Below are positions 1 through 64,000 of a stretch of 64,000 nt of DNA, in pieces. The notes under the pieces were generated by a model. It was not told the DNA's origin, made no database searches, and worked only from the letters and a program-made list of their open reading frames with translations. The number at the start of each line of letters is the position of its first letter. Positions within the stretch are counted from its first letter, which is position 1. Origin of the DNA: Candidatus Methanoperedentaceae archaeon GB37 (GTDB taxonomy: Archaea; Halobacteriota; Methanosarcinia; Methanosarcinales; EX4572-44); assembly GCA_905171695.1 (NCBI GenBank), contig LR991653.1, positions 648,258-712,257 on the forward strand. Direction: 5' to 3'. The position numbers were made by a program, and so were the translations under genes.

Positions 1-61
1 AATATCCATCAGACGAGAGAGAATCTTCATCTGATAAATCCATTTCCCCCTCATCTATCAT
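1..61 (-). other. possible 5' end of a gene running off the left edge
   Basis: An open reading frame enters the left edge on the minus strand. From the first ATG (base 61) it reads about 20 acidic and serine-rich residues (MIDEGEMDLSDEDSLSSDGY) with no stop. A GAGG lies 11 bases before the ATG, which is a weak spacing. The same frame is open backwards to the serA stop codon, so serA and this frame are in register. It may be the start of a downstream gene in the serA operon. No family is recognised and the piece is too short to judge. Confidence 0.25.
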
Positions 62-124
62 CTTGCTTGATGCCTCTAAAGCCTTCTCTGCCAAAAGGGC
101 GAACTGTGGGCGTGTTAGAGCGTG

Positions 125-1702
125 TTATAGTGTTATCTGCTGTGCGGACTTAATCCCGCTCACGGATCGTATCTCTTCCAGTATCTCGTCTGTTATTGGG
201 GTGTCGATGTTCAGTATCATCAGAGCGTCGCTTCCCTGTCTGATTCTTCCGACCTGCATGCCTGCTATGTTGATGTTGTGTCTTCCAAGCACCACGCAGC
301 ACGGTCCTATGATGTTTGGTCGATCCTCGTGGACTGCGAGGATCATGTTCTGGGTTGGTGCGATGTCCAGGTGGTAATCGTCTATCTGAACGATGCGATC
401 TTCGCCGCCTACAACCGTTCCGCTCACCATTCGGGTTGTGTTGTCGTGTTCGATTATGAGGCTTATCACGTTCGGATAGTACTCCATCGTCTCTGACTTG
501 CTCTCGGTGATCTTTATTCCTCGCTCCCTTGCAACGACTGGTGCGTTGACGTAGTTCACGCCCTCTCCAAAGACGTTCTCAAGCAAGCCTTTCATGGCGG
601 CAATGGTCACGGTCTCAACCTCTTTCTCTGCAATCTCGCCATGGTATTGGATCGTAACTGAACTGTACGTGCCGCTGACGAGCTGAGATCCGATCCTCCC
701 GAGTTTTTCTGCGAGCTGGATATAGGGCGTGAGTATCGTCATGAGCTCGTGGCGCACGTAGGGCATGTTTATCGCATTCTTGACAGGGCGTCCGTTGAGC
801 GCGTTCTTGATCTCTTCTGCCACCGTCACCGCTACCTTCACCTGTGCCTCTTCAGTGGACGCTCCGAGGTGTGGTGTGACAACAACATTTTTAAGGTCGA
901 GTAGGGGGCTACTAAGTGGTGGTTCTTCGACGAAGACGTCGAGTGCTGCACCTGCGACTCTTCCACTCTTGAGTGCATTGTAGAGCGCGTCCTCGTTGAT
1001 TATTCCACCGCGAGCACAATTTACTATGTACGCGGTTGGCTTCATCTTCTCGAACTCTTCAGCATCGATCAGATTCACCGTGTCTTTCGTTAAGGGGGTG
1101 TGAACGGTGATATAATCCGATTTACTTATAACTTCATCGAGGCTTGTGAGCTTCACTCCCAGCTCGGAAGCCCGTTCACTCGAGATAAAAGGATCGTAGG
1201 CAAGGAGATCCATCTCAAAACCTATTGCTCTCTTCGCAACCTCTGCCCCAACGCGCCCGATTCCAACAATCCCAAGTGTCTTACCGCGAAGCTCCACGCC
1301 CATGAACTTTTTACGATCCCACCGCCTTCCAACGAGGCTTGCATGCGCCTCGGGAATCTTACGCGAGACTGCGAGGATCATAGCGATCGTGTGCTCGGCA
1401 GCCGAGATGGTGTTGCCTTCAGGCGCGTTAACAACGATAACCCCTTTCCTTGTCGCGGCAGCAACATCGATGTTATCAACACCGACTCCTGCCCTGCCGA
1501 TGATCTTCAATCTCTCACCGGCTTCGATGATATCACCTGTCACCTTTGTCTGGCTTCTGACAAGAAGAGCATCATACCCGGGTATCTTCCTCTTCAGTTC
1601 ATCATGGCTCAACTCTGTTGCAACATCCACCAGAAACTCCTTGCGAAGAATCTCAAGACCTTCATCTGCAATCGGATCGCTGACAAGAACCTTCAACTCC
1701 AT
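125..1702 (-). CDS. serA: D-3-phosphoglycerate dehydrogenase
   Basis: Cytosolic NAD-dependent oxidation of 3-phosphoglycerate, the first step of serine synthesis. The 525-residue protein has the long SerA layout: split catalytic domain, Rossmann domain with GIVGIGRVG near residue 144, the Arg (NCARGG, about 231), Glu (VEEPP, about 260) and His (TPHLG, about 278) catalytic set, then an intervening domain and a C-terminal ACT domain (about 450-525) that normally senses serine. A GTG lies two codons upstream (1708), but GAGGT sits seven bases before the ATG at 1702 and only one base before the GTG, so the ATG is preferred. Last complete gene of the left-edge minus-strand block. Confidence 0.95.
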   Translation of the reverse strand: MELKVLVSDPIADEGLEILRKEFLVDVATELSHDELKRKIPGYDALLVRSQTKVTGDIIEAGERLKIIGRAGVGVDNIDVAAATRKGVIVVNAPEGNTISAAEHTIAMILAVSRKIPEAHASLVGRRWDRKKFMGVELRGKTLGIVGIGRVGAEVAKRAIGFEMDLLAYDPFISSERASELGVKLTSLDEVISKSDYITVHTPLTKDTVNLIDAEEFEKMKPTAYIVNCARGGIINEDALYNALKSGRVAGAALDVFVEEPPLSSPLLDLKNVVVTPHLGASTEEAQVKVAVTVAEEIKNALNGRPVKNAINMPYVRHELMTILTPYIQLAEKLGRIGSQLVSGTYSSVTIQYHGEIAEKEVETVTIAAMKGLLENVFGEGVNYVNAPVVARERGIKITESKSETMEYYPNVISLIIEHDNTTRMVSGTVVGGEDRIVQIDDYHLDIAPTQNMILAVHEDRPNIIGPCCVVLGRHNINIAGMQVGRIRQGSDALMILNIDTPITDEILEEIRSVSGIKSAQQITL

Positions 1703-1760
1703 AGACACAACCTCAGGAAGGAGAGATGCAAGCCCATTTACTTAACACTTTTGAAGGTCT

Positions 1761-2411
1761 TCATGATTGGGAGCTACTGGAGAGGTTGGGAAGATCTGCG
1801 AGAACGATCTCCATGATCTCCTCGTGGACGCTTGTAATAGGCTTCTCTCCTTTGATCAGATGGGCGTATGGGAGCTCTTCTGCTAGAGTGGTGAAGATCT
1901 CTCTTACTCTCTCAAGGTATCTCTCGTCTTCGAATGCGTTTGGTGTATCGCCTCGGAGATTACGGATGCGTGAGATGCCGATCTCTGGGGGGATGTCGAT
2001 TATTAAGAGAATGTCAGGTACTGGTGCGATCTTTTCATTTTCGTTCTTGATATAATCGATGTTCAGCCCGCGAGCGCCTTGGTAGGCTATGTTTGAGAAG
2101 TAGTAGCGGTCCATGATCACGATAGATCCTCTTTTAAGGGCGGGCATTATGTTTTGTTTCACGTCTTCTATTCGATCGTTTAGGAACAATTGAAACTCTT
2201 CCATGACGCTGGTGCTGGATCTTCCATCTTCTGCAAGTTCGCGGATTTTTTTTCCGAAAGGTCCGTCAGTCGGTTCTTTGAGTCGGAGAACGTACGTGGT
2301 TGAAGGTTTGAGAGAGGTGAGATGTCTCTCGAGGAGATCTACCTGTGTGCTTTTACCGGCACCATCGATTCCTTCAACAGCGATCAGAACACCTTTTCTC
2401 GTGACTCTCAT
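1761..2411 (-). CDS. tmk: thymidylate kinase (dTMP kinase)
   Basis: Phosphorylates dTMP to dTDP with ATP. P-loop EGIDGAGKST begins near residue 13; the DRYYFSN stretch is the dTMP-binding DR(Y/F) motif, and RIRNLRGDTPNAFED looks like the lid region. At 216 residues it has the family's usual size. An in-frame TTG at 2435 overlaps the stop of the upstream gene (TTGA), but the ATG at 2411 places the P-loop at the usual distance from the N-terminus and follows a GGGGGAGGG run. It is translated directly behind the Taw1 gene. Identity is firm; the start is less so. Confidence 0.92.
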   Translation of the reverse strand: MRVTRKGVLIAVEGIDGAGKSTQVDLLERHLTSLKPSTTYVLRLKEPTDGPFGKKIRELAEDGRSSTSVMEEFQLFLNDRIEDVKQNIMPALKRGSIVIMDRYYFSNIAYQGARGLNIDYIKNENEKIAPVPDILLIIDIPPEIGISRIRNLRGDTPNAFEDERYLERVREIFTTLAEELPYAHLIKGEKPITSVHEEIMEIVLADLPNLSSSSQS

Positions 2412-2431
2412 TCCCTCCCCCTTCGAACTTC

Positions 2432-3361
2432 TCAATTCGCGTCTTCTCTCTCTATCTTCTCCTTCTTCCCATCTCTTGAGAGGAGGGTCACTCTGCTCGG
2501 TTCACTCTCATCCACCCATCTATACCCTGTATACTCGATTATTTTCTGTGCAAATCTTTTTATCTTCGAATGTGTCGGCATTGCACCTCTTTCAAGTCGT
2601 TTTCGTGAGAATCCGAGGTGCATGTATGCTTTTATTTCGATGTAGTCTGGTGTTGCACGGTTGATGAGTGCTGCATACCCTCTTGGATCTCTGTCGTTCA
2701 CGCCCTCTATGAGTGTTACTCGGATCGCGGTTCGTGTTCTCTTCTCTGATAGGATCTCGAGGCTTTCAAGGAGGTCTTCCCACATCTCTTCTCGTTCTGG
2801 CCTGCAGACTCGCAGGTACGTCTCGCGGTCAGGGGCTGTGAGGCTCAGGTAGAGCTGGGTTGGGTCGATCTCATCGATCGCTTCGGGGCGTGTGCCATTG
2901 CTCACAACGAATGTGGTCAGACCCTTCCTGTGGAAGGCGTTTACAAGTTCGCCTAGGGATGGGTAGAGTGTTGGCTCGCCTGCCAGTGATATTGCAACGT
3001 GGCGCGGGTTCTTTGACTCTTCCCAGAGACTTCTCTCTGCACGTGCCGATCCCCCGTAGCCTGAGACCAGGCGCTCCTGTGCTCTAAGCGTCTCATCCAC
3101 TATCACCTCTGGCGAGTCCCAGGGCGTCTCAGGGATCGCTGCATCGATTGCCCGCCAGCAGTGAAGGCACCTCTGGTTGCACTGGAGTGTGGGTGTCATC
3201 TGGATACAGCGGTGGGATGCTATGCCATAAAACCGTGATTTGTAGCACTGCCCCATATTGTTAATGCTTCTTTTCAGCCACAGGCATGTCTTAACCGCAC
3301 TATGTCTTCCTGCTCTCTGGTATCCGTGTTTCTTTAATAGTTTCTGGATCTCATCTACCAT
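2432..3361 (-). CDS. taw1: 4-demethylwyosine synthase (TYW1/Taw1), radical SAM
   Basis: Makes the tricyclic 4-demethylwyosine core on 1-methylguanosine-37 of tRNA-Phe from pyruvate. The 309-residue protein has the archaeal Taw1 pattern: an N-terminal KTCLWLKRS...CYKSRFYGIASHRCIQM region, then the radical-SAM CxxxCxxC motif as CNQRCLHC followed by W, the SLAGEPTLYP stretch and a conserved C-terminal half with YIEIKAYMHLG. Length matches archaeal homologues (about 310). It starts at an ATG six bases after the tfuA stop and its end touches tmk, so it is probably co-transcribed with both. Confidence 0.93.
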   Translation of the reverse strand: MVDEIQKLLKKHGYQRAGRHSAVKTCLWLKRSINNMGQCYKSRFYGIASHRCIQMTPTLQCNQRCLHCWRAIDAAIPETPWDSPEVIVDETLRAQERLVSGYGGSARAERSLWEESKNPRHVAISLAGEPTLYPSLGELVNAFHRKGLTTFVVSNGTRPEAIDEIDPTQLYLSLTAPDRETYLRVCRPEREEMWEDLLESLEILSEKRTRTAIRVTLIEGVNDRDPRGYAALINRATPDYIEIKAYMHLGFSRKRLERGAMPTHSKIKRFAQKIIEYTGYRWVDESEPSRVTLLSRDGKKEKIEREDAN

Positions 3362-3367
3362 CTTGAT

Positions 3368-4036
3368 TCACCGTCTCTCTGTCTCACGTTTTATTCGATG
3401 AATCACCTCTATCGCGTCCTCTCGTTTCAGGTCGACCGCATGCTCCTCTATATATCTATGGAGTTCCTCTGCTCTCTCTCGTGTGAGGATGGCATTATCT
3501 CTTGCCCTCTCAAGGAGTGCCCTGTAGTTTCGCTCAGGGTAGTATGTCTCTCTTGCAATCCTCACAATCTCTCTCTCTTCATCTGGTGTGATCAGGTCTT
3601 CTGCTGCAGCCTTGTGAAGTGTCTCGCGGATATTCACGAGTGGGGTTGAGAGCGGCTTGCAGGTCTCAGGGTCGAGCACAACTGCAACCTCGTCGTCCGA
3701 CGTGTATATCTCGCTTCGGTATCGCTGGTAGATGGTTCCGACTCCTATCATTCCGTGTCTGTCAAGCTCTGATGCGCGAAGTGCGCCCATGCTTGCACCT
3801 CCAAAGACTGTGATGCCTCTTTTGATCGCTTCAAGTATCTCCCTGTGCCCAACGGCTGCACGGTTGAAGAAGACGCCGTCAATTATTCCGATCACATCCG
3901 GTTCTTCTCTGATCGCCCTTATGATGTTGCCGCGGCGTACTGGTGGTCGGTAATCGGCGTTTGAGAGGATCTTTCTTGCATCCTCGTGTGTGATGCTCGT
4001 GCCCGTGTAGATGATTATCCTCCTCGCTTCGCCCAC
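3368..4036 (-). CDS. tfuA: TfuA-like protein, partner of YcaO in McrA thioamidation
   Basis: A 222-residue TfuA-domain protein: YTGTSITHEDARKIL near the N-terminus, IIDGVFFNRAAVGHREILEAIKRGI and GGASMGALRASEL are characteristic. In MCR archaea TfuA and YcaO are together needed for the thioglycine in McrA (shown in Methanosarcina), with TfuA thought to help deliver sulfur. It begins with GTG inside the 3' end of ycaO (22-base overlap), so the two are translationally coupled. The link to McrA here is by family and host type; mcrA is outside the window. Confidence 0.88.
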   Translation of the reverse strand: MGEARRIIIYTGTSITHEDARKILSNADYRPPVRRGNIIRAIREEPDVIGIIDGVFFNRAAVGHREILEAIKRGITVFGGASMGALRASELDRHGMIGVGTIYQRYRSEIYTSDDEVAVVLDPETCKPLSTPLVNIRETLHKAAAEDLITPDEEREIVRIARETYYPERNYRALLERARDNAILTRERAEELHRYIEEHAVDLKREDAIEVIHRIKRETERR

Positions 4037-5292
4037 AGATGCCCTCCTCTTCTTCTGCGCTTCATCTCTTCACGCACCCGTTCCCCGATACGTGTTGAAT
4101 CGAGCGCCGAGACCTCAAGTCCCGGGACTATGGCGCGTATGACCGGTATCTCGATCTTCTCTCTTGTGAGGTTGACGATGATCGCTCTACTGGCGATCCT
4201 TGCTATGCGATCGAGGACGATCCGTATATTCTCATACGGCTTTCGCTCTGCGCAGTTCGCGATCTCAGGCAGTGTGATCGTCTCTCTCCTCTTGTTGTAC
4301 CAGTGTCGATTGATCCGTTTGACAGTTGTGTAGCCTGCTCTTCGCATGACCTCTTCTCTCAGAGTGTCCTCGCGTGCACCGTGTATCTGGATGAGCCGGG
4401 ACTGTGCCGCTTCAGTGAGTGCCCGAGTGACTGCAACAGCAGGGTCGAGGTGTGCGCCTGCCCCGATCACGAGCAGTGCTGGATCTCTCAGGGCTCTGTC
4501 GTCGAGTGCTGCAAGAATGGTAGGAATACCTGTCTCGGATGGGAGGTTCCAGAGATAGACATCGACCATGGCATCAGTAAACTTCTTAAAGAGTGTGTAT
4601 GGTGTGCCATCTGATGGGTCAAGTACGATCCGTGAACCTGTCTCCCTCGTTCCCTCTGCAATGCTGTAGGCATCACGCTCGACAACCTCGAGTAAGCCAT
4701 GCAGGATCGCTTCTTCGATGGAGTTTCCTGCTGCAAACCCGTTGGTATCACTTCGAAAGAGTCTGAAAACACTCGGCGGTGGATTATAGGGATGATAGAC
4801 TGCATTTGCAGGTACGAGGACATCTTCGTCTGCGAGAAGATCCCAGCCACGCACCCACTCAATCGGGCTCTCTGGCGAGAGCGGCTGTGGGAGGATCAGT
4901 TCATTTGGGTCAAGAGGATTCTCAAATTCCTCCAGGTGGGAATAAGAGTCAACGATCCACTCTTCCCGGATATGCGGCTCCTTTATATCGAGATTGTCGC
5001 GGGACGCCTCTCCAAGACAGCGCTCAACCGCCTCCATCACAGCCGAGATCCTCGACTGCTCATCGCTCACACCCTTACCAGAGTAGACCGAGACTGCGCC
5101 CTTTGCAGCACTTGGTCGCGTGACCGAATGAACAGGTATGCCGATGCGGTCAAGATCTGTTATCTGTGCAACCCGCGTGACTCCAACCTTTGACTGCACA
5201 GACCTGATCCTGAGAAGTGACTCCTCTTCGCTCAAGACGCGATACGTGCCATTCAGGTATCTAAGCGAACGATCGAGTGTGAACAGTCTCAT
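4015..5292 (-). CDS. ycaO: YcaO cyclodehydratase-family protein (McrA thioglycine formation)
   Basis: ATP-dependent amide-activating enzyme. The 425-residue sequence shows the YcaO ATP-binding elements: GKGVSDEQSRISAVMEAVER near residue 73, and the later AEEAILHGLLEVVERDA-like helix (SIEEAILHGLLEVVERDAYS, about 192). In MCR archaea the YcaO/TfuA pair installs thioglycine in the McrA active-site region. It starts with an ATG that overlaps the prefoldin stop (ATGA) and runs into tfuA. The N-terminal NGTYRVLSEEESLLRI region is typical of the archaeal stand-alone enzymes rather than the bacteriocin ones. Confidence 0.9.
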   Translation of the reverse strand: MRLFTLDRSLRYLNGTYRVLSEEESLLRIRSVQSKVGVTRVAQITDLDRIGIPVHSVTRPSAAKGAVSVYSGKGVSDEQSRISAVMEAVERCLGEASRDNLDIKEPHIREEWIVDSYSHLEEFENPLDPNELILPQPLSPESPIEWVRGWDLLADEDVLVPANAVYHPYNPPPSVFRLFRSDTNGFAAGNSIEEAILHGLLEVVERDAYSIAEGTRETGSRIVLDPSDGTPYTLFKKFTDAMVDVYLWNLPSETGIPTILAALDDRALRDPALLVIGAGAHLDPAVAVTRALTEAAQSRLIQIHGAREDTLREEVMRRAGYTTVKRINRHWYNKRRETITLPEIANCAERKPYENIRIVLDRIARIASRAIIVNLTREKIEIPVIRAIVPGLEVSALDSTRIGERVREEMKRRRRGGHLWAKRGG

Positions 5293-5750
5293 TGCCCTAC
5301 CATAGGTTGTTGGAATTGTTGCGCTTCAGCCAGTTGCACCTGTTCAAGCACCCGCTGAATCTGCTGAATCTTACCTGTTAACTCAGAGAGTCGCTTCGTG
5401 AGATCGGAAAGAGCACGTTCTATCTCCTCTCTCCTCTTCACAAGCTCCTCTTTTGCCGCGTCAGCACCCATCTCCAGACAGACCCCTGCACCAACACCGA
5501 GCACCACTCTCTCAGGTTTCGTCAAGACAGAGTGTATGAACGATCCAGCACCAATCGGTATGAGGCTCTCCTCCCCCTTTCTTCTTCCAATCATGCCTTC
5601 GATCGTTGCAATCGCTCTCTCTACATCAGAGAGTGACATCTCTATCACCCCCAGCTGTTGTGTGAGCGCCTCTACCTGATCCCGGTATTGCTGGTAGTGA
5701 ACGAGCATCTCATTGATCTCTTCCTGAGTTATCTTCCGCTCCTGACTCAT
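5289..5750 (-). CDS. pfdA: prefoldin subunit alpha
   Basis: Subunit of the hexameric archaeal prefoldin that hands unfolded proteins to the thermosome. The 153-residue sequence is two long coiled-coil helices (about 1-45 and 100-145) around a beta hairpin segment ([30 protein letters not shown]), which is the alpha-type layout. ATGA overlaps at both ends couple it to rpl18a upstream and ycaO downstream. The rpl18a-pfdA pairing is common in archaea, while ycaO following it is less usual. Confidence 0.93.
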
Positions 5751-5929
5751 GCACCAACCTCCGAAACACTCTCGATCCTGATAGAGTTACGCTTCAGCCT
5801 GTGTTTGCTTCCAAATAATGAATAAGTCTTCTCAACAGCATTCTTCTCATTATTGCTACTGACGGTCTTGGTAAAGACCCTCCATCCATCGTCTGCCTTG
5901 AAACTTCCCTTCACGATAAATTCACCCAT
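5747..5929 (-). CDS. rpl18a: large ribosomal subunit protein L18a/LX (eL20)
   Basis: A 60-residue basic protein ([21 protein letters not shown]...) matching archaeal ribosomal protein LX/L18Ae in size and sequence. It leads a run of genes with four-base or longer overlaps (pfdA, ycaO, tfuA). A GGTGTGAT Shine-Dalgarno-like run precedes the ATG by three bases, and a TATA element lies about 70 bases upstream. Confidence 0.9.
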
Positions 5930-5998
5930 AACATCACACCGTTCTACTCTATGGAGAAACTCTTTTCAAATCCAATCTACCCTATCTTTTAGATGGAA

Positions 5999-6010
5999 GT
6001 TATATAACTC
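5999..6010 (-). promoter_or_regulatory. TATA element of the rpl18a-pfdA-ycaO-tfuA operon
   Basis: The palindromic AGTTATATAACT lies 70 bases before the rpl18a ATG, in the only sizeable gap (5930-6062) upstream of the operon. Its sequence and place fit an archaeal TATA box with a leader of roughly 40-45 bases carrying a ribosome binding site. It is a sequence match only. Confidence 0.45.
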
Positions 6011-6062
6011 TTTGCCGCAAGAGACAAAACGCGCAAACGAGTCACAACCCCAACTCATCGGC

Positions 6063-6899
6063 TCATCCCTTCTCCCCCTCAACCCAGAACTCTCCTCTAT
6101 CAGTATACTCTTTCTTCCAGATAGGCACCTCCACCTTGAGCCGTTCGATAGCCTCACGGAGAACAGAGAAGAGCTGGTCCCGATGGCTCGCAGCAACCAC
6201 AATATAGAGAATATCTTCACCAGGACCGATCCAACCCGTCCTGTGATACATACGTACATCAACTACGCCCTCCCGCGCCCTTAACTCGCTGCAGATCTCT
6301 TCCATCTTCTCCTCAGCAACGCCCTCGTAATGCTCAAACTCCAAGCCACGTGTGGAGACGTCCCCGGTAACCTCACGCACAATACCAGTAAAGCTCCCGA
6401 TAGCACCAGCGTACCGTATCATAGGATTCGACCTGACGCGGCGAATAAGTGACTTCAACGTATGATACTCTCTCTCGGCAAGGGTCAACCTGACAAGGTC
6501 AGAGATCAGTTCATCATCAAAATCCTGTCCCGCATCAACATGCTTCACCACATTATCCAGCCTATTCGACTCAAGTCCGATAGAGATCTTCGAAAGCCCG
6601 CTATCCTTAAACCCCTCAACCACAGCAAAGTCCATACCATCATCGCAGAGTTCATCGAGCGCACCCCTGAGACCTGCACCGCTGACAAACTTAACGAGTT
6701 CATCACGAGAGACAGCCACCGTGACCTCCGCACCCGCTCTGATATGCCGATCCGTATCAGTCCCACCCAAACTCAACCCATCGCCCGAGACGTGCTTCAC
6801 AGTTCCAACCCTACCATAACGCCCCAATGCACCAACCAGCCTCTCAACAAGCGCAGTCTTACCCGACTTCTTATACCCAACAACAGAGATAATCCTCAT
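6063..6899 (-). CDS. MobB-MoaE fusion, molybdopterin cofactor synthesis
   Basis: Two enzymes in one 278-residue chain. Residues 1 to about 155 are MobB-like: P-loop GYKKSGKTALVERLV, then TVKHVSGDG and GTDTDRHIRAGA, a GTP-binding partner in nucleotide addition to the pterin cofactor. Residues about 160-278 are MoaE, the large subunit of molybdopterin synthase, with GAIGSFTGIVREVTGD, LEFEHYEGVA, YHRTGWIGPGED and the C-terminal VPIWKKEYTDRGEFWVEG that holds the catalytic lysines. Such a cofactor (Mo or W) is used by formylmethanofuran dehydrogenase in these archaea. It stands alone, between gaps of 133 and 51 bases. Confidence 0.9.
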   Translation of the reverse strand: MRIISVVGYKKSGKTALVERLVGALGRYGRVGTVKHVSGDGLSLGGTDTDRHIRAGAEVTVAVSRDELVKFVSGAGLRGALDELCDDGMDFAVVEGFKDSGLSKISIGLESNRLDNVVKHVDAGQDFDDELISDLVRLTLAEREYHTLKSLIRRVRSNPMIRYAGAIGSFTGIVREVTGDVSTRGLEFEHYEGVAEEKMEEICSELRAREGVVDVRMYHRTGWIGPGEDILYIVVAASHRDQLFSVLREAIERLKVEVPIWKKEYTDRGEFWVEGEKG

Positions 6900-6950
6900 A
6901 ATACCACAGCCTTCAACCCATACAAAAATAGGCTTTGCGGTGTAATTTGA

Positions 6951-8561
6951 TCATTCCACGTTCATCTGTACGGTGGTGAAGATGGGTCCACGTATGTCGA
7001 TCTTCTTCTTGTGGCTTGTTATGTATCGCTGGGCAACCGGGTCTATCTTCAGGTTGACTTCGCCTGGTGTCTTCACGATTCGCACCCGATGCGTGACCTC
7101 ATCCAGTCCGTTGCAGAGCCCTTTCTCGATCTCGCTTGCAGCCATTGCGGCGAATGCATCGATGTATCTGATCTTCGTACTCACACCCTCTTCAATCAGT
7201 CTCTTCTCTCTCGGCGGAACCCCTATTATGTTCCCTTTGTGCACCACAACGGTATTCATCGCAGCAGGTCCACAGAGGCGTGTCCCTTCCTCTGGCTCCA
7301 CAACACTCACAACGATACCTCTGTTGAATAGCTCTCCCTCCCACGCTGTGAAGTTGCAGGGGCTTGGCTCGTCTCGGTGAGCCTCACACGTCTTGACTAT
7401 TGCCTCTGCTATCTCGAGTCCGGTATCGGTTACAGGCTCGTCTTCCACACGTATCATCCTCGCAAGTTCGTGGTCGCTTATCTCCCAGCTCGACCGATAC
7501 TGTGGGAACTGTGGATACGTGAGCGCTCGAACATCATGCGCATTGTGGAGTATCATGGCAAGTCTTTCAACTCCGAGCCCGAGGTTCATGACAGGGTATG
7601 GGATGTTGTACTCTGCAAGCGCGGTTGGTGAGTAGATCCCGAACGTGGCGATCTCAACCCAGCCATCCGAGTACTTGCCACTCGAACCCAGAAGCTTGGG
7701 GTGATATGCAAAGACCTCGATCTGAGTATCGGGGATATAGTACTTGCTCCGTTTCTCATCAGGCATGAACTTGAAGTCTTCAAATCCAAACTGTGAGAGC
7801 AAGCCCTCTGCCACTGCCATGCCATCATCCACAATCACATCCTCGTCCATGATCACACAAGATGCGGAGTGATACGCCATAAGCCTCGCTGCATCCTCTT
7901 CCTGTTCACGTCTGAAACACCTATCAACAGAGAAGAGACGGAGAGGCATGGGTGCGTGTTCAAGGAGAGCCGATAGCGTGATGAACCAGCCAGTCGTCAT
8001 GTGACTTCTGAGAGTTCTCTCTGTGGACTCTGGCTGGAGGTCCTTGAACTCTGGAAATACACGATCAAGCATCACCGCCACATCGGAATCAGGAACGTTC
8101 AAACGATGACTGATCTCTGCCACCAGGTCATCACCTCCAACCTCGCCCTTCTTGTAGCTGTGAAGAACTCCTTGGATCTCCTCAACACCTGCCTTATCGA
8201 TGCCAAGAAGTTCCATCACCATCGAGGCACGTTCATCAGAGATGCCAACATCAGGACGCGGAAGACCTGCAAGATAGAAACAGCGGTCAAGCACAGCCAG
8301 AGCCTCGTCTCCAAACTGCCTGCGAACATCCTCTTCATCCACAATCACAGGATTTACCATCTCATCAAAACCGAGACGAAGATACGCCTCCCGCAGACGA
8401 TGCACAGTATCAAATACCGGGTGTGGCTTTCCAAAGAGAGGACTGTTGCGAGGATACCTCCTATTTATCGAACGGCGAGAGAGCACAGATCGCCCCCTCC
8501 TCCATAACACGCCAAGATCAAGCCCATCACCTACCCTAAAATCATCAGGATCAAACTTCAT
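6951..8561 (-). CDS. sepS: O-phosphoserine--tRNA(Cys) ligase (SepRS)
   Basis: Charges tRNA-Cys with phosphoserine, which SepCysS then converts to Cys. It is a class II synthetase found mainly in MCR archaea. The 536-residue protein shows FGKPHPVFDTV, the motif-2 region RLFSVDRCFRREQEEDAARLM, TYHSASC-like AYHSASCVI and the motif-3 VMNLGLGVERLAM. Length matches known SepRS (about 535-540). An in-frame GTG three codons upstream (8570) is possible; neither start has a clear Shine-Dalgarno. Divergent from the gene at 8676. Confidence 0.95.
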   Translation of the reverse strand: MKFDPDDFRVGDGLDLGVLWRRGRSVLSRRSINRRYPRNSPLFGKPHPVFDTVHRLREAYLRLGFDEMVNPVIVDEEDVRRQFGDEALAVLDRCFYLAGLPRPDVGISDERASMVMELLGIDKAGVEEIQGVLHSYKKGEVGGDDLVAEISHRLNVPDSDVAVMLDRVFPEFKDLQPESTERTLRSHMTTGWFITLSALLEHAPMPLRLFSVDRCFRREQEEDAARLMAYHSASCVIMDEDVIVDDGMAVAEGLLSQFGFEDFKFMPDEKRSKYYIPDTQIEVFAYHPKLLGSSGKYSDGWVEIATFGIYSPTALAEYNIPYPVMNLGLGVERLAMILHNAHDVRALTYPQFPQYRSSWEISDHELARMIRVEDEPVTDTGLEIAEAIVKTCEAHRDEPSPCNFTAWEGELFNRGIVVSVVEPEEGTRLCGPAAMNTVVVHKGNIIGVPPREKRLIEEGVSTKIRYIDAFAAMAASEIEKGLCNGLDEVTHRVRIVKTPGEVNLKIDPVAQRYITSHKKKIDIRGPIFTTVQMNVE

Positions 8562-8637
8562 AATAACCACTCTAAATAATAATAACCCACATATTAGCCT
8601 TACCTGTCCTATAGGAATGTAAAGCCATGTTCAGAGG

Positions 8638-8650
8638 TTATAATTTTATA
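8638..8650 (+). promoter_or_regulatory. TATA box for the HDAC-family gene; leaderless start likely
   Basis: TTATAATTTTATA is centred about 30 bases before the ATG at 8676. With archaeal TATA-to-start-site spacing (about 25 bases) transcription would begin at or just before the ATG, so the mRNA would be leaderless. No Shine-Dalgarno is seen before the ATG. Confidence 0.5.
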
Positions 8651-8675
8651 GTGGTTGGGGTCTATACTCGGTTTT

Positions 8676-9698
8676 ATGTCGGCCAATAGAACTGGGATTG
8701 TGTATCATCCAGATTATCAGCTGCACAGAACGGTTGGTCATCCTGAGCGTGCTGAGAGGCTTGTTGCAATAATGAAGCGGCTCGGATCACTCGAGGGTCT
8801 CGTGAGCGTCTCGCCGCGAAGAGCAACAGAATCGGAGTTGGAGTACGTGCACACGCCCTCGCATATAGAGCGTGTTAGGGATCACTGCAGGAAGGGTCTT
8901 CCACTCGATATGGACACACCTGTATGCTCTGATTCCTACGAGGTGGCGCTCCTTGCAGTGGGTGGTGTGATTGCAGGTGTGGATGCTCTCATGAGCGGCG
9001 ATCTTCGGAACGTCTTCGGGGTGGTGCGTCCACCAGGGCATCATGCAACACCAGATCGTGCGATGGGATTCTGTCTCTTCAATAATGTGGCGATAGCAGC
9101 AAGGCATGCGCAGAAGAAGCAAGGTCTCTCCCGCGTCCTTATCGTGGACTGGGACGTGCATCATGGCAACGGGACACAGGACGCCTTCTACTCTGATCCG
9201 AGTGTACTCTACTTTTCCACACACCAGTACCCGCACTACCCTGGCACAGGTCAGGTCAGTGAGGTCGGGAGTGGTGATGGCAGGGGTTACACCGTTAACG
9301 TGCCACTTCCCGCCGGGTGCACTGATGCAGATTATAGAGAGGTATTCAAAGAGGTCTTGTGTCCGATAGCAGAAGAGTTCAAACCAGAGATCATACTGGT
9401 ATCGAGTGGAGGGGATCCTGCAGAGAGAGACCCTCTCGCCAGCATGAACCTCACGGCCGATGGCTTCGGGGTGCTTGCAGATACCATCGTCGATCTATCA
9501 GAGAAGCTCTGCAAGGGTCGGATGGTGGCATCGCTTGAAGGTGGGTATGATCTTAACGCACTTGCAGACTCGGTCTATGAGATCGTCAGAGGCTTTCAAG
9601 GGCACAGGCACGAACTAAGAACCGAATCGGTACGCAGCGTGGTTAAAGAGAGAATAAGCGAGGTGAAACAGGTGCAGAGAGAGTACTGGAAGATGTAA
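8676..9698 (+). CDS. histone deacetylase / acetoin utilisation (AcuC) family hydrolase
   Basis: A 340-residue zinc-dependent deacylase. It has [20 protein letters not shown] at the N-terminus, the RPPGHHA catalytic histidine pair (about residue 122), [12 protein letters not shown], and the [11 protein letters not shown] zinc-ligand motif. The third zinc-ligand region, usually SAGFDAH, reads [12 protein letters not shown], so the Asp is kept but the flanking residues differ. Substrate is unknown: acetylated proteins (Alba, histones) or acetylpolyamines are family possibilities. A TTG seven codons upstream is in frame, but the TATA position favours the ATG as a leaderless start. Unpaired with neighbours. 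Confidence 0.88.
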
Positions 9699-9736
9699 GA
9701 AGATGTAACAAAGACCTTTGCAAAACTCAAATCTTT

Positions 9737-10744
9737 GCTGTGTTGAATAACTCTTAAGTTTCCTTCCTGTATTTCTCATTTACAGGAGGGATGATTGGGA
9801 TGCAGAGTAAGAGAAATTGGAAGGAATATAATGAAAAACTTGTGCGGAGGGGAGAACTCTATATCTCATTGGATTTCCTTGAGAACTGGGATGAAGAATT
9901 AAATAGGATGAATGAGGGGAAGGTTGGCAGACCTTTCAGGTTTCCTCGAACCTTTATGTGTTTTCTAGCTTTCTTGCATGTAGCTTTCCTTCCATTAAGA
10001 CAAATGGAAGGATTTTTGAGGAAATTATCAGAATATATACCTGAGTTAAAGGTAGCTGATTATTCCACTGTTTGTAAGAGGTTGAGGAAACTAGACTTTG
10101 AACTCTCTAGTAATCTTGGAGAAGATCTTGTAGTTGCAATAGATTCGTCTGGTATGAAGATAACGAATAGAGGAGAGTGGATCAGACATAAATGGAAAAC
10201 GAGAAAGGGTTGGATTAAGGTTCATATTGCTATAGACGTTAAAACAAGGAAACTCTTAGCCTTAAAGATAACAGATGAAAGAACAGGTGATGGAAAGATG
10301 TTAAAACCTCTGGTAAAGCAAATTAAAGGAAGAGGTGGAGAGATAACTAGGGTATATGGTGATGGAGGTTATGATAGCAGAGAGAATTTCAATTATCTTG
10401 CTGAAAATAATGTAGAACCAGTGATCAAGATAAGAAGTAACTCTTCAACAAAGTCAAGAGGCTCTCCATCCAGAGCTAAGAGAGTAAGAGAACCCAAAAG
10501 AGTTAGGTCATGAAAGATGGAAAGATAAATACAGGTATGGCTGCAGATGGACAACAGAGAGTTTCTTCTCTGGTGTTAAAAGAGTATTTGGAGAGACATG
10601 CAGAGCAAGATCTACAGAAGCCTTGTTTCAAGAAATAAAGATGAAATTCATCTTCTACAACATGCTCATAAGTGTTTAAACTTACATTCTCAGAGAAACA
10701 ATTACCTGAAGATATACCCCATCCAGCCAATTGTTCAACACAGC
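9737..10744 (+). mobile_element. IS5-type insertion sequence, copy 1 (1,008 bp)
   Basis: A nearly identical sequence recurs at 35904-36912, which fixes the ends. Terminal inverted repeats: GCTGTGTTGAATAACT at the left, and the right end read from outside is GCTGTGTTGAACAATT. No convincing target duplication is seen. One transposase gene fills it, split by a frameshift. It sits between the HDAC-family gene and tfe. Confidence 0.9.
9791..10679 (+). CDS. IS5-type DDE transposase with an internal +1 frameshift (copy 1)
   Basis: The first frame (9791-10513, 240 codons) holds the N-terminal region and two catalytic aspartates (VAIDSSGMK and VYGDGGYDSR). The third acidic residue and C-terminus (HERWKDKYRYG, TTESFFSGVKRVFGE, MKFIFYNML) are in the +1 frame, ending at 10679. 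The frames meet at CCCAAAAGAG near 10493-10502, so either one extra A or programmed +1 slippage. The same site is present in the second copy. GGAGGG fits the internal ATG at 9800 better than the one at 9791. Confidence 0.85.
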
Positions 10745-10802
10745 ATTGTTTATCGTAAGATTAATCTACAGACAGGTAGATAGTATTGGGGTGGTGTTTG
10801 TC

Positions 10803-11300
10803 TTGGCGAGGTTGGATAACCCGATCATTCATGGCTATTTTCATAGGCTCGTGGGTGAGAATGGTATAAAGGTATTGGAGAGGATGCCTGAGGGTGAGGT
10901 CACTGATGAGGAGGTTTCGAGGGCGACGGGTGTGCTCTTAAATGTGGTGAGGAGGACTCTTTTTATACTCTATGAGAAACGGCTTGCATCATACAGGCGT
11001 GTGCGTGACACCGATAGTGGGTGGTTGACGTATCTCTGGAAGCTTGATCTGAGCCCTTTACCCGGTCTTATTGAGGAGGAGCGTGAGAGGCTTGCGGCAA
11101 ATCTTGAAGAGCGTATGAGGTTTGAAGAGGAGAATATATTTTACACGTGTAAGAATGGATGTTCAAGATATGTCTTCGAGAGTGCTGCAGAGATGGGTTT
11201 TGTCTGCCCTGACTGCGGTGAGCCCCTTACATATCAGGATAACGAGGATGTGTTGAAGGCGGTGCAAAAGCGTATCGAGAAACTCAGACCGAGGGTTTGA
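10803..11300 (+). CDS. tfe: transcription initiation factor TFE, alpha subunit
   Basis: Archaeal homologue of TFIIE-alpha that helps RNA polymerase open promoters. About 165 residues: winged helix (LDNPIIHGYFHRLVGENGIKVLERMPEGEVTDEEVSRATGV, about 4-85) and a C-terminal zinc ribbon with CKNGC and CPDCG. The frame is open into the IS (to 10731), but the native start is probably the TTG at 10803, six to eight bases after GGTGGT; GTG at 10791 or 10794 are alternatives. The IS right end lies only 58 bases upstream, so its insertion may have replaced the promoter. Confidence 0.88.
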   Translation: MARLDNPIIHGYFHRLVGENGIKVLERMPEGEVTDEEVSRATGVLLNVVRRTLFILYEKRLASYRRVRDTDSGWLTYLWKLDLSPLPGLIEEERERLAANLEERMRFEEENIFYTCKNGCSRYVFESAAEMGFVCPDCGEPLTYQDNEDVLKAVQKRIEKLRPRV

Positions 11301-11402
11301 AAGAGTTTTTTCAAGATCCCAGAACAGTATAATAGAACAGTATAATTTTTATACTTTGATACTTTTATACTATGTCATTGGTTGTATAATAGGGTGATTA
11401 GG

Positions 11403-11483
11403 ATGAATCTTAGTGATGGCAGTTTGAGTATCAGAGAGAATAAATACGGATATGAGAATGGTAAAGAGATAGATCTGGTTTAG
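11403..11483 (+). CDS. possible 26-residue small protein or leader peptide
   Basis: ATG at 11403 is preceded by GGTGATTAGG, a strong archaeal ribosome binding match, and TATA-like stretches at 11340-11390. The frame encodes a short polar peptide (MNLSDGSLSIRENKYGYENG...) ending at TAG, 11 bases before the next gene's ATG. It could be a true microprotein or an upstream reading frame coupled to the PRC-barrel gene. No family is recognised. Confidence 0.35.
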   Translation: MNLSDGSLSIRENKYGYENGKEIDLV

Positions 11484-11493
11484 AGGAACGTAT

Positions 11494-11763
11494 ATGCGCG
11501 TAGAGATCTCTACATTATATGGATTGGATATTTATACGGACAAAGGTCTTTATGTTGGTAGAGTCAATGATGTCCAACTGGACCTTGAGGAACAGAAGAT
11601 TGTCGGTCTTGCCACCACCAAGTTGAATCCCAACCTCTTCGATACGACGAACCATGGTGTGATCATACCGTTCAGGTGGGTGCTTGCAATAGGCGATATC
11701 GTTCTGATACGTCAAGTGGCAAAGCAGTTCAAAAAACCAGAAAAAAAAGAGGAAGAGATATAG
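11494..11763 (+). CDS. PRC-barrel domain protein
   Basis: An 89-residue protein made of one PRC-barrel (YGLDIYTDKGLYVGRVNDVQLDLEEQKIVGL..., then VIIPFRWVLAIGDIVLIR) with a charged tail. Stand-alone archaeal PRC-barrel proteins include the CdpB division factors that bridge SepF and other partners, as well as RNA-related proteins, so a cell-division role is possible but not shown. GAGG lies six to ten bases before the ATG. It follows a micro-ORF and precedes a gap of about 95 bases with an AT-rich promoter region. Confidence 0.75.
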   Translation: MRVEISTLYGLDIYTDKGLYVGRVNDVQLDLEEQKIVGLATTKLNPNLFDTTNHGVIIPFRWVLAIGDIVLIRQVAKQFKKPEKKEEEI

Positions 11764-11859
11764 TAACGGGGGATTTTGAGGCTGTGAAGATACTCAGAAT
11801 ATAGTATATTCGGATAAGATAAAAACATTTAAAAAATAGTTTTTACATGTTTTGTTGTT

Positions 11860-13518
11860 ATGCACTGGGTGGTATCTTCTATCCTCGTTCTCGTCATCCT
11901 CACTCCTCTACTCACTCCTCTATCTTCTGCGTCCGGGAGAGTCTTCGAAGAGGTTGAGTCTGTGAGTGAGCTTCTCTATCTCAATTCTTCAGGAGGTCTG
12001 AGCTTTGGTGATTATTTTGTAAAGCTGTACTCAGTGGACAATGAGAGTGTAACCTTGATTATCTATCGAGATGATCGTTTTGTGAGGCTCTTTGATCTCT
12101 ATCTTGGCGAGACGCGGGTGTATGATGGTTATGGTCTCAGGTTCATCGAGATAAGAGACGGTCTTCCACTCGTTGGAGTGGTTCTCCCTGAGAGGAGGCT
12201 GGTGTGGCGCGAGATCGATCACAGAGTTCTTCTGTGGGCGAGACCTGTCAGGGTTGGTGATTGGGAGGTCAAGGCTACGGTCTTTGGAGAGGATTATGTT
12301 GAACTCGAGACCAGTTTTGGGGATGAGAGTTATCATGATCTCTTTTATGAGGGGGGTGAGAAGAGTTATGATGATCGTCTCAAGATCTGTATCACAGATA
12401 TTGATCCAGAGGGAAGGGCAGAGGCTTACTTTTACGAGCCGATTCGACCCGCGCTCAATGCAACGCTTCACACCGATAAGCTGGAGTACACTCCTGGTGA
12501 GACGATCCATCTCGAAGTTCGGCTGCCACCTCAGCCGTCTACCGATTTTGTCACTCTACGGATAACAACCAGCTCCAATGCGAGTGTCACACCACATCTC
12601 CAGAGTGCATCTCGACTGGATAACGGAACCGTCTTTCACGCCTCGATCGGCGATCTTCCAGCTGCAAGTGAGCTTGTGATCACTGTGGAGCTATCTGGCT
12701 ATGACTTTTTTGGGCGGAAGTATACTGATGTACTGGAGAAGCGGATTATGATTCTCTCAACCGTTGTTGCGAAGAAGTCGATAGTGCCAGGCGAGGTTGA
12801 TACCACGAGGCCTGTGAATATAAGTTTATATCTCTATAATTCACGATCAACGAGCGTGAATCTGAGTCTCGTTGACGTGCTCCCTGAGACTATTGAGTAC
12901 ATCACCACTCCCCCCCGCAATCTGAGTCTTGGAGCAAAGAATAATACCACGATCGTCTACTCGGTGCTCCCAACCCAGCCTGGCTTATTCACGCTCGATG
13001 GCACGGATGTGAGCTTTGACGGTGTGACGATCACTTCAAACGAGGTTCAACTATTGGTTCATGGCCCACTCATATCGATCGAGAAGAGACTCGTTAAGCT
13101 CGATGGTGATCTTGCAACGATCGAGGTTGAGATTACGAACAGAGGGGATCTGGACGCTGATCTCATCTTTCGCGACAAGCTCCCACTCGACTCTGAGTTG
13201 CTATCGGGTGGCACTATCTGGGCAGACGTGCTTCAGGCAGGTGAGAGCGTAACGATGGAGTACACCATCCGTCTGGGTGCCGACCGGATATCACCACCCG
13301 GGACTGCCACGTACTCTGATCTTCGCGGTACAGAGAGGGAGGTGAGATCGAACCTCTTGCACATAAAGGGTGATCTGGCTTCTGTTGAGGATGATGAGGT
13401 GGCTCTTCGACCGAAACAGGCGCTCTGTGGCATCTTCACCTCGTTTATTCTTCTCTTTGCAATCATCGTCTCGGTTGTTGGCGGAATCTATCTCTGGCTG
13501 CGGCATAGAGGGGGTTAG
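11860..13518 (+). CDS. exported, membrane-anchored protein with repeat domains
   Basis: A 552-residue surface protein of unknown function. The N-terminus is a signal peptide (WVVSSILVLVILTPLLTPLSSASG) and the C-terminus has one transmembrane helix (about 525-547) and a short RHRGG cytoplasmic tail, so the bulk lies outside the cell. Residues about 310-490 hold two copies of a CARDB/DUF11-like beta domain (VNISLYLYNSRSTSVNLSLVDVLPE and a second copy near LVKLDGDLATIEVEITNRGDLDADLI). The end overlaps the arlJ stop by four bases, tail to tail. A cell-surface or S-layer-associated role is inferred from topology only. Confidence 0.7.
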   Translation: MHWVVSSILVLVILTPLLTPLSSASGRVFEEVESVSELLYLNSSGGLSFGDYFVKLYSVDNESVTLIIYRDDRFVRLFDLYLGETRVYDGYGLRFIEIRDGLPLVGVVLPERRLVWREIDHRVLLWARPVRVGDWEVKATVFGEDYVELETSFGDESYHDLFYEGGEKSYDDRLKICITDIDPEGRAEAYFYEPIRPALNATLHTDKLEYTPGETIHLEVRLPPQPSTDFVTLRITTSSNASVTPHLQSASRLDNGTVFHASIGDLPAASELVITVELSGYDFFGRKYTDVLEKRIMILSTVVAKKSIVPGEVDTTRPVNISLYLYNSRSTSVNLSLVDVLPETIEYITTPPRNLSLGAKNNTTIVYSVLPTQPGLFTLDGTDVSFDGVTITSNEVQLLVHGPLISIEKRLVKLDGDLATIEVEITNRGDLDADLIFRDKLPLDSELLSGGTIWADVLQAGESVTMEYTIRLGADRISPPGTATYSDLRGTEREVRSNLLHIKGDLASVEDDEVALRPKQALCGIFTSFILLFAIIVSVVGGIYLWLRHRGG

Positions 13519-15185
13519 CCCCAGCCGCCCCCTGCGCTTATCATCGGTGTTACGAGTCGAACGGTCATCTCCGCGCAGATCACTGATGTCCAGGTCAACC
13601 CCACAAAGTGGGTGTAGGTGTTGAAGATGTGCCCGCCATCGACTATCCGTATAAGGATTGAGGAGAGGGCTGCGTGGATGAGCATCATGAGAATCACGAA
13701 GAGGTTTATCATCTCCATGTTGATCGATTCTGCTACATCGAGAGATAATCCGATGTCCATCCCAGCAGGTATCTCGGCTGATGTGAAGACACGTGTGAGC
13801 ATATCCATTATCACGACTGAGAGGAAGAGTGTGAATGCTATTCCGGCGGTGAGACCGTAGAGTGTTCCAACGAGTGATCTTGAACTGCTGTAACGGAGTT
13901 TTCGAAGGGATGTGATGTGCATGAAGTTATCCCCTATAATCTCACCTATCACCTCTGGTTTTCCGCCGATGTGCGTGCCCTCTGCGAAGATGGTTCCGAA
14001 TCGTTCGATCAGGTTGCTGCCTGTGCCTGCCGCAAAGTACTCCCATGAGCGCACCTTGTTGACGCGGGTTGCGAGCCTCTTGTAGAGGGCTCTGATCTCC
14101 TCGCTCAGTGGTCCGAAGTCGTGTTCTGTCAGTTCACGGAGCGACTCGTTCACCATCCCGCCTCTTGCGCCTGCTGTTGCGCCGAGTGAGCGGATGAATG
14201 CTGCAAAGTTATCATCCTTCCGCTTGATCTTCTCCTCCTCCCTGCTTGCAACACGCCCCGTTATTATGAGTGGCGTTATCATCATTGCGATCATCACGTT
14301 TGTGGGAAATATTCCAGCCACAAAGACCACCACTCCAACCACTCCACACGCGATGATGGAGATTGGGAACGTGCGCTTTATGGCACGATCTGCCCGGGTC
14401 TCAATATCAAGTGTATGCCATATACGATCCTTTGGAACCCGTAGTTTTGCAAAATAGACCAGTGCAACCTCAGATACAGCGAAGATCAAGAGAGAGCCCA
14501 GCATCAGAAGCGTGGAATCCATGCCTATTATCACAGGGAGGATGATTGCGAAGGATACTATGAATATCAGGGACATCATGAGGGATACGAAGAGTTCTGT
14601 TATCATATCGATTGAGTGAAGGGCATCCCGGTACATCGTGTCAAAGTCGTTCATCACAACCTTCTGCTCGGATCGGAGAAACGTCTCCACGTCCTCGCCA
14701 GCCTGGACAGCATGGGCGAAACGACCAAGAAAATCTGCAAAGAGCCACGAGGGAGTGCGCTGGGCGATGAACTGGCATGCTCTTGCAAAACTCAAGTTCC
14801 ATTTATCCATCAACATGTGGATCTTCGCAGTCTCCTCTGCGAGAAACCCGTATGCCTCATTCTCGGAGACCTTTCCCATCAGATCCTTGCGTGACATCCT
14901 CGCAGTTGACAAGACGCCAAGCTCGGTCACGTAATAATGTATGCTGTCATCTATCTGTCGTTTGCGTGACTCAAGAAAGGTGATGGGATACATGACTATC
15001 AGAAGGGTGAGGGCTACTGGGATCAGGTATAGCACAGTTTTCACAGGGGGTGGTGTCAGGTCTCCGAGAATGAGTGTGATTAGTATTGGAAACAATAGTC
15101 CAATTCCTACGAGTGGAATGGCATACTTTTTGATGTAGAGATCGGGTGTGATGCCCATCGTAGCGAATGCCCTGTAGTACTCCAT
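13515..15185 (-). CDS. arlJ: archaellum assembly membrane platform protein ArlJ (FlaJ)
   Basis: Polytopic membrane core of the archaellum motor, homologous to the type IV pilus platform (TadC/GspF family). The 556-residue sequence has several hydrophobic stretches (about 22-75, 205-250, 275-310, 430-460, 490-550) and two cytoplasmic domains (SFARACQFIAQRTPSW and AFIRSLGATAGARGG...LRELTEHDFGPL). It follows arlI after 15 bases and is the last gene of the archaellum cluster. Confidence 0.92.
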   Translation of the reverse strand: MEYYRAFATMGITPDLYIKKYAIPLVGIGLLFPILITLILGDLTPPPVKTVLYLIPVALTLLIVMYPITFLESRKRQIDDSIHYYVTELGVLSTARMSRKDLMGKVSENEAYGFLAEETAKIHMLMDKWNLSFARACQFIAQRTPSWLFADFLGRFAHAVQAGEDVETFLRSEQKVVMNDFDTMYRDALHSIDMITELFVSLMMSLIFIVSFAIILPVIIGMDSTLLMLGSLLIFAVSEVALVYFAKLRVPKDRIWHTLDIETRADRAIKRTFPISIIACGVVGVVVFVAGIFPTNVMIAMMITPLIITGRVASREEEKIKRKDDNFAAFIRSLGATAGARGGMVNESLRELTEHDFGPLSEEIRALYKRLATRVNKVRSWEYFAAGTGSNLIERFGTIFAEGTHIGGKPEVIGEIIGDNFMHITSLRKLRYSSSRSLVGTLYGLTAGIAFTLFLSVVIMDMLTRVFTSAEIPAGMDIGLSLDVAESINMEMINLFVILMMLIHAALSSILIRIVDGGHIFNTYTHFVGLTWTSVICAEMTVRLVTPMISAGGGWG

Positions 15186-15200
15186 CTTCTGACACCCGGG

Positions 15201-16865
15201 TTATATAGGGATAGAGAGTCCGTCGATGCCTTTCTCCTGAAACTCCCAGATCACCTTCAAGACATCATAGTACTCTTCAATTCCCTCCTCTCTCATCCGC
15301 TGGAGGATGCGGGCACGGAGGAAGAGATCCTCGTATATCTCACGCTTATCCTCGTACCCAAGTTTGTCTGCGATCTTGTTCTCCAGGATGAAACTGTTGT
15401 TCAGACCTCTGAAGTGGTGGACGTCTGAAGCAGGGTCCCACTGGAAGACCGCTCGTGTGACAACTCCGCCAGCCTCCTCGTAGTATCCCTCGATCTCTTC
15501 AACAGATATGCAGCGACGGAGAAAATCACCTTTTCGATACACAGCCTGGAGGATCATCGCAATGTTCAGATTATCGATGAATGTCACAGGCACGTTTATG
15601 GGATCGCCTGTGAGCCGCTGTATCATCTTCTTAACAGCGCTTGCATGGAAGGTCGCAAGGACCGGGTGTCCAGTCTGCATCGCCTGAAAGGCGACAGCAC
15701 CCTCAACACCCCGGATCTCGCCGGCAATGATATAATTGGGCCTCGACCTGAGCGCTGCTTTCAGGAGTGTGAACATGTCAACGTGGGATTCGGGTGGTCC
15801 CTGCTCGCGTGTGATCAGTTGTTGCCAGACTGCATGTGGTGGCTGAACCTCTGCTGTATCCTCTACAGAGTATATCTTGTGTTTCCTGTTAACGAATGGG
15901 AGGCAGGCGTTGAGCATTGTGGTCTTGCCTGATGCTGTCTCTCCGCTGAAGAATATGCTCATCCCGTTCTCAAGGCAGATCCACATGTAGGCTGCGAGGT
16001 TCACATCGATTGCGCCCCAGTTGATGAGCTGGATGATGCTGACAGGAATATCTGCGAATTTACGCATGGTGAAGCTGCTGCCCCGGCGGCTCACATCATC
16101 GCTGTAGATGATGTTGATACGGCTCCCATCAGGGAGTGCTCCGTCTGCTATCGGTGTCGATTCACTCACAGGTCTTCCGATGCGCTCGCTCATGCTTCGC
16201 AGCCAATCATCGAGTGCTGCGCGGGTACCAAAGGTTATATTCGTCTGCATCATCCCGAAGATCTTGTGCACGATGAAGACGCTCTCTACCCCGATAGAGT
16301 GGATATCTTCGAGATAGGGGTCGCGGATTACAGGTTCGAGTGGGCCGCTTCCGATGATGTTTCGTACTATAAGATAGTGTATGGTGTCGTACTCCTCGGG
16401 TGTGAGTCGGATCTTCTCTCCTATGCTTCCGCCAAGAATACTGCTGATGACGCTCTTTCTTCCTTCTTTGCCCGCTTCTTCTATCGTTTCGCCTTCAATT
16501 GTGACAGACTCGTCGAGTAGTTTCAGGATCGTCTCTTTGAGTTCGTCTTCAGTGTTTGGGATGGGCTCGTTTGGGGCTCTCTCAAGGATTGCATCCATCA
16601 CTCTCAGGTATTTCTTCTCTCCCTTGTCGTCGAGTCTTGGCTCTATTCCTATGTACTTTACCGTGCCCTCGTTTTCATCGCCATAGATGTGGACGAAGAT
16701 CGGATCCCCGACAGGGTACAGTATGTTTGGGTACTTTATCTTTCCAAGGTCTCTTGAGAGTGAGACCAGAAACTCTGGGGGATCTCCGACCTCGTCGATA
16801 AAGTTGTAGTAGTGTTCTTTGAGGTGTGGGTTTCGTTCAAATGCGTGCTCAAGCTCGTCATCCAT
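15201..16865 (-). CDS. arlI: archaellum assembly/rotation ATPase ArlI (FlaI)
   Basis: Secretion-superfamily ATPase that powers both assembly and rotation of the archaellum. The 554-residue protein has an N-terminal domain with LTPEEYDTIHYLIVRNIIGSGPLEPVIRDPYLEDI, Walker A FSGETASGKTTML near residue 315, the Asp box/Walker B area (LLKAALRSRPNYIIAGEIRGVEG) and a His box (MQTGHPVLATFHA). Length is at the usual 550. Fifteen bases separate it from both arlH and arlJ. Confidence 0.94.
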   Translation of the reverse strand: MDDELEHAFERNPHLKEHYYNFIDEVGDPPEFLVSLSRDLGKIKYPNILYPVGDPIFVHIYGDENEGTVKYIGIEPRLDDKGEKKYLRVMDAILERAPNEPIPNTEDELKETILKLLDESVTIEGETIEEAGKEGRKSVISSILGGSIGEKIRLTPEEYDTIHYLIVRNIIGSGPLEPVIRDPYLEDIHSIGVESVFIVHKIFGMMQTNITFGTRAALDDWLRSMSERIGRPVSESTPIADGALPDGSRINIIYSDDVSRRGSSFTMRKFADIPVSIIQLINWGAIDVNLAAYMWICLENGMSIFFSGETASGKTTMLNACLPFVNRKHKIYSVEDTAEVQPPHAVWQQLITREQGPPESHVDMFTLLKAALRSRPNYIIAGEIRGVEGAVAFQAMQTGHPVLATFHASAVKKMIQRLTGDPINVPVTFIDNLNIAMILQAVYRKGDFLRRCISVEEIEGYYEEAGGVVTRAVFQWDPASDVHHFRGLNNSFILENKIADKLGYEDKREIYEDLFLRARILQRMREEGIEEYYDVLKVIWEFQEKGIDGLSIPI

Positions 16866-16880
16866 CTACTGCTCTTCACC

Positions 16881-17573
16881 TCATGAGATGGATGCAATCT
16901 CAACGACGAGACCGACATGGGGTTCGATCCTGAATCCGATTATTCCTCCAACAGGCGACTTTGCACCTGTGAATCGGTTGACGATGATACTCCTCTTTAT
17001 GTCGTTTCCGAGTGTTCGAACCTTGAGCGTGCAGTATATGTCAGCGTCTGATGTGAACTCTGAGATCACGTCCTCGTCAAGCTCGCTCGGGTCTATGGTG
17101 AAGATTATGACCTTGCCATGACCTGTGATCTTCCTGAAGAAGGATATCAGGTTGATGACCTTTTTGAGATCTGCTGATTGCTTGATAAGAGAGGAGAGCG
17201 CATCGATTATTATGACCTCTTTTCCAAAGAGGGGCTTTGCACCCATCAGGCGCTCGATGAAGTCACTGCGGGACTTGGATGACTTGATCAGTGGGAGTAC
17301 TGGTATGTAGAGGAGTTCATCACGGAGCAGGTGCAGGCCGATTGGATAGTCCATCGAGTACATCTGGCTGATGAACCCTTTTGTGCTGAGAGTGGTTGAG
17401 ATGAATGTGACGGTGTGATCGTTCTTCAAGAGTCCATAGGCTATGCGCTGGCATATACTGCTCTTCCCACTCCCGTTCCCTCCTTCGAAGAGAACGAGGG
17501 ACCCCTTTGGGAATCCACCACCAAGCCGCTGGTTGAATTCATCTCTATCAAGTTCGAAGCTCAGAACATCCAT
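16881..17573 (-). CDS. arlH: archaellum KaiC-like regulator ArlH (FlaH)
   Basis: RecA/KaiC-fold protein that binds ATP and forms a ring under ArlI. The 230-residue sequence has Walker A FEGGNGSGKSSICQRI near residue 29 and a Walker B-like EVIIIDALSSL (about 118). ArlH homologues are thought to bind rather than rapidly hydrolyse ATP. It lies 12 bases after arlG and 15 before arlI. Confidence 0.92.
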   Translation of the reverse strand: MDVLSFELDRDEFNQRLGGGFPKGSLVLFEGGNGSGKSSICQRIAYGLLKNDHTVTFISTTLSTKGFISQMYSMDYPIGLHLLRDELLYIPVLPLIKSSKSRSDFIERLMGAKPLFGKEVIIIDALSSLIKQSADLKKVINLISFFRKITGHGKVIIFTIDPSELDEDVISEFTSDADIYCTLKVRTLGNDIKRSIIVNRFTGAKSPVGGIIGFRIEPHVGLVVEIASIS

Positions 17574-17585
17574 TATGAAGTCCTC

Positions 17586-18008
17586 TCACGTTTTAAAGTC
17601 CATGCTGTCATCGATTCCGTTCTCGGTTATCACTCGTATGGTGTGGTCTCCTGATGAGAGCCCGGTGTAGGTAACGTCTATCTGGAGCACGTCTCCAGAA
17701 CCCCATGTGCTGCCTCCGCCAACTATTGTTTTCGTCATATCAGCTTCAGGGATTATGGTCCCATCGATGATCACATTAACATATTCTGTTGGAAGTATTC
17801 TCTTGCCGGTGTTCTTCACGTAAAAGGTGTAGACATCGCCGCTTCGTGGTATCTTCTCAGGGTCGTTTATGATCGTGACATCGGTCTTCAACTGTCCTGA
17901 GAGCGTTTTACTTGCAATGCTCACAGAGTCCACAACCGATTGTGTGTTTATGAAGAGTGCTGCTGCAACGCTACCTGCAATTATTGCTGCTGCTATGAAG
18001 AATATCAT
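17586..18008 (-). CDS. arlG: archaellum stator-like protein ArlG (FlaG)
   Basis: Small envelope protein with an N-terminal transmembrane helix (MIFFIAAAIIAGSVAAALF) and a beta-sandwich outside the membrane (TDVTIINDPEKIP, YTFYVKNTGKRIL). With ArlF it anchors the motor to the S-layer. The first ATG (18008) gives 140 residues. In the same frame upstream, GAETSATQ precedes it, exactly the kind of N-terminus ArlG proteins have, but between the in-frame TGA and the ATG there is no ATG, GTG or TTG. Either the start is non-standard or a base is missing in 18009-18045. Confidence 0.85.
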   Translation of the reverse strand: MIFFIAAAIIAGSVAAALFINTQSVVDSVSIASKTLSGQLKTDVTIINDPEKIPRSGDVYTFYVKNTGKRILPTEYVNVIIDGTIIPEADMTKTIVGGGSTWGSGDVLQIDVTYTGLSSGDHTIRVITENGIDDSMDFKT

Positions 18009-18052
18009 CTGTGTGGCTGAAGTTTCAGCGCCCGTCGGTCATCACGTCCTTT

Positions 18053-18466
18053 TTAGGAGGTTTCATAATCTGATTGCCCGTTTTCAACGATTATCTTTAT
18101 CCGCCTGTTTGTTGGAGGATTTACATCGCTTAGCAGTACGTCAATGGATCGGTCTGGAATCCAGTGGCCAGATGGTGTTATGGAGTCTGGTGTTACGTAC
18201 TCTCCATCGAGGAGTACGTCGATCTTGCCTGTGTCGAGCACTGTTGTACCCTCGTTTTGAACGGTGATCGTCACATTATTGCCTGCTATGGCTATTCCAG
18301 TGATTGTGATCTTTGTGTTTAACTGATCGAGCATCCGTTCGTGCTGCGTAACTCGCGCCTCTGCCAGTAGATCGGTGGAGCGGTCTATCGTGGCATAAGA
18401 GCTGGTCGCTATCGTCAAGAGACCGATGAAGAGTATCACTATGGAGATGGAGGCTGAAAAACCCAT
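18053..18466 (-). CDS. arlF: archaellum stator protein ArlF (FlaF)
   Basis: A 137-residue protein with one N-terminal transmembrane helix (MGFSASISIVILFIGLLTIATSSYATI) and an extracellular beta-sandwich (ITGIAIAGNNVTITVQNEGTTVLD, GEYVTPDSI). ArlF binds S-layer protein and works with ArlG. The ATG at 18466 has GGTG seven bases upstream; the TTG two codons earlier is too close to it. It directly follows the archaellin genes, where arlC/D/E would normally stand in euryarchaea. Confidence 0.85.
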   Translation of the reverse strand: MGFSASISIVILFIGLLTIATSSYATIDRSTDLLAEARVTQHERMLDQLNTKITITGIAIAGNNVTITVQNEGTTVLDTGKIDVLLDGEYVTPDSITPSGHWIPDRSIDVLLSDVNPPTNRRIKIIVENGQSDYETS

Positions 18467-18514
18467 TCTCAAACACCACTACCGAATGGATCGATGAAGG
18501 GTGATTCAAGGCTT

Positions 18515-19087
18515 TTATGGATATAGCTGCCACTTGGTCTTCTGCTCAAAGGTTGGAGGGCCATTCACCGACTGGATAACGGTTGAGCCGGTTTCAGGGA
18601 TTATCATCAGCGTACTCTCCTTGCGCGGAAGGAGTGTCTGGTTCATTGCAGTCAGATTCAGCGTGAGCTTGCCAAGGTCACCAGGGCCGATCACGTATGG
18701 GCCAGTATTGCTCGGATCCCTATCCTCGGTATATGTAAACGATGTAGCGTTTGGCGAAGTATAGTTGTATCTAAGCGTGGAGACCGTCGTCTCGTTGATA
18801 TACTTTATGACAACATTCCGCAGATCGATTGCACTACCGCCTGCTGGAAGCGATAGACTGACATTGATGATGTCAACGGTCTCGCTAGTGACATTCCCGA
18901 TGATGAAATCAACCTTGAGATTTGAGGTTACCTCCTGGGTTGCTTCCTGTCCTGTCTTCTGTGCTTTCTGCTGGAGTACGCCTGATGTTCCAATAAGCAC
19001 TCCTGCTGCAACTGCTGCAACGAGTACCATCGCGATGAATATGATGAGGGTTCCGATACCTACCTGGGCGCTATCATTCAGCCTCAT
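18515..19087 (-). CDS. archaellin (flagellin), third of three
   Basis: Filament subunit, 190 residues. The class III signal peptide is short (MRLNDSA then [24 protein letters not shown]); prepilin-type peptidase should cut after the Ala. The C-terminal part is beta-rich with NxT/S sites ([30 protein letters not shown]) that may carry N-glycans. The ATG at 19087 follows GGGTGAATTG. It is more diverged from the other two and lacks their [11 protein letters not shown] leader. Confidence 0.9.
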   Translation of the reverse strand: MRLNDSAQVGIGTLIIFIAMVLVAAVAAGVLIGTSGVLQQKAQKTGQEATQEVTSNLKVDFIIGNVTSETVDIINVSLSLPAGGSAIDLRNVVIKYINETTVSTLRYNYTSPNATSFTYTEDRDPSNTGPYVIGPGDLGKLTLNLTAMNQTLLPRKESTLMIIPETGSTVIQSVNGPPTFEQKTKWQLYP

Positions 19088-19118
19088 CAATTCACCCTCT
19101 TCTATTTTATGGACGGGT

Positions 19119-19715
19119 CTATGGGTAGAGTGTCCACATGGTCTTGCCTTCAAAGGTTGGTGGTGCTACAAGCTCTTTCTGTATGAGTGTTCCTACCTCT
19201 GGGATGATCTGTATCGTGCCCTCTTTGCGTGTGGATAGGTTCTGACTCATGGCAGATAAGTTCAATGTCATCTTGCCGAGGTCGCCAGGTCCGATCACGT
19301 TTGAGCCGGTCCCGCTTGGGTCCCTGTCCTCTGCGTACTTGAAGTGTGTACCATCTGCGGTGGAAGAACTGAAGCTGAGTGTGGTTACTGTTGTCTCGTT
19401 GATGTATTTTACTATCACGTTTCGCATATCTACCGATGAGCCGCCTGCTGCGAGGGAGAGACTGACATTAAGTTCGTACACCTCTTCACTCGTCGTGTCA
19501 ACCTTGCCTATCACTGTGTCTATTTGCAGGTTGGATGATACTTCCTGGGTTGCTTCCTGTCCTGTCTTCTGCGCTTTCTGCTGGAGTACGCCTGATGTGC
19601 TGATCAGCACTGCTGCTGCAACTGCTGCAACGAGCACCATCGCGATGAATATGATCAGAGTGCCGATGCCTACCTGGGCGCTTTCATCTTCCAGATCTCT
19701 TCTCTTTGCTTTCAT
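19119..19715 (-). CDS. archaellin (flagellin), second of three
   Basis: A 198-residue filament subunit with leader [13 protein letters not shown] before [24 protein letters not shown]. About 215 bases at its 5' end, including the ribosome binding region GAGGCAAGAATA, are almost identical to the first archaellin gene, which indicates recent duplication or gene conversion. The C-terminal half differs in the variable loop. It lies 18 bases after the first archaellin gene. Confidence 0.92.
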
Positions 19716-19733
19716 TATTCTTGCCTCATGGAT

Positions 19734-20348
19734 TTATGGATATAACTGCCATTTGGTCTTCTGTTCGTATGTTGGCGGTGCTGTCAGTATCTTCTGTATG
19801 AGTGTTCCTGTCTCAGGAATGATCTGGAGAGTGGCCTCTTTTCGGGTGTATAGGTTCTGGTTCATATCATTAAGATCTATGATAATCCGACCAAGATCGC
19901 CGGGTCCAATCACGTTTGAGCCGGTCCCGCTTGGGTCTCTATCCTCAAAATAGACAAACTTCGAAGCATTGGCAGAGATTGTTAAATTATTCAGGTCTTG
20001 ACTGCTGTTAAAGGTTAATGTGGAGACTGTTGTCTCGTTGATGTATTTTATTACCACGTTTCGCATATCTATCGATGATCCGCCTGCTGCGAGGGATAAG
20101 CTGATGTTGAGTCTATCTACCTTTTCGCCTGTGACGTTTCCTATCACTGTGTCTATTTGCAGGTTGGATGATACTTCCTGGGTTGCTTCCTGTCCTGTCT
20201 TCTGCGCTTTCTGCTGGAGTACGCCTGATGTGCTGATCAGCACTGCTGCTGCAACTGCTGCAACGAGCACCATCGCGATGAATATGATCAGAGTGCCGAT
20301 ACCTACCTGGGCGCTTTCATCTTCCAGATCTCTTCTCTTTGCTTTCAT
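19734..20348 (-). CDS. archaellin (flagellin), first of three
   Basis: A 204-residue filament subunit and first gene of the archaellum cluster. The leader [13 protein letters not shown] is followed by the conserved hydrophobic assembly domain. Several NxT/S sequons are present ([24 protein letters not shown]). The frame is open ten codons further up to 20378, but the ATG at 20348 shares its upstream GAGGCAAGAATA with the second archaellin gene, so it is taken as the start. A strong TATA element and a palindrome lie upstream. Confidence 0.92.
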
Positions 20349-20390
20349 TATTCTTGCCTCACGTCCATAGTCCATCATAATTATGAGTAT

Positions 20391-20424
20391 TATATCATGA
20401 TATATTCATTAGTATATATAATTT
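20391..20424 (-). promoter_or_regulatory. archaellum promoter: TATA box with adjoining 14-bp palindrome
   Basis: Read on the minus strand, AAATTATATATACT (20424-20411) is a good TATA box about 65 bases before the first archaellin ATG. Just downstream of it, where transcription should start, is the perfect palindrome TATATCATGATATA (20404-20391). A repressor bound there would block initiation of the whole archaellum operon. This is inferred from position and symmetry only. Confidence 0.5.
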
Positions 20425-20540
20425 ATGGTTTAAGAGAACCGAGAAGCCCGCTCCATCCAGAACCACACAGAAAACTGTACTTCACAGAGAAGAAGAGACA
20501 AAAGATTTAAGCAGAACATCCCTTCAACCATACTACCAAG

Positions 20541-21566
20541 ATGACTTACACGCCGCCAAAAAATCTTAAACGATACGCAGAGATACTCAAACAGAAGTTA
20601 CCAGCACAATTCAGAATAAGCCAGAACATAAGACTCGAATTCAGCAAAAGCGACACAACCCAGACTCTGTGGGAGCTGCACGACGAGGGGATAAGAGAGC
20701 TCCACAGACAGATAGTAGACCGTACACCACCAGACGAGATAACGAGAAGAGAGCCCTCGCTTCTTGACCTCAAAACCGAACTTGCAGAACGCATCATCCA
20801 GAGCTGCACCCTCTGTGAGCGGCTCTGCAGAGTCAACCGAAGAGAGAAAGAGAGAGGATACTGTGGAGTGGAAGGGGTCTCACGCTACGCCTCAGAATTC
20901 CTGCACACTGGCGAAGAGCCAGAACTCGTCCCATCACACACAATCTTCCTCGCAGGCTGCAACCTCCGATGCGTCTACTGCCAGAATTGGGAGATATCCA
21001 CATCACCACAGATAGGCGAGCCCATGCTTCCAGAGAGGATGATAGAGACGATCACACTCCGACACCTCCAAGGAAGCAAGAACCTGAACCTGGTCACACC
21101 AACACCACACACCCACAACATACTCAAAACACTCCAGAAACTCAGCATAAACATCCCGATAATCTGGAACTCAAATATGTACTACACAGAAGAGACCGCA
21201 AGACTCCTTGAAGGCATAGTCGACATCTACCTCGGAGACTTCAGATACGGGAACGATCAATGTGCAATTGAACTCTCAGACGCACCAGAGTACAGAGAGA
21301 TCGTTCTACGAAACTTCAGAAGAGCCTACCACTCAGGCGAGATACTCATGCGCCACCTTGTTCTACCTGGACACATCGAGTGCTGCACAAAGAAGATAAT
21401 AGACTTAGTGAAAGAGAATATCCCGCACATTCGATTCAACCTCATGTTCCAGTACCGCCCAGAATACAGAGCCCACAGATACCCACAGATAGACCGATAC
21501 CTCTCAGCAGGGGAGAAAGAAGCCGCGATCCAGTATGCAACAAAACTCGAAGACCTGCTCATATGA
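20541..21566 (+). CDS. PflX-like radical SAM protein (COG1313 type)
   Basis: A 341-residue radical SAM enzyme of the PflA-related, PflX-like group whose reaction is not known. An N-terminal cysteine cluster (CTLCERLCRVNRREKERGYC, about 92-112) precedes the radical SAM motif CNLRCVYCQNW (about 140), and a C-terminal domain has HLVLPGH and FNLMFQYRPEY. Divergent from the archaellum operon, with a TATA-like AAAAGATTTAAG about 40 bases before the ATG. Its frame is rich in AGA/CAC-type codons like the cfbE and cytochrome genes. Confidence 0.8.
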   Translation: MTYTPPKNLKRYAEILKQKLPAQFRISQNIRLEFSKSDTTQTLWELHDEGIRELHRQIVDRTPPDEITRREPSLLDLKTELAERIIQSCTLCERLCRVNRREKERGYCGVEGVSRYASEFLHTGEEPELVPSHTIFLAGCNLRCVYCQNWEISTSPQIGEPMLPERMIETITLRHLQGSKNLNLVTPTPHTHNILKTLQKLSINIPIIWNSNMYYTEETARLLEGIVDIYLGDFRYGNDQCAIELSDAPEYREIVLRNFRRAYHSGEILMRHLVLPGHIECCTKKIIDLVKENIPHIRFNLMFQYRPEYRAHRYPQIDRYLSAGEKEAAIQYATKLEDLLI

Positions 21567-21576
21567 AGACGATCGA

Positions 21577-22491
21577 TCATTCTGGATAGGGAACCGTGAG
21601 CTCCATCAGATCATAGGCTACAAGAGTGTTTCCGAAGATACGCCTGGCATCATCAAGAAGGACGTCAGTATTCTCTGAGTAACGTGCACTGACATGTGTC
21701 AATACGAGCTGCCCAACACCAGCCTCTGATGCTACACGCGCTGCTTCGCCTGCCGTCGAGTGCCCAGTCTGCCGAGCCCAGTCACCAAGATCGTCCGCCA
21801 TGCTCGCATCATGGATCAGGAGATCAGCACCCAGAGCAGCTTTAATAGTCTCGTTCGTTGGCCGCGTATCACCAGTATACACAATCTTCCTACCACGCCG
21901 CGGCTTCCCAACGACCTCTTCAGACGTAACGATCCTCCCATCTATCTCAACCGACTCGCCCCTATGAAGCCTTCGAAAGAGCGGTCCAGGCGGAACTCCG
22001 AGAGACACCGCACGTTCACGATCGAATCTCCCAGGCCTTTCATCCTCCACAAGAGCATAACCGACACTCGGCACGCCATGAACCGTGTTAAAAACCGAGA
22101 CACTATACCCCTCTCTAACAATTGTATCACCCCCAGAGACCTCAACCGGCAGAAGATCAAAGCCAAGCCTGACACGACCAAGCGAAATGAAGAGCTCAAC
22201 AAACTCTTCAACCCCAACCGGACCGTAGACCGTGAGCGGTTCTTCTCGCCCGTTGAACGAGAGCGTCTGAATCAGACCAGGGATTCCAAGGATATGGTCG
22301 GCGTGAAAATGCGTGATGAAGATCGAGGAAATACGCATGATCCCACATTTAGCGATCATCATCTGCCGCTGCGCTCCCTCACCACAATCAAAGAGAAACA
22401 GATCACCTTCACGATTCACAAATATACACGACGGACTGCGCCTCGGCGTTGGAAAAGAGCCTGCCGTTCCAAGAAAGATGATCTTCAACAT
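21577..22491 (-). CDS. rnz: ribonuclease Z (tRNA 3' endonuclease)
   Basis: Cuts the 3' trailer from tRNA precursors, needed here because the tRNA gene next to it lacks an encoded CCA. The 304-residue short-form protein has the metallo-beta-lactamase motif THFHADHILGIPG (about 60-72), the GTAGSFPTPRRSPS N-terminus, a recognition-arm segment and the later YTGDTRP and HDASM metal ligands and LVLTHVSARY. Convergent with the PflX-like gene, ten bases apart. Confidence 0.94.
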   Translation of the reverse strand: MLKIIFLGTAGSFPTPRRSPSCIFVNREGDLFLFDCGEGAQRQMMIAKCGIMRISSIFITHFHADHILGIPGLIQTLSFNGREEPLTVYGPVGVEEFVELFISLGRVRLGFDLLPVEVSGGDTIVREGYSVSVFNTVHGVPSVGYALVEDERPGRFDRERAVSLGVPPGPLFRRLHRGESVEIDGRIVTSEEVVGKPRRGRKIVYTGDTRPTNETIKAALGADLLIHDASMADDLGDWARQTGHSTAGEAARVASEAGVGQLVLTHVSARYSENTDVLLDDARRIFGNTLVAYDLMELTVPYPE

Positions 22492-22619
22492 CAGAGCACC
22501 TATAACACGAAAGATCTATTTAGCGATTGCTGGATAAGCCAGCGGCAGATCAGACCCTCCGGCTCGAACGTAAAACTTTATCAGTGATACGAGCAATACC
22601 CCCATCCCACCTCAAAGAG

Positions 22620-22691
22620 GGGCCGGTAGATCAGTGGAAGATCGCTACCTTGGCATGGTAGAGGCCTCGGGTTCAAATCCCGACCGGTCCA
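22620..22691 (+). tRNA. tRNA-Ala (anticodon GGC)
   Basis: A complete 72-base cloverleaf: acceptor GGGCCGG/CCGGTCC, D stem GATC/GATC, anticodon stem CTACC/GGTAG around loop TTGGCAT, five-base variable loop, T stem TCGGG/CCCGA with TTCAAAT, discriminator A. The third acceptor pair is G3-U70, the classic alanine identity element, which agrees with anticodon GGC. CCA is not encoded. No intron. A TATA-like AAACTTTATC lies about 45 bases upstream. Confidence 0.97.
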
Positions 22692-22716
22692 CTTACAACT
22701 CCTCTTTGATGTGTCA

Positions 22717-23880
22717 TCAACTCTTAACCACTTTTGTTCTCTCAATTGTTCTTTGGAGCAGTTCTTCAACTCCAGCATTCTCTTCTGCCAGAAGCACTCT
22801 CTCGATCTTTGCTTCTGTTGCCGGGTGATCTGGCATCGCGGTGCACGAGCCAGGTCCTATTGAAGAGGTGTACGTCCCGATCCGCTCCGCAATCGTGATG
22901 ATCTCCTTCTTGTCAAGCCCGATCAGAGGATGGTAGATCGGATAGCTCAGTTGATAGGCTTCTGCCATCAGGTTCTGTGCCGTCTGAGACGCTACCTGCC
23001 CAAGCGACGTGCCTGTGACAATACCGTGCGCTCCTTCTCTTTTCATGATCTCTATAGCTATACGATACATCATGCGCTTACATAGCACACACACAAGCTT
23101 CTCGTCACAACGGTCGAGAAATACTCTCAGATTCTCACCGTTCGGCGCCTCATACACCCTGAACCCGATAGGCGACCACGCTCGGAGGGCTTCGATACAC
23201 TCCATGGCACGCTTCCATGTATCTTCATCAGAGAACGGGTGATTGTTACAATAGAGAAAGACGATCTCACACCCACGCTTCATCATCAGCCAAGCTGCAA
23301 CCGGTGAGTCAATACCACCAGATAAGAGAGCGATCATCTTTCCCTGCGTCCCAAGAGGCAAACCACCAACTCCACGCTCAATTCTATTGTAGACATAAGC
23401 ATTCTCCCCCCGAACCTCAACGTGTATCTCGTGCTGCGGAGAGGTGAGATCAACATAAACACCACGCTCTCCCATCTCTTTGAGGATTGCATCCCCACAA
23501 TGAACCGCCACATCCCGCGATGTAAAGTCGTGACTCCCTGTTCTGCGCGAGCGTACCGCAAAACTCTCACCATCCCCAATCACCGAATCTCCAACCCGAG
23601 CCGCAAGCCAACCGATATCCATCAACCGTGAAGTGGTCGTGAGCGCAGGACTCACCGACGCCACACCAAAAACCCTCGACGCAAGACCGATCACACGCTC
23701 ATCACTCGTATGAATAAAGATACGCCCACGCTCACGCGTAATACCAGTGTATCGCGCACCGCCCCGCTCAAGCATCATCTTCAGGTTGTTAACAAGAGCA
23801 CGCTCGTAACGGTTACGGACGTACCGACCCTTAAGGGCAATCTCATCATACCGCACGATCACAACATCGAAGCCAAGCAT
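22717..23880 (-). CDS. thiI: tRNA 4-thiouridine synthase / sulfurtransferase ThiI
   Basis: Adenylates U8 of tRNA and inserts sulfur; may also serve thiamine synthesis. The 387-residue archaeal form has an N-terminal ferredoxin-like and THUMP domain (about 1-165), PP-loop ALLSGGIDSPVAAWL (about 178) and a C-terminal CxxC (CVLC), but no rhodanese domain. The ATG at 23880 follows GGTGAG at nine bases; an upstream in-frame start at 23904 is less likely. Convergent with the tRNA-Ala gene, 25 bases apart. Confidence 0.92.
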   Translation of the reverse strand: MLGFDVVIVRYDEIALKGRYVRNRYERALVNNLKMMLERGGARYTGITRERGRIFIHTSDERVIGLASRVFGVASVSPALTTTSRLMDIGWLAARVGDSVIGDGESFAVRSRRTGSHDFTSRDVAVHCGDAILKEMGERGVYVDLTSPQHEIHVEVRGENAYVYNRIERGVGGLPLGTQGKMIALLSGGIDSPVAAWLMMKRGCEIVFLYCNNHPFSDEDTWKRAMECIEALRAWSPIGFRVYEAPNGENLRVFLDRCDEKLVCVLCKRMMYRIAIEIMKREGAHGIVTGTSLGQVASQTAQNLMAEAYQLSYPIYHPLIGLDKKEIITIAERIGTYTSSIGPGSCTAMPDHPATEAKIERVLLAEENAGVEELLQRTIERTKVVKS

Positions 23881-23983
23881 CCACCAAGACTCACCAATAA
23901 TCACTCTTTCGGGATAAACACTCTGGTTGAACCGAAGAGAGAAGAGCGCAATGGACTGGTGTATACACTCCTATATAGTCCTG

Positions 23984-24009
23984 TGCAATTTTTTTATAAT
24001 AAAATTGCA
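23984..24009. repeat. AT-rich inverted repeat between thiI and transposon debris
   Basis: TGCAATTTT at 23984-23992 pairs with AAAATTGCA at 24001-24009 across an eight-base loop. It lies about 100 bases upstream of thiI and at the edge of the decayed transposon stretch. It could be a terminator-like hairpin or an operator; nothing else supports either. Confidence 0.35.
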
Positions 24010-24053
24010 TAAATTTACAGTTCATCCCTAAAATAACTTCACCTCCAGATATT

Positions 24054-24133
24054 GGATGTGTCCACTTTGCATATTTCCCCTCTACGCCAGTTAGCGGTTT
24101 TTTAGATTTACGCGGCTTTATATGGACACGTCC
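24054..24133. mobile_element. 80-bp MITE-like element with GGA(T/C)GTGTCCA ends
   Basis: The left end GGATGTGTCCACTTTGCATA and the right end read inward, GGACGTGTCCATATAAAGCC, form imperfect terminal inverted repeats around about 40 bases without coding sense. The right end matches the right terminus of the DDE transposon relic that begins ten bases later (GGACGTGTCCACTTAA). It is probably an internally deleted non-autonomous derivative. Confidence 0.55.
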
Positions 24134-24142
24134 CTAAAAATA

Positions 24143-24888
24143 GACCCGTCCACATAAAATTATAAGAGACTATTTTTTATTTATGCTGATGGTAAGGGAG
24201 ATTGTCGAAGAGTTGAAGGTGTTTGAGAGGAATAAGGTGTCTTTTGAGGTTAAGATTCTCGGTATTGCAACCTGTATTCAGATGTCTTCTCTCGGGAGGA
24301 CTGCCAGAATTCTCTCTCTGGCTTCATCCGGTCTCTAAAACCTCTGTTTGGAACAGGGAGGTTTGAAGAGAGATTGCCTGCTTGTATCGGAGAAGAAGAG
24401 AAGATGCTTGATAGCGTTAGACGAAACAATTGTTAAAGCAAGATAAAAAGGCGTACTATGTCTATTCTGCGGTAGATGTGTAGAAAAACGAGTTAATTCT
24501 GATGAAAATTTATACAACAAGGAATTATCCTGTTACAAGGTCCTTCAGAGAAGTGCTAAGAGTTATGTGAGAAGAAGACCAAAATTCATCGTTGATAAAG
24601 CCCCTTGGCTTATAGATGCACTGAAAATCCTGGATCTGGAATTTGAGCGATCAGTCCTTTCGGAGAGAGAAGCTTGGTTGAATCAGTGTTTTCCTTGTTT
24701 CAGATTGAAAATCTGAAACTTGCATGAAATCCACCCAAAAGATTTCATGCAAGACTAAAACAGAGGATAAAGATATTTTTTGCTCAATTAGCTCTTTTAA
24801 TCCTGTTAAAAACTGGAATTTGTTCTGTAAGCTGTTTATGCTTTATTATAATCGGTTGAGGTGGTGTTTATGTTAAGTGGACACGTCC
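24143..24888 (+). mobile_element. decayed DDE transposon, relic A
   Basis: Ends are GACCCGTCCACATAA on the left and, read inward, GGACGTGTCCACTTAA on the right. Inside are scattered pieces of a DDE transposase in several frames: MLMVREIVEELKVFERNKVSFEVK..., a LDETIVKA-like first aspartate region, KAYYVYSAVDV, KFIVDKAPWLIDALKILDLEFE with the second aspartate, and LVESVFSLF with the glutamate. Stops and frameshifts make it dead. A shorter relic of the same element is at 47145-47704 and end fragments are at 41101 and 63712. Confidence 0.8.
24697..24753. repeat. pair of perfect hairpins inside relic A
   Basis: Hairpin one: GTTTCAGATT (24697-24706), loop GAA, AATCTGAAAC (24710-24719). Hairpin two: CTTGCATGAAATC (24719-24731), nine-base loop, GATTTCATGCAAG (24741-24753). 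In relic B the matching region has only the loop and right arm of hairpin two, so the left arm here is an added inverted copy. The arrangement resembles the hairpin pairs at 41560-41848. Confidence 0.75.
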
Positions 24889-25042
24889 AATACTATAAAT
24901 CAAAATCCTTGGGTTTGATGGGTTTGAAGGATGCTCTCTTGGGTAGCCAACAAGTATATATGTAGAGAGGCAAGATAAAATTTCATTGCTGTTGGGGGTG
25001 TAGTCTCTTGGCAGTGTTGTTGTTGAAATGGGAGGTATGAGA

Positions 25043-25477
25043 ATGCCAAAAGTGGCAATAGTCTATTCAAGTGGTATGGGTCGAACAAAGAAGATGGCTG
25101 AGGCTGTGGCTGAAGGGGTGCAAACCGTTGAGGGTGTTGATCTTGTGCTCCAGAGCCGCAATGAGTTCAATATTGATGATGTGAAGGATGCAGATGCAAT
25201 AGCACTGGGTGGAGGAACCTACAGTGGCTCTTTGACTCATGCGATGGACACACTCTTGCAGGTTCTCAAGGAGACGGATCTCAAGGCGAAGGTTGGAGCA
25301 GCCTTTGGTTCTTATGGTTGGAGTGGTGAGGGCGTGCCAATGCTCATCGACCATCTTAAAGAGATGGGTTTGAATGTGATTGAGCCAGGTATTAAAGCCA
25401 AGCAGACACCTGACAGAGAGGCTCTCGAGGCATGTTTCATGCTTGGCAGAGCTCTTGCCGAGGGTGTGAAAGGGTAA
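25043..25477 (+). CDS. flavodoxin
   Basis: A 144-residue FMN-binding electron carrier. IVYSSGMGRTKKMAEAV is the phosphate-binding loop and GGGTYSGSLTHAM and FGSYGWSGEGV are the isoalloxazine-contacting loops; the last resembles the C-terminal domain of FprA (AFGSYGWAGGAV). GGAGGT six bases before the ATG at 25043 sets the start over the in-frame ATGs at 25028 and 25037. A TATA-like AAGTATATATG lies about 90 bases upstream. First gene of the oxidative-stress island. Confidence 0.9.
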   Translation: MPKVAIVYSSGMGRTKKMAEAVAEGVQTVEGVDLVLQSRNEFNIDDVKDADAIALGGGTYSGSLTHAMDTLLQVLKETDLKAKVGAAFGSYGWSGEGVPMLIDHLKEMGLNVIEPGIKAKQTPDREALEACFMLGRALAEGVKG

Positions 25478-25672
25478 TAGTAGAGAAGTAGTAGAGAAGT
25501 GGAGTCAACGGCTTAACCATGGCTTAAGTATGCTTAGGTATGCATTGAGAGATACGGGCATGTGTGAATGCACAGTTAGCAGTTAGGAATATAATATTTT
25601 TATTTTTTGTTCAGATACTGGGAACGTATATATGTTATGGAGGATACTGGGTGATTTGTAGGAGGAATGGAT

Positions 25673-25792
25673 ATGAAGTGTGAATCATGTGGAAAAGATG
25701 CTGAGAAACTGTTTGACGAGGGAGGCAAGAAGCTCTGTGAAGAGTGTTACATGGACCTGAAGTTTTCAGATCAGTCGTGCTGTTGCTTCTGA
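25673..25792 (+). CDS. small cysteine-rich zinc-ribbon-like protein (39 residues)
   Basis: GGAGG at 25661-25665 is seven bases before the ATG at 25673. The short frame begins MKCESCGKDAEKLF and has two CxxC knuckles (CESC, CEEC) that could hold zinc or iron, and ends in CCCF. An AT-rich promoter stretch (AATATAATATTTTTATT) lies about 70 bases upstream, and the rubrerythrin-like gene follows after 12 bases. It is too short for usual gene calling but has every sign of being a real gene. Function unknown; the setting suggests redox or metal handling. Confidence 0.7.
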   Translation: MKCESCGKDAEKLFDEGGKKLCEECYMDLKFSDQSCCCF

Positions 25793-25804
25793 GGATGACA
25801 AATA

Positions 25805-26242
25805 ATGGTGGTAGAAATGGTGGTAGAAGATTTGAATGAGAATAAAATTGGGCTTTCGAAGGGAACTGAGCTTGAGAAGACTGTAAAAGCAAATTTTACA
25901 GGTGAAACGAGAGAGGTCGGGCTTTACCTTGCAATGGCACGATCTGCAGAGCGAGAAGGCTTTCCAGAGATTGCAGAGGTCTTGAAGACGCTTGCCTTCG
26001 AGGAGGCAGGACATGCAGCACGCTTTGCCGAGTTCAACGCCGAGATCTCAACGAGCACGAAGGAGAATCTTGAGTACATGCTCAAGGGTGAACTGATGGC
26101 AAATAGAGAGAAGCGAGAGGCTGCGATGAAGGCAGAGGATGCAGGGCTCGATGAACTCCATGATCTCTTCAATGAATCGTCAAGGGATGAAGCCAGACAT
26201 GCAAAAGCTCTGGAGGGCTTATTGAACCGCTACTTCAGATGA
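25805..26242 (+). CDS. rubrerythrin-like ferritin-fold protein without rubredoxin domain
   Basis: A 145-residue four-helix di-iron protein. [19 protein letters not shown] and [14 protein letters not shown] carry the first Glu and ExxH ligands, and [16 protein letters not shown] the second ExxH-type set. It lacks the rubredoxin-like C-terminus of classical rubrerythrin, which the separate rubredoxin at 27137 could replace. A second ATG (25817), five bases after GGTGGT, is a possible start. Its stop overlaps the next ATG (ATGA). Confidence 0.85.
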
Positions 26243-26859
26243 AGCTTCTTGGAATCTCAGCAAGCCCTAGGAAAGCTGCAACAGACTACGTTGTAAGAGA
26301 GGCGCTCAGGATTGCAGGCGAGATAGCCGAGGTTGAATCTGAGTATATCTCTCTTCGTGGCAAGAAGCTTAACTTCTGCATCCATTGCGATCACTGCATC
26401 AGAAAGGGCGAGTGTGTCCATAAGGATGGGATGCTTGAAGTTTATCCTCTGCTCATCTGGGCTGACGCAATTATAATCGGAACACCTGTTTATCAGGGGA
26501 CTGTGAGCGGTCAGGCAAAGGTTATGATGGATCGCTGCAGGGCGATTGTTGCAAAGGATATTCATCTGTTACGTGGCAAGGTTGGGGCTGCTGTTGCGGT
26601 TGGAGGGGATCGAAGTGGGGGTCAGGAGATTGCGATTCGAACGATCATCGATTTTTACCTGATAAACGAGATTACGCCTGTTGGTGGCGGCGCGTTCGGT
26701 GCGAATCTCGGCGCAGTGATCTGGTCGAAGGATAAGAAGGCAGAGGGGGCAGCAGCGGATTCGGAGGGTCTGAAGAGCATTCATAAGGTGGTGGATCGAC
26801 TCATCTGGGTTGCACTGAGGAATGGATCCAAAGGTACGAATCAACCCTGGCAGGTGTGA
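26239..26859 (+). CDS. iron-sulfur flavoprotein (Isf family)
   Basis: A 206-residue FMN protein of the NADPH-dependent FMN reductase fold with a compact cysteine motif, [14 protein letters not shown] (about 47-60), that holds a 4Fe-4S cluster in Methanosarcina Isf. GISASPRK is the FMN phosphate loop and [12 protein letters not shown] the ring-binding loop. Isf proteins move electrons from ferredoxin and can reduce O2 or peroxide. Translationally coupled to the rubrerythrin-like gene, and its end overlaps a ferredoxin gene. Confidence 0.88.
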
Positions 26860-27025
26860 TGGATGCGGAGCATGTCTCTCGCACTGCCCGAAAGGGCCTG
26901 CGATCTTCAGGATTGTTGAATCTGGAGACGACCGGGTCTGTGAGGTTCTGGATTGGAGTTTCTGTCTTGGATGCACACATTGTCTCACGCACTGCAGGAG
27001 GGGTGCAATCGAGATTAACGATTAA
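26822..27025 (+). CDS. 2x[4Fe-4S] ferredoxin
   Basis: A 67-residue ferredoxin with two clusters: [14 protein letters not shown] and CLGCTHCLTHCRRG. The second CP is replaced by CR. The ATG lies inside the last codons of the Isf gene (38-base overlap, different frame), so it is coupled to it; ferredoxin is the natural electron donor for Isf, which makes the pair functionally sensible. Confidence 0.85.
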   Translation: MDPKVRINPGRCDGCGACLSHCPKGPAIFRIVESGDDRVCEVLDWSFCLGCTHCLTHCRRGAIEIND

Positions 27026-27090
27026 TGGACTTACTTTGAGCGATAATTACTTATTCTAATAAAGCGATAGTGAGAAGTAAGTAGCATTTT

Positions 27091-27114
27091 ACCATAAACA
27101 TGGGTGTTTATGGT
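27091..27114. promoter_or_regulatory. perfect 10-bp hairpin upstream of rubredoxin
   Basis: ACCATAAACA (27091-27100), loop TGGG, TGTTTATGGT (27105-27114). It sits between the ferredoxin stop and the rubredoxin ATG, 22 bases before the latter. It may be an operator, a processing site or a terminator for the upstream genes. TTTT precedes rather than follows it, so a simple terminator is less likely. Confidence 0.45.
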
Positions 27115-27136
27115 ATAGGTGTGGAGGGATCAGGTG

Positions 27137-27301
27137 ATGGTTGATAAATGGGACTGCACAGTATGCGGATACATATATGATCCAGCTGCGGGAGATCCAG
27201 AGAACGGAGTGGATCCAGGCACACCTTTCGAGGACTTGCCAGATGATTGGGTATGTCCGATGTGTGGTGCTGGGAAAGACGCATTTGAGAGGGTGGAGTG
27301 A
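27137..27301 (+). CDS. rub: rubredoxin
   Basis: A 54-residue electron carrier with one iron bound by CTVCGY and CPMCGA; the sequence between ([23 protein letters not shown]) is classical. The ATG at 27137 gives the standard length and has GGAGG about nine bases upstream; the GTG at 27119 is in frame but less likely. It is the probable electron donor for the superoxide reductase and rubrerythrins nearby. Confidence 0.93.
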
Positions 27302-27417
27302 ATGGCAAAAGTTGAGGTTCAGTTGAGGTTCTTTACTCGACTCAGGTTGGTCACACCCGAGAGATGGCATATGAGATTGCAGCAGGCGCACGGGAGTTGA
27401 AGAATGATGAAGTTTGA
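27302..27417 (+). pseudogene. flavodoxin remnant broken by an 11-bp tandem duplication
   Basis: Directly after the rubredoxin stop, ATGGCAAAAGTTGAG starts a frame that would continue VLYSTQVGHTREMAYEIA, an FMN phosphate-binding loop like the one in the flavodoxin at 25043. GTTGAGGTTCA is repeated in tandem at about 27311-27332, which shifts the frame. Removing one unit restores about 34 codons up to TGA at 27415. The rest of the gene is gone, replaced by the superoxide reductase gene. Confidence 0.6.
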
Positions 27418-27754
27418 AGAGATCCTGAAAGGCTTGGAGTCGGAAGGTAAGGAGAAACATGTCCCTGATATTGAAATCGGTAAGGGGCGTGGAGAAGCGG
27501 GTGTGGATATCGTACATGTCGTTGTGGGAAGAGAGGTTCCGCATCCGAACACAGTGGAACACCACATATCATGGATAGAGGTCTACGGCGTGAAGAAGAG
27601 TGGAGAGGTGGTCTGTCTTGGAAGGTCAGAGTTTGCACCAGGATTCACCAACCCGAACATCCGCTTACAGGTACCTGTACCAGAGTTTAAAGCGTTCTGT
27701 GCCCTATCCTACTGCAACGTACACGGCTTATGGAAGAACTGTCTCGAGGTATAA
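27404..27754 (+). CDS. sor: superoxide reductase (neelaredoxin/desulfoferrodoxin family)
   Basis: Reduces superoxide to peroxide without making O2. The 116-residue one-iron form has EKHVP near the N-terminus (the conserved Glu-Lys pair), VPHPNTVEHHISWIEV with active-site histidines and CNVHGLW with the Cys and last His ligands. The desulforedoxin domain of the two-iron class is absent. It starts at ATGATG (27404/27407). Electrons probably come from the rubredoxin two frames upstream. Confidence 0.92.
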   Translation: MMKFEEILKGLESEGKEKHVPDIEIGKGRGEAGVDIVHVVVGREVPHPNTVEHHISWIEVYGVKKSGEVVCLGRSEFAPGFTNPNIRLQVPVPEFKAFCALSYCNVHGLWKNCLEV

Positions 27755-27774
27755 GGTATAAGGGAAGTGATGCA

Positions 27775-28284
27775 ATGCTGAGCGAAAAGATGAGAGATGC
27801 GCTGAATACCCAGATCAATCGTGAGATCTACTCAGCGTATCTCTATCTTTCGATGTCTGCATACAGCACGTACATCGGGCTCAAAGGGTTTGCCAACTGG
27901 TTCATGGTTCAGTACCATGAAGAGATGTCACACGCAATGAAACTCTACGACTACGTCAATGACCACGGCAACCATGTCAGGCTCATGGCGATCGATGAAC
28001 CCCCGACGGTATTTGAGTCCCCACTGGATATGTTCGAGAAGACGCTCGCACACGAGAAGAAGGTTACAGCTTACATCAACGAACTTGTTGACCTTGCAAT
28101 CGAAGAGAGAGACCATGCAACAGGGATCTTCCTGCAGTGGTTTGTCACAGAGCAGATCGAGGAAGAGTCAAACGACAACGAGATAATCGCAAGGTTGAAA
28201 CTCATCGGAGATGATGGGAACGGACTCCTCATGCTTGATAAAGAGCTGGCAACACGGGCATTTGTGCCGCCAGCTGCAGAGTAG
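27775..28284 (+). CDS. ftn: ferritin
   Basis: Iron storage and detoxification, 169 residues from the ATG at 27775. Ferroxidase ligands are visible: NREIYSAYLYLSMS (Glu), FMVQYHEEMSHAMKLY (ExxH) and the later EERDHATGIFLQWFVTEQIEEE. An in-frame ATG at 27730 inside the superoxide reductase end is open but adds a sequence not seen in ferritins. It ties free iron handling to the O2-defence genes. Confidence 0.92.
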   Translation: MLSEKMRDALNTQINREIYSAYLYLSMSAYSTYIGLKGFANWFMVQYHEEMSHAMKLYDYVNDHGNHVRLMAIDEPPTVFESPLDMFEKTLAHEKKVTAYINELVDLAIEERDHATGIFLQWFVTEQIEEESNDNEIIARLKLIGDDGNGLLMLDKELATRAFVPPAAE

Positions 28285-28297
28285 CCGGGGGTGGAGC

Positions 28298-28390
28298 GTG
28301 ATTAATGATTGGACATATCCTGATCCTTACGATTGCGATTGTGGCGCAACCAAAGATGCATTCAGAAAGATAGATGAAGGAAAGGATTAA
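28298..28390 (+). pseudogene. rubredoxin-like C-terminal fragment (30 residues)
   Basis: GTG at 28298, three to eight bases after GGTGGAG, opens a frame with DWTYPDPYDCDCGATKDAF, which lines up with the C-terminal half of rubredoxin ([15 protein letters not shown] at 27280). Only a CxC pair remains, so it could bind iron only as a dimer, if at all. It is either a relic of a duplicated rubredoxin or a desulforedoxin-like microprotein. Confidence 0.45.
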
Positions 28391-28431
28391 ATGAGTCGTA
28401 CGTAATGGAACTGGAAGTGGAAAATTTCATG

Positions 28432-28454
28432 CTCATAGATTCTTCATCTATGAG
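28432..28454. promoter_or_regulatory. 9-bp hairpin upstream of hsp20
   Basis: CTCATAGAT (28432-28440), loop TCTTC, ATCTATGAG (28446-28454), 34 bases before the Hsp20 ATG. It falls around where transcription would start and could be a heat-shock operator or a leader hairpin. Confidence 0.4.
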
Positions 28455-28488
28455 ACGTCTATAAACGAAGAAAGAGGTGAAAAAAGAA

Positions 28489-28953
28489 ATGGTGCTGCAA
28501 AGGAGAAGATGGATACTGGATCCATTTGAAGAGATGAGAAGGATGCAGGAATGGGTAGAGCAGATGTTCAGTGAGATTCCCGAAACAGCAAGACTGCTTC
28601 CTTCTGGTGTTGGTGAAGGAACCGGAAGAACAGCTGTTCCAGCTGTAGACCTTGTAGACAAGGACGATAAGCTGCTCTTGAAAGCAGATATGCCAGGAAT
28701 CCCCAAAGAGAATATCAAGGTGGAGGTCAAAGGGGACCGTATAGAGATCTCTGCAGAGACAAAAGAAGAGTCAGAAGAGGAGAAGGAAGGGTACATTAGG
28801 CGAGAACGATCATACACGAGTTACTACCGATCGATTCCGCTCCCAACAAAGGTTGACAGCGAAAAGATCGATGCAAGCTTCAAGGACGGAGTTCTTACAA
28901 TCGAGATGCCGAAGGTTGAAGCAGCAGAGGTCAAGAGGATCGAGGTCAAATAA
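28489..28953 (+). CDS. hsp20: small heat-shock protein Hsp20 (alpha-crystallin domain)
   Basis: ATP-independent holdase chaperone, 154 residues. Alpha-crystallin domain about residues 50-145 (AVDLVDKDDKLLLKADMPGIPKENIKVEV..., DGVLTIEMPK) and a C-terminal IEVK close to the IxI tail motif. GAGGTGA nine bases before the ATG at 28489 decides against the GTG at 28477. A second, unrelated-in-place Hsp20 is at 58231. Confidence 0.92.
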   Translation: MVLQRRRWILDPFEEMRRMQEWVEQMFSEIPETARLLPSGVGEGTGRTAVPAVDLVDKDDKLLLKADMPGIPKENIKVEVKGDRIEISAETKEESEEEKEGYIRRERSYTSYYRSIPLPTKVDSEKIDASFKDGVLTIEMPKVEAAEVKRIEVK

Positions 28954-29044
28954 CCCCTCCCTCCTAATCTTTTCCCCATAATCTTTTTCTTATTCTTGGA
29001 GTAGTAATAAATAGATTGAAGAATAAAAGAGCGAGGAAGATCTT

Positions 29045-30502
29045 ATGAAGATACCAAAGTGTATGAGCACGCAACATCCTGATAATGTGAAGTCCCCCTT
29101 CTTTGCAGAGAACAATGAACTCGGCGGCGAAGACGAGATACGGGAAGCATACTATGCATTCTCTCATTTAGGTTGTGATGAGCAGATGTGGGACTGTGAA
29201 GGCAAGGAAGCTGATAATTTTGTAGTCAAAAAACTATTGACAAAGTATGAATCATTCTTCCAGGGGAAGAGGCTGGGGAGAGATGTATTTATAACATTGA
29301 GGGTGCCAAATCCTACCGTCGAGAGGGGCGAGGCAAAGATTTTATTGGAAACACTGGAGAGCATACCAAGGTCATTTGACTCTGCTAAATTGGTTTATCA
29401 TGATGATACGCCGCCCATATTCGAGGTTATCCTACCCATGACTGCCTCTCCTATGTGCATCGATAGAATCTACAGATACTATTGCGATTTCGTTGTGGGA
29501 AAACAGAATAAACCAGTTAGAGAAGGCGATGTAACAATATCTGAATGGATTGGGAAATTTAAACCTGAAAGAATCAATGTTATACCTCTCTTTGAAGATA
29601 TGGAGCACATGCTTGATGCACACAATATAACTGAAGAATATTTACAAACCAAGGATGTAGAGTATCAAAGAGTCTTCTTAGCAAGGTCAGATCCAGCAAT
29701 AAATTACGGACTTGTCAGCGCTGTTTTTTTAAACAAGATAGCTCTTCAAAGATTGCAAAGATTATCAGAAGAGACTGGTATTGAGATATATCCTATTGTA
29801 GGTATCGGCTCGGCTCCTTTCAGAGGTAATCTCAAACCACAGACAGTAGAAAGAGTTATAAACGAATATCCAAGCGCTCATACATTTACTGTTCAATCCG
29901 CATTCAAATATGATAACTCTCCTGAGGAAGTTAGAGAAGCAATAAGAAAACTGCAAGAAAGAGAGAGAGGTTTGCCTCAAGAGATAGACGAAGAGAAGTC
30001 TCTGGAAATAATCAAGAGATATTCTCAGGAATACCAGAAACAGATCATAGAGCTGGCACCTGTGATCAATAAAGTTGCAACGTACGTTCCAAGTAGAAGA
30101 AAGAGAAAGTTGCATATAGGCTTATTCGGTTATTCACGACGCATGGGAGAAATTGCATTGCCAAGAGCAATAACGTTCACATGTTCTCTTTATTCCATCG
30201 GCTTACCACCAGAAATCCTTGGTTTGAATGCATTAAACGAGGATGACCTCCAGTTTATCAAGGAAGTTTATGTGAATTTCGAAGACGATTTAAGAGATTC
30301 CCTCAAGTTTTTCAATCCAAATACAGGCTTTTTACCAGAAGGTCTTGAAAGAGAAGTCAGGAAATTCCCGGTGGATTTCGAGACTGACGAGGAGCATGAA
30401 AGACTAACAGGTTATATTACAGAGTCGTTAAGGAAGAATAAAACGGAAGGTTTAGGAGAATATATTCTAAGAGCAGCAAATTTGAGAAAATTCCTGGGAT
30501 GA
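29045..30502 (+). CDS. ppcA: archaeal-type phosphoenolpyruvate carboxylase
   Basis: Carboxylates PEP to oxaloacetate, feeding the incomplete TCA cycle. The 485-residue archaeal PEPC starts with the diagnostic MKIPKCMSTQHPDNVKSPFF and has GSAPFRGNLKP and the C-terminal FTCSLYSIGLPPEILGLNAL. It is clearly more AT-rich than its neighbours (many TTA, ATA, AAA and TTT codons), which suggests a different origin. It interrupts the stress-gene run and has its own promoter region (AGTAATAAATAGATTG). Confidence 0.93.
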   Translation: MKIPKCMSTQHPDNVKSPFFAENNELGGEDEIREAYYAFSHLGCDEQMWDCEGKEADNFVVKKLLTKYESFFQGKRLGRDVFITLRVPNPTVERGEAKILLETLESIPRSFDSAKLVYHDDTPPIFEVILPMTASPMCIDRIYRYYCDFVVGKQNKPVREGDVTISEWIGKFKPERINVIPLFEDMEHMLDAHNITEEYLQTKDVEYQRVFLARSDPAINYGLVSAVFLNKIALQRLQRLSEETGIEIYPIVGIGSAPFRGNLKPQTVERVINEYPSAHTFTVQSAFKYDNSPEEVREAIRKLQERERGLPQEIDEEKSLEIIKRYSQEYQKQIIELAPVINKVATYVPSRRKRKLHIGLFGYSRRMGEIALPRAITFTCSLYSIGLPPEILGLNALNEDDLQFIKEVYVNFEDDLRDSLKFFNPNTGFLPEGLEREVRKFPVDFETDEEHERLTGYITESLRKNKTEGLGEYILRAANLRKFLG

Positions 30503-30578
30503 TATAAAGAAGACGGGAGATAGCAGGAGATGGATGAAGTACTCGAACCACCCGGGTGCAATGCAGAGGTGATTAAAG

Positions 30579-30818
30579 GTGGTCAGCGTTAAGCTCTACT
30601 CCGCCCAGTCCTGTCCCTTCTGTGCAATGGCAAGAAACTTCTTCAAAGGAGCGGGCGTGGAGTTTGAAGATATTGACGTGTCAAAAGATCCGGATGCAGC
30701 AGAAGAGATGGTCAGAAAGAGCGGGAAGATGCTTATCCCACAGATCGAGATCGGGGATACGATAATTGTTGGGTTCGATGAGGAGGCGATAAAGCGGGAG
30801 CTTGGGATCAATGTATGA
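30579..30818 (+). CDS. glutaredoxin-like thiol-disulfide protein
   Basis: A 79-residue thioredoxin-fold protein with redox motif SCPFCAMA (CPFC) near residue 12, the cis-proline region MLIPQIEIG and GFDEEAI. GTG start with GAGGTGAT five bases upstream. In archaea such proteins usually work with a thioredoxin reductase; the start of one follows directly but is dead (30811). Confidence 0.87.
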   Translation: MVSVKLYSAQSCPFCAMARNFFKGAGVEFEDIDVSKDPDAAEEMVRKSGKMLIPQIEIGDTIIVGFDEEAIKRELGINV

Positions 30819-30906
30819 TTGTATCATCATCGGAGCCGGTCCTGCAGGGCTTACAGCAGCGGTCTAAGCTGCGAGAAAAAAGATATCGACAATAGGAATA
30901 AACTGA
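30811..30906 (+). pseudogene. thioredoxin reductase N-terminal remnant
   Basis: Overlapping the glutaredoxin stop, ATG begins MYDCIIIGAGPAGLTAAV, a complete FAD-binding GxGxxG loop, then TAA where these enzymes have Tyr (TAC or TAT expected), then AARKKISTIGIN and a second stop. The remaining 280 or so codons are missing. The glutaredoxin-reductase operon has lost its reductase here. Confidence 0.7.
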
Positions 30907-30978
30907 AACTGGGAAAAAAGGTATGTATCAATGTATCAATATTAGATGAATAGTGAATAGTAAGGAGGGGTTTAGAAT

Positions 30979-32175
30979 ATGGTTGTTCAGCTTAAAGAAG
31001 GTGTTTACTGGGTTGGTGCTGTCGACTGGGCAGCAAGGGAGTTTCACGATTATGTGATCCCCGCGGGAACGACATACAACGCGTACCTGATCGTTGATGA
31101 GAAGGTCGCACTGATAGACACTGTGAAGCACGGATTTCTCGATGAGCTTATGATGCGAATCGAGAAGATCATTGATCCTCGAAAGATCGATTATGTGATC
31201 TCAAACCACGGCGAGATGGATCATTCAGGCGTGCTTCCCTGGGTTATGAACCGTGTGAGCAAGGATGCAACAGTTGTAACCTCAATGAAAGGGGAAGAGA
31301 GTCTCAGGAAGTACTATCGCCACAACTGGAATCTGATGACGGTAAAAGCAGGCGATGAGATCTCGCTTGGGAAGAAGAGACTGACATTCCTGCCTGTCCC
31401 GATGCTTCACTGGCCAGATAGCATGATGACATATCTCAGGGAAGATAAGATCCTCTTCTCAAATGATGCATTTGGACAGCATCTGGCATCGCACGAGCGG
31501 TTTGATGATGAGATCGATCCTAACGAACTCATGGAGTATGTCAGATCCTACTTTGCAAACATCCTGATGCCGTTCTCTGATCTCATTATAAGGAAACTCG
31601 ATGAGATCTCAAAGCTAAACCTTCCAATCAATATGATCGCACCATCCCACGGTCTCATCTGGCGAGAGAAACCAGAATCGATCATAAAAGAATACATACG
31701 GCTTGCAGAAGGTAAGACTGAGAGAAGGGCTGTGATCATCTATGACACGATGTGGCACTCAACAGAAAAGATGGCGGTTGCAATTGCAGAGGGGATCGCA
31801 GATGAGGGCGTGAAGGCTGAGATTGTGAAGCTCAGAAGCGCTCATATCAGTGAGGCTGTTACAAAGGTGCTCGGAGCAGGGGCGCTTGTTGTGGGATCGC
31901 CAACGCTCAATAACGGCATCTTTCCCACGGTTGCAGGGTTCATGGCATATCTCGAGGGTTTGAAACCGAAGGTCAAGAAAGGAGCTGCCTTTGGATCCTA
32001 TGGCTGGGCAGGTGGAGCAGTGAAGAAACTACAGGCACAGCTTGAAGCGATGGGAATCGAGATAATCGAGGACGGTCTTGAGATCAAATTTCTGCCTGAC
32101 CCGGACGATATAAAGAGCTGTATTGAGTTTGGAAAGTTGATTGGAAGGAGTGTAAAGGAGGGATTTGATGGGTAA
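30979..32175 (+). CDS. fprA: flavodiiron protein FprA (F420H2 oxidase type)
   Basis: Reduces O2 to water using F420H2 in MCR archaea. The 398-residue protein has a metallo-beta-lactamase domain with the di-iron motif NHGEMDHSG (about 78-86) and later HWPDSMMTYL, NDAFGQHLAS and PSHGLIW ligands, and from about 250 a flavodoxin domain (IIYDTMWHSTEKMA, GSPTLNNGIFP, FGSYGWAGGA). No rubredoxin domain is fused. It overlaps the next gene by eight bases. Confidence 0.94.
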   Translation: MVVQLKEGVYWVGAVDWAAREFHDYVIPAGTTYNAYLIVDEKVALIDTVKHGFLDELMMRIEKIIDPRKIDYVISNHGEMDHSGVLPWVMNRVSKDATVVTSMKGEESLRKYYRHNWNLMTVKAGDEISLGKKRLTFLPVPMLHWPDSMMTYLREDKILFSNDAFGQHLASHERFDDEIDPNELMEYVRSYFANILMPFSDLIIRKLDEISKLNLPINMIAPSHGLIWREKPESIIKEYIRLAEGKTERRAVIIYDTMWHSTEKMAVAIAEGIADEGVKAEIVKLRSAHISEAVTKVLGAGALVVGSPTLNNGIFPTVAGFMAYLEGLKPKVKKGAAFGSYGWAGGAVKKLQAQLEAMGIEIIEDGLEIKFLPDPDDIKSCIEFGKLIGRSVKEGFDG

Positions 32176-32683
32176 TAATGAGGAGAGAATAGAAGCGCTT
32201 AAGAGTGCGATGAAACTTGAAGAGGATGGAAGAGCGTTCTACCTCAAAGCAAGCGAGAAGGCGGTGCAGAGCTTTGCAAAGGAGATGTTCAAGTCGCTTG
32301 CCGAGGCAGAGAATAAGCATCTTAAAGTTGTTAAGACGGTATATGAAAGGCTCCAGAAGGAGGGAGATTGGCCAAAGCTCGTAATTCCTAGTGGAGACCA
32401 AAAGACAGCTACAGTATTCCCGGAAGAACTTGGGATGAGTGAAGAAGAACTATCCGAGAGCGTTAAGGTTCTTGATATCGCTATCAGGATGGAAGAAGAG
32501 AGTATAAAACTCTACGATGGTCTAACCGAGAGAGCCGTTGATCCATTCGAGAAACGATTCTATATCGTACTATCCAACGAGGAGAGAGACCACTATCTCG
32601 ATCTCTCAGACTATCGAGACTACCTTCAAGATCCCACAGGATGGTTTGCGACAAGAGAGGGATTCATGCTTGACGGAATATAG
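32168..32683 (+). CDS. rubrerythrin-family ferritin-like protein
   Basis: A 171-residue di-iron four-helix protein: LKSAMKLEEDGRAFYLKAS and LAEAENKHLKVV give the first ligand pair, and IAIRMEEESIKLYDGLTERA with LSNEERDHYLDLSDY the second. There is no rubredoxin domain. GGAGG six bases before the ATG at 32168 (preceded by TTG at 32165) sets the start. Coupling to fprA suggests it removes the peroxide side of O2 stress. Confidence 0.85.
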   Translation: MGNNEERIEALKSAMKLEEDGRAFYLKASEKAVQSFAKEMFKSLAEAENKHLKVVKTVYERLQKEGDWPKLVIPSGDQKTATVFPEELGMSEEELSESVKVLDIAIRMEEESIKLYDGLTERAVDPFEKRFYIVLSNEERDHYLDLSDYRDYLQDPTGWFATREGFMLDGI

Positions 32684-32764
32684 CCCGGATGAAGATTCAG
32701 ATTCGCTATCTTAGCCCTTGAGATTGGTCTCTCTACTGCAGGCATTATTATTTATTGTTGGGGC

Positions 32765-33637
32765 GTGAATGATTGTCACGTGTCATCTGGTCTCTCAGTC
32801 TATCTCAGGTTGGTGCGTGCGCCTAACTGTGCGATGGCGTCTCTTGCCGCGGTTATAGGCTGGTTTATTGCGTACTCGCTACTGGGGGGTGATCTCTCTT
32901 CGTTCATTCCGCTATTTATCGTGGTATTCTTGATCACTGGCGCAGGCAATGCATTGAATGATCTCTTTGATGTTGAGATCGATCGGATCAACAGGCCTGA
33001 TAGACCGCTTCCCTCTGGTGCGATCTCAAAGAGGAGTGCTTTATATCTCGCAGTCCTCTTTTTTACCATCGGAGTGGGTGTGTCAGGTCTGCTCGGCTCG
33101 CTCTGTCTTCTTATAGCGGTTGTAAACTCTGGTCTTCTTGTGGTGTATGCTTCGCATCTCAAACGAACCCCTCTAGTTGGCAATCTCTCGGTGGCGTATC
33201 TCACAGGCTCTACCTTCCTCTTCGGCGGGGCTGTCCTCGGCTTTGACGGTGCAAAGGTTGTCCTAATCCTCTCTTTGCTTGCAACACTTGCCACGCTCTC
33301 GCGTGAGATCATAAAGGATCTTCTGGATATGAAGGGTGATTCTCTGCGCGGTGCAAGGACGCTTCCCATCCTCTTTGGTGAGCGACCAGCACTCTATCTC
33401 TCAGCGTTATCTCTCTTCATGGCAATTGGTCTGAGCCCACTTCCGTACTTCCAGTCACTCCCTGATGGTCGAGCACTCTTTGGAGACCACTACCTCCTTC
33501 TCGTTGGGGTGGCTGATCTTCTCTTCATCGCAGGTATCGCTTCGTCCTTCAGAGAGCGCGCCCACTCTCCAACGATCCTGAAGCTTGCTATGCTCGTTGC
33601 ACTCTCATCGTTTGTGATCGGAGCCGTTCTGCGATAG
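32765..33637 (+). CDS. digeranylgeranylglyceryl phosphate synthase, UbiA family
   Basis: Membrane prenyltransferase that adds the second geranylgeranyl chain to the archaeal lipid backbone. The 290-residue sequence has about eight transmembrane segments, the NALNDLFDVEIDRINRPDRPLPSG Asp-rich motif (about 62-85) and the second motif DLLDMKGD (about 186). Starts at GTG (32765); GTG at 32780 is an alternative. Upstream is AT-rich (ATTATTATTTATTG), so it has its own promoter. Confidence 0.88.
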   Translation: MNDCHVSSGLSVYLRLVRAPNCAMASLAAVIGWFIAYSLLGGDLSSFIPLFIVVFLITGAGNALNDLFDVEIDRINRPDRPLPSGAISKRSALYLAVLFFTIGVGVSGLLGSLCLLIAVVNSGLLVVYASHLKRTPLVGNLSVAYLTGSTFLFGGAVLGFDGAKVVLILSLLATLATLSREIIKDLLDMKGDSLRGARTLPILFGERPALYLSALSLFMAIGLSPLPYFQSLPDGRALFGDHYLLLVGVADLLFIAGIASSFRERAHSPTILKLAMLVALSSFVIGAVLR

Positions 33638-33662
33638 AGGACTTGGCGAGGCATAGATTTAT

Positions 33663-34388
33663 ATGAGTGCCTACACACAACTATCCGGTGTGACGCAAGT
33701 TTACTTTGTAGGTGTGGGACCAGGCGACTTTGAGCTTCTGACGATCAGAGGGAGAGAACTGATCGAAGAAGCAGATCTCTTGATACACTATGGGAGTGCC
33801 ACGAGTCCAGAGATCATAGGGCTTGCAAAGAAGGATGTTATGAGCAGCTATGGGAAGAGCCTTGACGAGATCACAGAGACCATAGCAGCGTATGTCAAAG
33901 AGGGAAAGACCGTGGTGCGTGTCCATAGTGGAGATCCAGCACTCTTTGGCGGGATGCTCGAACAGACGAGAGCACTCGCAGAACTGGGGATAGACGTAGA
34001 GGTCGTACCAGGGGTCTCTTCCATGTTTGCCGCTGCAGCACTTCTAAAGACCCAGCTCACACTGCCAGGTGTCACCCAGACCGTGATAATAACACGACCT
34101 GAAGAGCCGCTCGAAGAACTCTCAAAGGAGAACGCAACGATGGTGATATTCCTCGGAATTGAGAAGATACGGGAGATAATGGAACGAGTACGATACCCAC
34201 CTGATACCGACGTTGCAATAGTCTACCACGCGTCTTGGAAGGATCAGAAGACGATAAGGGGGACCGTCTCAGATATAGCAGAGAAGGTTGAAGCCACCGG
34301 GATCAAACACGGTGCAATAATCATAATCGGCGAGGCTGTGAACCCCAGAACGATAATGAGACTGGGACGCGGTGAACCTCCCCTATGA
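33663..34388 (+). CDS. cbiF: cobalt-precorrin-4 C11-methyltransferase
   Basis: SAM-dependent tetrapyrrole methylase of anaerobic cobamide synthesis, 241 residues. VYFVGVGPGDFELLTIRG, HSGDPALFGGMLEQ and VPGVSSMFAAAA are the family motifs, and QLTLPGVTQTVIITR is typical of CbiF/CobM. The ATG at 33663 is preceded by TTTAT; a GTG at 33690 is possible. Its stop overlaps the cfbE start (ATGA), so cobamide and F430 genes are translated together. Confidence 0.9.
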   Translation: MSAYTQLSGVTQVYFVGVGPGDFELLTIRGRELIEEADLLIHYGSATSPEIIGLAKKDVMSSYGKSLDEITETIAAYVKEGKTVVRVHSGDPALFGGMLEQTRALAELGIDVEVVPGVSSMFAAAALLKTQLTLPGVTQTVIITRPEEPLEELSKENATMVIFLGIEKIREIMERVRYPPDTDVAIVYHASWKDQKTIRGTVSDIAEKVEATGIKHGAIIIIGEAVNPRTIMRLGRGEPPL

Positions 34389-35653
34389 AGATAGCGGTTC
34401 TCGATACCACACACGCTGGCTGCGTGATAGCGGAAGAGTACGCTGCAAACGGACACGACGTCACAGCCATAGACATATACCACACCTCAAGAGAGCGCCA
34501 CTCCACAAGAGAGACTCCACTGAGCTACACCCTCACAGAAGACACCCCCACCGTGGAGTTTGACCTCGCAGTCATACCTGTCCACACCCCAAGAAGACAC
34601 TTCAGAGAGCTACGCGCCAAACGGTACATCACACACCACGAAGCAGTCGGAGAACTCCTGAGAGAGAAAGAGGTCAAGACCACAATTATCGAGATCACAG
34701 GCACACGCTCGAAGACAACGACCGCACTCACACTCGCACACATCCTCGAGTCCAGATACAGCGTTGCAGTGAACACGAGCGCAGGGCTCTTCTTAAACGA
34801 GAAGAAGATAGCGGATCTGAGCATCGCACCAGGAAACGTGCTACGCGCAATAGAGCTAACAGAAGAAGAGAGTCCAGATATCTACATCTTCGAGATATCA
34901 CTCGGAGGCACAGGAGAGGCAAGCTATGGAGTGCTGACCACACTCGATGACGACTACCTGATAGCCGAAGAGACAAAGCGAGCAAGCGATGCAAAGATCA
35001 AGACACTCTTCGGGGAAGATACACACCCCGTAGTAAAGAGCAGCACGCTCGATAGAGTGAAAAGAAGAACCAAACCGGGAAGACCGATCACAACCTTTGG
35101 AAGAGAGGGAGACTCTGTATACATCGAAGGAGAGAGACTCCACTACAAACTTCAGGAAGAGACAGTGAAAGAGAGAGGGGAGATGAGTCTCCCACCACTA
35201 TTCGAACCAGCGGCGTACAGAACCGGGATCGAAGCCGCAGTAGCAACAGCACTCCACCTGATAAAACCAGAAGAGATAGAGGAAAGACTCACAGGGTACA
35301 GGGGAGCCATCGGAAGGATGCAACTCAGAGAAGTGGAGGGACGCACATTGATCGATAACTCAAACTCAGGCGCACGAGCAGAAGAACTCAACACACTCCT
35401 CACGAAGGCAGAGAGATACGGCAGAGTATTCCTCATACACGGCGAAGACGGAAGAGTCTGCGAAGGACTCAACGAAGAAGAAAGCAAAAGAACGATAAGA
35501 GAATGGAAGGATAAACTCATCGGAGTCGCACTGATAGGACTCAAGCTCAACGGCACAGAGACTGCAGAAAACATAGACGACGCACTCAGAATAGCACTCC
35601 AACAAACAAAACCAGGAGACGTCATACTCTCACACATCAAATGCTTCAGATAA
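34385..35653 (+). CDS. cfbE: coenzyme F430 synthetase CfbE (Mur-ligase-like)
   Basis: ATP-dependent last step of F430 synthesis, closing the carbocyclic ring of seco-F430 for MCR. The 422-residue protein is MurC/D-like: N-terminal Rossmann part (AVLDTTHAGCVIAEEYAANGHDV), ATP loop IEITGTRSKTTTALTLA (about 101), a central domain with DIYIFEISLGGTGEASYGVLTT and a C-terminal ligase domain with TLIDNSNSGARAEELNTLL. It follows cbiF with ATGA overlap. Followed by IS debris. Confidence 0.92.
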   Translation: MKIAVLDTTHAGCVIAEEYAANGHDVTAIDIYHTSRERHSTRETPLSYTLTEDTPTVEFDLAVIPVHTPRRHFRELRAKRYITHHEAVGELLREKEVKTTIIEITGTRSKTTTALTLAHILESRYSVAVNTSAGLFLNEKKIADLSIAPGNVLRAIELTEEESPDIYIFEISLGGTGEASYGVLTTLDDDYLIAEETKRASDAKIKTLFGEDTHPVVKSSTLDRVKRRTKPGRPITTFGREGDSVYIEGERLHYKLQEETVKERGEMSLPPLFEPAAYRTGIEAAVATALHLIKPEEIEERLTGYRGAIGRMQLREVEGRTLIDNSNSGARAEELNTLLTKAERYGRVFLIHGEDGRVCEGLNEEESKRTIREWKDKLIGVALIGLKLNGTETAENIDDALRIALQQTKPGDVILSHIKCFR

Positions 35654-35714
35654 AAGAACCCTCCAGCAAACCCGTACCCTGCACTCGACTCTCTCCAACA
35701 GCCACCAAAAACCT

Positions 35715-35735
35715 GCTGTGTTGAACAATTAGCTG
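35715..35735. repeat. solo copy of the IS5-type right terminal repeat
   Basis: The 21 bases here are identical to the reverse complement of the right end of the IS copy at 35904-36912 (its last 21 bases). The match then stops. It lies 169 bases left of that copy in opposite sense. It may be the scar of another insertion or of an adjacent, mostly deleted copy. The 35736-35903 stretch shows no gene. Confidence 0.65.
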
Positions 35736-35903
35736 AGAAGTAGACAGTGTCAGCCATTTGTTTCTTTGAAGATGGTATACTTAGATGGTTAATAGCGTGT
35801 TGTAGGATGAATTTTCCAATATTCCCAAATAATTAGGCACTAGCAAAATAAATTCTCCCCATAAGCTCTCTTTTTCCAGGAAAAAGCAAGTATTGTATTA
35901 CGT

Positions 35904-36912
35904 GCTGTGTTGAATAACTTTTAAGTTTCCTTCCTGTATTTCTCATTTGCAGGAGGGATGATTGGGATGCAGAGTAAGAGAAATTGGAAGGAATATAATG
36001 AAAAACTTGTGCGGAGGGGAGAACTCTATATCTCATTGGATTTCCTTGAGAACTGGGATGAAGAATTAAATAGGATGAATGAGGGGAAGGTTGGCAGACC
36101 TTTCAGGTTTCCTCGAACCTTTATGTGTTTTCTAGCTTTCTTGCATGTAGCTTTCCTTCCATTAAGACAAATGGAAGGATTTTTGAGGAAATTATCAGAA
36201 TATATACCTGAGTTAAAGGTAGCTGATTATTCCACTGTTTGTAAGAGGTTGAGGAAACTAGACTTTGAACTCTCTAGTAATCTTGGAGAAGATCTTGTAG
36301 TTGCAATAGATTCGTCTGGTATGAAGATAACGAATAGAGGAGAGTGGATCAGAGATAAATGGAAAGACGAGAAAGGGTTGGATTAAGGTTCATATTGCTA
36401 TAGACGTTAAAACAAGGAAACTCTTAGCCTTAAAGATAACAGATGAAAGAACAGGTGATGGAAAGATGTTAAAACCTCTGGTAAAGCAAATTAAAGGAAG
36501 AGGTGGAGAGATAACTAGGGTATATGGTGATGGAGGTTATGATAGCAGAGAGAATTTCAATTATCTTGCTGAAAATGATGTAGAACCAGTGATCAAGATA
36601 AGAAGTAACTCTTCAACTAAGTCAAGAGGCTCTCCATCCAGAGCTAAGAGAGTAAGAGAACCCAAAAGAGTTAGGTCATGAAAGATGGAAAGATAAATAC
36701 AGGTATGGCTGCAGATGGACAGCAGAGAGTTTCTTCTCTGGTGTTAAAAGAGTATTTGGAGAGACATGCAGAGCAAGATCTCCAGAAGCTTTATTTCAAG
36801 AAGTAAAGATGAAATTCATCTTCTACAACATGCTCATAAGTGTTTAAACTTACATTCTCAGAGAAACAATTACCTGAAGATATACCCCATCCAGCTAATT
36901 GTTCAACACAGC
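35904..36912 (+). mobile_element. IS5-type insertion sequence, copy 2 (1,009 bp)
   Basis: Near-identical to 9737-10744, with the same terminal repeats and one extra base inside. Differences are few (for example CAGACATAAATGGAAAACG against CAGAGATAAATGGAAAGACG), so both copies are recent. It lies between cfbE and a YkgJ-like gene. Confidence 0.9.
35958..36847 (+). pseudogene. IS5-type transposase, copy 2, two frameshifts
   Basis: The first frame stops at 36386 because an extra G near 36366 shifts it relative to copy 1. The second aspartate block (VYGDGGYDSR) is in the next frame, which ends at 36681, and the C-terminal glutamate block is in a third register, through the same CCCAAAAGAG site as in copy 1. 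The first shift is private to this copy and should inactivate it. Confidence 0.85.
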
Positions 36913-36958
36913 ACTGGACTGGAAAAGCCTATACCTCTGAAGAGCGTTATACTTCTGC

Positions 36959-37456
36959 ATGATACAGATCTTGGGAGATATCAGCCGTTGGGAATGCGTC
37001 TATGGTGAATGTAAAGCAAAGTGTTGTGTTGAGGGTGTTGAACTGACTTTGAGCGATATCAAGAGAATCAGTAGCCTTGGCATGCGGTGGGATGAGTTTG
37101 CGGAGTACGATGAAGATACGAAGACGTTTCGATTAAGGGGTGTGAACGGGAGATGCATCTTTGTTGATGATGATCTGAAGTGTAAAGTACGTGAGAGAGA
37201 ACCGGTGGCGTGCAGACTGCTTCCATTCAAGATCATGGATGTCAGATACTCTGACGAGCCGATGATGAAGCTTCGCCCGGTAATCGATTGCCCTGGTGAG
37301 GGTGTTGGGAGAGAGTTCGATGAAGAGGCAGTGGCACAGATCGAGAGGGATGCTCTCTCACTCTTGCGTGAGAACCAGGAGTTGATACGGAGAGTGAGGA
37401 GTGAAGGGATAGAGGCGATTCTAAAAGAGCTTAGCCCCGAAGGGCAGGCGCCGTGA
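36959..37456 (+). CDS. YkgJ-type cysteine cluster (zinc/iron-chelating) protein
   Basis: A 165-residue protein with a CxxxCC-type cluster, ECVYGECKAKCC (about 12-23), then CIFVDDDLKCKVREREPVACRLLPF, the two halves of the YkgJ/UPF0153 metal site. Function is unknown; homologues often sit with radical SAM or Fe-S enzymes. The IS ends 47 bases before the ATG, so the original promoter and perhaps a few N-terminal codons were replaced. A C-terminal helix (about 120-160) is family-variable. Confidence 0.72.
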   Translation: MIQILGDISRWECVYGECKAKCCVEGVELTLSDIKRISSLGMRWDEFAEYDEDTKTFRLRGVNGRCIFVDDDLKCKVREREPVACRLLPFKIMDVRYSDEPMMKLRPVIDCPGEGVGREFDEEAVAQIERDALSLLRENQELIRRVRSEGIEAILKELSPEGQAP

Positions 37457-37513
37457 ATTGCTGATTCTGAGAATGTTAGAAATGGGTTAGAATCGGGTTT
37501 GGTGTCTTGTGGT

Positions 37514-38521
37514 ATGATTGAGGTTGGTATCTTTGGAGGCTCTGGTTATACCGGTGGGGAGTTGCTTCGCTTGCTCTCGGCTCACCCCGAGGTTGAGGTC
37601 GTCGTGGTAACATCGAGGCGTTTTGGAGGGAAGCCTGTTTCGAGTCTTCACAGGCATCTTGACGGGATTTATGATCTTTCTTTTGAGAATCCAACCCCTG
37701 CCGAGGTGGGGGATCGTTGTGATCTCGTCTTCACTGCTGTTCCGCATGGTAGTGCTATGGGTATTGTGCCAGAGCTACTCGATTCGGCGAAGGTTATTGA
37801 TCTGAGTGCTGATTATCGTCTTCCACCAAGGGTCTTTGAAGCGATCTATGGGTTGGAGCATAGCGATGCGAGGGAGGCTGTCTACGGGCTTCCTGAGATT
37901 CACACTGTTGCAGGGCACGATCTAGTTGCAAATCCAGGGTGTTATCCCACTGGCGCGGTGCTTGCTGCAGCGCCTCTTGCATCGGAGCGATTGCTCTCTC
38001 TTGCGGTCTTTGACTCGAAGTCTGGCATCTCTGGGGCGGGTGCCGAGCCGAGCATGGTTAGCCATTATCCTGAGATGGCTGAGAACGTTCAGCCCTACAA
38101 ACTCACGACTCATCGACACAGAGCCGAGATCGTCCAGGAGCTGGGAAGACTCGATGGCGGCTCTGCGAGCATAAGTTTCACGCCGCACGTGGTGCCGTCG
38201 GTCAGAGGTATTCTCACAACGGCGCATCTATTCACCCGTGAATCGGTGGATGGTGAAGAGATAAGAAAACTATATGAAAAATTTTATAAGAATAAGCCTT
38301 TTATCCGCCTGAGAGAGACGATCCCCTCTCTTCCAGCGGTCAGAGGCTCTAACTTCTGCGATATCTATATAGAGACCGATGACGATAACAATAGGGTGGT
38401 TGTGATAACAGCGATCGACAACCTCGTTAAGGGCGCATCTGGTCAGGCGATACAGAACATGAACCTCATCTTCAACCTTGACGAGACCACAGGACTCTGG
38501 CAACCAGGACTTGCACCATAG
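37514..38521 (+). CDS. argC: N-acetyl-gamma-glutamyl-phosphate reductase
   Basis: Third step of arginine synthesis. The 335-residue protein has the NADP loop IFGGSGYTGGELLRLL, the catalytic cysteine in ANPGCYPTGAVLA (about 145) and the His in PYKLTTHRHRAEI. The ATG at 37514 has GGTG nine bases upstream; a TTG at 37499 is in frame but gives an atypical N-terminus. First gene of a plus-strand operon with argJ. Confidence 0.94.
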   Translation: MIEVGIFGGSGYTGGELLRLLSAHPEVEVVVVTSRRFGGKPVSSLHRHLDGIYDLSFENPTPAEVGDRCDLVFTAVPHGSAMGIVPELLDSAKVIDLSADYRLPPRVFEAIYGLEHSDAREAVYGLPEIHTVAGHDLVANPGCYPTGAVLAAAPLASERLLSLAVFDSKSGISGAGAEPSMVSHYPEMAENVQPYKLTTHRHRAEIVQELGRLDGGSASISFTPHVVPSVRGILTTAHLFTRESVDGEEIRKLYEKFYKNKPFIRLRETIPSLPAVRGSNFCDIYIETDDDNNRVVVITAIDNLVKGASGQAIQNMNLIFNLDETTGLWQPGLAP

Positions 38522-38542
38522 AAAGAGAGGAGGCATGATAGA

Positions 38543-39016
38543 TTGAATGTTAGGGAAGTGATGAACACCAACGTGATAACCATCGCCCCTGATGCGAGCA
38601 TACGAGATGCAGCGCGGCTGCTACGAGAACACGGAATAAGCGGGCTTCCCGTGGTGGATGGCGTTAAGCTCGTCGGTATCGTGACCGAGACAGATATACT
38701 GAAATTGTTAAAGACACACCATCCAAGTGAAAACCTGTGGCTTCCAAGCCCTCTCGAGGTGATAGAGGTGCCGATCCGAGAGCTCTTAAACTGGGAAGAA
38801 CTCAAAAAGAGCCTCGAAGAGACTGCAGAGAGACCTGTGAAGAGCATAATGAAGCGAAAGGTTCACACAACCTCGCCAGATGAGAGCATCGAGGATGCAT
38901 CATGGAAGATGGTAGAACACAGAGTGAACCGACTTCCAGTTGTGGAAGATGGAAAGCTCGTCGGTATAGTGGCACGAGGAGATATAATAAACGCGTTATC
39001 AGGTGAGGGTGATTGA
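38543..39016 (+). CDS. tandem CBS-domain protein
   Basis: A 157-residue protein built of two CBS modules (MNTNVITIAPDASIRDAARLL...GIVTETDIL and RKVHTTSPDESIEDASWKM...GIVARGDII) with a linker of about 35 residues between them. CBS pairs bind adenine nucleotides or SAM and report energy state. It starts with TTG and its stop overlaps the argJ TTG start (TTGA). Placed between argC and argJ it may adjust arginine synthesis, which is inference. Confidence 0.85.
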   Translation: MNVREVMNTNVITIAPDASIRDAARLLREHGISGLPVVDGVKLVGIVTETDILKLLKTHHPSENLWLPSPLEVIEVPIRELLNWEELKKSLEETAERPVKSIMKRKVHTTSPDESIEDASWKMVEHRVNRLPVVEDGKLVGIVARGDIINALSGEGD

Positions 39017-40188
39017 AACCTCTCAATGGTGGAATCTGTGCCGTTGATGGCATCCGCGCGTGGGGAGTGCGGGACGGTAGGAACGGGCTTGCCATAATAC
39101 TTGCAGAAGAGGAGGGGTGCGCTGCTGCCGTTTACACGCGAAACAGAATCATTGCAGCACCACTCATCGTTACCAGAAGACACCTCGAGACTCAGAAGGG
39201 AAGGATAAAAGGGATTGTTGTGAACAGCGGCAACGCCAATGCCTACACTGGCAAGAGAGGGATCGAGGACGCTGAGAGAATATGTGACCTCCTTGCAGAG
39301 AGGCTTGGATGCAGTGGCTCTGAGATTCTTGTTGCGTCAACAGGAATAATCGGAAGACCCCTCCAGATGGATCTAATCACAGAGCAGATAGAGAAGGTCC
39401 TGCCACTCCTCAGATCAGAGAGCCGTGCAAGCGAGAGAGTGGCATCAGCGATAATGACGACAGACACCTACCCGAAGGAGTACGCTGTCGAGACCGATCA
39501 GGGCTTGCGTGTCGGCGGGGTTGCGAAGGGCTCAGGTATGATCGCACCAGACATGGGAACGATGCTCGCATTCATCACAACAGACGCAAAACTCCCGCCT
39601 GAGACCATGCACGAGTGCCTGAAGAGATCGGTAGATGAGAGCTTTAACATGATAGTGGTTGACGGTGACACCAGCACGAACGACATGGCAGTGCTCATAA
39701 GCACTGGAGAGAGAGAGTGCAGAGAAGAAACGTTTCAAGAAGCACTTGACACAGTCTCAATCGAACTTGCAAAGATGATAGCAAGAGACGGCGAAGGCGC
39801 AACAAAGTTGATCGAGGTCACGACCACAGGCGCAAAGACAAGATCCGACGCAAAGAGGGTCACGAAGACGATAATCACATCACCACTCGTGAAGACCGCA
39901 GTCTTCGGAGGAGACCCAAACTGGGGTCGCATAATAGCGGCAGCAGGCAGAAGTAAAGCAGAGATAAACCCTGAAAGGATCACCCTCCAACTATCAGACA
40001 ACAAGAAAGACGCAGTGATAATAGAGAATGGCAGAGCAGAAAGAGCCACCGACGAAGCCGCCAGCATAATGAAGTCTGAGACTGTGAAGATCCATATCGA
40101 CCTTGGAATCGGAAGAGAATCAGCAACAGGCTGGGGCTGTGATCTCAGCTACGATTACGTCAGGATAAACGCAGAGTACACAACATAA
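39013..40188 (+). CDS. argJ: glutamate N-acetyltransferase / ornithine acetyltransferase
   Basis: Moves acetyl from N-acetylornithine to glutamate, which recycles the acetyl group in arginine synthesis. The 391-residue precursor cleaves itself before a Thr: KGSGMIAPDMGTMLAF (about 175) holds the site, with Gly where Ala is more common. NSGNANAYTG and GGDPNWGRIIAAAGRS are family motifs. TTG start preceded by GGTGAGGGTGA. Confidence 0.94.
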   Translation: MKPLNGGICAVDGIRAWGVRDGRNGLAIILAEEEGCAAAVYTRNRIIAAPLIVTRRHLETQKGRIKGIVVNSGNANAYTGKRGIEDAERICDLLAERLGCSGSEILVASTGIIGRPLQMDLITEQIEKVLPLLRSESRASERVASAIMTTDTYPKEYAVETDQGLRVGGVAKGSGMIAPDMGTMLAFITTDAKLPPETMHECLKRSVDESFNMIVVDGDTSTNDMAVLISTGERECREETFQEALDTVSIELAKMIARDGEGATKLIEVTTTGAKTRSDAKRVTKTIITSPLVKTAVFGGDPNWGRIIAAAGRSKAEINPERITLQLSDNKKDAVIIENGRAERATDEAASIMKSETVKIHIDLGIGRESATGWGCDLSYDYVRINAEYTT

Positions 40189-40210
40189 GACCAAAGGAAG
40201 ACAATCGAGT

Positions 40211-41011
40211 ATGATGATCGGCGCATCAACACTCGGAGTGGAACTAGTGAGACTTGTGGAGATTATGGACTCTGTAGAACTCTACCTTCCAAGACTCGGA
40301 ATATACGAAAGAGGAGCGCTCTCAAAAGAGTGCGTGGAAGAACTGAGAGACCAACTCTCAACCAGCAAGATAAAAACAAGCATCCATGCACCATACTTCT
40401 CAGACTCCCAGAACTATCCAAGAAGTCTCGTGGTCGACACAACACGGATGCAAGAAGAGGACTTCAAATTGATCGAAGAGGCAATAAACCTGGCAGAAAG
40501 ACTTGAATCAAACGTCCTCGTAATACACCCAGGAAGAATCATAGAAAACAGAGAAAAATCCATGAAATCCATGATAAAAAACCTAAAACGTCTCACAACG
40601 TATGCAGAAGACCATAACGTACTCCTCGGACTTGAGAACAAAGAAGGAACCGATCCAGAGAACCTCTGCACCCAACCAGAAGAGATCATACGAGTAATAG
40701 AAGAGATTGGCAGCGAAAACCTCGCCATAACCTTCGACATCGGACATGCAAACCTCACATGCAACGGAGACCAGAAAAGACTCGCAGCCTTCGCAGAAAA
40801 ACTCAGAGAACGAATCGTCCACATACACATCCACGACAACATGGGAGAGAACACAAAGCGATACCATGGAGACACACACTCCAGAGTAGGCGCAGGATGC
40901 ATAGACTTCAACATACTCCGCAAACTCAGATACAACGGCATCTACAACCTCGAAATGTTCTCAACAGAGGACATACGAATAAGCAGAAGACTCCTGAAGA
41001 ACTATTTATAG
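40211..41011 (+). CDS. AP-endonuclease-2/xylose-isomerase-like TIM barrel protein
   Basis: A 266-residue TIM barrel with metal-binding residues in SIHAPYF, VLVIHPGRI, LGLENKEG, AITFDIGHANL and HIHIHDN, the standard set of this superfamily (endonuclease IV, sugar isomerases, epimerases). The substrate cannot be told from sequence. It follows argJ by 22 bases and is likely in the same transcript. Confidence 0.78.
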   Translation: MMIGASTLGVELVRLVEIMDSVELYLPRLGIYERGALSKECVEELRDQLSTSKIKTSIHAPYFSDSQNYPRSLVVDTTRMQEEDFKLIEEAINLAERLESNVLVIHPGRIIENREKSMKSMIKNLKRLTTYAEDHNVLLGLENKEGTDPENLCTQPEEIIRVIEEIGSENLAITFDIGHANLTCNGDQKRLAAFAEKLRERIVHIHIHDNMGENTKRYHGDTHSRVGAGCIDFNILRKLRYNGIYNLEMFSTEDIRISRRLLKNYL

Positions 41012-41100
41012 TCATTACAGTCAATCTAATAACCGACTTTGGTACAAAATTACTTCATAACTCTGATAGTAAATATGTTGTGCCATAGACACCAATTGGG

Positions 41101-41127
41101 ATCCGTCCACATAAGATTATAAAGAGA
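41101..41127. repeat. left-end fragment of the DDE transposon (relic A/B family)
   Basis: ATCCGTCCACATAAGATTATAAAGAGA matches the left end of the transposon at 24143 and 47704 (CGTCCACATAA, ATTATAA). Nothing of the transposase follows. The rest of 41012-41238 is AT-rich, with a TATA-like TTTATTAACC at about 41208 that would serve the transposase downstream. Confidence 0.55.
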
Positions 41128-41238
41128 ACTTTGAAAAACCCACCCACCCTTCAAACCTCACCAAATTAACAAGCAAATCAAAAATCTTCTTGACCAAAAC
41201 AGAAAGCTTTATTAACCTATTTTTAACATAAAACAGGT

Positions 41239-42282
41239 ATGAAGTCTCTAATCGATTATTCGTTGAATGAAGAGTATGAAAAGGTAAAACGTCTTGGTGA
41301 TAAGCTTGCAGATGTTGAACCCCTCATTGATTGGGGGGCATTCCGCCCCATCATAGCGGATATGTTTGATAACAGAAGCCAGAAGGGTGGAAGACCAAAC
41401 ATTGATGAGGTCGTTATGGAAAAAATCTTAGTTTTACAGCAATGGTACGGTCTCTCAGATCCCGAACTTGAGAGACAGGTAGCAGACAGAATTTCTTTCC
41501 GCAAATTCCTTGGTTTTCCTGAGAATATTCCTGATTACTCAACCGTGTGGCGATTCAGGATGAGGCGCATCCGCCTCATACACCCAATGTCCTACCTGCG
41601 GTAGGACGAGTCCTGCCGAAGGCAGGACATTTTGCCGTGTGGGCTTTCAGAAAGCCTACGATGCAACTTTCATCACCGCAGATCCAGGACATGCAAAGGC
41701 AGATAAGCCCCGTGGTGATAAGGCGCAGCCTTGATTACTCTGTAATCAAGGTCTGATTATGGAATAATCAGCCACGAGAAGGAGTAAAGATGGAACATCA
41801 TGTTAACTCTTGCGAGTTAACAGGAGTTGCAGATTTACAATCTGCAACATGGGCAAAGAAGAACAGCAAATCCTATTTTGGATACAAGCTCCACTCGAAG
41901 ATGGACACAGAACATGGACTGATCAGGGATATCGAGACAACCACCGCATCTGTCCATGATTCACAGATTGACCTATCAGAAGAGGGGGAAAGTGGTATAT
42001 CGAGATAAAGGTTACTTCGGTGCCCAGCCAGAAGGATATGATGCCACGATGAAACGGGCAACCCGCGGTCACCCTCTGGATATCAGGGATGAGCTTAGAA
42101 ACAGGCGGATAAGTAAGAAGAGAGCCCCGATCGAACGGACTTTTGCCGTGATTAAGACGGTCTTCAGTACAGGTCATGTACGGGTCACAACCAGAGCAAG
42201 GGTTAGTGTGATGATGATATTCACCGCATTTTCCTTCAATCTCTATCATCTCTCGACGATAAGGCACGGGGAGGCGACTTAG
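41239..42282 (+). mobile_element. broken IS5-family transposase gene (ISH1-like group)
   Basis: The N-terminal domain (41239-41570) is intact (LSDPELERQVADRISFRKFLGFPENIPDYSTVWRF). After that the gene reads only in pieces: DATFITADPGHAKADKPRGDKA (first Asp), GTWAKKNSKSYFGYKLHSK, HGLIRDIETTTASVHDSQ, YRDKGYFGA (second Asp) and RAPIERTFAVIKTVF (Glu). The breaks coincide with inserted hairpin pairs at 41560-41848, with part of the middle domain missing and an extra G near 41985. The outer ends of the IS could not be defined. Confidence 0.82.
41560..41848. repeat. array of eight perfect hairpins, mostly in close pairs
   Basis: Arms (loop): ATGAGGCG/CGCCTCAT (CATC) 41560; GTCCTACC/GGTAGGAC (TGC) 41589; GTCCTGCC/GGCAGGAC (GAA) 41610; GGCTTT/AAAGCC (CAG) 41642; CCTTGATTAC/GTAATCAAGG (TCT) 41729; CTGATTAT/ATAATCAG (GGA) 41753; TGTTAACTC/GAGTTAACA (TTGC) 41801; GTTGCAGATT/AATCTGCAAC (TAC) 41826. 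Stems differ in sequence but share 6-10 perfect pairs and 3-4-base loops. Pairs 2-3, 5-6 and 7-8 are one to three bases apart and interrupt the transposase frame. Confidence 0.85.
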
Positions 42283-42388
42283 CGTAAGCTATCGTCAGAT
42301 TAGGGATCAGGAAGGAAATTGGGTGATAAACCGGGATTAAAGGCAAATTTGATGTTGTATACCACCCATTTTTGAAATAAGGTCTATT

Positions 42389-42793
42389 TTAAGTTTTAGG
42401 TGTTGTATACGATGGGTAAATCAAAATGCTCTCTAATTTTTTAGTATCACAACTTTCATTATTGAGATTTGTTTTTATTTCTATTACAATAAGATTATCT
42501 TCATCATGCCCTCTTATATGCACTAATATGTCTGGTAGAACTCTGTCTGTTTTATTGCTTTCGCACTCTCTGAATCCATCTAATTTTTTTATGTCTGATC
42601 CGTCTCTATTATATTCACAATCGACATTATAATCAGGAAATTGTTGTTGTAGATATTCTGCCAATTTATGAGAAACTGCTCTTTCATTTGCGTTATGTTC
42701 TAACAAAAAAGCATCTTGATTAAATAAAGTCCTTATTGCAGATCTTAATTTCTCAATTATTTCAGTTTTTTTGAATTTGGTTTTTTGTTTCAT
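42389..42793 (-). CDS. PD-(D/E)XK nuclease-like protein, C-terminus probably lost
   Basis: A 134-residue protein: [26 protein letters not shown], then [11 protein letters not shown] and [10 protein letters not shown], which look like the D...ExK core of a restriction-type nuclease fold. It starts on the hsdM stop (ATGA). Relatives continue after ExK with a helix; here the frame runs into unrelated sequence next to the transposon, so the end is likely truncated. It is AT-rich like hsdM and unlike the flanks, which points to acquired DNA. Confidence 0.6.
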
Positions 42794-44188
42794 ATTCTAA
42801 ACCCCATCCTCTCCAGATTCTTTTTTATCTCTTCATCAAGCTTTTTCCCTTCTTCCATCTGCTCCGCTAATTCAGAAGTCAATCTTTTCATCTTCTCTTC
42901 AAATTCTTCATCGTCTTCCTCTTCTTCTGGAATGCCGACATATCTTCCGGGAGTGAGAATGAAATTGTGTTTTTCAACTTCTTCTAATTTTGCGGCTTTG
43001 CAGAATCCTAAAACATCTTTATATTCAATATCATTTTCTCCACGCCAGGAATGGTAGGTTTCGGCAATTTTCTTGATATCTTCATCTGTTAGTTCTCTGT
43101 GTCTTCTGTCAATCATTCTTCCCATGTTTCTGGCGTCAATAAAGAGTATCTCTTCTCTTCTGTCCCTGAATTTATTATCCTTTTTATCACGGGTAACAAA
43201 CCACAAGCAGGCTGGAATGGAGGTATTATAAAACAACTGTGAGGGCAGAGCTACCATGCAATCAACCATATCTGCCAAAATAGTGTTCTTTCTAATTTCT
43301 CCTTCGTTTGAAGTATTAGAACTCATTGAACCGTTTGCTAAGACAAAGCCTGCTGTTCCTGTTGGTGATAAATGATGAATGAAATGCTGAACCCATGCGA
43401 AATTGGCATTGTTTTTTGGGGGCACTCCAAACTTCCATCTTACATCGTCCTGTAAGATCTCTCCGCCCCAGTCAGAATCATTGAATGGAGGATTTGCAAT
43501 AATGAAATCTGCTCTTAAATCCTTAAATTGGTCATCATGAAAAGAATCACCCCACCTAATATTGGCGTCAATGCCTCTGATAGCCATATTCATCTTGCAT
43601 AATCTCCAGGTTGTCTGGTTGCTTTCCTGTCCATATACAGAAATATCTCCTATTTTTCCGCCATGCGCTTCAATAAATTTTTCTGACTGAACAAACATTC
43701 CTCCAGAGCCACAGCACGGATCAAAGATTCTTCCTTTGTATGGTTCTAACATCTCAACCAATAATTTCACAATGGAACGAGGAGTATAGAACTGCCCGCC
43801 TTTCTTGCCCTCAGCAGAAGCAAACTGTCCTAAGAAATATTCATAAACTCTTCCAAGAATGTCTTTGCTCCTGTTTTCTTTCTCTCCCAATCCTATTGTT
43901 CCGATTAAATCAATTAGCTCTCCCAATCGTTGTTTATTTAACCCATGTCTTGCATAATTTTTTGGGAGAACTCCTTTAAACGTTGGGTTCTCTCTCAATA
44001 ATATCCATTGCCTCATCAATCAGTTTTCCAATCTCTGGCTTTTTAGCATTTTTCTCTAAAAAATCCCATCTTGCCTTCTCAGGCACATAAAAAACTCTTC
44101 TGTAAATATATTCATCAATATCTTCTGGATCTGATTCAGGATTATTTTTCATCTCTTCATAAACCTCTATAAACGCGTCAGAGATATA
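42790..44188 (-). pseudogene. hsdM: type I restriction-modification methyltransferase HsdM, truncated and frameshifted
   Basis: The main frame (42790-44019) has the N6-adenine methylase signature: [28 protein letters not shown] (SAM site), NPPFNDSDW (catalytic NPPF), and [10 protein letters not shown]. Another frame upstream (to 44188) continues the N-terminus (YISDAFIEVYEEMKNNPESD...IDEYIYRRVFYVPEKARW). The two meet in a GAGAGAGAA run near 44000, where a one- or two-base slip breaks the gene. The first 40 or so codons are absent beyond 44188. No hsdS or hsdR is present. Confidence 0.82.
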
Positions 44189-44319
44189 TTATATAAGGTT
44201 TTCATTCATGTATATTTCCACTAGAATTTAAAATTGAGAGTTAAATAATAGCTTTATTAGTTACTGGTTGAAGAATTGTGGGACAGCCTCTTATCTTTTT
44301 AAAAGCTTCCGATGGGGCT

Positions 44320-45327
44320 TCAGAGGGAGAGTGGGGGGTGGAGTATTCCTCTCTCTGTGATTATGGCTGTGATGTTCTCGATTGGTGTTGCGTCGAATGC
44401 GGGGTTGTGTACTGGTACGTTGTCTGGTGCGAGTTGGATGTTCTTTATGTATCTGAGCTCGTCTGGGTCTCGCTCTTCGAGCGTTATCTCTTCTTCGTGG
44501 TGGTCTCTGTCTATTGTTGAGGTTGGTGCGGCTACGTAGAATGGTATGTTGTGTTCTTTTGCGAGCACGCTGTGTGTGTAGGTTCCGATCTTGTTGAAGA
44601 CTGCGTCTTTCGTGATTCGGTCTGCTCCGACTATTATCTTGTCGATCTTGCCATGGCGCATGAGGTGTCCTGCTGCGCTCTCTGTGATCAGGGTGACAGG
44701 GATCTTGTCTTGGGTGAGTTCCCATGCGGTGAGTCTGCTTCCTTGGTTCAGTGGTCTTGTCTCGCATGCGACGACTTGTATCTCTTTTCCATTCTTTATC
44801 GCGGAGCGTATTACTCCAAGCGCTGTGCCCCAGTCGACGCATGCCAGTCTTCCTGCGTTGCAGTGTGTCAGAACTCTGTCTCCGTTCTGGAGGAGTGTTG
44901 CGCCGTGCTCGCCAATCTTTTTGTTGGTTCTGATGTCCTCGTCTGCAATCTTCTCTGCTTCTTCGAGGGCGGTCTCTGCAATCTCTTCTTTTGTTCTACT
45001 TTTTTCTCGTATGGCTCTCATCACTCGGTTGATTGCCCATGAGAGGTTTATTGCGGTTGGACGTGTGTTATTGATCTTCTTTGCTGCGGATTCCACTTCT
45101 TGCAGTACTTCTTCTGGCGTTTCTGATCTGCTTGTGTGTGCTGCAAGTGCTATTCCGTATCCGCCAGCTACGCCGATTGCGGGGGCGCCTCGCACCTTGA
45201 GTGTTCTTATGGCATGGCAGAGTGATTCGATGGTGGTGCACTCGATTCTCCTGTACTCTTGGGGTAGAAGTGTCTGATCCACCATCTGGATCGTCTTTTT
45301 TTCGCTGTTCCATTCGATCGTTCGCAT
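44320..45327 (-). CDS. mtnA: S-methyl-5-thioribose-1-phosphate isomerase family (MtnA/aIF2B-like)
   Basis: A 335-residue sugar-phosphate isomerase. KVRGAPAIGVAGGYG near residue 45, LTHCNAGRLACVDWGTALGV with the catalytic Cys (about 157) and VGADRITKDAVFNKIGTY with the catalytic Asp (about 237) match MtnA. The role is probably methylthioribose or 5-deoxyribose salvage from SAM by-products such as those of radical SAM enzymes. The ATG at 45327 lies two bases after the atwA stop; the longer frame to 45423 lies inside atwA and is discounted. Confidence 0.9.
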   Translation of the reverse strand: MRTIEWNSEKKTIQMVDQTLLPQEYRRIECTTIESLCHAIRTLKVRGAPAIGVAGGYGIALAAHTSRSETPEEVLQEVESAAKKINNTRPTAINLSWAINRVMRAIREKSRTKEEIAETALEEAEKIADEDIRTNKKIGEHGATLLQNGDRVLTHCNAGRLACVDWGTALGVIRSAIKNGKEIQVVACETRPLNQGSRLTAWELTQDKIPVTLITESAAGHLMRHGKIDKIIVGADRITKDAVFNKIGTYTHSVLAKEHNIPFYVAAPTSTIDRDHHEEEITLEERDPDELRYIKNIQLAPDNVPVHNPAFDATPIENITAIITERGILHPPLSL

Positions 45328-45329
45328 GG

Positions 45330-47069
45330 TTATGCGCTTTCGATCTCTCTCTCTTCTGGGATTGCTTCTCTCTCTCGCATGCGTTCCAGGAATACGTTGC
45401 AGACCTCTTTTGGCTCTCCCCATCTGGTGATGCCTGCTTCTATGAATACTGCTTCGTGACTTATCTCTTCGACTGCGTCGAGCTGGTGGCTTACAACTAT
45501 GATGGTGGTTTTGAACTTCTTGTTCAGGTTTTTGATCGAGTTTAATACGGTTCTGAGGGATATTGGGTCGAGGTCTCCGAATGGTTCGTCGAGGAGGAGT
45601 ATCTCTGGCTTGCTTACCATGTGGAGCGCTATGGAGACTCTCACCTCTTCGCCACAGCTCAACTCGTAGGTGTGACGGTCCAGTATCTCCTCTGGTAGGT
45701 CTAAGGCGTTCAGAACGGGTTTTGCTATCTTCCTTGTCTCGCTCTCTGGGAATCTGGGGAATATCTCATAGAGGATATCCGGGCTTAACCCCATCTTCTT
45801 CAGGAGTGCTTTTGCTTCATCTTCTGGAAGATCTGCGAGCCTGTAGAGTATATCCATCTTCAGGTCTGTGATGCCGAGTTCTTCTGCCCGTTCAAGTGCT
45901 CTTTCAACTGTTTCAATGCTCTTCAGACCCAGTCTATAGGAGAACTGGTCAACCACTGTTTCGTTGTGCATCAGTCCAAATTCCTGGTGCATGACCTCTA
46001 TTTTCTGGCGTGCTATTATCGACTTGCGGCCGTATTTGGCGATATCAACGAACTCGCCACCGACGTTGACGAGTACCTCGCCCTGATCTGGTCTCTCGAT
46101 CCCGCTGAGGAGTCGTATGAGGACCGTCTTACCTTTTGCAGTGGGTCCGATCATTCCCATTATCACGCCTCTCGGGATTGCAAGGTTGATGTTCTTCATC
46201 TCGATTGTCTGTATTAGTTTGTTGCTTGTGTAGAGTCTGTACTTCTTCCAGACGTTCTTGAGTCGCAGTATCTTCTCCCTCCCAGGGGTCACGGGTTCGA
46301 GTGGCACTGGTTCTGCGATCTGCTGGGTGAAGTGTTTGAGAACCTTGGATGTCTGCCCTTCGTGAGTGAGCCTCCCCTTTTCAAGCATTATCAGTCTATC
46401 TGCAAGGTATTCATGCACCTCTGGCATGTGTGATACCAGTATGATGGTCAGGTTGAGTTTCTCGTGGACCCTCTTTATCGTCTCCAGGATATCTCTCCGT
46501 GTTATTGGGTCTGACATCGTGGCTGGCTCGTCGAGCAATAATACTCTGGGTTTGAATGCAAGCTGCCGTGCGAGGAGGACACGCTGCTTCTCACCACCAC
46601 TCAAAATATTATAATAATAATTATATTTTTCTTTCAGTCCAACAAGCTCCACAATCTCCATCGCCTCAGCCTTAACCTCCTCAAAATCGGCTGGATGCTC
46701 AGGCAGATCCTCCAGACCCGTCCTCGCAGAACAGACCTTCCGCATCACATTATGCAGAATCGACTGCCCCCAAAGCGCAAAAGAACGCTGCAGATGGATA
46801 GCAGTCTTCCTCTGCACCTTAGAAAACTCTTCACGCGAAGACTCAGGCGTCAACACAACACCGTCAACCACAACCCGACCAGCATCAAAACATTCCACAC
46901 CACGCAATATCCGAAGCAGAGTCGACTTACCAGCCCCACTCTTACCGATCACCCCAAGCACCTCGCCCTCATCCACCGTAAACGAGACATCCTCCAGACC
47001 AACAACCACCCCAGCGCCCCGCTCCAACTCATACTTCTTGGTCAAACCATCAACATCAACGATTCCCAT
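45330..47069 (-). CDS. atwA: methyl-coenzyme M reductase activation component A2
   Basis: Soluble twin ABC ATPase that energises reductive activation of MCR. The 579-residue protein has two nucleotide-binding domains: Walker A GKSGAGKSTLL (about 42) with LSGGEKQRVLLARQ and LLLDEPA, and a second variant loop GPTAKGKTVLI (about 312) with ELSCGEEVRVSIAL and LLLDEPFGDLDP. A long insert sits in the second domain (about 365-465). It has no membrane segments. Followed at two bases by mtnA. Confidence 0.94.
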   Translation of the reverse strand: MGIVDVDGLTKKYELERGAGVVVGLEDVSFTVDEGEVLGVIGKSGAGKSTLLRILRGVECFDAGRVVVDGVVLTPESSREEFSKVQRKTAIHLQRSFALWGQSILHNVMRKVCSARTGLEDLPEHPADFEEVKAEAMEIVELVGLKEKYNYYYNILSGGEKQRVLLARQLAFKPRVLLLDEPATMSDPITRRDILETIKRVHEKLNLTIILVSHMPEVHEYLADRLIMLEKGRLTHEGQTSKVLKHFTQQIAEPVPLEPVTPGREKILRLKNVWKKYRLYTSNKLIQTIEMKNINLAIPRGVIMGMIGPTAKGKTVLIRLLSGIERPDQGEVLVNVGGEFVDIAKYGRKSIIARQKIEVMHQEFGLMHNETVVDQFSYRLGLKSIETVERALERAEELGITDLKMDILYRLADLPEDEAKALLKKMGLSPDILYEIFPRFPESETRKIAKPVLNALDLPEEILDRHTYELSCGEEVRVSIALHMVSKPEILLLDEPFGDLDPISLRTVLNSIKNLNKKFKTTIIVVSHQLDAVEEISHEAVFIEAGITRWGEPKEVCNVFLERMREREAIPEEREIESA

Positions 47070-47144
47070 AACTACAACCTCTCTCGACTGATAAGAAACG
47101 ATTGGTTGATTGATATTCTATAAAAACGTTGTGGTTGCTTTGCT

Positions 47145-47704
47145 GGACGTGTCCACTTAACATAGACGCCACCTCAACCGATTATAATAAAGCATAAAGA
47201 GCTTACAGAACAAATTCCAGTTTTTAACAGGATTAAAAGAGCTAATTGAGCAGAAGAATATATTTGTTCTCTGTTTTAGTGTTGCATGAAATCTTTTGGG
47301 TGGGAAAGAACTGATCGCTCAAATTCCAGATCCAGGATTTTCAGCGCATCTATAAGCGAAGGGAGCTTAATAGACATAATACGCCTTTTTATCTTGCTTT
47401 AACAACTCTTTCGTCCAATGCAATGCTATCGAGCATCTTCTCTTCTTCTCCGATACAGCAGGCAATTTCTCTTCAAACATTCCCTCTTTCCAAAGAGAGG
47501 TTTTAGATACTGGATGAAGCCAGAGAGAGAACTCTAGCAGTCCTCCTCACAGAAGACATCTGAATACAGGTCGCAATACCAAGAACCTTAACCTCAAAAG
47601 GCACCTTATTCCTCTCAAACACCCTCAACTCTTCAACAATCTCCCTTACCTTCAGCATAAATAAAAAATAGTCTCTTGTATTTATAATCTTATGTGGACG
47701 GGTC
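47145..47704 (-). mobile_element. decayed DDE transposon, relic B
   Basis: Same element as relic A in the opposite orientation: left end GACCCGTCCACATA ends at 47704 and right end GGACGTGTCCACTTAA begins at 47145. It keeps MLKVREIVEELRVFERNKVPFEVKVLGIATCIQMSS and ALDE then VVKAR-like pieces, but has lost more of the catalytic middle than relic A. It lacks the hairpin pair of relic A. Confidence 0.8.
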
Positions 47705-47880
47705 TTCTCTTGATAACATTAGGAAAGCCACAGAACTTGCAAACAACAGGCACTGCTTCCTTTATCTCCTGCTTCTCTAACTTCTGCTTTAAAGCTATCC
47801 AAAATCTTACTGCATAGATGTGCTTGCATACAACTTTCCTGTATTTGTGATCTGGGCAACTGCAACGCCACTCTCCATTT
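47705..47880 (-). pseudogene. SWIM zinc-finger transposase N-terminal fragment
   Basis: On the minus strand one frame reads NGEWRCSCPDHKYRKVVCKH then IYAVRFWIALKQKLEKQE and VVCKFCGFPNVIKRR. This is a SWIM zinc finger (CxC...CxH) followed by a CxxC ribbon, the N-terminal layout of some archaeal transposases. It is cut on one side by relic B and on the other by the recombinase gene. It could instead be the original N-terminal part of the transposase family in relic B. Confidence 0.55.
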
Positions 47881-48485
47881 CTGTTTATAAGATTGGGAGA
47901 CCAAAGAAAGACAAGAAGCTGCCAGTTGTTTTGAGTCAGGAGGAAGTTTTAAAGATTTTATCTTCCGTTACAAATCTTAAACACAGGCTGATTTTGATGC
48001 TCATCTATTCTGCTGGCTTGAGGGTTGGAGAAGTTGTAAAGCTAAGGGTCGAGGATATAGATGTTGAAAGAGGGATGATCAGAATAAGGGGTGGAAAGGG
48101 CAGGAAAGATCGCTACACAATTCTCTCTGAAGCAGCATTAAACACGTTTAAAGAATACGTTGATAGATATAAGCCAGAAAAGCCAGAAAAGCGGCTGTTT
48201 CCGGGACAGAGAAAAGATAGACATATAACAACAAGGACTCTGCAGAAGCTATTTGATAATACACGTAGAAAAGTAGGGATAAGGAAAAAGGCCACGGTTC
48301 ATTCCTTGAGGCATTCATTTGCCACCCATCCGCTCGAAAGTGGAGTTGATCTGAGATACATTCAGGAGTTGCCTGGTCACAAAAGTTCAAAAACAACAGA
48401 GATTTATACTCACGTTGCAATGAAAGATTTAAGAAAAATAAGAAGTCCGCTAGATATGTTGGTTAAAGGTGAAAAAGATGGATGA
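47820..48485 (+). CDS. tyrosine recombinase catalytic domain, N-terminus lost
   Basis: From about residue 25 (GRPKKDKKLPVVLSQEEVLKIL) this is an XerA/XerC-type catalytic domain with the full set R (SAGLRVGEV), K (GGKGRKDR), HxxR (HSLRHSFATH), H (PGHKSSKTT) and Y (EIYTHVAM). The core-binding N-terminal domain is missing; the first 22 or so codons are antisense to a transposase fragment. Two normally conserved Leu are Pro (ATHPLESG, ELPGHKS), which suggests decay. The extra insert typical of integron integrases is absent. Confidence 0.75.
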   Translation: MLAYNFPVFVIWATATPLSISVYKIGRPKKDKKLPVVLSQEEVLKILSSVTNLKHRLILMLIYSAGLRVGEVVKLRVEDIDVERGMIRIRGGKGRKDRYTILSEAALNTFKEYVDRYKPEKPEKRLFPGQRKDRHITTRTLQKLFDNTRRKVGIRKKATVHSLRHSFATHPLESGVDLRYIQELPGHKSSKTTEIYTHVAMKDLRKIRSPLDMLVKGEKDG

Positions 48486-48486
48486 G

Positions 48487-48525
48487 TTCGTATACCAAAA
48501 TTAAAGATAGCATAAACTTCGTATA
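48487..48525. repeat. direct repeat TTCGTATA flanking 23 bases
   Basis: TTCGTATA occurs at 48487-48494 and 48518-48525, just after the recombinase stop and 43 bases before the left edge of the cassette. Short direct repeats near an integrase gene can be its binding sites. Two copies are little evidence. Confidence 0.3.
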
Positions 48526-48568
48526 TCCTTCCAAAACCGAACAAAAAGCGAATTTCATATATACTAAG

Positions 48569-49033
48569 TTAGGCGAAATGCTTAATCACGGGAAACAAAA
48601 AATAAAGAAGGTGATAAAATGGAAGTATGGACAGCGTTAGGATATGTATTTTTAGGTGGTGTTTTAGGTGCTGTGGGGCAAGGAATAAGAGTGATTGTAG
48701 GAATAAAAAAGAACATAGACGAAGCTAGTGCTAAAAAGTGGGAAGACTGGTTTGAGACGAAACAGTTGGGGATAAGTTTTGTTATAGCCCTTGCATTAGG
48801 AGGAATTGCCGGAGTCCTGGGGCCATAGAGCTTTTAGGAACAAAGATAACTAAAGAATTCATGATAACATTAATCGCAGTAGGATATGCTGGGACGGATT
48901 TCATAGAAGGATTTATGAAAAGACGCATACCCAAATAACATCTGCACTATCGCCTAACAGAGCGTATCTGGCTCCGTGCCCTCGGCACTCTGCCCAAATC
49001 CTGCTTCGCAGGACTTCAGATACGCTCGGAACG
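48569..49033 (+). mobile_element. single integron-type gene cassette
   Basis: The unit begins within GTTAGGC (48568-48574) and ends in an attC-like site whose final GTTAAGT is at 49033-49039. Both fit GTTRRRY, cut after the G. The site's own inner repeat GCCTAAC (48952) is the exact complement of the left-boundary GTTAGGC, as expected if the cassette once closed into a circle through them. It carries one gene in the usual direction, starting 50 bases in. No integron integrase is seen beside it. Confidence 0.7.
48619..48938 (+). pseudogene. cassette gene: small membrane protein, holin-like, one frameshift
   Basis: First frame (48619-48828): MEVWTALGYVFLGGVLGAVGQGIRV, a hydrophobic helix, then a polar stretch (AKKWEDWFETKQLG) and a second helix (ISFVIALALGGIAGVLG). 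The reading continues in another frame as IELLGTKITKEF then MITLIAVGYAGTDFIEGFMKRRIPK, ending at 48938. One more G in the GGGG run at 48818-48821 would join both into about 106 residues. Three membrane helices and a basic tail resemble phage holins, but no family is assigned. Confidence 0.6.
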
Positions 49034-49039
49034 TTAAGT
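48952..49039 (+). other. attC-like recombination site
   Basis: GCCTAAC (RYYYAAC, 48952) and GTTAAGT (GTTRRRY, 49033) bound an imperfect inverted repeat with arms GAGCGTATCTG and CAGATACGCTC. Between the arms are two small hairpins, GTGCC/GGCAC and TCCTGC/GCAGGA. The 88-base length is in the attC range. The arrangement is that of the 59-base elements of bacterial integrons. Confidence 0.72.
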
Positions 49040-49197
49040 GAGACATTTTGTTCTATTTCAAGATTGATTTAGAGTTACCACTACGTCTGCAACACCACAA
49101 ATGCAACACCTAGAGAATCAACAGAACCGATCGGCACAAGGTTTATCACCTGTATAGTTACATCCTATCTCTTTCACCCGTTGGTGAGGTGTGCTGC

Positions 49198-50478
49198 TTG
49201 TCTGATGAGCTTGGTCTCTCTGAGTTATTTGAGATCACCCTCGATATCGGTGGTCGTCCTGGTGTGGACTGTAGGGGTTTTTGTAGGTACTGCTACTTCA
49301 GGGGCGCAAGAGAGAATCCTGTGCCTGGGTGCAGGTACTGTTCAGAGGGGCGTGTTGGTTGTGAGAAGTGCCGCTGTGAGATTCTTGAGAAGCATGACGG
49401 ATATAAAGATCCCACTCTCCTTCAGCACCACGCAAGAGCGAGGATTGCTGAGGAGCGTTTCATATACCCAGGTCGCAGTTATGCGATCAACATCAGCGGG
49501 GGAGGGGATGCTGGTTGCTATCCTGATCTCCTGAAGCTTGTCCGATCGATCGGGGGTGTGGTCCCGATCCACCTTGGGTATGTGAGCGGCAAGGGCTTGA
49601 CGCCGCAGCTTGCAAGAGAGCTTGTTGAGGCAGGTGTTCGGATCGTTACGTTCACGGTATTCTCGACCGATCCATCGCTGCGAGGAGAGTGGTTGAACGA
49701 TCCTAACCCTGAGCTCTCTTTGGAGTCGCTGCGCACGTTTGCTGGCATCTGTGAGACGTATGCTGCCGCTGTGGTGATACCGGGTGTAAACGTTGAAGAT
49801 ATATTCGAGACTGCTCGGGTGCTTGAATCATGGGGCGTTAAAGGCCTTACGTTGATGCGTTTTGGAAACTCTGAAGAGAACGGGATTATACTTGGAAATG
49901 ATCCGATTATAGAGGGTATCACTCCTCAGAGTGTTGAGGAGTTCAGAGATCTTGTGTTTGCCGTTGACAGTGCCGTTCCAGGGATGAGGGTTGTTGGAAC
50001 ACCGTTCTCTGACCCTCTCACCGGCGCGCCGTTCGCACTTGCGACTCTCTCAGAGGACGAGTTTCCATCCTTCCCTCCTATTCGCTCTGAAGCCACGATA
50101 CTCTCAGGAAGTCTCGCAGCCCCCTTGATAGAGAGGATACTTCAGAGGATTGATGGGTCTTGGCACGTGAACGTGATCGGTCTAGGAAAGGAGATCGGTG
50201 ATCTTATCACGCACCGCGATCTTGAGCGCCTGCCACTCGACTCTGTGAAGGAGACCGTGATCGCTCCAGGGAATGCGCTCATCCACAACAATATTGCAAG
50301 AGATCTGCTCTCGCGGGATGGTGTGAAGCGTTATCTGATCCGTGGACCGAATCGGCTCACCGCGGACTGCGAGACAAGTATCAGGATGAGTCGCGAGAGC
50401 GTGATAAGACTTGAGATTGAGGGTTTCACAGAGTTGATCCGCCTGATCAACGCACTCGGCTTACCCCCACACGATTGA
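49198..50478 (+). CDS. mmp10: Mmp10, McrA arginine C-methyltransferase (radical SAM)
   Basis: Cobalamin- and SAM-dependent enzyme that methylates an arginine in the MCR alpha subunit. The approximately 426-residue protein has GVDCRGFCRYCYFRG with the radical SAM CxxxCxxC, a following Cys-rich segment (CRYCSEGRVGCEKCRC), SGGGDAGCYP and a C-terminal domain with TVIAPGNALIHNN and GPNRLTADCE. TTG at 49198 has GGTGAGGT seven bases upstream; the GTG at 49189 lies within that site. Its 3' end overlaps mmp7 tail to tail by 18 bases. Confidence 0.9.
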   Translation: MSDELGLSELFEITLDIGGRPGVDCRGFCRYCYFRGARENPVPGCRYCSEGRVGCEKCRCEILEKHDGYKDPTLLQHHARARIAEERFIYPGRSYAINISGGGDAGCYPDLLKLVRSIGGVVPIHLGYVSGKGLTPQLARELVEAGVRIVTFTVFSTDPSLRGEWLNDPNPELSLESLRTFAGICETYAAAVVIPGVNVEDIFETARVLESWGVKGLTLMRFGNSEENGIILGNDPIIEGITPQSVEEFRDLVFAVDSAVPGMRVVGTPFSDPLTGAPFALATLSEDEFPSFPPIRSEATILSGSLAAPLIERILQRIDGSWHVNVIGLGKEIGDLITHRDLERLPLDSVKETVIAPGNALIHNNIARDLLSRDGVKRYLIRGPNRLTADCETSIRMSRESVIRLEIEGFTELIRLINALGLPPHD

Positions 50479-51381
50479 GCCTGGCGCCGACTCTCTATGG
50501 ATCTTAACAAGTATCTCGTTATCGATTGAGGGCGTTACATCTGCCACATCGCCGATCGTCTTCCCTTCAACAAGCTCGATATCCATAATATCCTTTGCAA
50601 AGCGTTCATATGGTAGTTTGACGCGCACACCATCGGACTTCAGCGTAACTGGAAACGGTGCAATACACGTCTCAAGATCCCCAACCTCTCCTTCAATCAC
50701 ACGTTTCAAGTAGATCGGTGGCAGGACTGGTGGATCGTCTTCAAGCTCGCTCTTAAGTCTCTCCGCGGTCTCAAGCACCGCGTCCATCACCCGTTTCAGC
50801 CGAGCCTTCTCATCGCCCTTCTTGAAGCTCATGAGCATGCGGCTCAGACCACTCACATAGGTGATATTCGAACTCTCCACTTCAAGCTCTGGATAAGCCG
50901 TAACCACGATCGGAATCTTGAGTTTCTCTATCATCTTGAGCTTGTACTCCCTGACACAGTGCTCGAAGCAACCGAACATGAAGATGGCAATATCATGCTC
51001 CTCTATGGTGCGACGTTCCATCTCGCTCATCTGTGAGATCGTCAAGCCAACACCACGCCCCAAAACAAGAGAGTTCACCTTGGCACCAGCCTCTCTCAGA
51101 CCTTCGATGAGATTGCAGTGCGGAACAGGAGCATGGTGGCGAGCATACGAAGGCGAGACCATTATAATCTCCATGCCTGTAAGCGGTGCAGGCATAAGCT
51201 CACCGAGCACGGTCTTGATCATCTCCTCCACCTTTGAAACCTCCTCCTTTGGCACTGCAAAGATCATGATAACCTCTGTCGTTGCCATATCAACTGAGAC
51301 GATGAAACCACCCACATCCTCGATGAGATCTGCCACCCAATCGTACCTGTAGGGCGCACCCCGAAAGATCATGAACTCCAT
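50461..51381 (-). CDS. mmp7: methanogenesis marker protein 7
   Basis: A 306-residue protein found only in MCR archaea; with Mmp17, Mmp3 and McrC it has been linked to the A3 component that activates MCR with A2. The N-terminal FRGAPYRYDWVADLIEDVGGFI and the central IAIFMFGCFEHCVREYK, with two conserved Cys, are recognisable. Its start lies within the end of mmp17 (13-base overlap), so the two are translated together. Confidence 0.87.
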   Translation of the reverse strand: MEFMIFRGAPYRYDWVADLIEDVGGFIVSVDMATTEVIMIFAVPKEEVSKVEEMIKTVLGELMPAPLTGMEIIMVSPSYARHHAPVPHCNLIEGLREAGAKVNSLVLGRGVGLTISQMSEMERRTIEEHDIAIFMFGCFEHCVREYKLKMIEKLKIPIVVTAYPELEVESSNITYVSGLSRMLMSFKKGDEKARLKRVMDAVLETAERLKSELEDDPPVLPPIYLKRVIEGEVGDLETCIAPFPVTLKSDGVRVKLPYERFAKDIMDIELVEGKTIGDVADVTPSIDNEILVKIHRESAPGSIVWG

Positions 51382-51929
51382 TCAAGCCTCTCCTTAACAC
51401 GTTTAACCCACTCAGGATCAATCACACTCTCAGATGCAACCACAAGCACCGACTTTGCTCCATACTCCACGTGGCGCACCCTGAAGCCCACAGGCATTAT
51501 CTGAAGTGCAAGCGCAACGAGGCGATCATAGATCTCAGTTGAAGGATCAACGATCACAGTGCCAAGCAGCTTCTCAAGCTCAACACCCTCTTTCTTAACC
51601 ATGATATGGGATCGCTCAGGCTGCTCAACGTTATCCCTTCCATAGATATCCCAGAGTCTGCGCAGTATCTCAGGAATGTACCGTTCCTCTCCGATCACAA
51701 GATCATACTCATCTCCAACAACCCGAGAAACAGAGAGATCATCGATAGTAAGAGGCTTTTCAACCTCCTTAAACTCGATATGACATGAAAAAAAAGGAGC
51801 TTTTGGATCGGCATAGATACGAACCGCATCAAGATTCTTAATATTCATGTCCATCATCAAATACTCAATAATCTCACGATACGCCGCAATTCCTGCTTCA
51901 TCCTCACACTCAACAAAGAGATTCTCCAT
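51369..51929 (-). CDS. mmp17: methanogenesis marker protein 17
   Basis: A 186-residue MCR-lineage protein (VECEDEAGIAAYREIIEYLMMDMN..., AVRIYADPKAPFFSC, IMPVGFRVRHVEYG). Cofactor or catalytic residues are not obvious. It is the first gene of the mmp17-mmp7 pair. A GGTTCTTTGG-rich leader and a gap of 160 bases to the divergent cytochrome gene give room for two promoters. Confidence 0.85.
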   Translation of the reverse strand: MENLFVECEDEAGIAAYREIIEYLMMDMNIKNLDAVRIYADPKAPFFSCHIEFKEVEKPLTIDDLSVSRVVGDEYDLVIGEERYIPEILRRLWDIYGRDNVEQPERSHIMVKKEGVELEKLLGTVIVDPSTEIYDRLVALALQIMPVGFRVRHVEYGAKSVLVVASESVIDPEWVKRVKERLEWSS

Positions 51930-52089
51930 AAAGCCACCCGAATCCTACACCAAAGAACCTCCGACATGTAAGCCAGAGAAGATACCAGTACCATAAATGG
52001 TGAGATGATATATATGTTTCGGGTTAGCGTTCCTCTGCATCGAGAAAAATGACAACTATTAAATCAGAAAAGACGATCATAGTCTCTGG

Positions 52090-52704
52090 ATGACCAGTTC
52101 AAGAAGATCCAGAATAAAGGTGATAATCCCAATAGCGATAGTACTGTTGATACTGATTATAGTAACTTTTTCAAACACCACAGACGATCTAAAGCAGATA
52201 CACGAGAGCAACAAAACAACACCACACCCACTGACACCAGCACTGACACCAGCCAAGCCAGCACCAACCGAGCCAGCACCAAGACCAACAACCACACCAA
52301 GCCTCGCCACTCAAACACCCGCAAATAGATGCGAAAACTGTCACATGAAGAACAAACCAGGCGTGCCAGCAGCAACCACCGTACACAACAACATGTCACG
52401 ATACTGCCTCTACTGCCACACAATCGACCACAACACCCACCCAATGCCCGAAGACGGCGTCCCATGCAAGAGTTGTCACGGCGAAGAACAAACAGTGCCA
52501 AGCATCGAACAGATGACCACAAACTGCGGCAACTGCCACAACTACCCCGACCCACTGAAAAGAAGCAACGGCAACATCGTCACGATCCACCGTCCCCGCA
52601 ACGTAAGCTGCATAGAATGCCACGGCAACAACGTGATAGAGATACACCTCCACGGAAAGAACGTGAACATAGAGGAGATGCTAATACTACTCAACCGAAG
52701 ATAA
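52090..52704 (+). CDS. five-heme c-type cytochrome, membrane-anchored
   Basis: A 204-residue protein with an N-terminal transmembrane helix (VIIPIAIVLLILIIVTF), a Pro/Thr/Ala-rich linker (about 45-77) and then five CxxCH motifs: CENCH, CLYCH, CKSCH, CGNCH, CIECH. The heme domain should face the outside of the membrane. In anaerobic methane and alkane oxidisers such cytochromes pass electrons to partner bacteria. Cytochrome assembly is hinted at by the CcmC-like gene at 62018. No other electron-transfer genes adjoin it. Confidence 0.88.
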   Translation: MTSSRRSRIKVIIPIAIVLLILIIVTFSNTTDDLKQIHESNKTTPHPLTPALTPAKPAPTEPAPRPTTTPSLATQTPANRCENCHMKNKPGVPAATTVHNNMSRYCLYCHTIDHNTHPMPEDGVPCKSCHGEEQTVPSIEQMTTNCGNCHNYPDPLKRSNGNIVTIHRPRNVSCIECHGNNVIEIHLHGKNVNIEEMLILLNRR

Positions 52705-52721
52705 AAGATCATCTATATTTT

Positions 52722-54215
52722 TCATCTATACCTTGGTGACCCCCCTCCTTTTCGTTTCTCAGTCTTGAGCAGTTCGTATATCCGTTCCATTGCAAGGTTT
52801 TCATGCAGTAGCTTGGTTAGGTTCTTGAAAGGGTCTTTTTTGGTGGTTATCGGCGTGTAGGGTAGATTCTTTCTCTCGTGGAGGTATTTGAGTAGTGCGT
52901 TTGTGATCTCCATGTTTTCGAAGAGTCCGTGGAGATAGGTTCCGATCACAAGCCCGGTCTCATCGGTGCATCCGTCGTCGCCGAATGCTGGCTCTTCGTT
53001 GTGGCTTGTGGTTCCCATGTGTATCTCGTACCCATGCACCTTGTGTCCTTTGAGACTTCCGAGTATTGGTCCACCTGCTGTGACGGTCTTTGTTACCTGT
53101 TCTGTATGTTTGTGGTATCTCTCAAATCTGGTCTCGGCGTTGAGCAGTCCAAGACCTTTGAGGGTGGTGTGGGTCTTTCTTGTGCCTTCGATTGCACTAT
53201 CTCTTATCGTCTTTGTAAGTATCTGGTAGCCTCCGCAGATACCTATTATAGGGATGCCTTCTCTTGCACGCCTCTTTATCTCTTGATCCATCCCGTATCG
53301 CTTCAGTTCGAGAAGGTCGTCGATCGTGTTCTTTGTTCCGGGTATTATGATGGCGTCCACGTTGTCGAGTGGCTGGTCGGGTTCTATGTACCTGAGGCTC
53401 ACATGCTCTTCAAGTGGTTCGAAGTCTGTGAAGTTGGAGATGTGTGGAAGGCGTATCACTCCGATCGTCACCTCATGCTTCCTCGGTCTCTTATCCTCTA
53501 TTGATACTGAGTCCTCTGAGGGTATCTCAAGTCTTGTGTAAGGGAGGACGCCGAGAACAGGTATGCCTGTGAGTCTTTCAAGTTCTTCTATTCCTGGTGT
53601 GAGGAGCGCTGGGTCGCCCCGGAACTTGTTGATTATTATGCCCTTTATGAGTGGTCTTATATCCTCTGGCAGTAACTGGATCGTTCCATAGAGGCTTGCA
53701 AAGACGCCTCCTCGCTCGATGTCTCCAACAAGTATGATGGGTGGTTTAAACCTTCGAGCAACTCCGATATTCACGATGTCACGATCGTAGAGGTTTATCT
53801 CAGCCGCGCCGCCAGCGCCCTCTATTATTATGAACTCGTAATCTTGACTCAAACGGTTGTATGATTCTTCTACTACCTCCATCAGAGAGTGAACCGTTCC
53901 ATAGTAGTCGCCCGCCCTCTTATCAGCGTGTATCCTGCCAAGTATTATCACCTGGCTTGTCTTGTCCCCTTTTGGTTTGAGCAGTATCGGGTTCATCTCT
54001 GCAACGGGCGCAACACCGGCTGCGCGTGCCTGAACCGCCTGGGAGATTCCGATCTCTGAACCATCCCGGGTTATCCACGAGTTGAGGCTCATGTTCTGAG
54101 CCTTGAACGGCGCCACACTGTAACCCTGTTCTGCAAGAATTCGGCAGATACCGGCAGTGATGATGCTCTTACCCACATGTGACGCCGTCCCGAGTATCAT
54201 CAACGCTCTCGTCAT
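52722..54215 (-). CDS. cobQ: cobyric acid synthase
   Basis: Glutamine-dependent amidation of four side chains of adenosylcobyrinic acid a,c-diamide. The 497-residue protein has the N-terminal dethiobiotin-synthetase-like ATPase (MILGTASHVGKSIITAGI) and a C-terminal class I glutamine amidotransferase with the catalytic Cys in IIGICGGYQIL (about 330) and His in TYLHGLFE. With cbiF it shows cobamide synthesis, needed for methyltransferases and for Mmp10. ATG at 54215 preferred; TTG 54221 is possible. Confidence 0.94.
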   Translation of the reverse strand: MTRALMILGTASHVGKSIITAGICRILAEQGYSVAPFKAQNMSLNSWITRDGSEIGISQAVQARAAGVAPVAEMNPILLKPKGDKTSQVIILGRIHADKRAGDYYGTVHSLMEVVEESYNRLSQDYEFIIIEGAGGAAEINLYDRDIVNIGVARRFKPPIILVGDIERGGVFASLYGTIQLLPEDIRPLIKGIIINKFRGDPALLTPGIEELERLTGIPVLGVLPYTRLEIPSEDSVSIEDKRPRKHEVTIGVIRLPHISNFTDFEPLEEHVSLRYIEPDQPLDNVDAIIIPGTKNTIDDLLELKRYGMDQEIKRRAREGIPIIGICGGYQILTKTIRDSAIEGTRKTHTTLKGLGLLNAETRFERYHKHTEQVTKTVTAGGPILGSLKGHKVHGYEIHMGTTSHNEEPAFGDDGCTDETGLVIGTYLHGLFENMEITNALLKYLHERKNLPYTPITTKKDPFKNLTKLLHENLAMERIYELLKTEKRKGGGSPRYR

Positions 54216-54224
54216 AAGCAAAGA

Positions 54225-54356
54225 TTATATTGCGGGATTTGATCCACTGAGAGAGGTCGCAGTCAGCCGGCTCACAACCGCTTCGATCAGCTCATCAACG
54301 TACTTCAAGATCTTCACCATATACGTCTCAACTGCCACAGAGAAAGATACGCGCAT
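54225..54356 (-). CDS. possible 43-residue protein upstream of cobQ
   Basis: ATG at 54356 opens a frame (MRVSFSVAVETYMVKILKYV...) that predicts one amphipathic helix and stops 9 bases before the cobQ ATG. It fills the gap upstream of cobQ in the same direction. No Shine-Dalgarno or family is clear, and a frame on the other strand covers the same bases, so it is only a candidate. Confidence 0.3.
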   Translation of the reverse strand: MRVSFSVAVETYMVKILKYVDELIEAVVSRLTATSLSGSNPAI

Positions 54357-54433
54357 CACTTAAGAGCATAACCCTTCCCAGTCACTATCAGACTGCTGGT
54401 TGCGTCGAAAAACCTCCCAAAAGATTTTATTTT

Positions 54434-54449
54434 GTAAGACTGATCTTAC
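54434..54449. promoter_or_regulatory. palindromic operator before the AbrB/RelE-type module
   Basis: GTAAGA and TCTTAC (54434-54439, 54444-54449) are perfect inverted repeats around CTGA. They lie just after a TATA-like GATTTTATTTTG and 12 bases before the antitoxin ATG. Toxin-antitoxin modules usually repress themselves through such a site. Confidence 0.55.
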
Positions 54450-54461
54450 GTTGTGATGGGT

Positions 54462-54731
54462 ATGATCGATATCGCAGTAACGAAGCTCAGCTCAAAGGGG
54501 CAGGTAGTAATTCCTTCAGAAATGAGGGATACTTTCAGTGTTGGAGAAAAACTTGTCATAATCAAGAACGGAGAGCAGTTAATCCTGAAAAAAGCAAGTG
54601 ATTTGGGTAAAAATTTTGAAGAAGATCTTGCTTTTGCAAAGAGAACAGAAGACGCTCTGAAAAGATATGAAAAAGGACTCTGTAAAGAGATGAACGCCAG
54701 AGACTTTGCTGCCGAAATTGAAGAATGGTAA
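54462..54731 (+). CDS. AbrB/MazE-type antitoxin
   Basis: An 89-residue protein with an N-terminal swapped-hairpin SpoVT/AbrB DNA-binding domain (VTKLSSKGQVVIPSEMRDTFSVGEKLVIIKNGEQLIL) and a helical, acidic C-terminus that would wrap the toxin. Possible starts are ATG 54462, ATG 54456 or GTG 54453. It overlaps the toxin gene by seven bases. Confidence 0.85.
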   Translation: MIDIAVTKLSSKGQVVIPSEMRDTFSVGEKLVIIKNGEQLILKKASDLGKNFEEDLAFAKRTEDALKRYEKGLCKEMNARDFAAEIEEW

Positions 54732-54973
54732 CTATTGCCTATGACCCTTCATTTGAAAAGAAGGTTCGGAAGATTAAGGAGCAGCTATTAAAGCTGAAAG
54801 TTAAAAAGGAGATTCTTAAAATTATAGATTCTCCAGAAATTGGTAAACCTATGAGATACGGCAGAAAAGGCACCAGAGAAGTTTATATTCCACCTTTTAG
54901 GTCGTCTTATTTGTACATAAAAAATGATGAAAAAATAGTTTTCTTGGATTTATACCATAAGGATGAACAATAG
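54725..54973 (+). CDS. RelE/ParE-superfamily toxin
   Basis: An 82-residue basic protein: YDPSFEKKVRKIKEQLLKLKVKKEILKII, then GKPMRYGRKGTREVYIPPFRSSYLYIKNDEKIVFLDLYHKDEQ. The PFRSSYLY and FLDLYHKDEQ strands are typical of RelE-fold mRNA interferases. It starts inside the antitoxin gene and ends 22 bases before the convergent DUF447 gene. Confidence 0.82.
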   Translation: MVTIAYDPSFEKKVRKIKEQLLKLKVKKEILKIIDSPEIGKPMRYGRKGTREVYIPPFRSSYLYIKNDEKIVFLDLYHKDEQ

Positions 54974-54995
54974 CATCTCATCATCCCTTTTGCTT

Positions 54996-55589
54996 TTATC
55001 CGATCCTGCATAGTTCGTATAGTGTCTCCATTGCCTTCCTGTCCTCTGGTCTTCCGCATCTCTTCACGATTTGGTTGTAATAGTTTATCTTCTTCAGGTG
55101 TTCTTGGTCGTGGTTCAGTACGTAGCGTGTGGCGTGTGTGGTTGCTTCGATTATTGCGTTCGTTCCTCGGTTTATCGCCCTGATCGTCTCTCTCTTCACT
55201 CTGCCCGCGAGTGGCTGTAGTGTGTAGGTTGTGACGTTTTTGGTGGTGTTTTCTATCTTTTTTGTCTTGAATAGTATCCATGCGTCGCTTTTTTTTAGTA
55301 TTGGGTATTCTTTTTCTTGGTATTCGATTTTGGTGTACTCTTTTTGGTCGAGTTTTGAGAGAGCGCTTGTTACTATGAGTAGGGGGTCGTGTGTGATATT
55401 TGCTGTTAGGTGCTGGGTGCGTTTGAGGTTCTCCTGGGTCTGGTTTGGGTAGAGGTGTATCTGTATCTTCTCTTTCTCTTTATGCAGTCCTATCGGTGCC
55501 GCGTTTGCTCTATTGTCCGGGTTTGTCGTGACCGCTATTATCTCGTTTATTCCGTCTGATAGCCCGGGTGTTCTGGTGTTGGTTCTCAG
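54996..55589 (-). CDS. DUF447 family protein with probable CTG start
   Basis: The 197-codon frame has the DUF447 pattern: SDGINEIIAVTTNPDNRANAAPIGL at the N-terminus, IHLYPNQTQENLKRTQ, ANITHDPLLIVTSAL and a C-terminal helical part (MKRETIRAINRGTNAIIEATTH region). No ATG, GTG or TTG precedes the conserved part. A CTG at 55589 overlaps the upstream TGA (CTGA) and has GGAGG nine bases before it, so CTG initiation is likely. DUF447 genes accompany tetrahydromethanopterin synthesis genes in many genomes; the exact reaction is not known to me. Confidence 0.8.
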   Translation of the reverse strand: MRTNTRTPGLSDGINEIIAVTTNPDNRANAAPIGLHKEKEKIQIHLYPNQTQENLKRTQHLTANITHDPLLIVTSALSKLDQKEYTKIEYQEKEYPILKKSDAWILFKTKKIENTTKNVTTYTLQPLAGRVKRETIRAINRGTNAIIEATTHATRYVLNHDQEHLKKINYYNQIVKRCGRPEDRKAMETLYELCRIG

Positions 55590-56443
55590 TATCGGTAGCC
55601 TCCGAGTAGCAGTAGGAATATTCCTGCTATTATTATGTCTGCTGTGGAGCCAGGGTTTATCCTCTTTGATAGTAGCTGGGCGTCGAATCTTTTGATCTCT
55701 GGTAGCGTGCTTCTGTACCCCTCTCTCTCGATCTGGTCTATTATCTCTGCCGCTTGTTGTGATGTCTCTATTGCTGTTCTCCTGTTGTGTTTTGTCTGGA
55801 TGAACGTGTCTGGTTCCATCTTCAGTATCTCCAGGTAGGTCTGTACGATCGCTTCGTTTATATCTGCGCCCTCCTCTTCGATGTGGTTTACCAGTAGCTT
55901 ATGCGCCTCTCGTGTCAGTGGAAATCCTTGCGTCCATTCTCTCGCAATCTCGTCATAGGTCTCTGCTATCTCCATTAACTGGTAGAGTGTCTTCCCTTCC
56001 TCGCGTATCTCTCTTATGGCGCTCTCGCTCTCTAAGCTCAATCTCTCAACTCGAGGGACGTTCACGTCTGCCTCCTTGAATGCCTGGTAGAAGCGGATTG
56101 CATCCTCTGTGGTGGTATCTTTCACGATCTCATGAGCCTCTGCGATCTCTCCTTCTGCCATTGCAAGTGGCAGGAGTAAGACGAGCGCGCCGAAGTGAGT
56201 GTTCCCCCCGCGCTGCCACTTCTTGCTCTCTATCACTGCGCTGTAGAGCAGGTCTCCGAAGCTTCTTCTCTTTCTTGCTGCTTCTGCAAAGAAGGGGTAT
56301 GTTGCGATGGCTGATGCAAGGAAGTGTTCGTATCGAGTCTCTGGATAGTTGTGTTCCCGGTCTATGTTCCCTGGTTTTGGTGTGGCTGAGACTTCGAGTG
56401 CCATTGCGAGGGCTGCGCATTGTGCGATCTCTTCGGGCGTCAT
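55586..56443 (-). CDS. CitG/MdcB-like triphosphoribosyl-dephospho-CoA synthase family protein
   Basis: A 285-residue all-helical protein: CAALAMALEVSATPKPGNIDREHNYPETRYEHFL, GGNTHFGALVLLLPLA and INPGSTADIIIAGIFLLLLGG are the conserved blocks of the family. In archaea without citrate lyase it cannot serve that enzyme, and it is thought to use a related ATP-ribose transfer, perhaps in a cofactor pathway such as tetrahydromethanopterin. ATG at 56443 overlaps the mmp9 stop (ATGA). The longer frame to 56602 runs inside mmp9. Confidence 0.8.
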   Translation of the reverse strand: MTPEEIAQCAALAMALEVSATPKPGNIDREHNYPETRYEHFLASAIATYPFFAEAARKRRSFGDLLYSAVIESKKWQRGGNTHFGALVLLLPLAMAEGEIAEAHEIVKDTTTEDAIRFYQAFKEADVNVPRVERLSLESESAIREIREEGKTLYQLMEIAETYDEIAREWTQGFPLTREAHKLLVNHIEEEGADINEAIVQTYLEILKMEPDTFIQTKHNRRTAIETSQQAAEIIDQIEREGYRSTLPEIKRFDAQLLSKRINPGSTADIIIAGIFLLLLGGYRY

Positions 56444-57576
56444 CTGAGGGGCTTGCTCTTTCTCTTGGCAAGGATGTACTCTGCCATTCGTTTTTTGAGT
56501 TCTGTGTACTCTATGTGTGAGAGTCCTATGGTGTCGAGCACGCTGTCGCGCAGGAAACAGGGCTTGCTTGCTTTGCAGCACCATGCCATGCTCCCGAAGC
56601 ATGTGCCGTCTCCGTACTGGAGTGGTGTGCCGTTCACAAAGTTGATCTTGAGTTCTACAAATTCTTTTGGCGTCATGCCAATCTTTTTAAGAGCGTCGTG
56701 TACTGCACAGTGCTTTACTGGTAGACAGCAGAAGGTGAGGGCACGCAGGTCTCCTCCTCCACAGAGGTGTTTTGGTGCATTGTACCAGCCGGTCTGTCTC
56801 TGGAGTGCTGTTGTTGCGATTGCAAGCTCGTTCACGAGCTCTGGGTTCTCAAGCACGCCTCTTGCCACTGATATCATATCCGCGCCACGCCCGTACATCT
56901 CTTTTGCAGACTCTAAATCGCGAATTGAGTTGTTTCCGATCAAGAATAGGTTTGTTGCGTCCCTGACATCACGCAGTGCTCTTAGATCAGCACCATAAGT
57001 TCCCATTGCATCGAAATGGAGAATGTCTGCACCGGACTCTTCTATCATCCGCGCAAGGTGGGTGTTCTCCACAACATTGGCGCGTACTTTGACCGATAAG
57101 ACGACACCGGTCATCTTTATTCTCTGGATCAGATTTTTGAGTCTATCTGGGTCGTGTACGAGCTCCTCCCCGGCTCCAAGATCTGTTATCTCTGGTTGCC
57201 TGCAGTGTGCATCGAGCTCGAGTATCGCGTTGTGCTTTCGCACTATGAGTGCTGCTTGCATGTAATCTTCCGCCGAGACGGCGCGCACATTCACCGCGAT
57301 TGCACTCTCCAGATCTCTCAGTTTCTCAAGCTCTGATTCGAGAAGCTCCATCGGCTCTTCTGTTATGAACTCCTTTCTCCCCCGTTCACTCATCCGTTTG
57401 GCGGCTTCGTTTGTCTCGTAATCGAGATTATATCCACCAATCACTATCAGACCGGCTGCCTGGGCAGTCTTCTTTGCAAATTCCGCGTCCGTTATTCCAG
57501 CCATCGGGGCGAGTGCAACAGGGTTCTTGAAGCTTGCATATCCGACGCTCAGATCGAAGAGTTGATCGTCTCTCAT
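56440..57576 (-). CDS. methanogenesis marker protein 9 (Dus-like TIM barrel)
   Basis: A 378-residue protein whose first 260 residues form a dihydrouridine-synthase/dihydroorotate-dehydrogenase-like FMN barrel (NPVALAPMAGITDAEFA, AIAVNVRAVSAEDY, LSVKVRANV, DMISVARGVLENPEL). The C-terminal Cys-rich extension (HLCGGGDLRALTFCCLPVKHC, GTCFGSMAWCCKASKPC) is the marker-9 domain and may hold a metal cluster. The role is unknown. ATG at 57576 follows AGGGGAT. It lies 14 bases after UPF0179. Confidence 0.85.
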   Translation of the reverse strand: MRDDQLFDLSVGYASFKNPVALAPMAGITDAEFAKKTAQAAGLIVIGGYNLDYETNEAAKRMSERGRKEFITEEPMELLESELEKLRDLESAIAVNVRAVSAEDYMQAALIVRKHNAILELDAHCRQPEITDLGAGEELVHDPDRLKNLIQRIKMTGVVLSVKVRANVVENTHLARMIEESGADILHFDAMGTYGADLRALRDVRDATNLFLIGNNSIRDLESAKEMYGRGADMISVARGVLENPELVNELAIATTALQRQTGWYNAPKHLCGGGDLRALTFCCLPVKHCAVHDALKKIGMTPKEFVELKINFVNGTPLQYGDGTCFGSMAWCCKASKPCFLRDSVLDTIGLSHIEYTELKKRMAEYILAKRKSKPLR

Positions 57577-57590
57577 CGTTATCCCCTGTT

Positions 57591-58037
57591 TTATTTCAGT
57601 ACGACTGCTCTCATTGAGTATCCTTTCATGCATTTGAGCGACTCTTCTTTGAGCACCTCAACGATTGTATACTTATCGCCGATCTTAAGTCCCTCTGGGT
57701 GACAGCGATCATACTCAGGGCAGTCAACCTCATCACAGTCTGGTGGTTCATATACGATCTTTGAACCGTTGAATGCCATCTCTGACTTCACAAGAGCGAT
57801 CGTTGGAGCTGGTATCACGTCGACAGCATAGACGCCAGTGTCGTGGAGTGCGCATGCATGAACCTGCTCGTTCCTGACACTTACGATCCTGTATCTCCTT
57901 CCTATTTCGAGGTTGTTGCACGTATTTTTCAGTTTGCAGTTTTCACATTCGGGGGTTGGTCCGTAAAAGATGAATTCATTCCCTACCTTTGAAAGCCGTG
58001 TTCCGATCAAGGTTATTGTGGAGTTTAAATTTATCAT
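57591..58037 (-). CDS. UPF0179 family cysteine-rich protein
   Basis: A 148-residue archaeal conserved protein of unknown function. Two metal-site-like motifs stand out: PECENCKLKNTC (about 29-40) and CDEVDCPEYDRCHP (about 100-113), which could bind zinc or an Fe-S cluster. GAGGTGA eight bases before the ATG is a strong ribosome binding site. It leads the mmp9-CitG-like-DUF447 operon. Confidence 0.82.
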   Translation of the reverse strand: MINLNSTITLIGTRLSKVGNEFIFYGPTPECENCKLKNTCNNLEIGRRYRIVSVRNEQVHACALHDTGVYAVDVIPAPTIALVKSEMAFNGSKIVYEPPDCDEVDCPEYDRCHPEGLKIGDKYTIVEVLKEESLKCMKGYSMRAVVLK

Positions 58038-58230
58038 CTATAACTTCACCTCAAAAAGATATAAAATATTCAATAATTATGTCACTCTAAATAATCTCAA
58101 CACACCCCAAAGAATGACTCATTACATAAAGAGATTATCGTTCCAACGAAAGACCCCTTGCCCACCAAAAAAGAGAGAGAAACCCAAGGACTAAGGGGCC
58201 ATTAAGGCCATATCAGATGCAACAAAAAGA

Positions 58231-58695
58231 CTACTCAATCGATATATCCTGAGAGTCATCCTTGATCTTATCCAACGTTATCTCAAGAAGACCATTATTA
58301 TATGTCACCCTCGAACTCTCTGGATCGACCTTAGCCGGCAACTCCACATTATAACTCTGCTCCACACCACCACGTGCCTCAACCCTGACAGTAACCCTCG
58401 TACCACTACACCGTGTACTGATATCCTCCTCCTTCACATCAGCCAACTCCATCATCACATGCACCTGTGACTCAGACTCCACCACATCCACAAAAGGCTC
58501 GAGAACCCCAGAGCCATCAGGCGAAAAACCGAACTCATGAACCTCAGGCTTCCCACCCTCGCTCTGAATAATACTGAATCCATAAATCGACGGCTTGAAG
58601 ATATCCGAGTCAATACCCATATCTTCAACCATCTGCTCAACCATATCCTCAATCCGCCGCATAATCTCATCAAACGGTGTTCTCTTCTCAGACAT
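58231..58695 (-). CDS. small heat-shock protein Hsp20, divergent
   Basis: A 154-residue protein with a helical N-terminus (FDEIMRRIEDMVEQMVEDMGI) and an alpha-crystallin domain (about 75-150: PFVDVVESESQVHVMMELADVKEEDI, YNVELPAKVDPESSRVTYNNGLLEITL). It belongs to the shorter archaeal type without a strong IxI tail (ends DISIE). The longer frame to 58830 overlaps the gcvH gene and is discounted. Confidence 0.88.
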   Translation of the reverse strand: MSEKRTPFDEIMRRIEDMVEQMVEDMGIDSDIFKPSIYGFSIIQSEGGKPEVHEFGFSPDGSGVLEPFVDVVESESQVHVMMELADVKEEDISTRCSGTRVTVRVEARGGVEQSYNVELPAKVDPESSRVTYNNGLLEITLDKIKDDSQDISIE

Positions 58696-58775
58696 ACTCA
58701 AACATATAACTGCGCTCCTACTATATTTAGATTCTTCTCCAAGACTGGACGTGACTGTGCAATAGTTTCTTCTTG

Positions 58776-59189
58776 TTACCTGGTGTATCTGTTGCGTTCC
58801 TCTCTGATCAACTCTCTGTAGTACGTGCATGCCTCATCGACACTCATGTAATTGGAGAGCTCTCCTTTAACAGAGACAATCCAGGTATTATAAGGGTCTT
58901 CGTTGATCTTACCAGGTGTCTCCCATAAGAGCTCGTTCACGTCCACCACGATCGAGTCGAATGGGAGCGTGATCTGTGAAACAGCCTTTATCGTCTCGTA
59001 CGCAATCAAAGTATCTCCCTCTTCTATCGTATCCCCAATCTCTGGAAGATCTATGTGCACGATCCCTTTTGACAGTGACTCTCCAAGCGACGTGATTCCC
59101 ACCTGTATCGAGTCATTGGACTCTTTCAGCCATGCATGGTTCTTGAGGTAATAACGGTCTTCTGGAAACTCGAACTCTTCAATCTTCAT
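58776..59189 (-). CDS. gcvH: glycine cleavage H-like lipoyl protein, copy 1
   Basis: A 137-residue lipoyl carrier: YLKNHAWLKESNDSIQVGITSLGESLSKGIVHIDLPEIGDTIEEGD, lipoyl Lys in YETIKAVSQI (about 68) and INEDPYNTWIVSVK. No other glycine cleavage subunit is near. It starts on the aIF2-beta stop with a four-base overlap, which is unusual company for gcvH. An H-like protein serving another lipoate-dependent process (for example sulfur transfer) is an alternative. Confidence 0.85.
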   Translation of the reverse strand: MKIEEFEFPEDRYYLKNHAWLKESNDSIQVGITSLGESLSKGIVHIDLPEIGDTIEEGDTLIAYETIKAVSQITLPFDSIVVDVNELLWETPGKINEDPYNTWIVSVKGELSNYMSVDEACTYYRELIREERNRYTR

Positions 59190-59845
59190 GCCTCATCATC
59201 TGCTTTCGTGCTATCCCGTGCTTCGCCTACCACCTCGGCGAATACGAGATTTCCACTTATCTTATTGACGAGTACCTTCACCATCTCACCCTTCTTTGCG
59301 CCTTTCACAAAGATTGTGCTGCCGGCTTTCTTCGCTATGCCATCTCCTTTAGCGCCAACCGCAGTGATATTGACCATGTATGTCTCGCCTTCGACCACCT
59401 CATCTCTGGTCTTTCCACCTCCAGGCTTTATGAACCGCTTCTTAACGGGTCGGATGGCTCCACACGCATCGCACTTCAACATAAGTATTCGCTCGCTCTT
59501 CACAAGCTCCGTGTCAGGCCGCCCACATTCAGAGCAGATCACATACTCCTCGACATAGGCATTGATCTGAGATGAGATCTGTTCTGGCGTAAACCTGCCC
59601 TGGAATATGAGTCTGTTTCCATCTATCTTTGCTGCCGTGCCAAGTTCTCTTACCAGGAACTTGAAGAGATGGTCAGGTTTACGGTTGATAGCATCCACAA
59701 TCGTTGTGAAGTTTTCAAGAACTGTTGTCTTGCCTTCTGCGAGCACGCGTGCTTCTGGAACGGTGAATCGAGTTCGAGAGACCACATCGGCAGGCATCTT
59801 GGAAAGTGCTCGGTCAAGGCTTGAAAGATAATCATCGATAGCCAT
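59186..59845 (-). CDS. translation initiation factor aIF2 beta with TRAM domain
   Basis: Subunit of the heterotrimer that brings initiator tRNA to the ribosome. The 219-residue chain has the core domain (LENFTTIVDAINRKPDHLFKFLVRELGTAAKIDGNRLIFQGRF), a zinc ribbon (CSECGRPD, CDACG) and a C-terminal TRAM-like RNA-binding domain (about 150-208: GETYMVNITAVGAKGDGIAKKAGSTIFVKGA). The fused TRAM occurs in some euryarchaeal factors. It sits 25 bases after L10e. Confidence 0.93.
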   Translation of the reverse strand: MAIDDYLSSLDRALSKMPADVVSRTRFTVPEARVLAEGKTTVLENFTTIVDAINRKPDHLFKFLVRELGTAAKIDGNRLIFQGRFTPEQISSQINAYVEEYVICSECGRPDTELVKSERILMLKCDACGAIRPVKKRFIKPGGGKTRDEVVEGETYMVNITAVGAKGDGIAKKAGSTIFVKGAKKGEMVKVLVNKISGNLVFAEVVGEARDSTKADDEA

Positions 59846-59870
59846 AATTACCCATAACCATTATCGATCT

Positions 59871-60395
59871 TTATTGATCTCCTATCAGTTCTTCGCCTCT
59901 GTCAACCACTATACGGGTAGGGCTTGGAAGCTTGTATCCTGCTGACTTGATAGCATCCTTTGCTCTGGAGAAGTATTGTGGCATCGTCTCGATGGTGATC
60001 ACCTTCTGCCCGGGCCTCACCCGTGCGGCAGTACTCACCAGCTTGCCAAATGCCTGTCTCATTCCCTGCGAAACACGATCTGCGCCAGCGCCGGTTGCCT
60101 GTTTGTTCTCCCTCAGAACCTCGTGCGGATAGACCCGGAGTTTGAGGTGATAGTTCTGGGCGCCGACACGCGAAAGCATCTTCTTGTTCACTGCAATACG
60201 GGCAGATTCCAGCGCATTATGGCGGATCTGACATGCTTCCTTGACTATCAGTGATAATGATACCGGGAACTCTGCTCTAAGGTTGCCCATATCATACTGC
60301 ACAACCTTGCTGCCTGGGATTCCACCCATATATTCCCGTCTTGTGTATGACTGTTGTTTGATATTTCTGTACATACTTCCAGGTTTTCTTACCAT
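59871..60395 (-). CDS. rpl10e: large ribosomal subunit protein L10e (uL16)
   Basis: A 174-residue basic protein of the 50S central protuberance near the A and P sites. [38 protein letters not shown] and [16 protein letters not shown] are typical. A TATA-like GGTTTATAAGCC lies about 65-75 bases upstream (60463-60474). First gene of the rpl10e-aIF2beta-gcvH group. Confidence 0.95.
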
Positions 60396-60585
60396 AAGTC
60401 ACCTCCACGGAGTTTATACTTCTCGACCTTGATATCTTCTGCTGGCATCAATGGGTTAATGGCTTATAAACCTTTGCCGATTCAGGGCTGAGACTGTACC
60501 ACAGCCAGGGTTTGGCAAACTTTTATTAACCTGTGGGATTGTACTGTAATAGAGAGGAAGAGCGGTTTATTGTTGGTGAACGGTT

Positions 60586-60822
60586 GTGAAGAGCTATCTT
60601 ATGGTGTGGTTCAACAGTGAGGGTGGCAGACCGTCAGAAGTCACACAGCGACTGATGTCCATGGGATTCAAGCCGATACAGGGTGCCTATGATTATGTTT
60701 ACGAATGGGAGAGCAGCGTCGATGTGGAAGAGATCCTCAGATTCGGGGATCGCGTGCAGATGACGCTTTCAGGGCTTGGAGTGCTCTTCAAGCTTGAAAC
60801 ACTGGACGGATCAAGAGACTGA
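60586..60822 (+). CDS. conserved small archaeal protein, function unknown
   Basis: A 78-residue protein (YLMVWFNSEGGRPSEVTQRLMSMGFKPIQGAYDYVYEWESSVDVEEILRFGDRVQMTLSGLGVLFKLETL) with an alternating strand-helix pattern like a ferredoxin-like fold. It starts with GTG after GGTGAACGGTT. A TATA-like CTTTTATTAACC is about 65 bases upstream. I recognise it as a widespread archaeal type but cannot name a function. Confidence 0.7.
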   Translation: MKSYLMVWFNSEGGRPSEVTQRLMSMGFKPIQGAYDYVYEWESSVDVEEILRFGDRVQMTLSGLGVLFKLETLDGSRD

Positions 60823-60903
60823 AAGGAGATCGCCTCAACATACTATAAATCTTCTCATCATCTCATGGTTTGAGAGCTTTTGGAGTTTGATGCCTGGCTC
60901 GAC

Positions 60904-60924
60904 AATACTCAATACTCAATACTC
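60904..60924. repeat. three tandem copies of AATACTC
   Basis: A 7-base unit repeated exactly three times in the gap before the second gcvH. A TATA-like GATTTATAAGG follows at about 60960, near the gcvH promoter position. Probably slippage; a role in regulation is only a possibility. Confidence 0.6.
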
Positions 60925-61013
60925 TCTGGAGAGAATTTGGAGAGAACTTTTCCATTCGAGAGATTTATAAGGAAAGGAATCATTGAGACCAATATACTGA
61001 AGAGGGGACACCA

Positions 61014-61430
61014 ATGCAGATTGAAGGATATGAAGTGCCAGAAGATCTCTACTACACTGAAGACCATCTCTGGGTAAAGGTTGAGGATGATGGAAATGTT
61101 AGAGTCGGAATGGATGCATTCGGCGGCACGGCGGCCGGAACGATCGAGTTTATTGATCTTCCGATGGAAGATGATGAGTTTGAGGCAGGTGAGACTTTTG
61201 GATCGATAGAGTCTGCAAAATGGGTTGGCAAGCTCACGATGCCAGTAACAGGGACGATCATCGAGGTTAATTCCAAAATCGAAGACGAAACTGGACTCAT
61301 AGCAGAAGACCCATATGGCGATGGCTGGCTTGTCCTGATCAAACCGTCCAATCTGGATGAAGATCTAGAGAAACTCATCCACGGCGATGAAATTAAATCA
61401 TGGTTTGAAAGAGACATTGCATCACGATAA
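61014..61430 (+). CDS. gcvH: glycine cleavage H-like lipoyl protein, copy 2
   Basis: A 138-residue lipoyl carrier: YYTEDHLWVKVEDDGNVRVGMDAFGGTAAGTIEFIDLP, lipoyl Lys in GSIESAKWVGKLTMPVTG (about 67) and IAEDPYGDGWLVLIKPS. It is diverged from the copy at 58776 and stands alone behind its own TATA (about 60960). GAGGGG precedes the ATG by eight bases. Like copy 1 it has no other glycine cleavage genes beside it. Confidence 0.87.
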   Translation: MQIEGYEVPEDLYYTEDHLWVKVEDDGNVRVGMDAFGGTAAGTIEFIDLPMEDDEFEAGETFGSIESAKWVGKLTMPVTGTIIEVNSKIEDETGLIAEDPYGDGWLVLIKPSNLDEDLEKLIHGDEIKSWFERDIASR

Positions 61431-61495
61431 GCATCACGATAATAAATCCTAACGCCAAAATAGAAGACGGAAAAGAAGTGACGAAGGTGCGTGGA

Positions 61496-61843
61496 TCAGT
61501 CCTCAACGACTGTTTTTATCAATCTGTACCATTCCCATGCAAGAACCACAAGAAATAGCACCACGACAATATCCATTACCCGTATGAGCCACTGGCTGTT
61601 ATGTTCAGATAGCAGATGGGTAGTACCTACGATAAGCTTGACAGCCATATGCGCCACGAAGAAAGCACCTGCAAGAAAGACGTAGAGCCAGTTCTTTATC
61701 AGAAATCTGTCGTTTAAGAAGACACGTGCCTTCAGCACTGCCTTATCAACCTCACCCCAGACGAGCCATATTCTCACAACAAAGTACAACCCCACAAGGG
61801 AGAATGCAATTGTTACGACCAATAAGAGATTGAAGAGTTCCAT
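61496..61843 (-). CDS. small membrane protein, three predicted helices
   Basis: A 115-residue protein with hydrophobic segments at about 2-24, 48-70 and 85-105, and short charged loops (DKAVLKARVFLNDRFL). ATG at 61843 lies six bases after GGTG. It is convergent with gcvH and divergent from ccmC. No family is recognised. Confidence 0.65.
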   Translation of the reverse strand: MELFNLLLVVTIAFSLVGLYFVVRIWLVWGEVDKAVLKARVFLNDRFLIKNWLYVFLAGAFFVAHMAVKLIVGTTHLLSEHNSQWLIRVMDIVVVLFLVVLAWEWYRLIKTVVED

Positions 61844-62017
61844 ACACGACACCTATATACTGATCATAATGAGCATCGGCATATTATTAATTGTGGTGGG
61901 ATATAAAGCTTTACATCTGATCGGATGTGTGAGAGATTATAAGATCCAGAATTTCACTCTTTATTAACTTTGGATAGAAAGGATTTTTAGGGATGGCGGA
62001 TCAATAGCACGTGGTTG

Positions 62018-62767
62018 ATGGTTCGCGTGCTGGTCAAACGGGTTTTAATCGTTCTATCCATCGTCTTTCTTCTATCTGCGAGTTTCATGGTCTTCTATGC
62101 TGCGCCTGTACCTGTTGACCCGGGCGAGCGTGGTCAGTTTATGAGCGAAGAAGAGTGGCAGAATTATCAGGAGAGTTTCAAGATCTTCTATCTTCATCTG
62201 CCAATTGCTATTACCACATACTTGGCTTTTGGTCTTCTCTTTGTATCGAGTCTCATCTATCTTAGCCTTGAGCGGAGAAGAATTGACGAGGGGAGACACT
62301 CGAGGGCACGGCTGTGGGATCTTCGTGCGTCCTCTGCAGGGGAGGTTGGGGTGGTTTTTGCAGTGCTCACTCTGGTAAGTGGGTCGATCTGGGCAAAGAG
62401 CGCATGGGGTGTTTACTGGCTCTGGGATCTGAGGCTCACTACGTCTCTTGTTCTGCTCCTCATCTATATATCCTACTTCATGGTACGCCATGCTATAGAA
62501 GAACCTGAGAGGAGGGCGAGACTCTCGGCAGTTTTTGGAATAATTGGGTTCATCTGCGTGCCGTTGAGTTTTCTCTCGATCCGATTATGGAGGGTTCACC
62601 ATCCACTTGTGATAGGTGGAAGCGGCGGTGGCATCAGCGGCACAGATGTGCTACTCCCGCTATCGCTAAACTTTGCAGCTTACATCACACTGGCAGCAAC
62701 CCTGATACTCTTACGTATTGAGAATGAAGCGAGAAGAGACGAGATAAGAGAGTTGAAGATCAGATGA
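62018..62767 (+). CDS. ccmC: CcmC-like heme-handling membrane protein
   Basis: A 249-residue protein with six transmembrane helices. The tryptophan-rich motif WGVYWLWDLRLTT (about 133), IFYLHLPIA and VHHPLVIGG with conserved histidines are those of CcmC/CcsA-type heme transporters for cytochrome c maturation. It agrees with the multiheme cytochrome at 52090, though no ccmB, E or F is here. Its stop overlaps the DUF89 start (ATGA). Confidence 0.87.
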   Translation: MVRVLVKRVLIVLSIVFLLSASFMVFYAAPVPVDPGERGQFMSEEEWQNYQESFKIFYLHLPIAITTYLAFGLLFVSSLIYLSLERRRIDEGRHSRARLWDLRASSAGEVGVVFAVLTLVSGSIWAKSAWGVYWLWDLRLTTSLVLLLIYISYFMVRHAIEEPERRARLSAVFGIIGFICVPLSFLSIRLWRVHHPLVIGGSGGGISGTDVLLPLSLNFAAYITLAATLILLRIENEARRDEIRELKIR

Positions 62768-63630
62768 AACCCGCTCCAGAATGTGCGTCATGCCTCTTAT
62801 CAAGGGTGCATTTCGAGGCAGCACTCTCGACAGATGATTACAAACTCCAGATGAAGGCTGTGAAGACCGGGCTCAGAGTGCTCGCTTCAACCTTCGATAC
62901 GGGAAGATCCACCAATGTGATCTCAACGCAGGTGCACAGAGAGGTCTATGAAACCTTACACGACCGCGATCCTTACCGCGAACTGAAGAAGATGAGCAAC
63001 GCCGCGGCACTCAAGCTGCTGCCCTCTCTTAAGAGAGAGATCAGAAGATCAGAGAATCCTTTTAGAGATGCCGTAATTGCAGTTACTATTGGAAACACGC
63101 TTGACTTTGGAGTTCAGGGATTTGAAGCACCGATAGAGAATTTCAACAAAGCATTCAAAGAGCTTGGGTCGCGTGGACTCGCAATCGATGACACGGATCA
63201 GATAAAAGAACTTGCAAGCGGAAACGTAACATACCTGACAGACAACTGTGGAGAAATCATCCTTGACACACTCCTCTTTGAAGAGATACGCGCACTCGGT
63301 GGCACGATCACACTCGTTGTACGCGGTGCACCGATCTTGAACGACGCTACAATGGAAGACGTGCAGGAGATAGGGCTAGAAAGAGCGGTCGACAGGGTGC
63401 TCACGACTGGCAGCAACGCGGTTGGGATATGTATAAGGGAAGTGCCTGATGAAGTGAAGGTTGCTCTCGAGAGTGCAGACATCATAATCAGTAAAGGCAT
63501 GGCAAACTATGAGAGCCTCACCGAACACAACTACAGACCAATAGCATACCTCATGCAGGCAAAATGCAAACCAGTGGCAGAGTCAGTTCCAACTGTCAAA
63601 GGCGGTCTTATCGCAAAGATAGAGATCTGA
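62764..63630 (+). CDS. DUF89 (ARMT1-like) metal-dependent phosphatase
   Basis: A 288-residue protein of the DUF89 family, which includes damage-control phosphatases that remove harmful phosphometabolites. KPAPECASCLL has the N-terminal CxxC of the archaeal group, YLTDNCGEIILDTLL holds the Asp/Asn metal site, VVRGAPILNDAT and ISKGMANYESL are further family blocks. The substrate is unknown. It is coupled to ccmC. Confidence 0.85.
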   Translation: MKPAPECASCLLSRVHFEAALSTDDYKLQMKAVKTGLRVLASTFDTGRSTNVISTQVHREVYETLHDRDPYRELKKMSNAAALKLLPSLKREIRRSENPFRDAVIAVTIGNTLDFGVQGFEAPIENFNKAFKELGSRGLAIDDTDQIKELASGNVTYLTDNCGEIILDTLLFEEIRALGGTITLVVRGAPILNDATMEDVQEIGLERAVDRVLTTGSNAVGICIREVPDEVKVALESADIIISKGMANYESLTEHNYRPIAYLMQAKCKPVAESVPTVKGGLIAKIEI

Positions 63631-63711
63631 CCTACTTCTGTTCGTCTTTTTTGGCTTTCCTACATCTATCTCTTTTCAGCATCTACTTTATGATGATCTC
63701 ACTCTCTCTGA

Positions 63712-63772
63712 GACCCGTCCACATAAAATTATAAATACGGGAGACTATCTTTTATTTATGCTGAGGGTAAGG
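63712..63772. repeat. left-end fragment of the DDE transposon
   Basis: GACCCGTCCACATAA and the next 45 bases match the left ends of relics A and B, including the ATG and CTGAGGGTAAGGG of the transposase start. The match then stops. It lies between the DUF89 gene and the transposase fragment at the right edge; 63631-63711 holds no gene. Confidence 0.7.
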
Positions 63773-63815
63773 GGGTTTTGGGTGTGTAGTCCTGAAATTT
63801 TTGACCTTATAAACC

Positions 63816-64000
63816 CTACCTCTCATTCCCAACCACCTCATCAAAAAGCTTGAATGCAACACCTAACCTTGCTTCTACCGGCAACCTGCCCCAGAAGGCA
63901 TCTTCAGGGGTTTGGAGATGGTGTTTGGTATCCAGGCTCTCGTGGAATCTGACGTTGTTATACCAGTAAACGAAGTCATCCAAGATCTCAAAATCGTCTC
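63816..64000 (-). pseudogene. IS481/IS3-type transposase C-terminus, cut by the window edge
   Basis: A minus-strand frame enters from the right edge and ends at TAG (63816-63818). It reads FVYWYNNVRFHESLD then TPEDAFWGRLPVEARLGVAF, the C-terminal part of an rve-type integrase core, with the catalytic Glu probably in the NNVRFHESL area or just before the edge. Only the last 60 codons are in view, so it may be complete or a relic. Confidence 0.7.

Follow-up and report, generated by a model that had tools for sequence, protein, structure and literature searches.

A gene cassette in an archaeal chromosome and its candidate integron system, with an integrase that lacks the I2 helix

The window – the whole 64,000-nucleotide stretch of archaeal DNA analysed here – contains a unit that is very likely one of many gene cassettes belonging to an integron system resident in the chromosome, with a XerA/IntI-like integrase devoid of I2. 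That the I2-less recombinase is the acting integrase is, judged from sequence and gene order, probable. In its platform the integrase gene is followed, on the same strand, by an attI made of two inverted repeats with GTTA at their end, and then by between one and four cassettes, every one of which finishes in an attC able to fold. The recombinase found there is of the tyrosine type and close to IntI as well as to archaeal XerA; it has an additional region at the N-terminus and no I2. Cassettes would be taken up by exchange at G|TTANNN, either at attI or at an attC, and we infer that the I2-less recombinase moves them, using the folded attC.

The window locus

The unit lies on the forward strand. 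At its head stands an integrase gene without its 5' end (47820-48485), which retains the C-terminal catalytic domain (PF00589, E 2e-42). It is followed by an attI-like site (48507-48580), a degenerate double inverted repeat (TTCGTATAT...GCGAATTTC) whose end is the crossover motif GTTAGGC (48568-48574). The cassette itself measures 465 bp (48569-49033); it starts with TTAGGC, and its last nucleotide is the G of the downstream core. Its ORF (48619-48828) encodes a probable small membrane protein of 69 aa, for which Pfam gave no matches and PHROG no significant ones; a frameshift is apparent near the 3' end, and a second frame continues to a stop at 48936-48938. The unit closes with attC (48952-49039), composed of R'' GCCTAAC (48952-48958), a stem (GAGCGTATCT/AGATACGCTC), two inner hairpins and R' GTTAAGT (49033-49039). 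These elements lie where a previous, sequence-only reading of the stretch had placed them, and the boundary complementarity that it noted over 7 nt in fact extends over 9 nt: GTTAGGCGA, with which the cassette begins, is reverse-complementary to the R'' region.

The next gene is mmp10, a conserved chromosomal gene (methanogenesis marker; 49189-50478, + strand; TIGR03278, 483.7 bits), and the host genome is a single 1.92-Mb contig: the attC and cassette architecture seen by the sequence-only reading is thus confirmed as lying in an archaeal chromosome. With its integrase truncated and its cassette gene apparently frameshifted, the window copy of the integron is a remnant, which agrees with one of the two options then offered. 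The other, a lone attC unaccompanied by an integron integrase, is contradicted twice: the covariance model described below finds about 42 sites in the genome, and an integrase remnant lies directly upstream, with an intact homolog elsewhere.

At the mmp10 locus of a genome from the same genus (G001), upstream homology starts only at window position 49133, and there is no integrase-cassette unit. With left-hand synteny not conserved, the locus does not reveal a clean empty site; of the comparison with relatives that had been suggested, the absence of the unit held and the empty site did not materialise. Neither of the two observations named beforehand as counting against a cassette was encountered: the locus is not continuous in G001, and the attC is matched by the model.

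Three further features border the unit or concern the window at large. The flank that follows attC (49040-49105, + strand) resembles the sequence after attCs at ~87.86 kb and ~1294.8 kb of the genome; common to three attC loci, it may be where a since-lost cassette began or where an array ended. On the reverse strand, a decayed insertion-sequence-like repeat (47144-47704), presumably derived from a transposase gene, abuts the truncated integrase; some ten or more other copies, about 82-89% identical, are found in the genome, several of them close to attC sites. An Rfam scan of the window returned tRNA only.

The integrase and its attI

The product of 47820-48485 aligns, with 64% identity, to residues 185-378 of an intact 380-aa copy encoded elsewhere in the genome (1118625-1119764, - strand). 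R, H-x-x-R, H and Y residues are visible in the intact copy, and it lies next to an attI, a 1.35-kb cassette and an attC; the ends of this cassette match over 10 nt. Two more copies in the same genome are C-terminal fragments. These fragments, the truncation in the window, the frameshifted appearance of the cassette gene and the many solitary or degenerate sites would all suit a system that is inert in its own genome, that is, a fossil of past integron activity without a functional integrase. Given an intact ORF with the residues listed, adjoining an attI and a cassette with matching ends, we consider the system rather unlikely to be a fossil.

The Pfam domains of the intact copy are HTH_17, a weak HARP-like stretch, SAM_4 and Phage_integrase. 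The clade to which it belongs has the extra N-terminal region; HTH_17 occurs only in the intact copy from our genome, and other clade members share the stretch that follows HTH_17, where present. Scored with TIGR02249, the intact copy reaches 214.7 bits and so fails the cut-off of 265 (the truncated window copy, at 175.6 bits, is likewise under it), compared with 505.7 bits for the control IntI1, which passes; with NCBIfam XerA_Arch it reaches 242.1 bits and passes the cut-off of 220. In every clade member examined with the profile, the TIGR02249 match falls into two stretches that skip positions ~180-234, and in alignment a segment of ~30 residues (I2), present in three true IntIs, is missing from the clade: the additional domain that precedes the second catalytic motif of IntI is absent. 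In the tree, IntI is monophyletic without the clade (support 100/99); a grouping of IntI plus clade receives only 83/51. The nearest solved homologs, by sequence and by fold, are IntI4 bound to VCR (2A3V) and XerA, the AlphaFold model of the intact integrase being of moderate quality (pLDDT 77, pTM 0.50) and used only for comparison at the level of the fold.

A separate observation concerns the sister genus, where integrase copies (L266, L267, L187 and L192, in G005, G003 and G002) are cut near residue 285 and adjoin a short palindromic element (TTTCTGCACAACGAAGTTGTGCAG ... GGTTACCGG). The cut is close to the point at which I2 is inserted in true IntIs.

One mark of an integron, an attI insertion site beside the integrase, is evident across the clade. 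A conserved region 3' of the integrase stop codon holds a pair of inverted repeats, of the form TATACGAA-n6-TTCGGATA, and then GTTANNNGAAAT; a profile of this region matches the corresponding region ahead of the first cassette in many genomes. The window attI scores 44.5 bits (E 1.2e-11), being one of the profile's own seven sites; both the attI and the attC profiles were built partly from loci on which they were then used. Among clade loci with at least 50% identity and enough sequence, attI lies just downstream of the integrase in 12 of 13 (the exception is L274), compared with none of 12 loci of lower-identity recombinases (other XerA/Xer/IntI-type); another four clade loci are cut off by the edge of their contig and stand outside this count. 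An attC is found 3' of the integrase, on the same strand, at L258, L259, L261, L265, L267, L271, L274 and L276 and at the loci of our own genome. At the level of whole genomes of the class, attC occurs in 10 of the 14 with the clade vs. 39 of the 224 without it (Fisher p 3e-5, uncorrected for shared ancestry). Sites resembling attI also follow ordinary genes in the absence of an integrase, for example nusB and a dehydroquinate synthase-like gene (names from sequence reading), and our reading is that such arrays once had an integrase in cis and lost it, or were always without one. No clade integrase was recovered from some of the archaeal and bacterial genomes that have attC and attI; many of these are fragmented MAGs.

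The association of attI with the clade bears on a further explanation, namely that this is an ordinary archaeal integron or CALIN whose conventional, I2-bearing IntI has gone from this genome or works from within other organisms; the I2-less recombinase would then be an unrelated neighbour. I2-bearing IntI is indeed found in published archaeal integrons (PMC9668308), most of which are CALINs, and I2-containing IntI genes are present in G002, G081 and G084, from where they could act in trans. Such an account is nevertheless improbable: the single contig of our genome contains no I2-containing IntI, attI directly follows the I2-less integrase and not the other recombinases, and cassettes start exactly at the attI beside it. 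An IS91-like gene is likewise present on the IntI-bearing contig of G002 (C41; true IntI with I2 at 3449-4360, locus L186), which is probably of bacterial origin although binned in an archaeal MAG. The I2-containing IntI genes of G081 (contig C157, L190) and G084 (contig C5, L191) are from MAGs of the same order and another family (f5).

attC sites and cassette boundaries

The window attC combines R'' and R' core boxes with an inner inverted repeat that folds as a hairpin, the features by which an attC is recognised. Its bottom strand has a predicted folding energy of -22.7 kcal/mol vs. a mean of -12.8 for shuffled sequences (z about -4.2; 0 of 200 shuffles). A blastn search with the window region revealed attC-like sites elsewhere in the genome, and a covariance model (R1) was built from 27 sites of this and related genomes; it is distinct from the model of IntegronFinder and has the window attC in its seed. 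The consensus structure was drawn manually on the pattern of the window attC and then tested (RNAalifold on the raw alignment gave 3 pairs): over the 27 sites 83.5% of pairs are kept, and two-sided compensatory cells number 47 vs. a shuffled mean of 22.4. The outer stem varies from site to site (GCGTATCT, CGGATAAAAG, CGGACATACG) with pairing retained.

The model gives 42 attC-like matches with E<0.01 in the genome, spread round the 1.92-Mb contig. The window attC is the best of them (105.7 bits, E 5e-25), so that the check by covariance model advocated in the sequence-only reading, here made with R1, came out in its favour. Being the best of the 42, with a structure kept by compensatory pairs, the site is not a product of chance. 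Sites occur singly and in arrays of two to four, among them 283396/286139/286794/287644 (+), 958089/959266/959432 (+), 924936/926104 (-) and 614969/615575 (-).

The bottom-strand stem of the window attC has no extrahelical bases; its spacer is asymmetric (1/5 nt). In two class 1 attCs (L282), by comparison, the unbulged stem never exceeds 3 bp. An unbulged stem of at least 8 bp is present in 18 of the 37 scored sites of our genome and is broken by a mismatch or bulge in the remainder; the notion of an attC type without extrahelical bases, holding for the window site and only about half of the scored sites, was dropped. Shortened attC-like sites of 65 bp were noted at L162 (4099-4163) and L160 (5117-5181), each followed by the same ~50-bp sequence; the latter adjoins an IS-like repeat.

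If each cassette of an array has its own start and its own R'', then the R' that follows one attC should match the R'' of the next. For 28 adjacent pairs, compared at the six positions after GTTA, R' and the following R'' agree at 113 of 168 positions; permutations gave a mean of 77.1 and a maximum of 103, and none of 20,000 reached 113. The same holds at the other end of the platform: over 39 pairs from many genomes, the start at attI agrees with the R'' of the first attC at 193 of 234 positions (permutations: mean 121.9, maximum 157; 0 of 20,000 reach 193). The cassettes are thus bounded as those of integrons are: each is delimited by an attC, and the core at its start is complementary to that of its R''. 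Genes between sites share one orientation and belong to different families; those in cassettes of our genome make up a cargo typical of cassettes and include HEPN, HicA, an N6/N4 methylase, HSDR_N, a RAMP protein, a radical SAM protein and a YgjP-like peptidase. We regard the existence of cassettes, attI and attC as practically certain.

A MITE- or REP-like family of palindromic repeats, with a recombinase from another mobile element, would account for sites that are dispersed, conserved, palindromic and often solitary, several at contig ends, but it is already largely refuted, since a transposed hairpin predicts no match of cassette ends to R'' in arrays and at attI, and with the stem differing by site while pairing is kept, and co-oriented genes of different families between sites, it is scarcely credible.

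Relation to known systems and distribution

Archaeal integrons have been known since 2022, from MAGs only and with I2-containing IntIs, in a survey that counted clusters (at least two attC within 4 kb) and excluded singletons (Ghaly et al., PMC9668308). Like them, the present system has cassette arrays with folding attC in archaeal genomes, an attI just after the integrase, and cargo rich in toxin-antitoxin and restriction/methylation genes; unlike them, its integrase lacks the additional domain of IntI, many of its sites stand alone, and its genome consists of one 1.92-Mb contig. With bacterial integrons (IntI1, VchIntIA/VCR) it shares a tyrosine integrase, attI, attC with R''/R' cores of GTTA type, one-gene cassettes and the circular-cassette logic of the boundaries. 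It differs from them in its integrase, which has no I2 helix and is extended by an N-terminal region, and in the cassettes, which lie on the strand of the integrase gene; model R1 found no sites in three control records used for this comparison. Archaeal XerA, which resolves chromosome dimers at dif (PMC8371274), also has no I2, and the XerA_Arch score is over the cut-off. Unlike XerA, however, the clade adjoins attI and cassettes, carries the extra N-terminal region and exists in multiple, often decayed copies; such copies beside attI argue against the role of a single chromosomal dimer resolvase.

IntI is reported to need I2 in order to be active (Messier and Roy 2001, cited in PMC2426708; PMC7790495). 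I2 is described as an acquired helix, missing from Xer proteins, whose part is to dock extrahelical bases and to prevent exchange of the second strand; it is regarded as the innovation by which a Xer-like enzyme came to use single-stranded attC (PMC7790495). An I2-less enzyme acting on folded attC would therefore contradict the current model. Integron surveys identify integrases via I2, and an I2-less lineage is therefore invisible to them by design; our own search of open-access journal papers found no account of an I2-less integron integrase.

We tentatively advance, as a possibility short of an even chance, that the system represents a natural integron lineage of archaea and bacteria from anoxic habitats whose integrase never had I2 and works on folded attC in another way, and that this integrase is a sister or precursor of IntI. 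Were this joint proposal true, I2 would be no prerequisite for cassette capture. The pairing of an I2-less integrase with an attI and attC of its own offers a natural test of the I2 idea and a possible evolutionary intermediate: with attC sites next to an integrase that lacks the supposedly essential helix, the origin of integrons becomes testable.

The lineage is best read as one that may cross domains, with the same attC/attI kit in other archaea and in bacterial MAGs. The covariance model matches 49 of the 238 genomes of the class, and a strict attC pattern occurs on 57 contigs of named genomes (with no exact matches in IMG/VR). Archaeal carriers of attC comprise ANME-1/Methanophagales, Methanosarcinales, Methanothrix/Methanosaeta, Methanocellales, Thermoplasmata, Nitrosotalea and Archaeoglobus; bacterial MAGs with attC include Marinimicrobia, Anaerolineales, KSB1, Zixibacteria, Aminicenantes and Atribacterota. 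Binning error is possible for the MAGs, but not for our own 1.92-Mb contig. The sites document that gene cassettes are in traffic among archaea of the methane and alkane cycles; bacterial MAGs have very similar sites, and the integrase clade itself is present in ~23 of the 57 attC-bearing genomes searched, among them Marinimicrobia UBA2242 and a KSB1 MAG.
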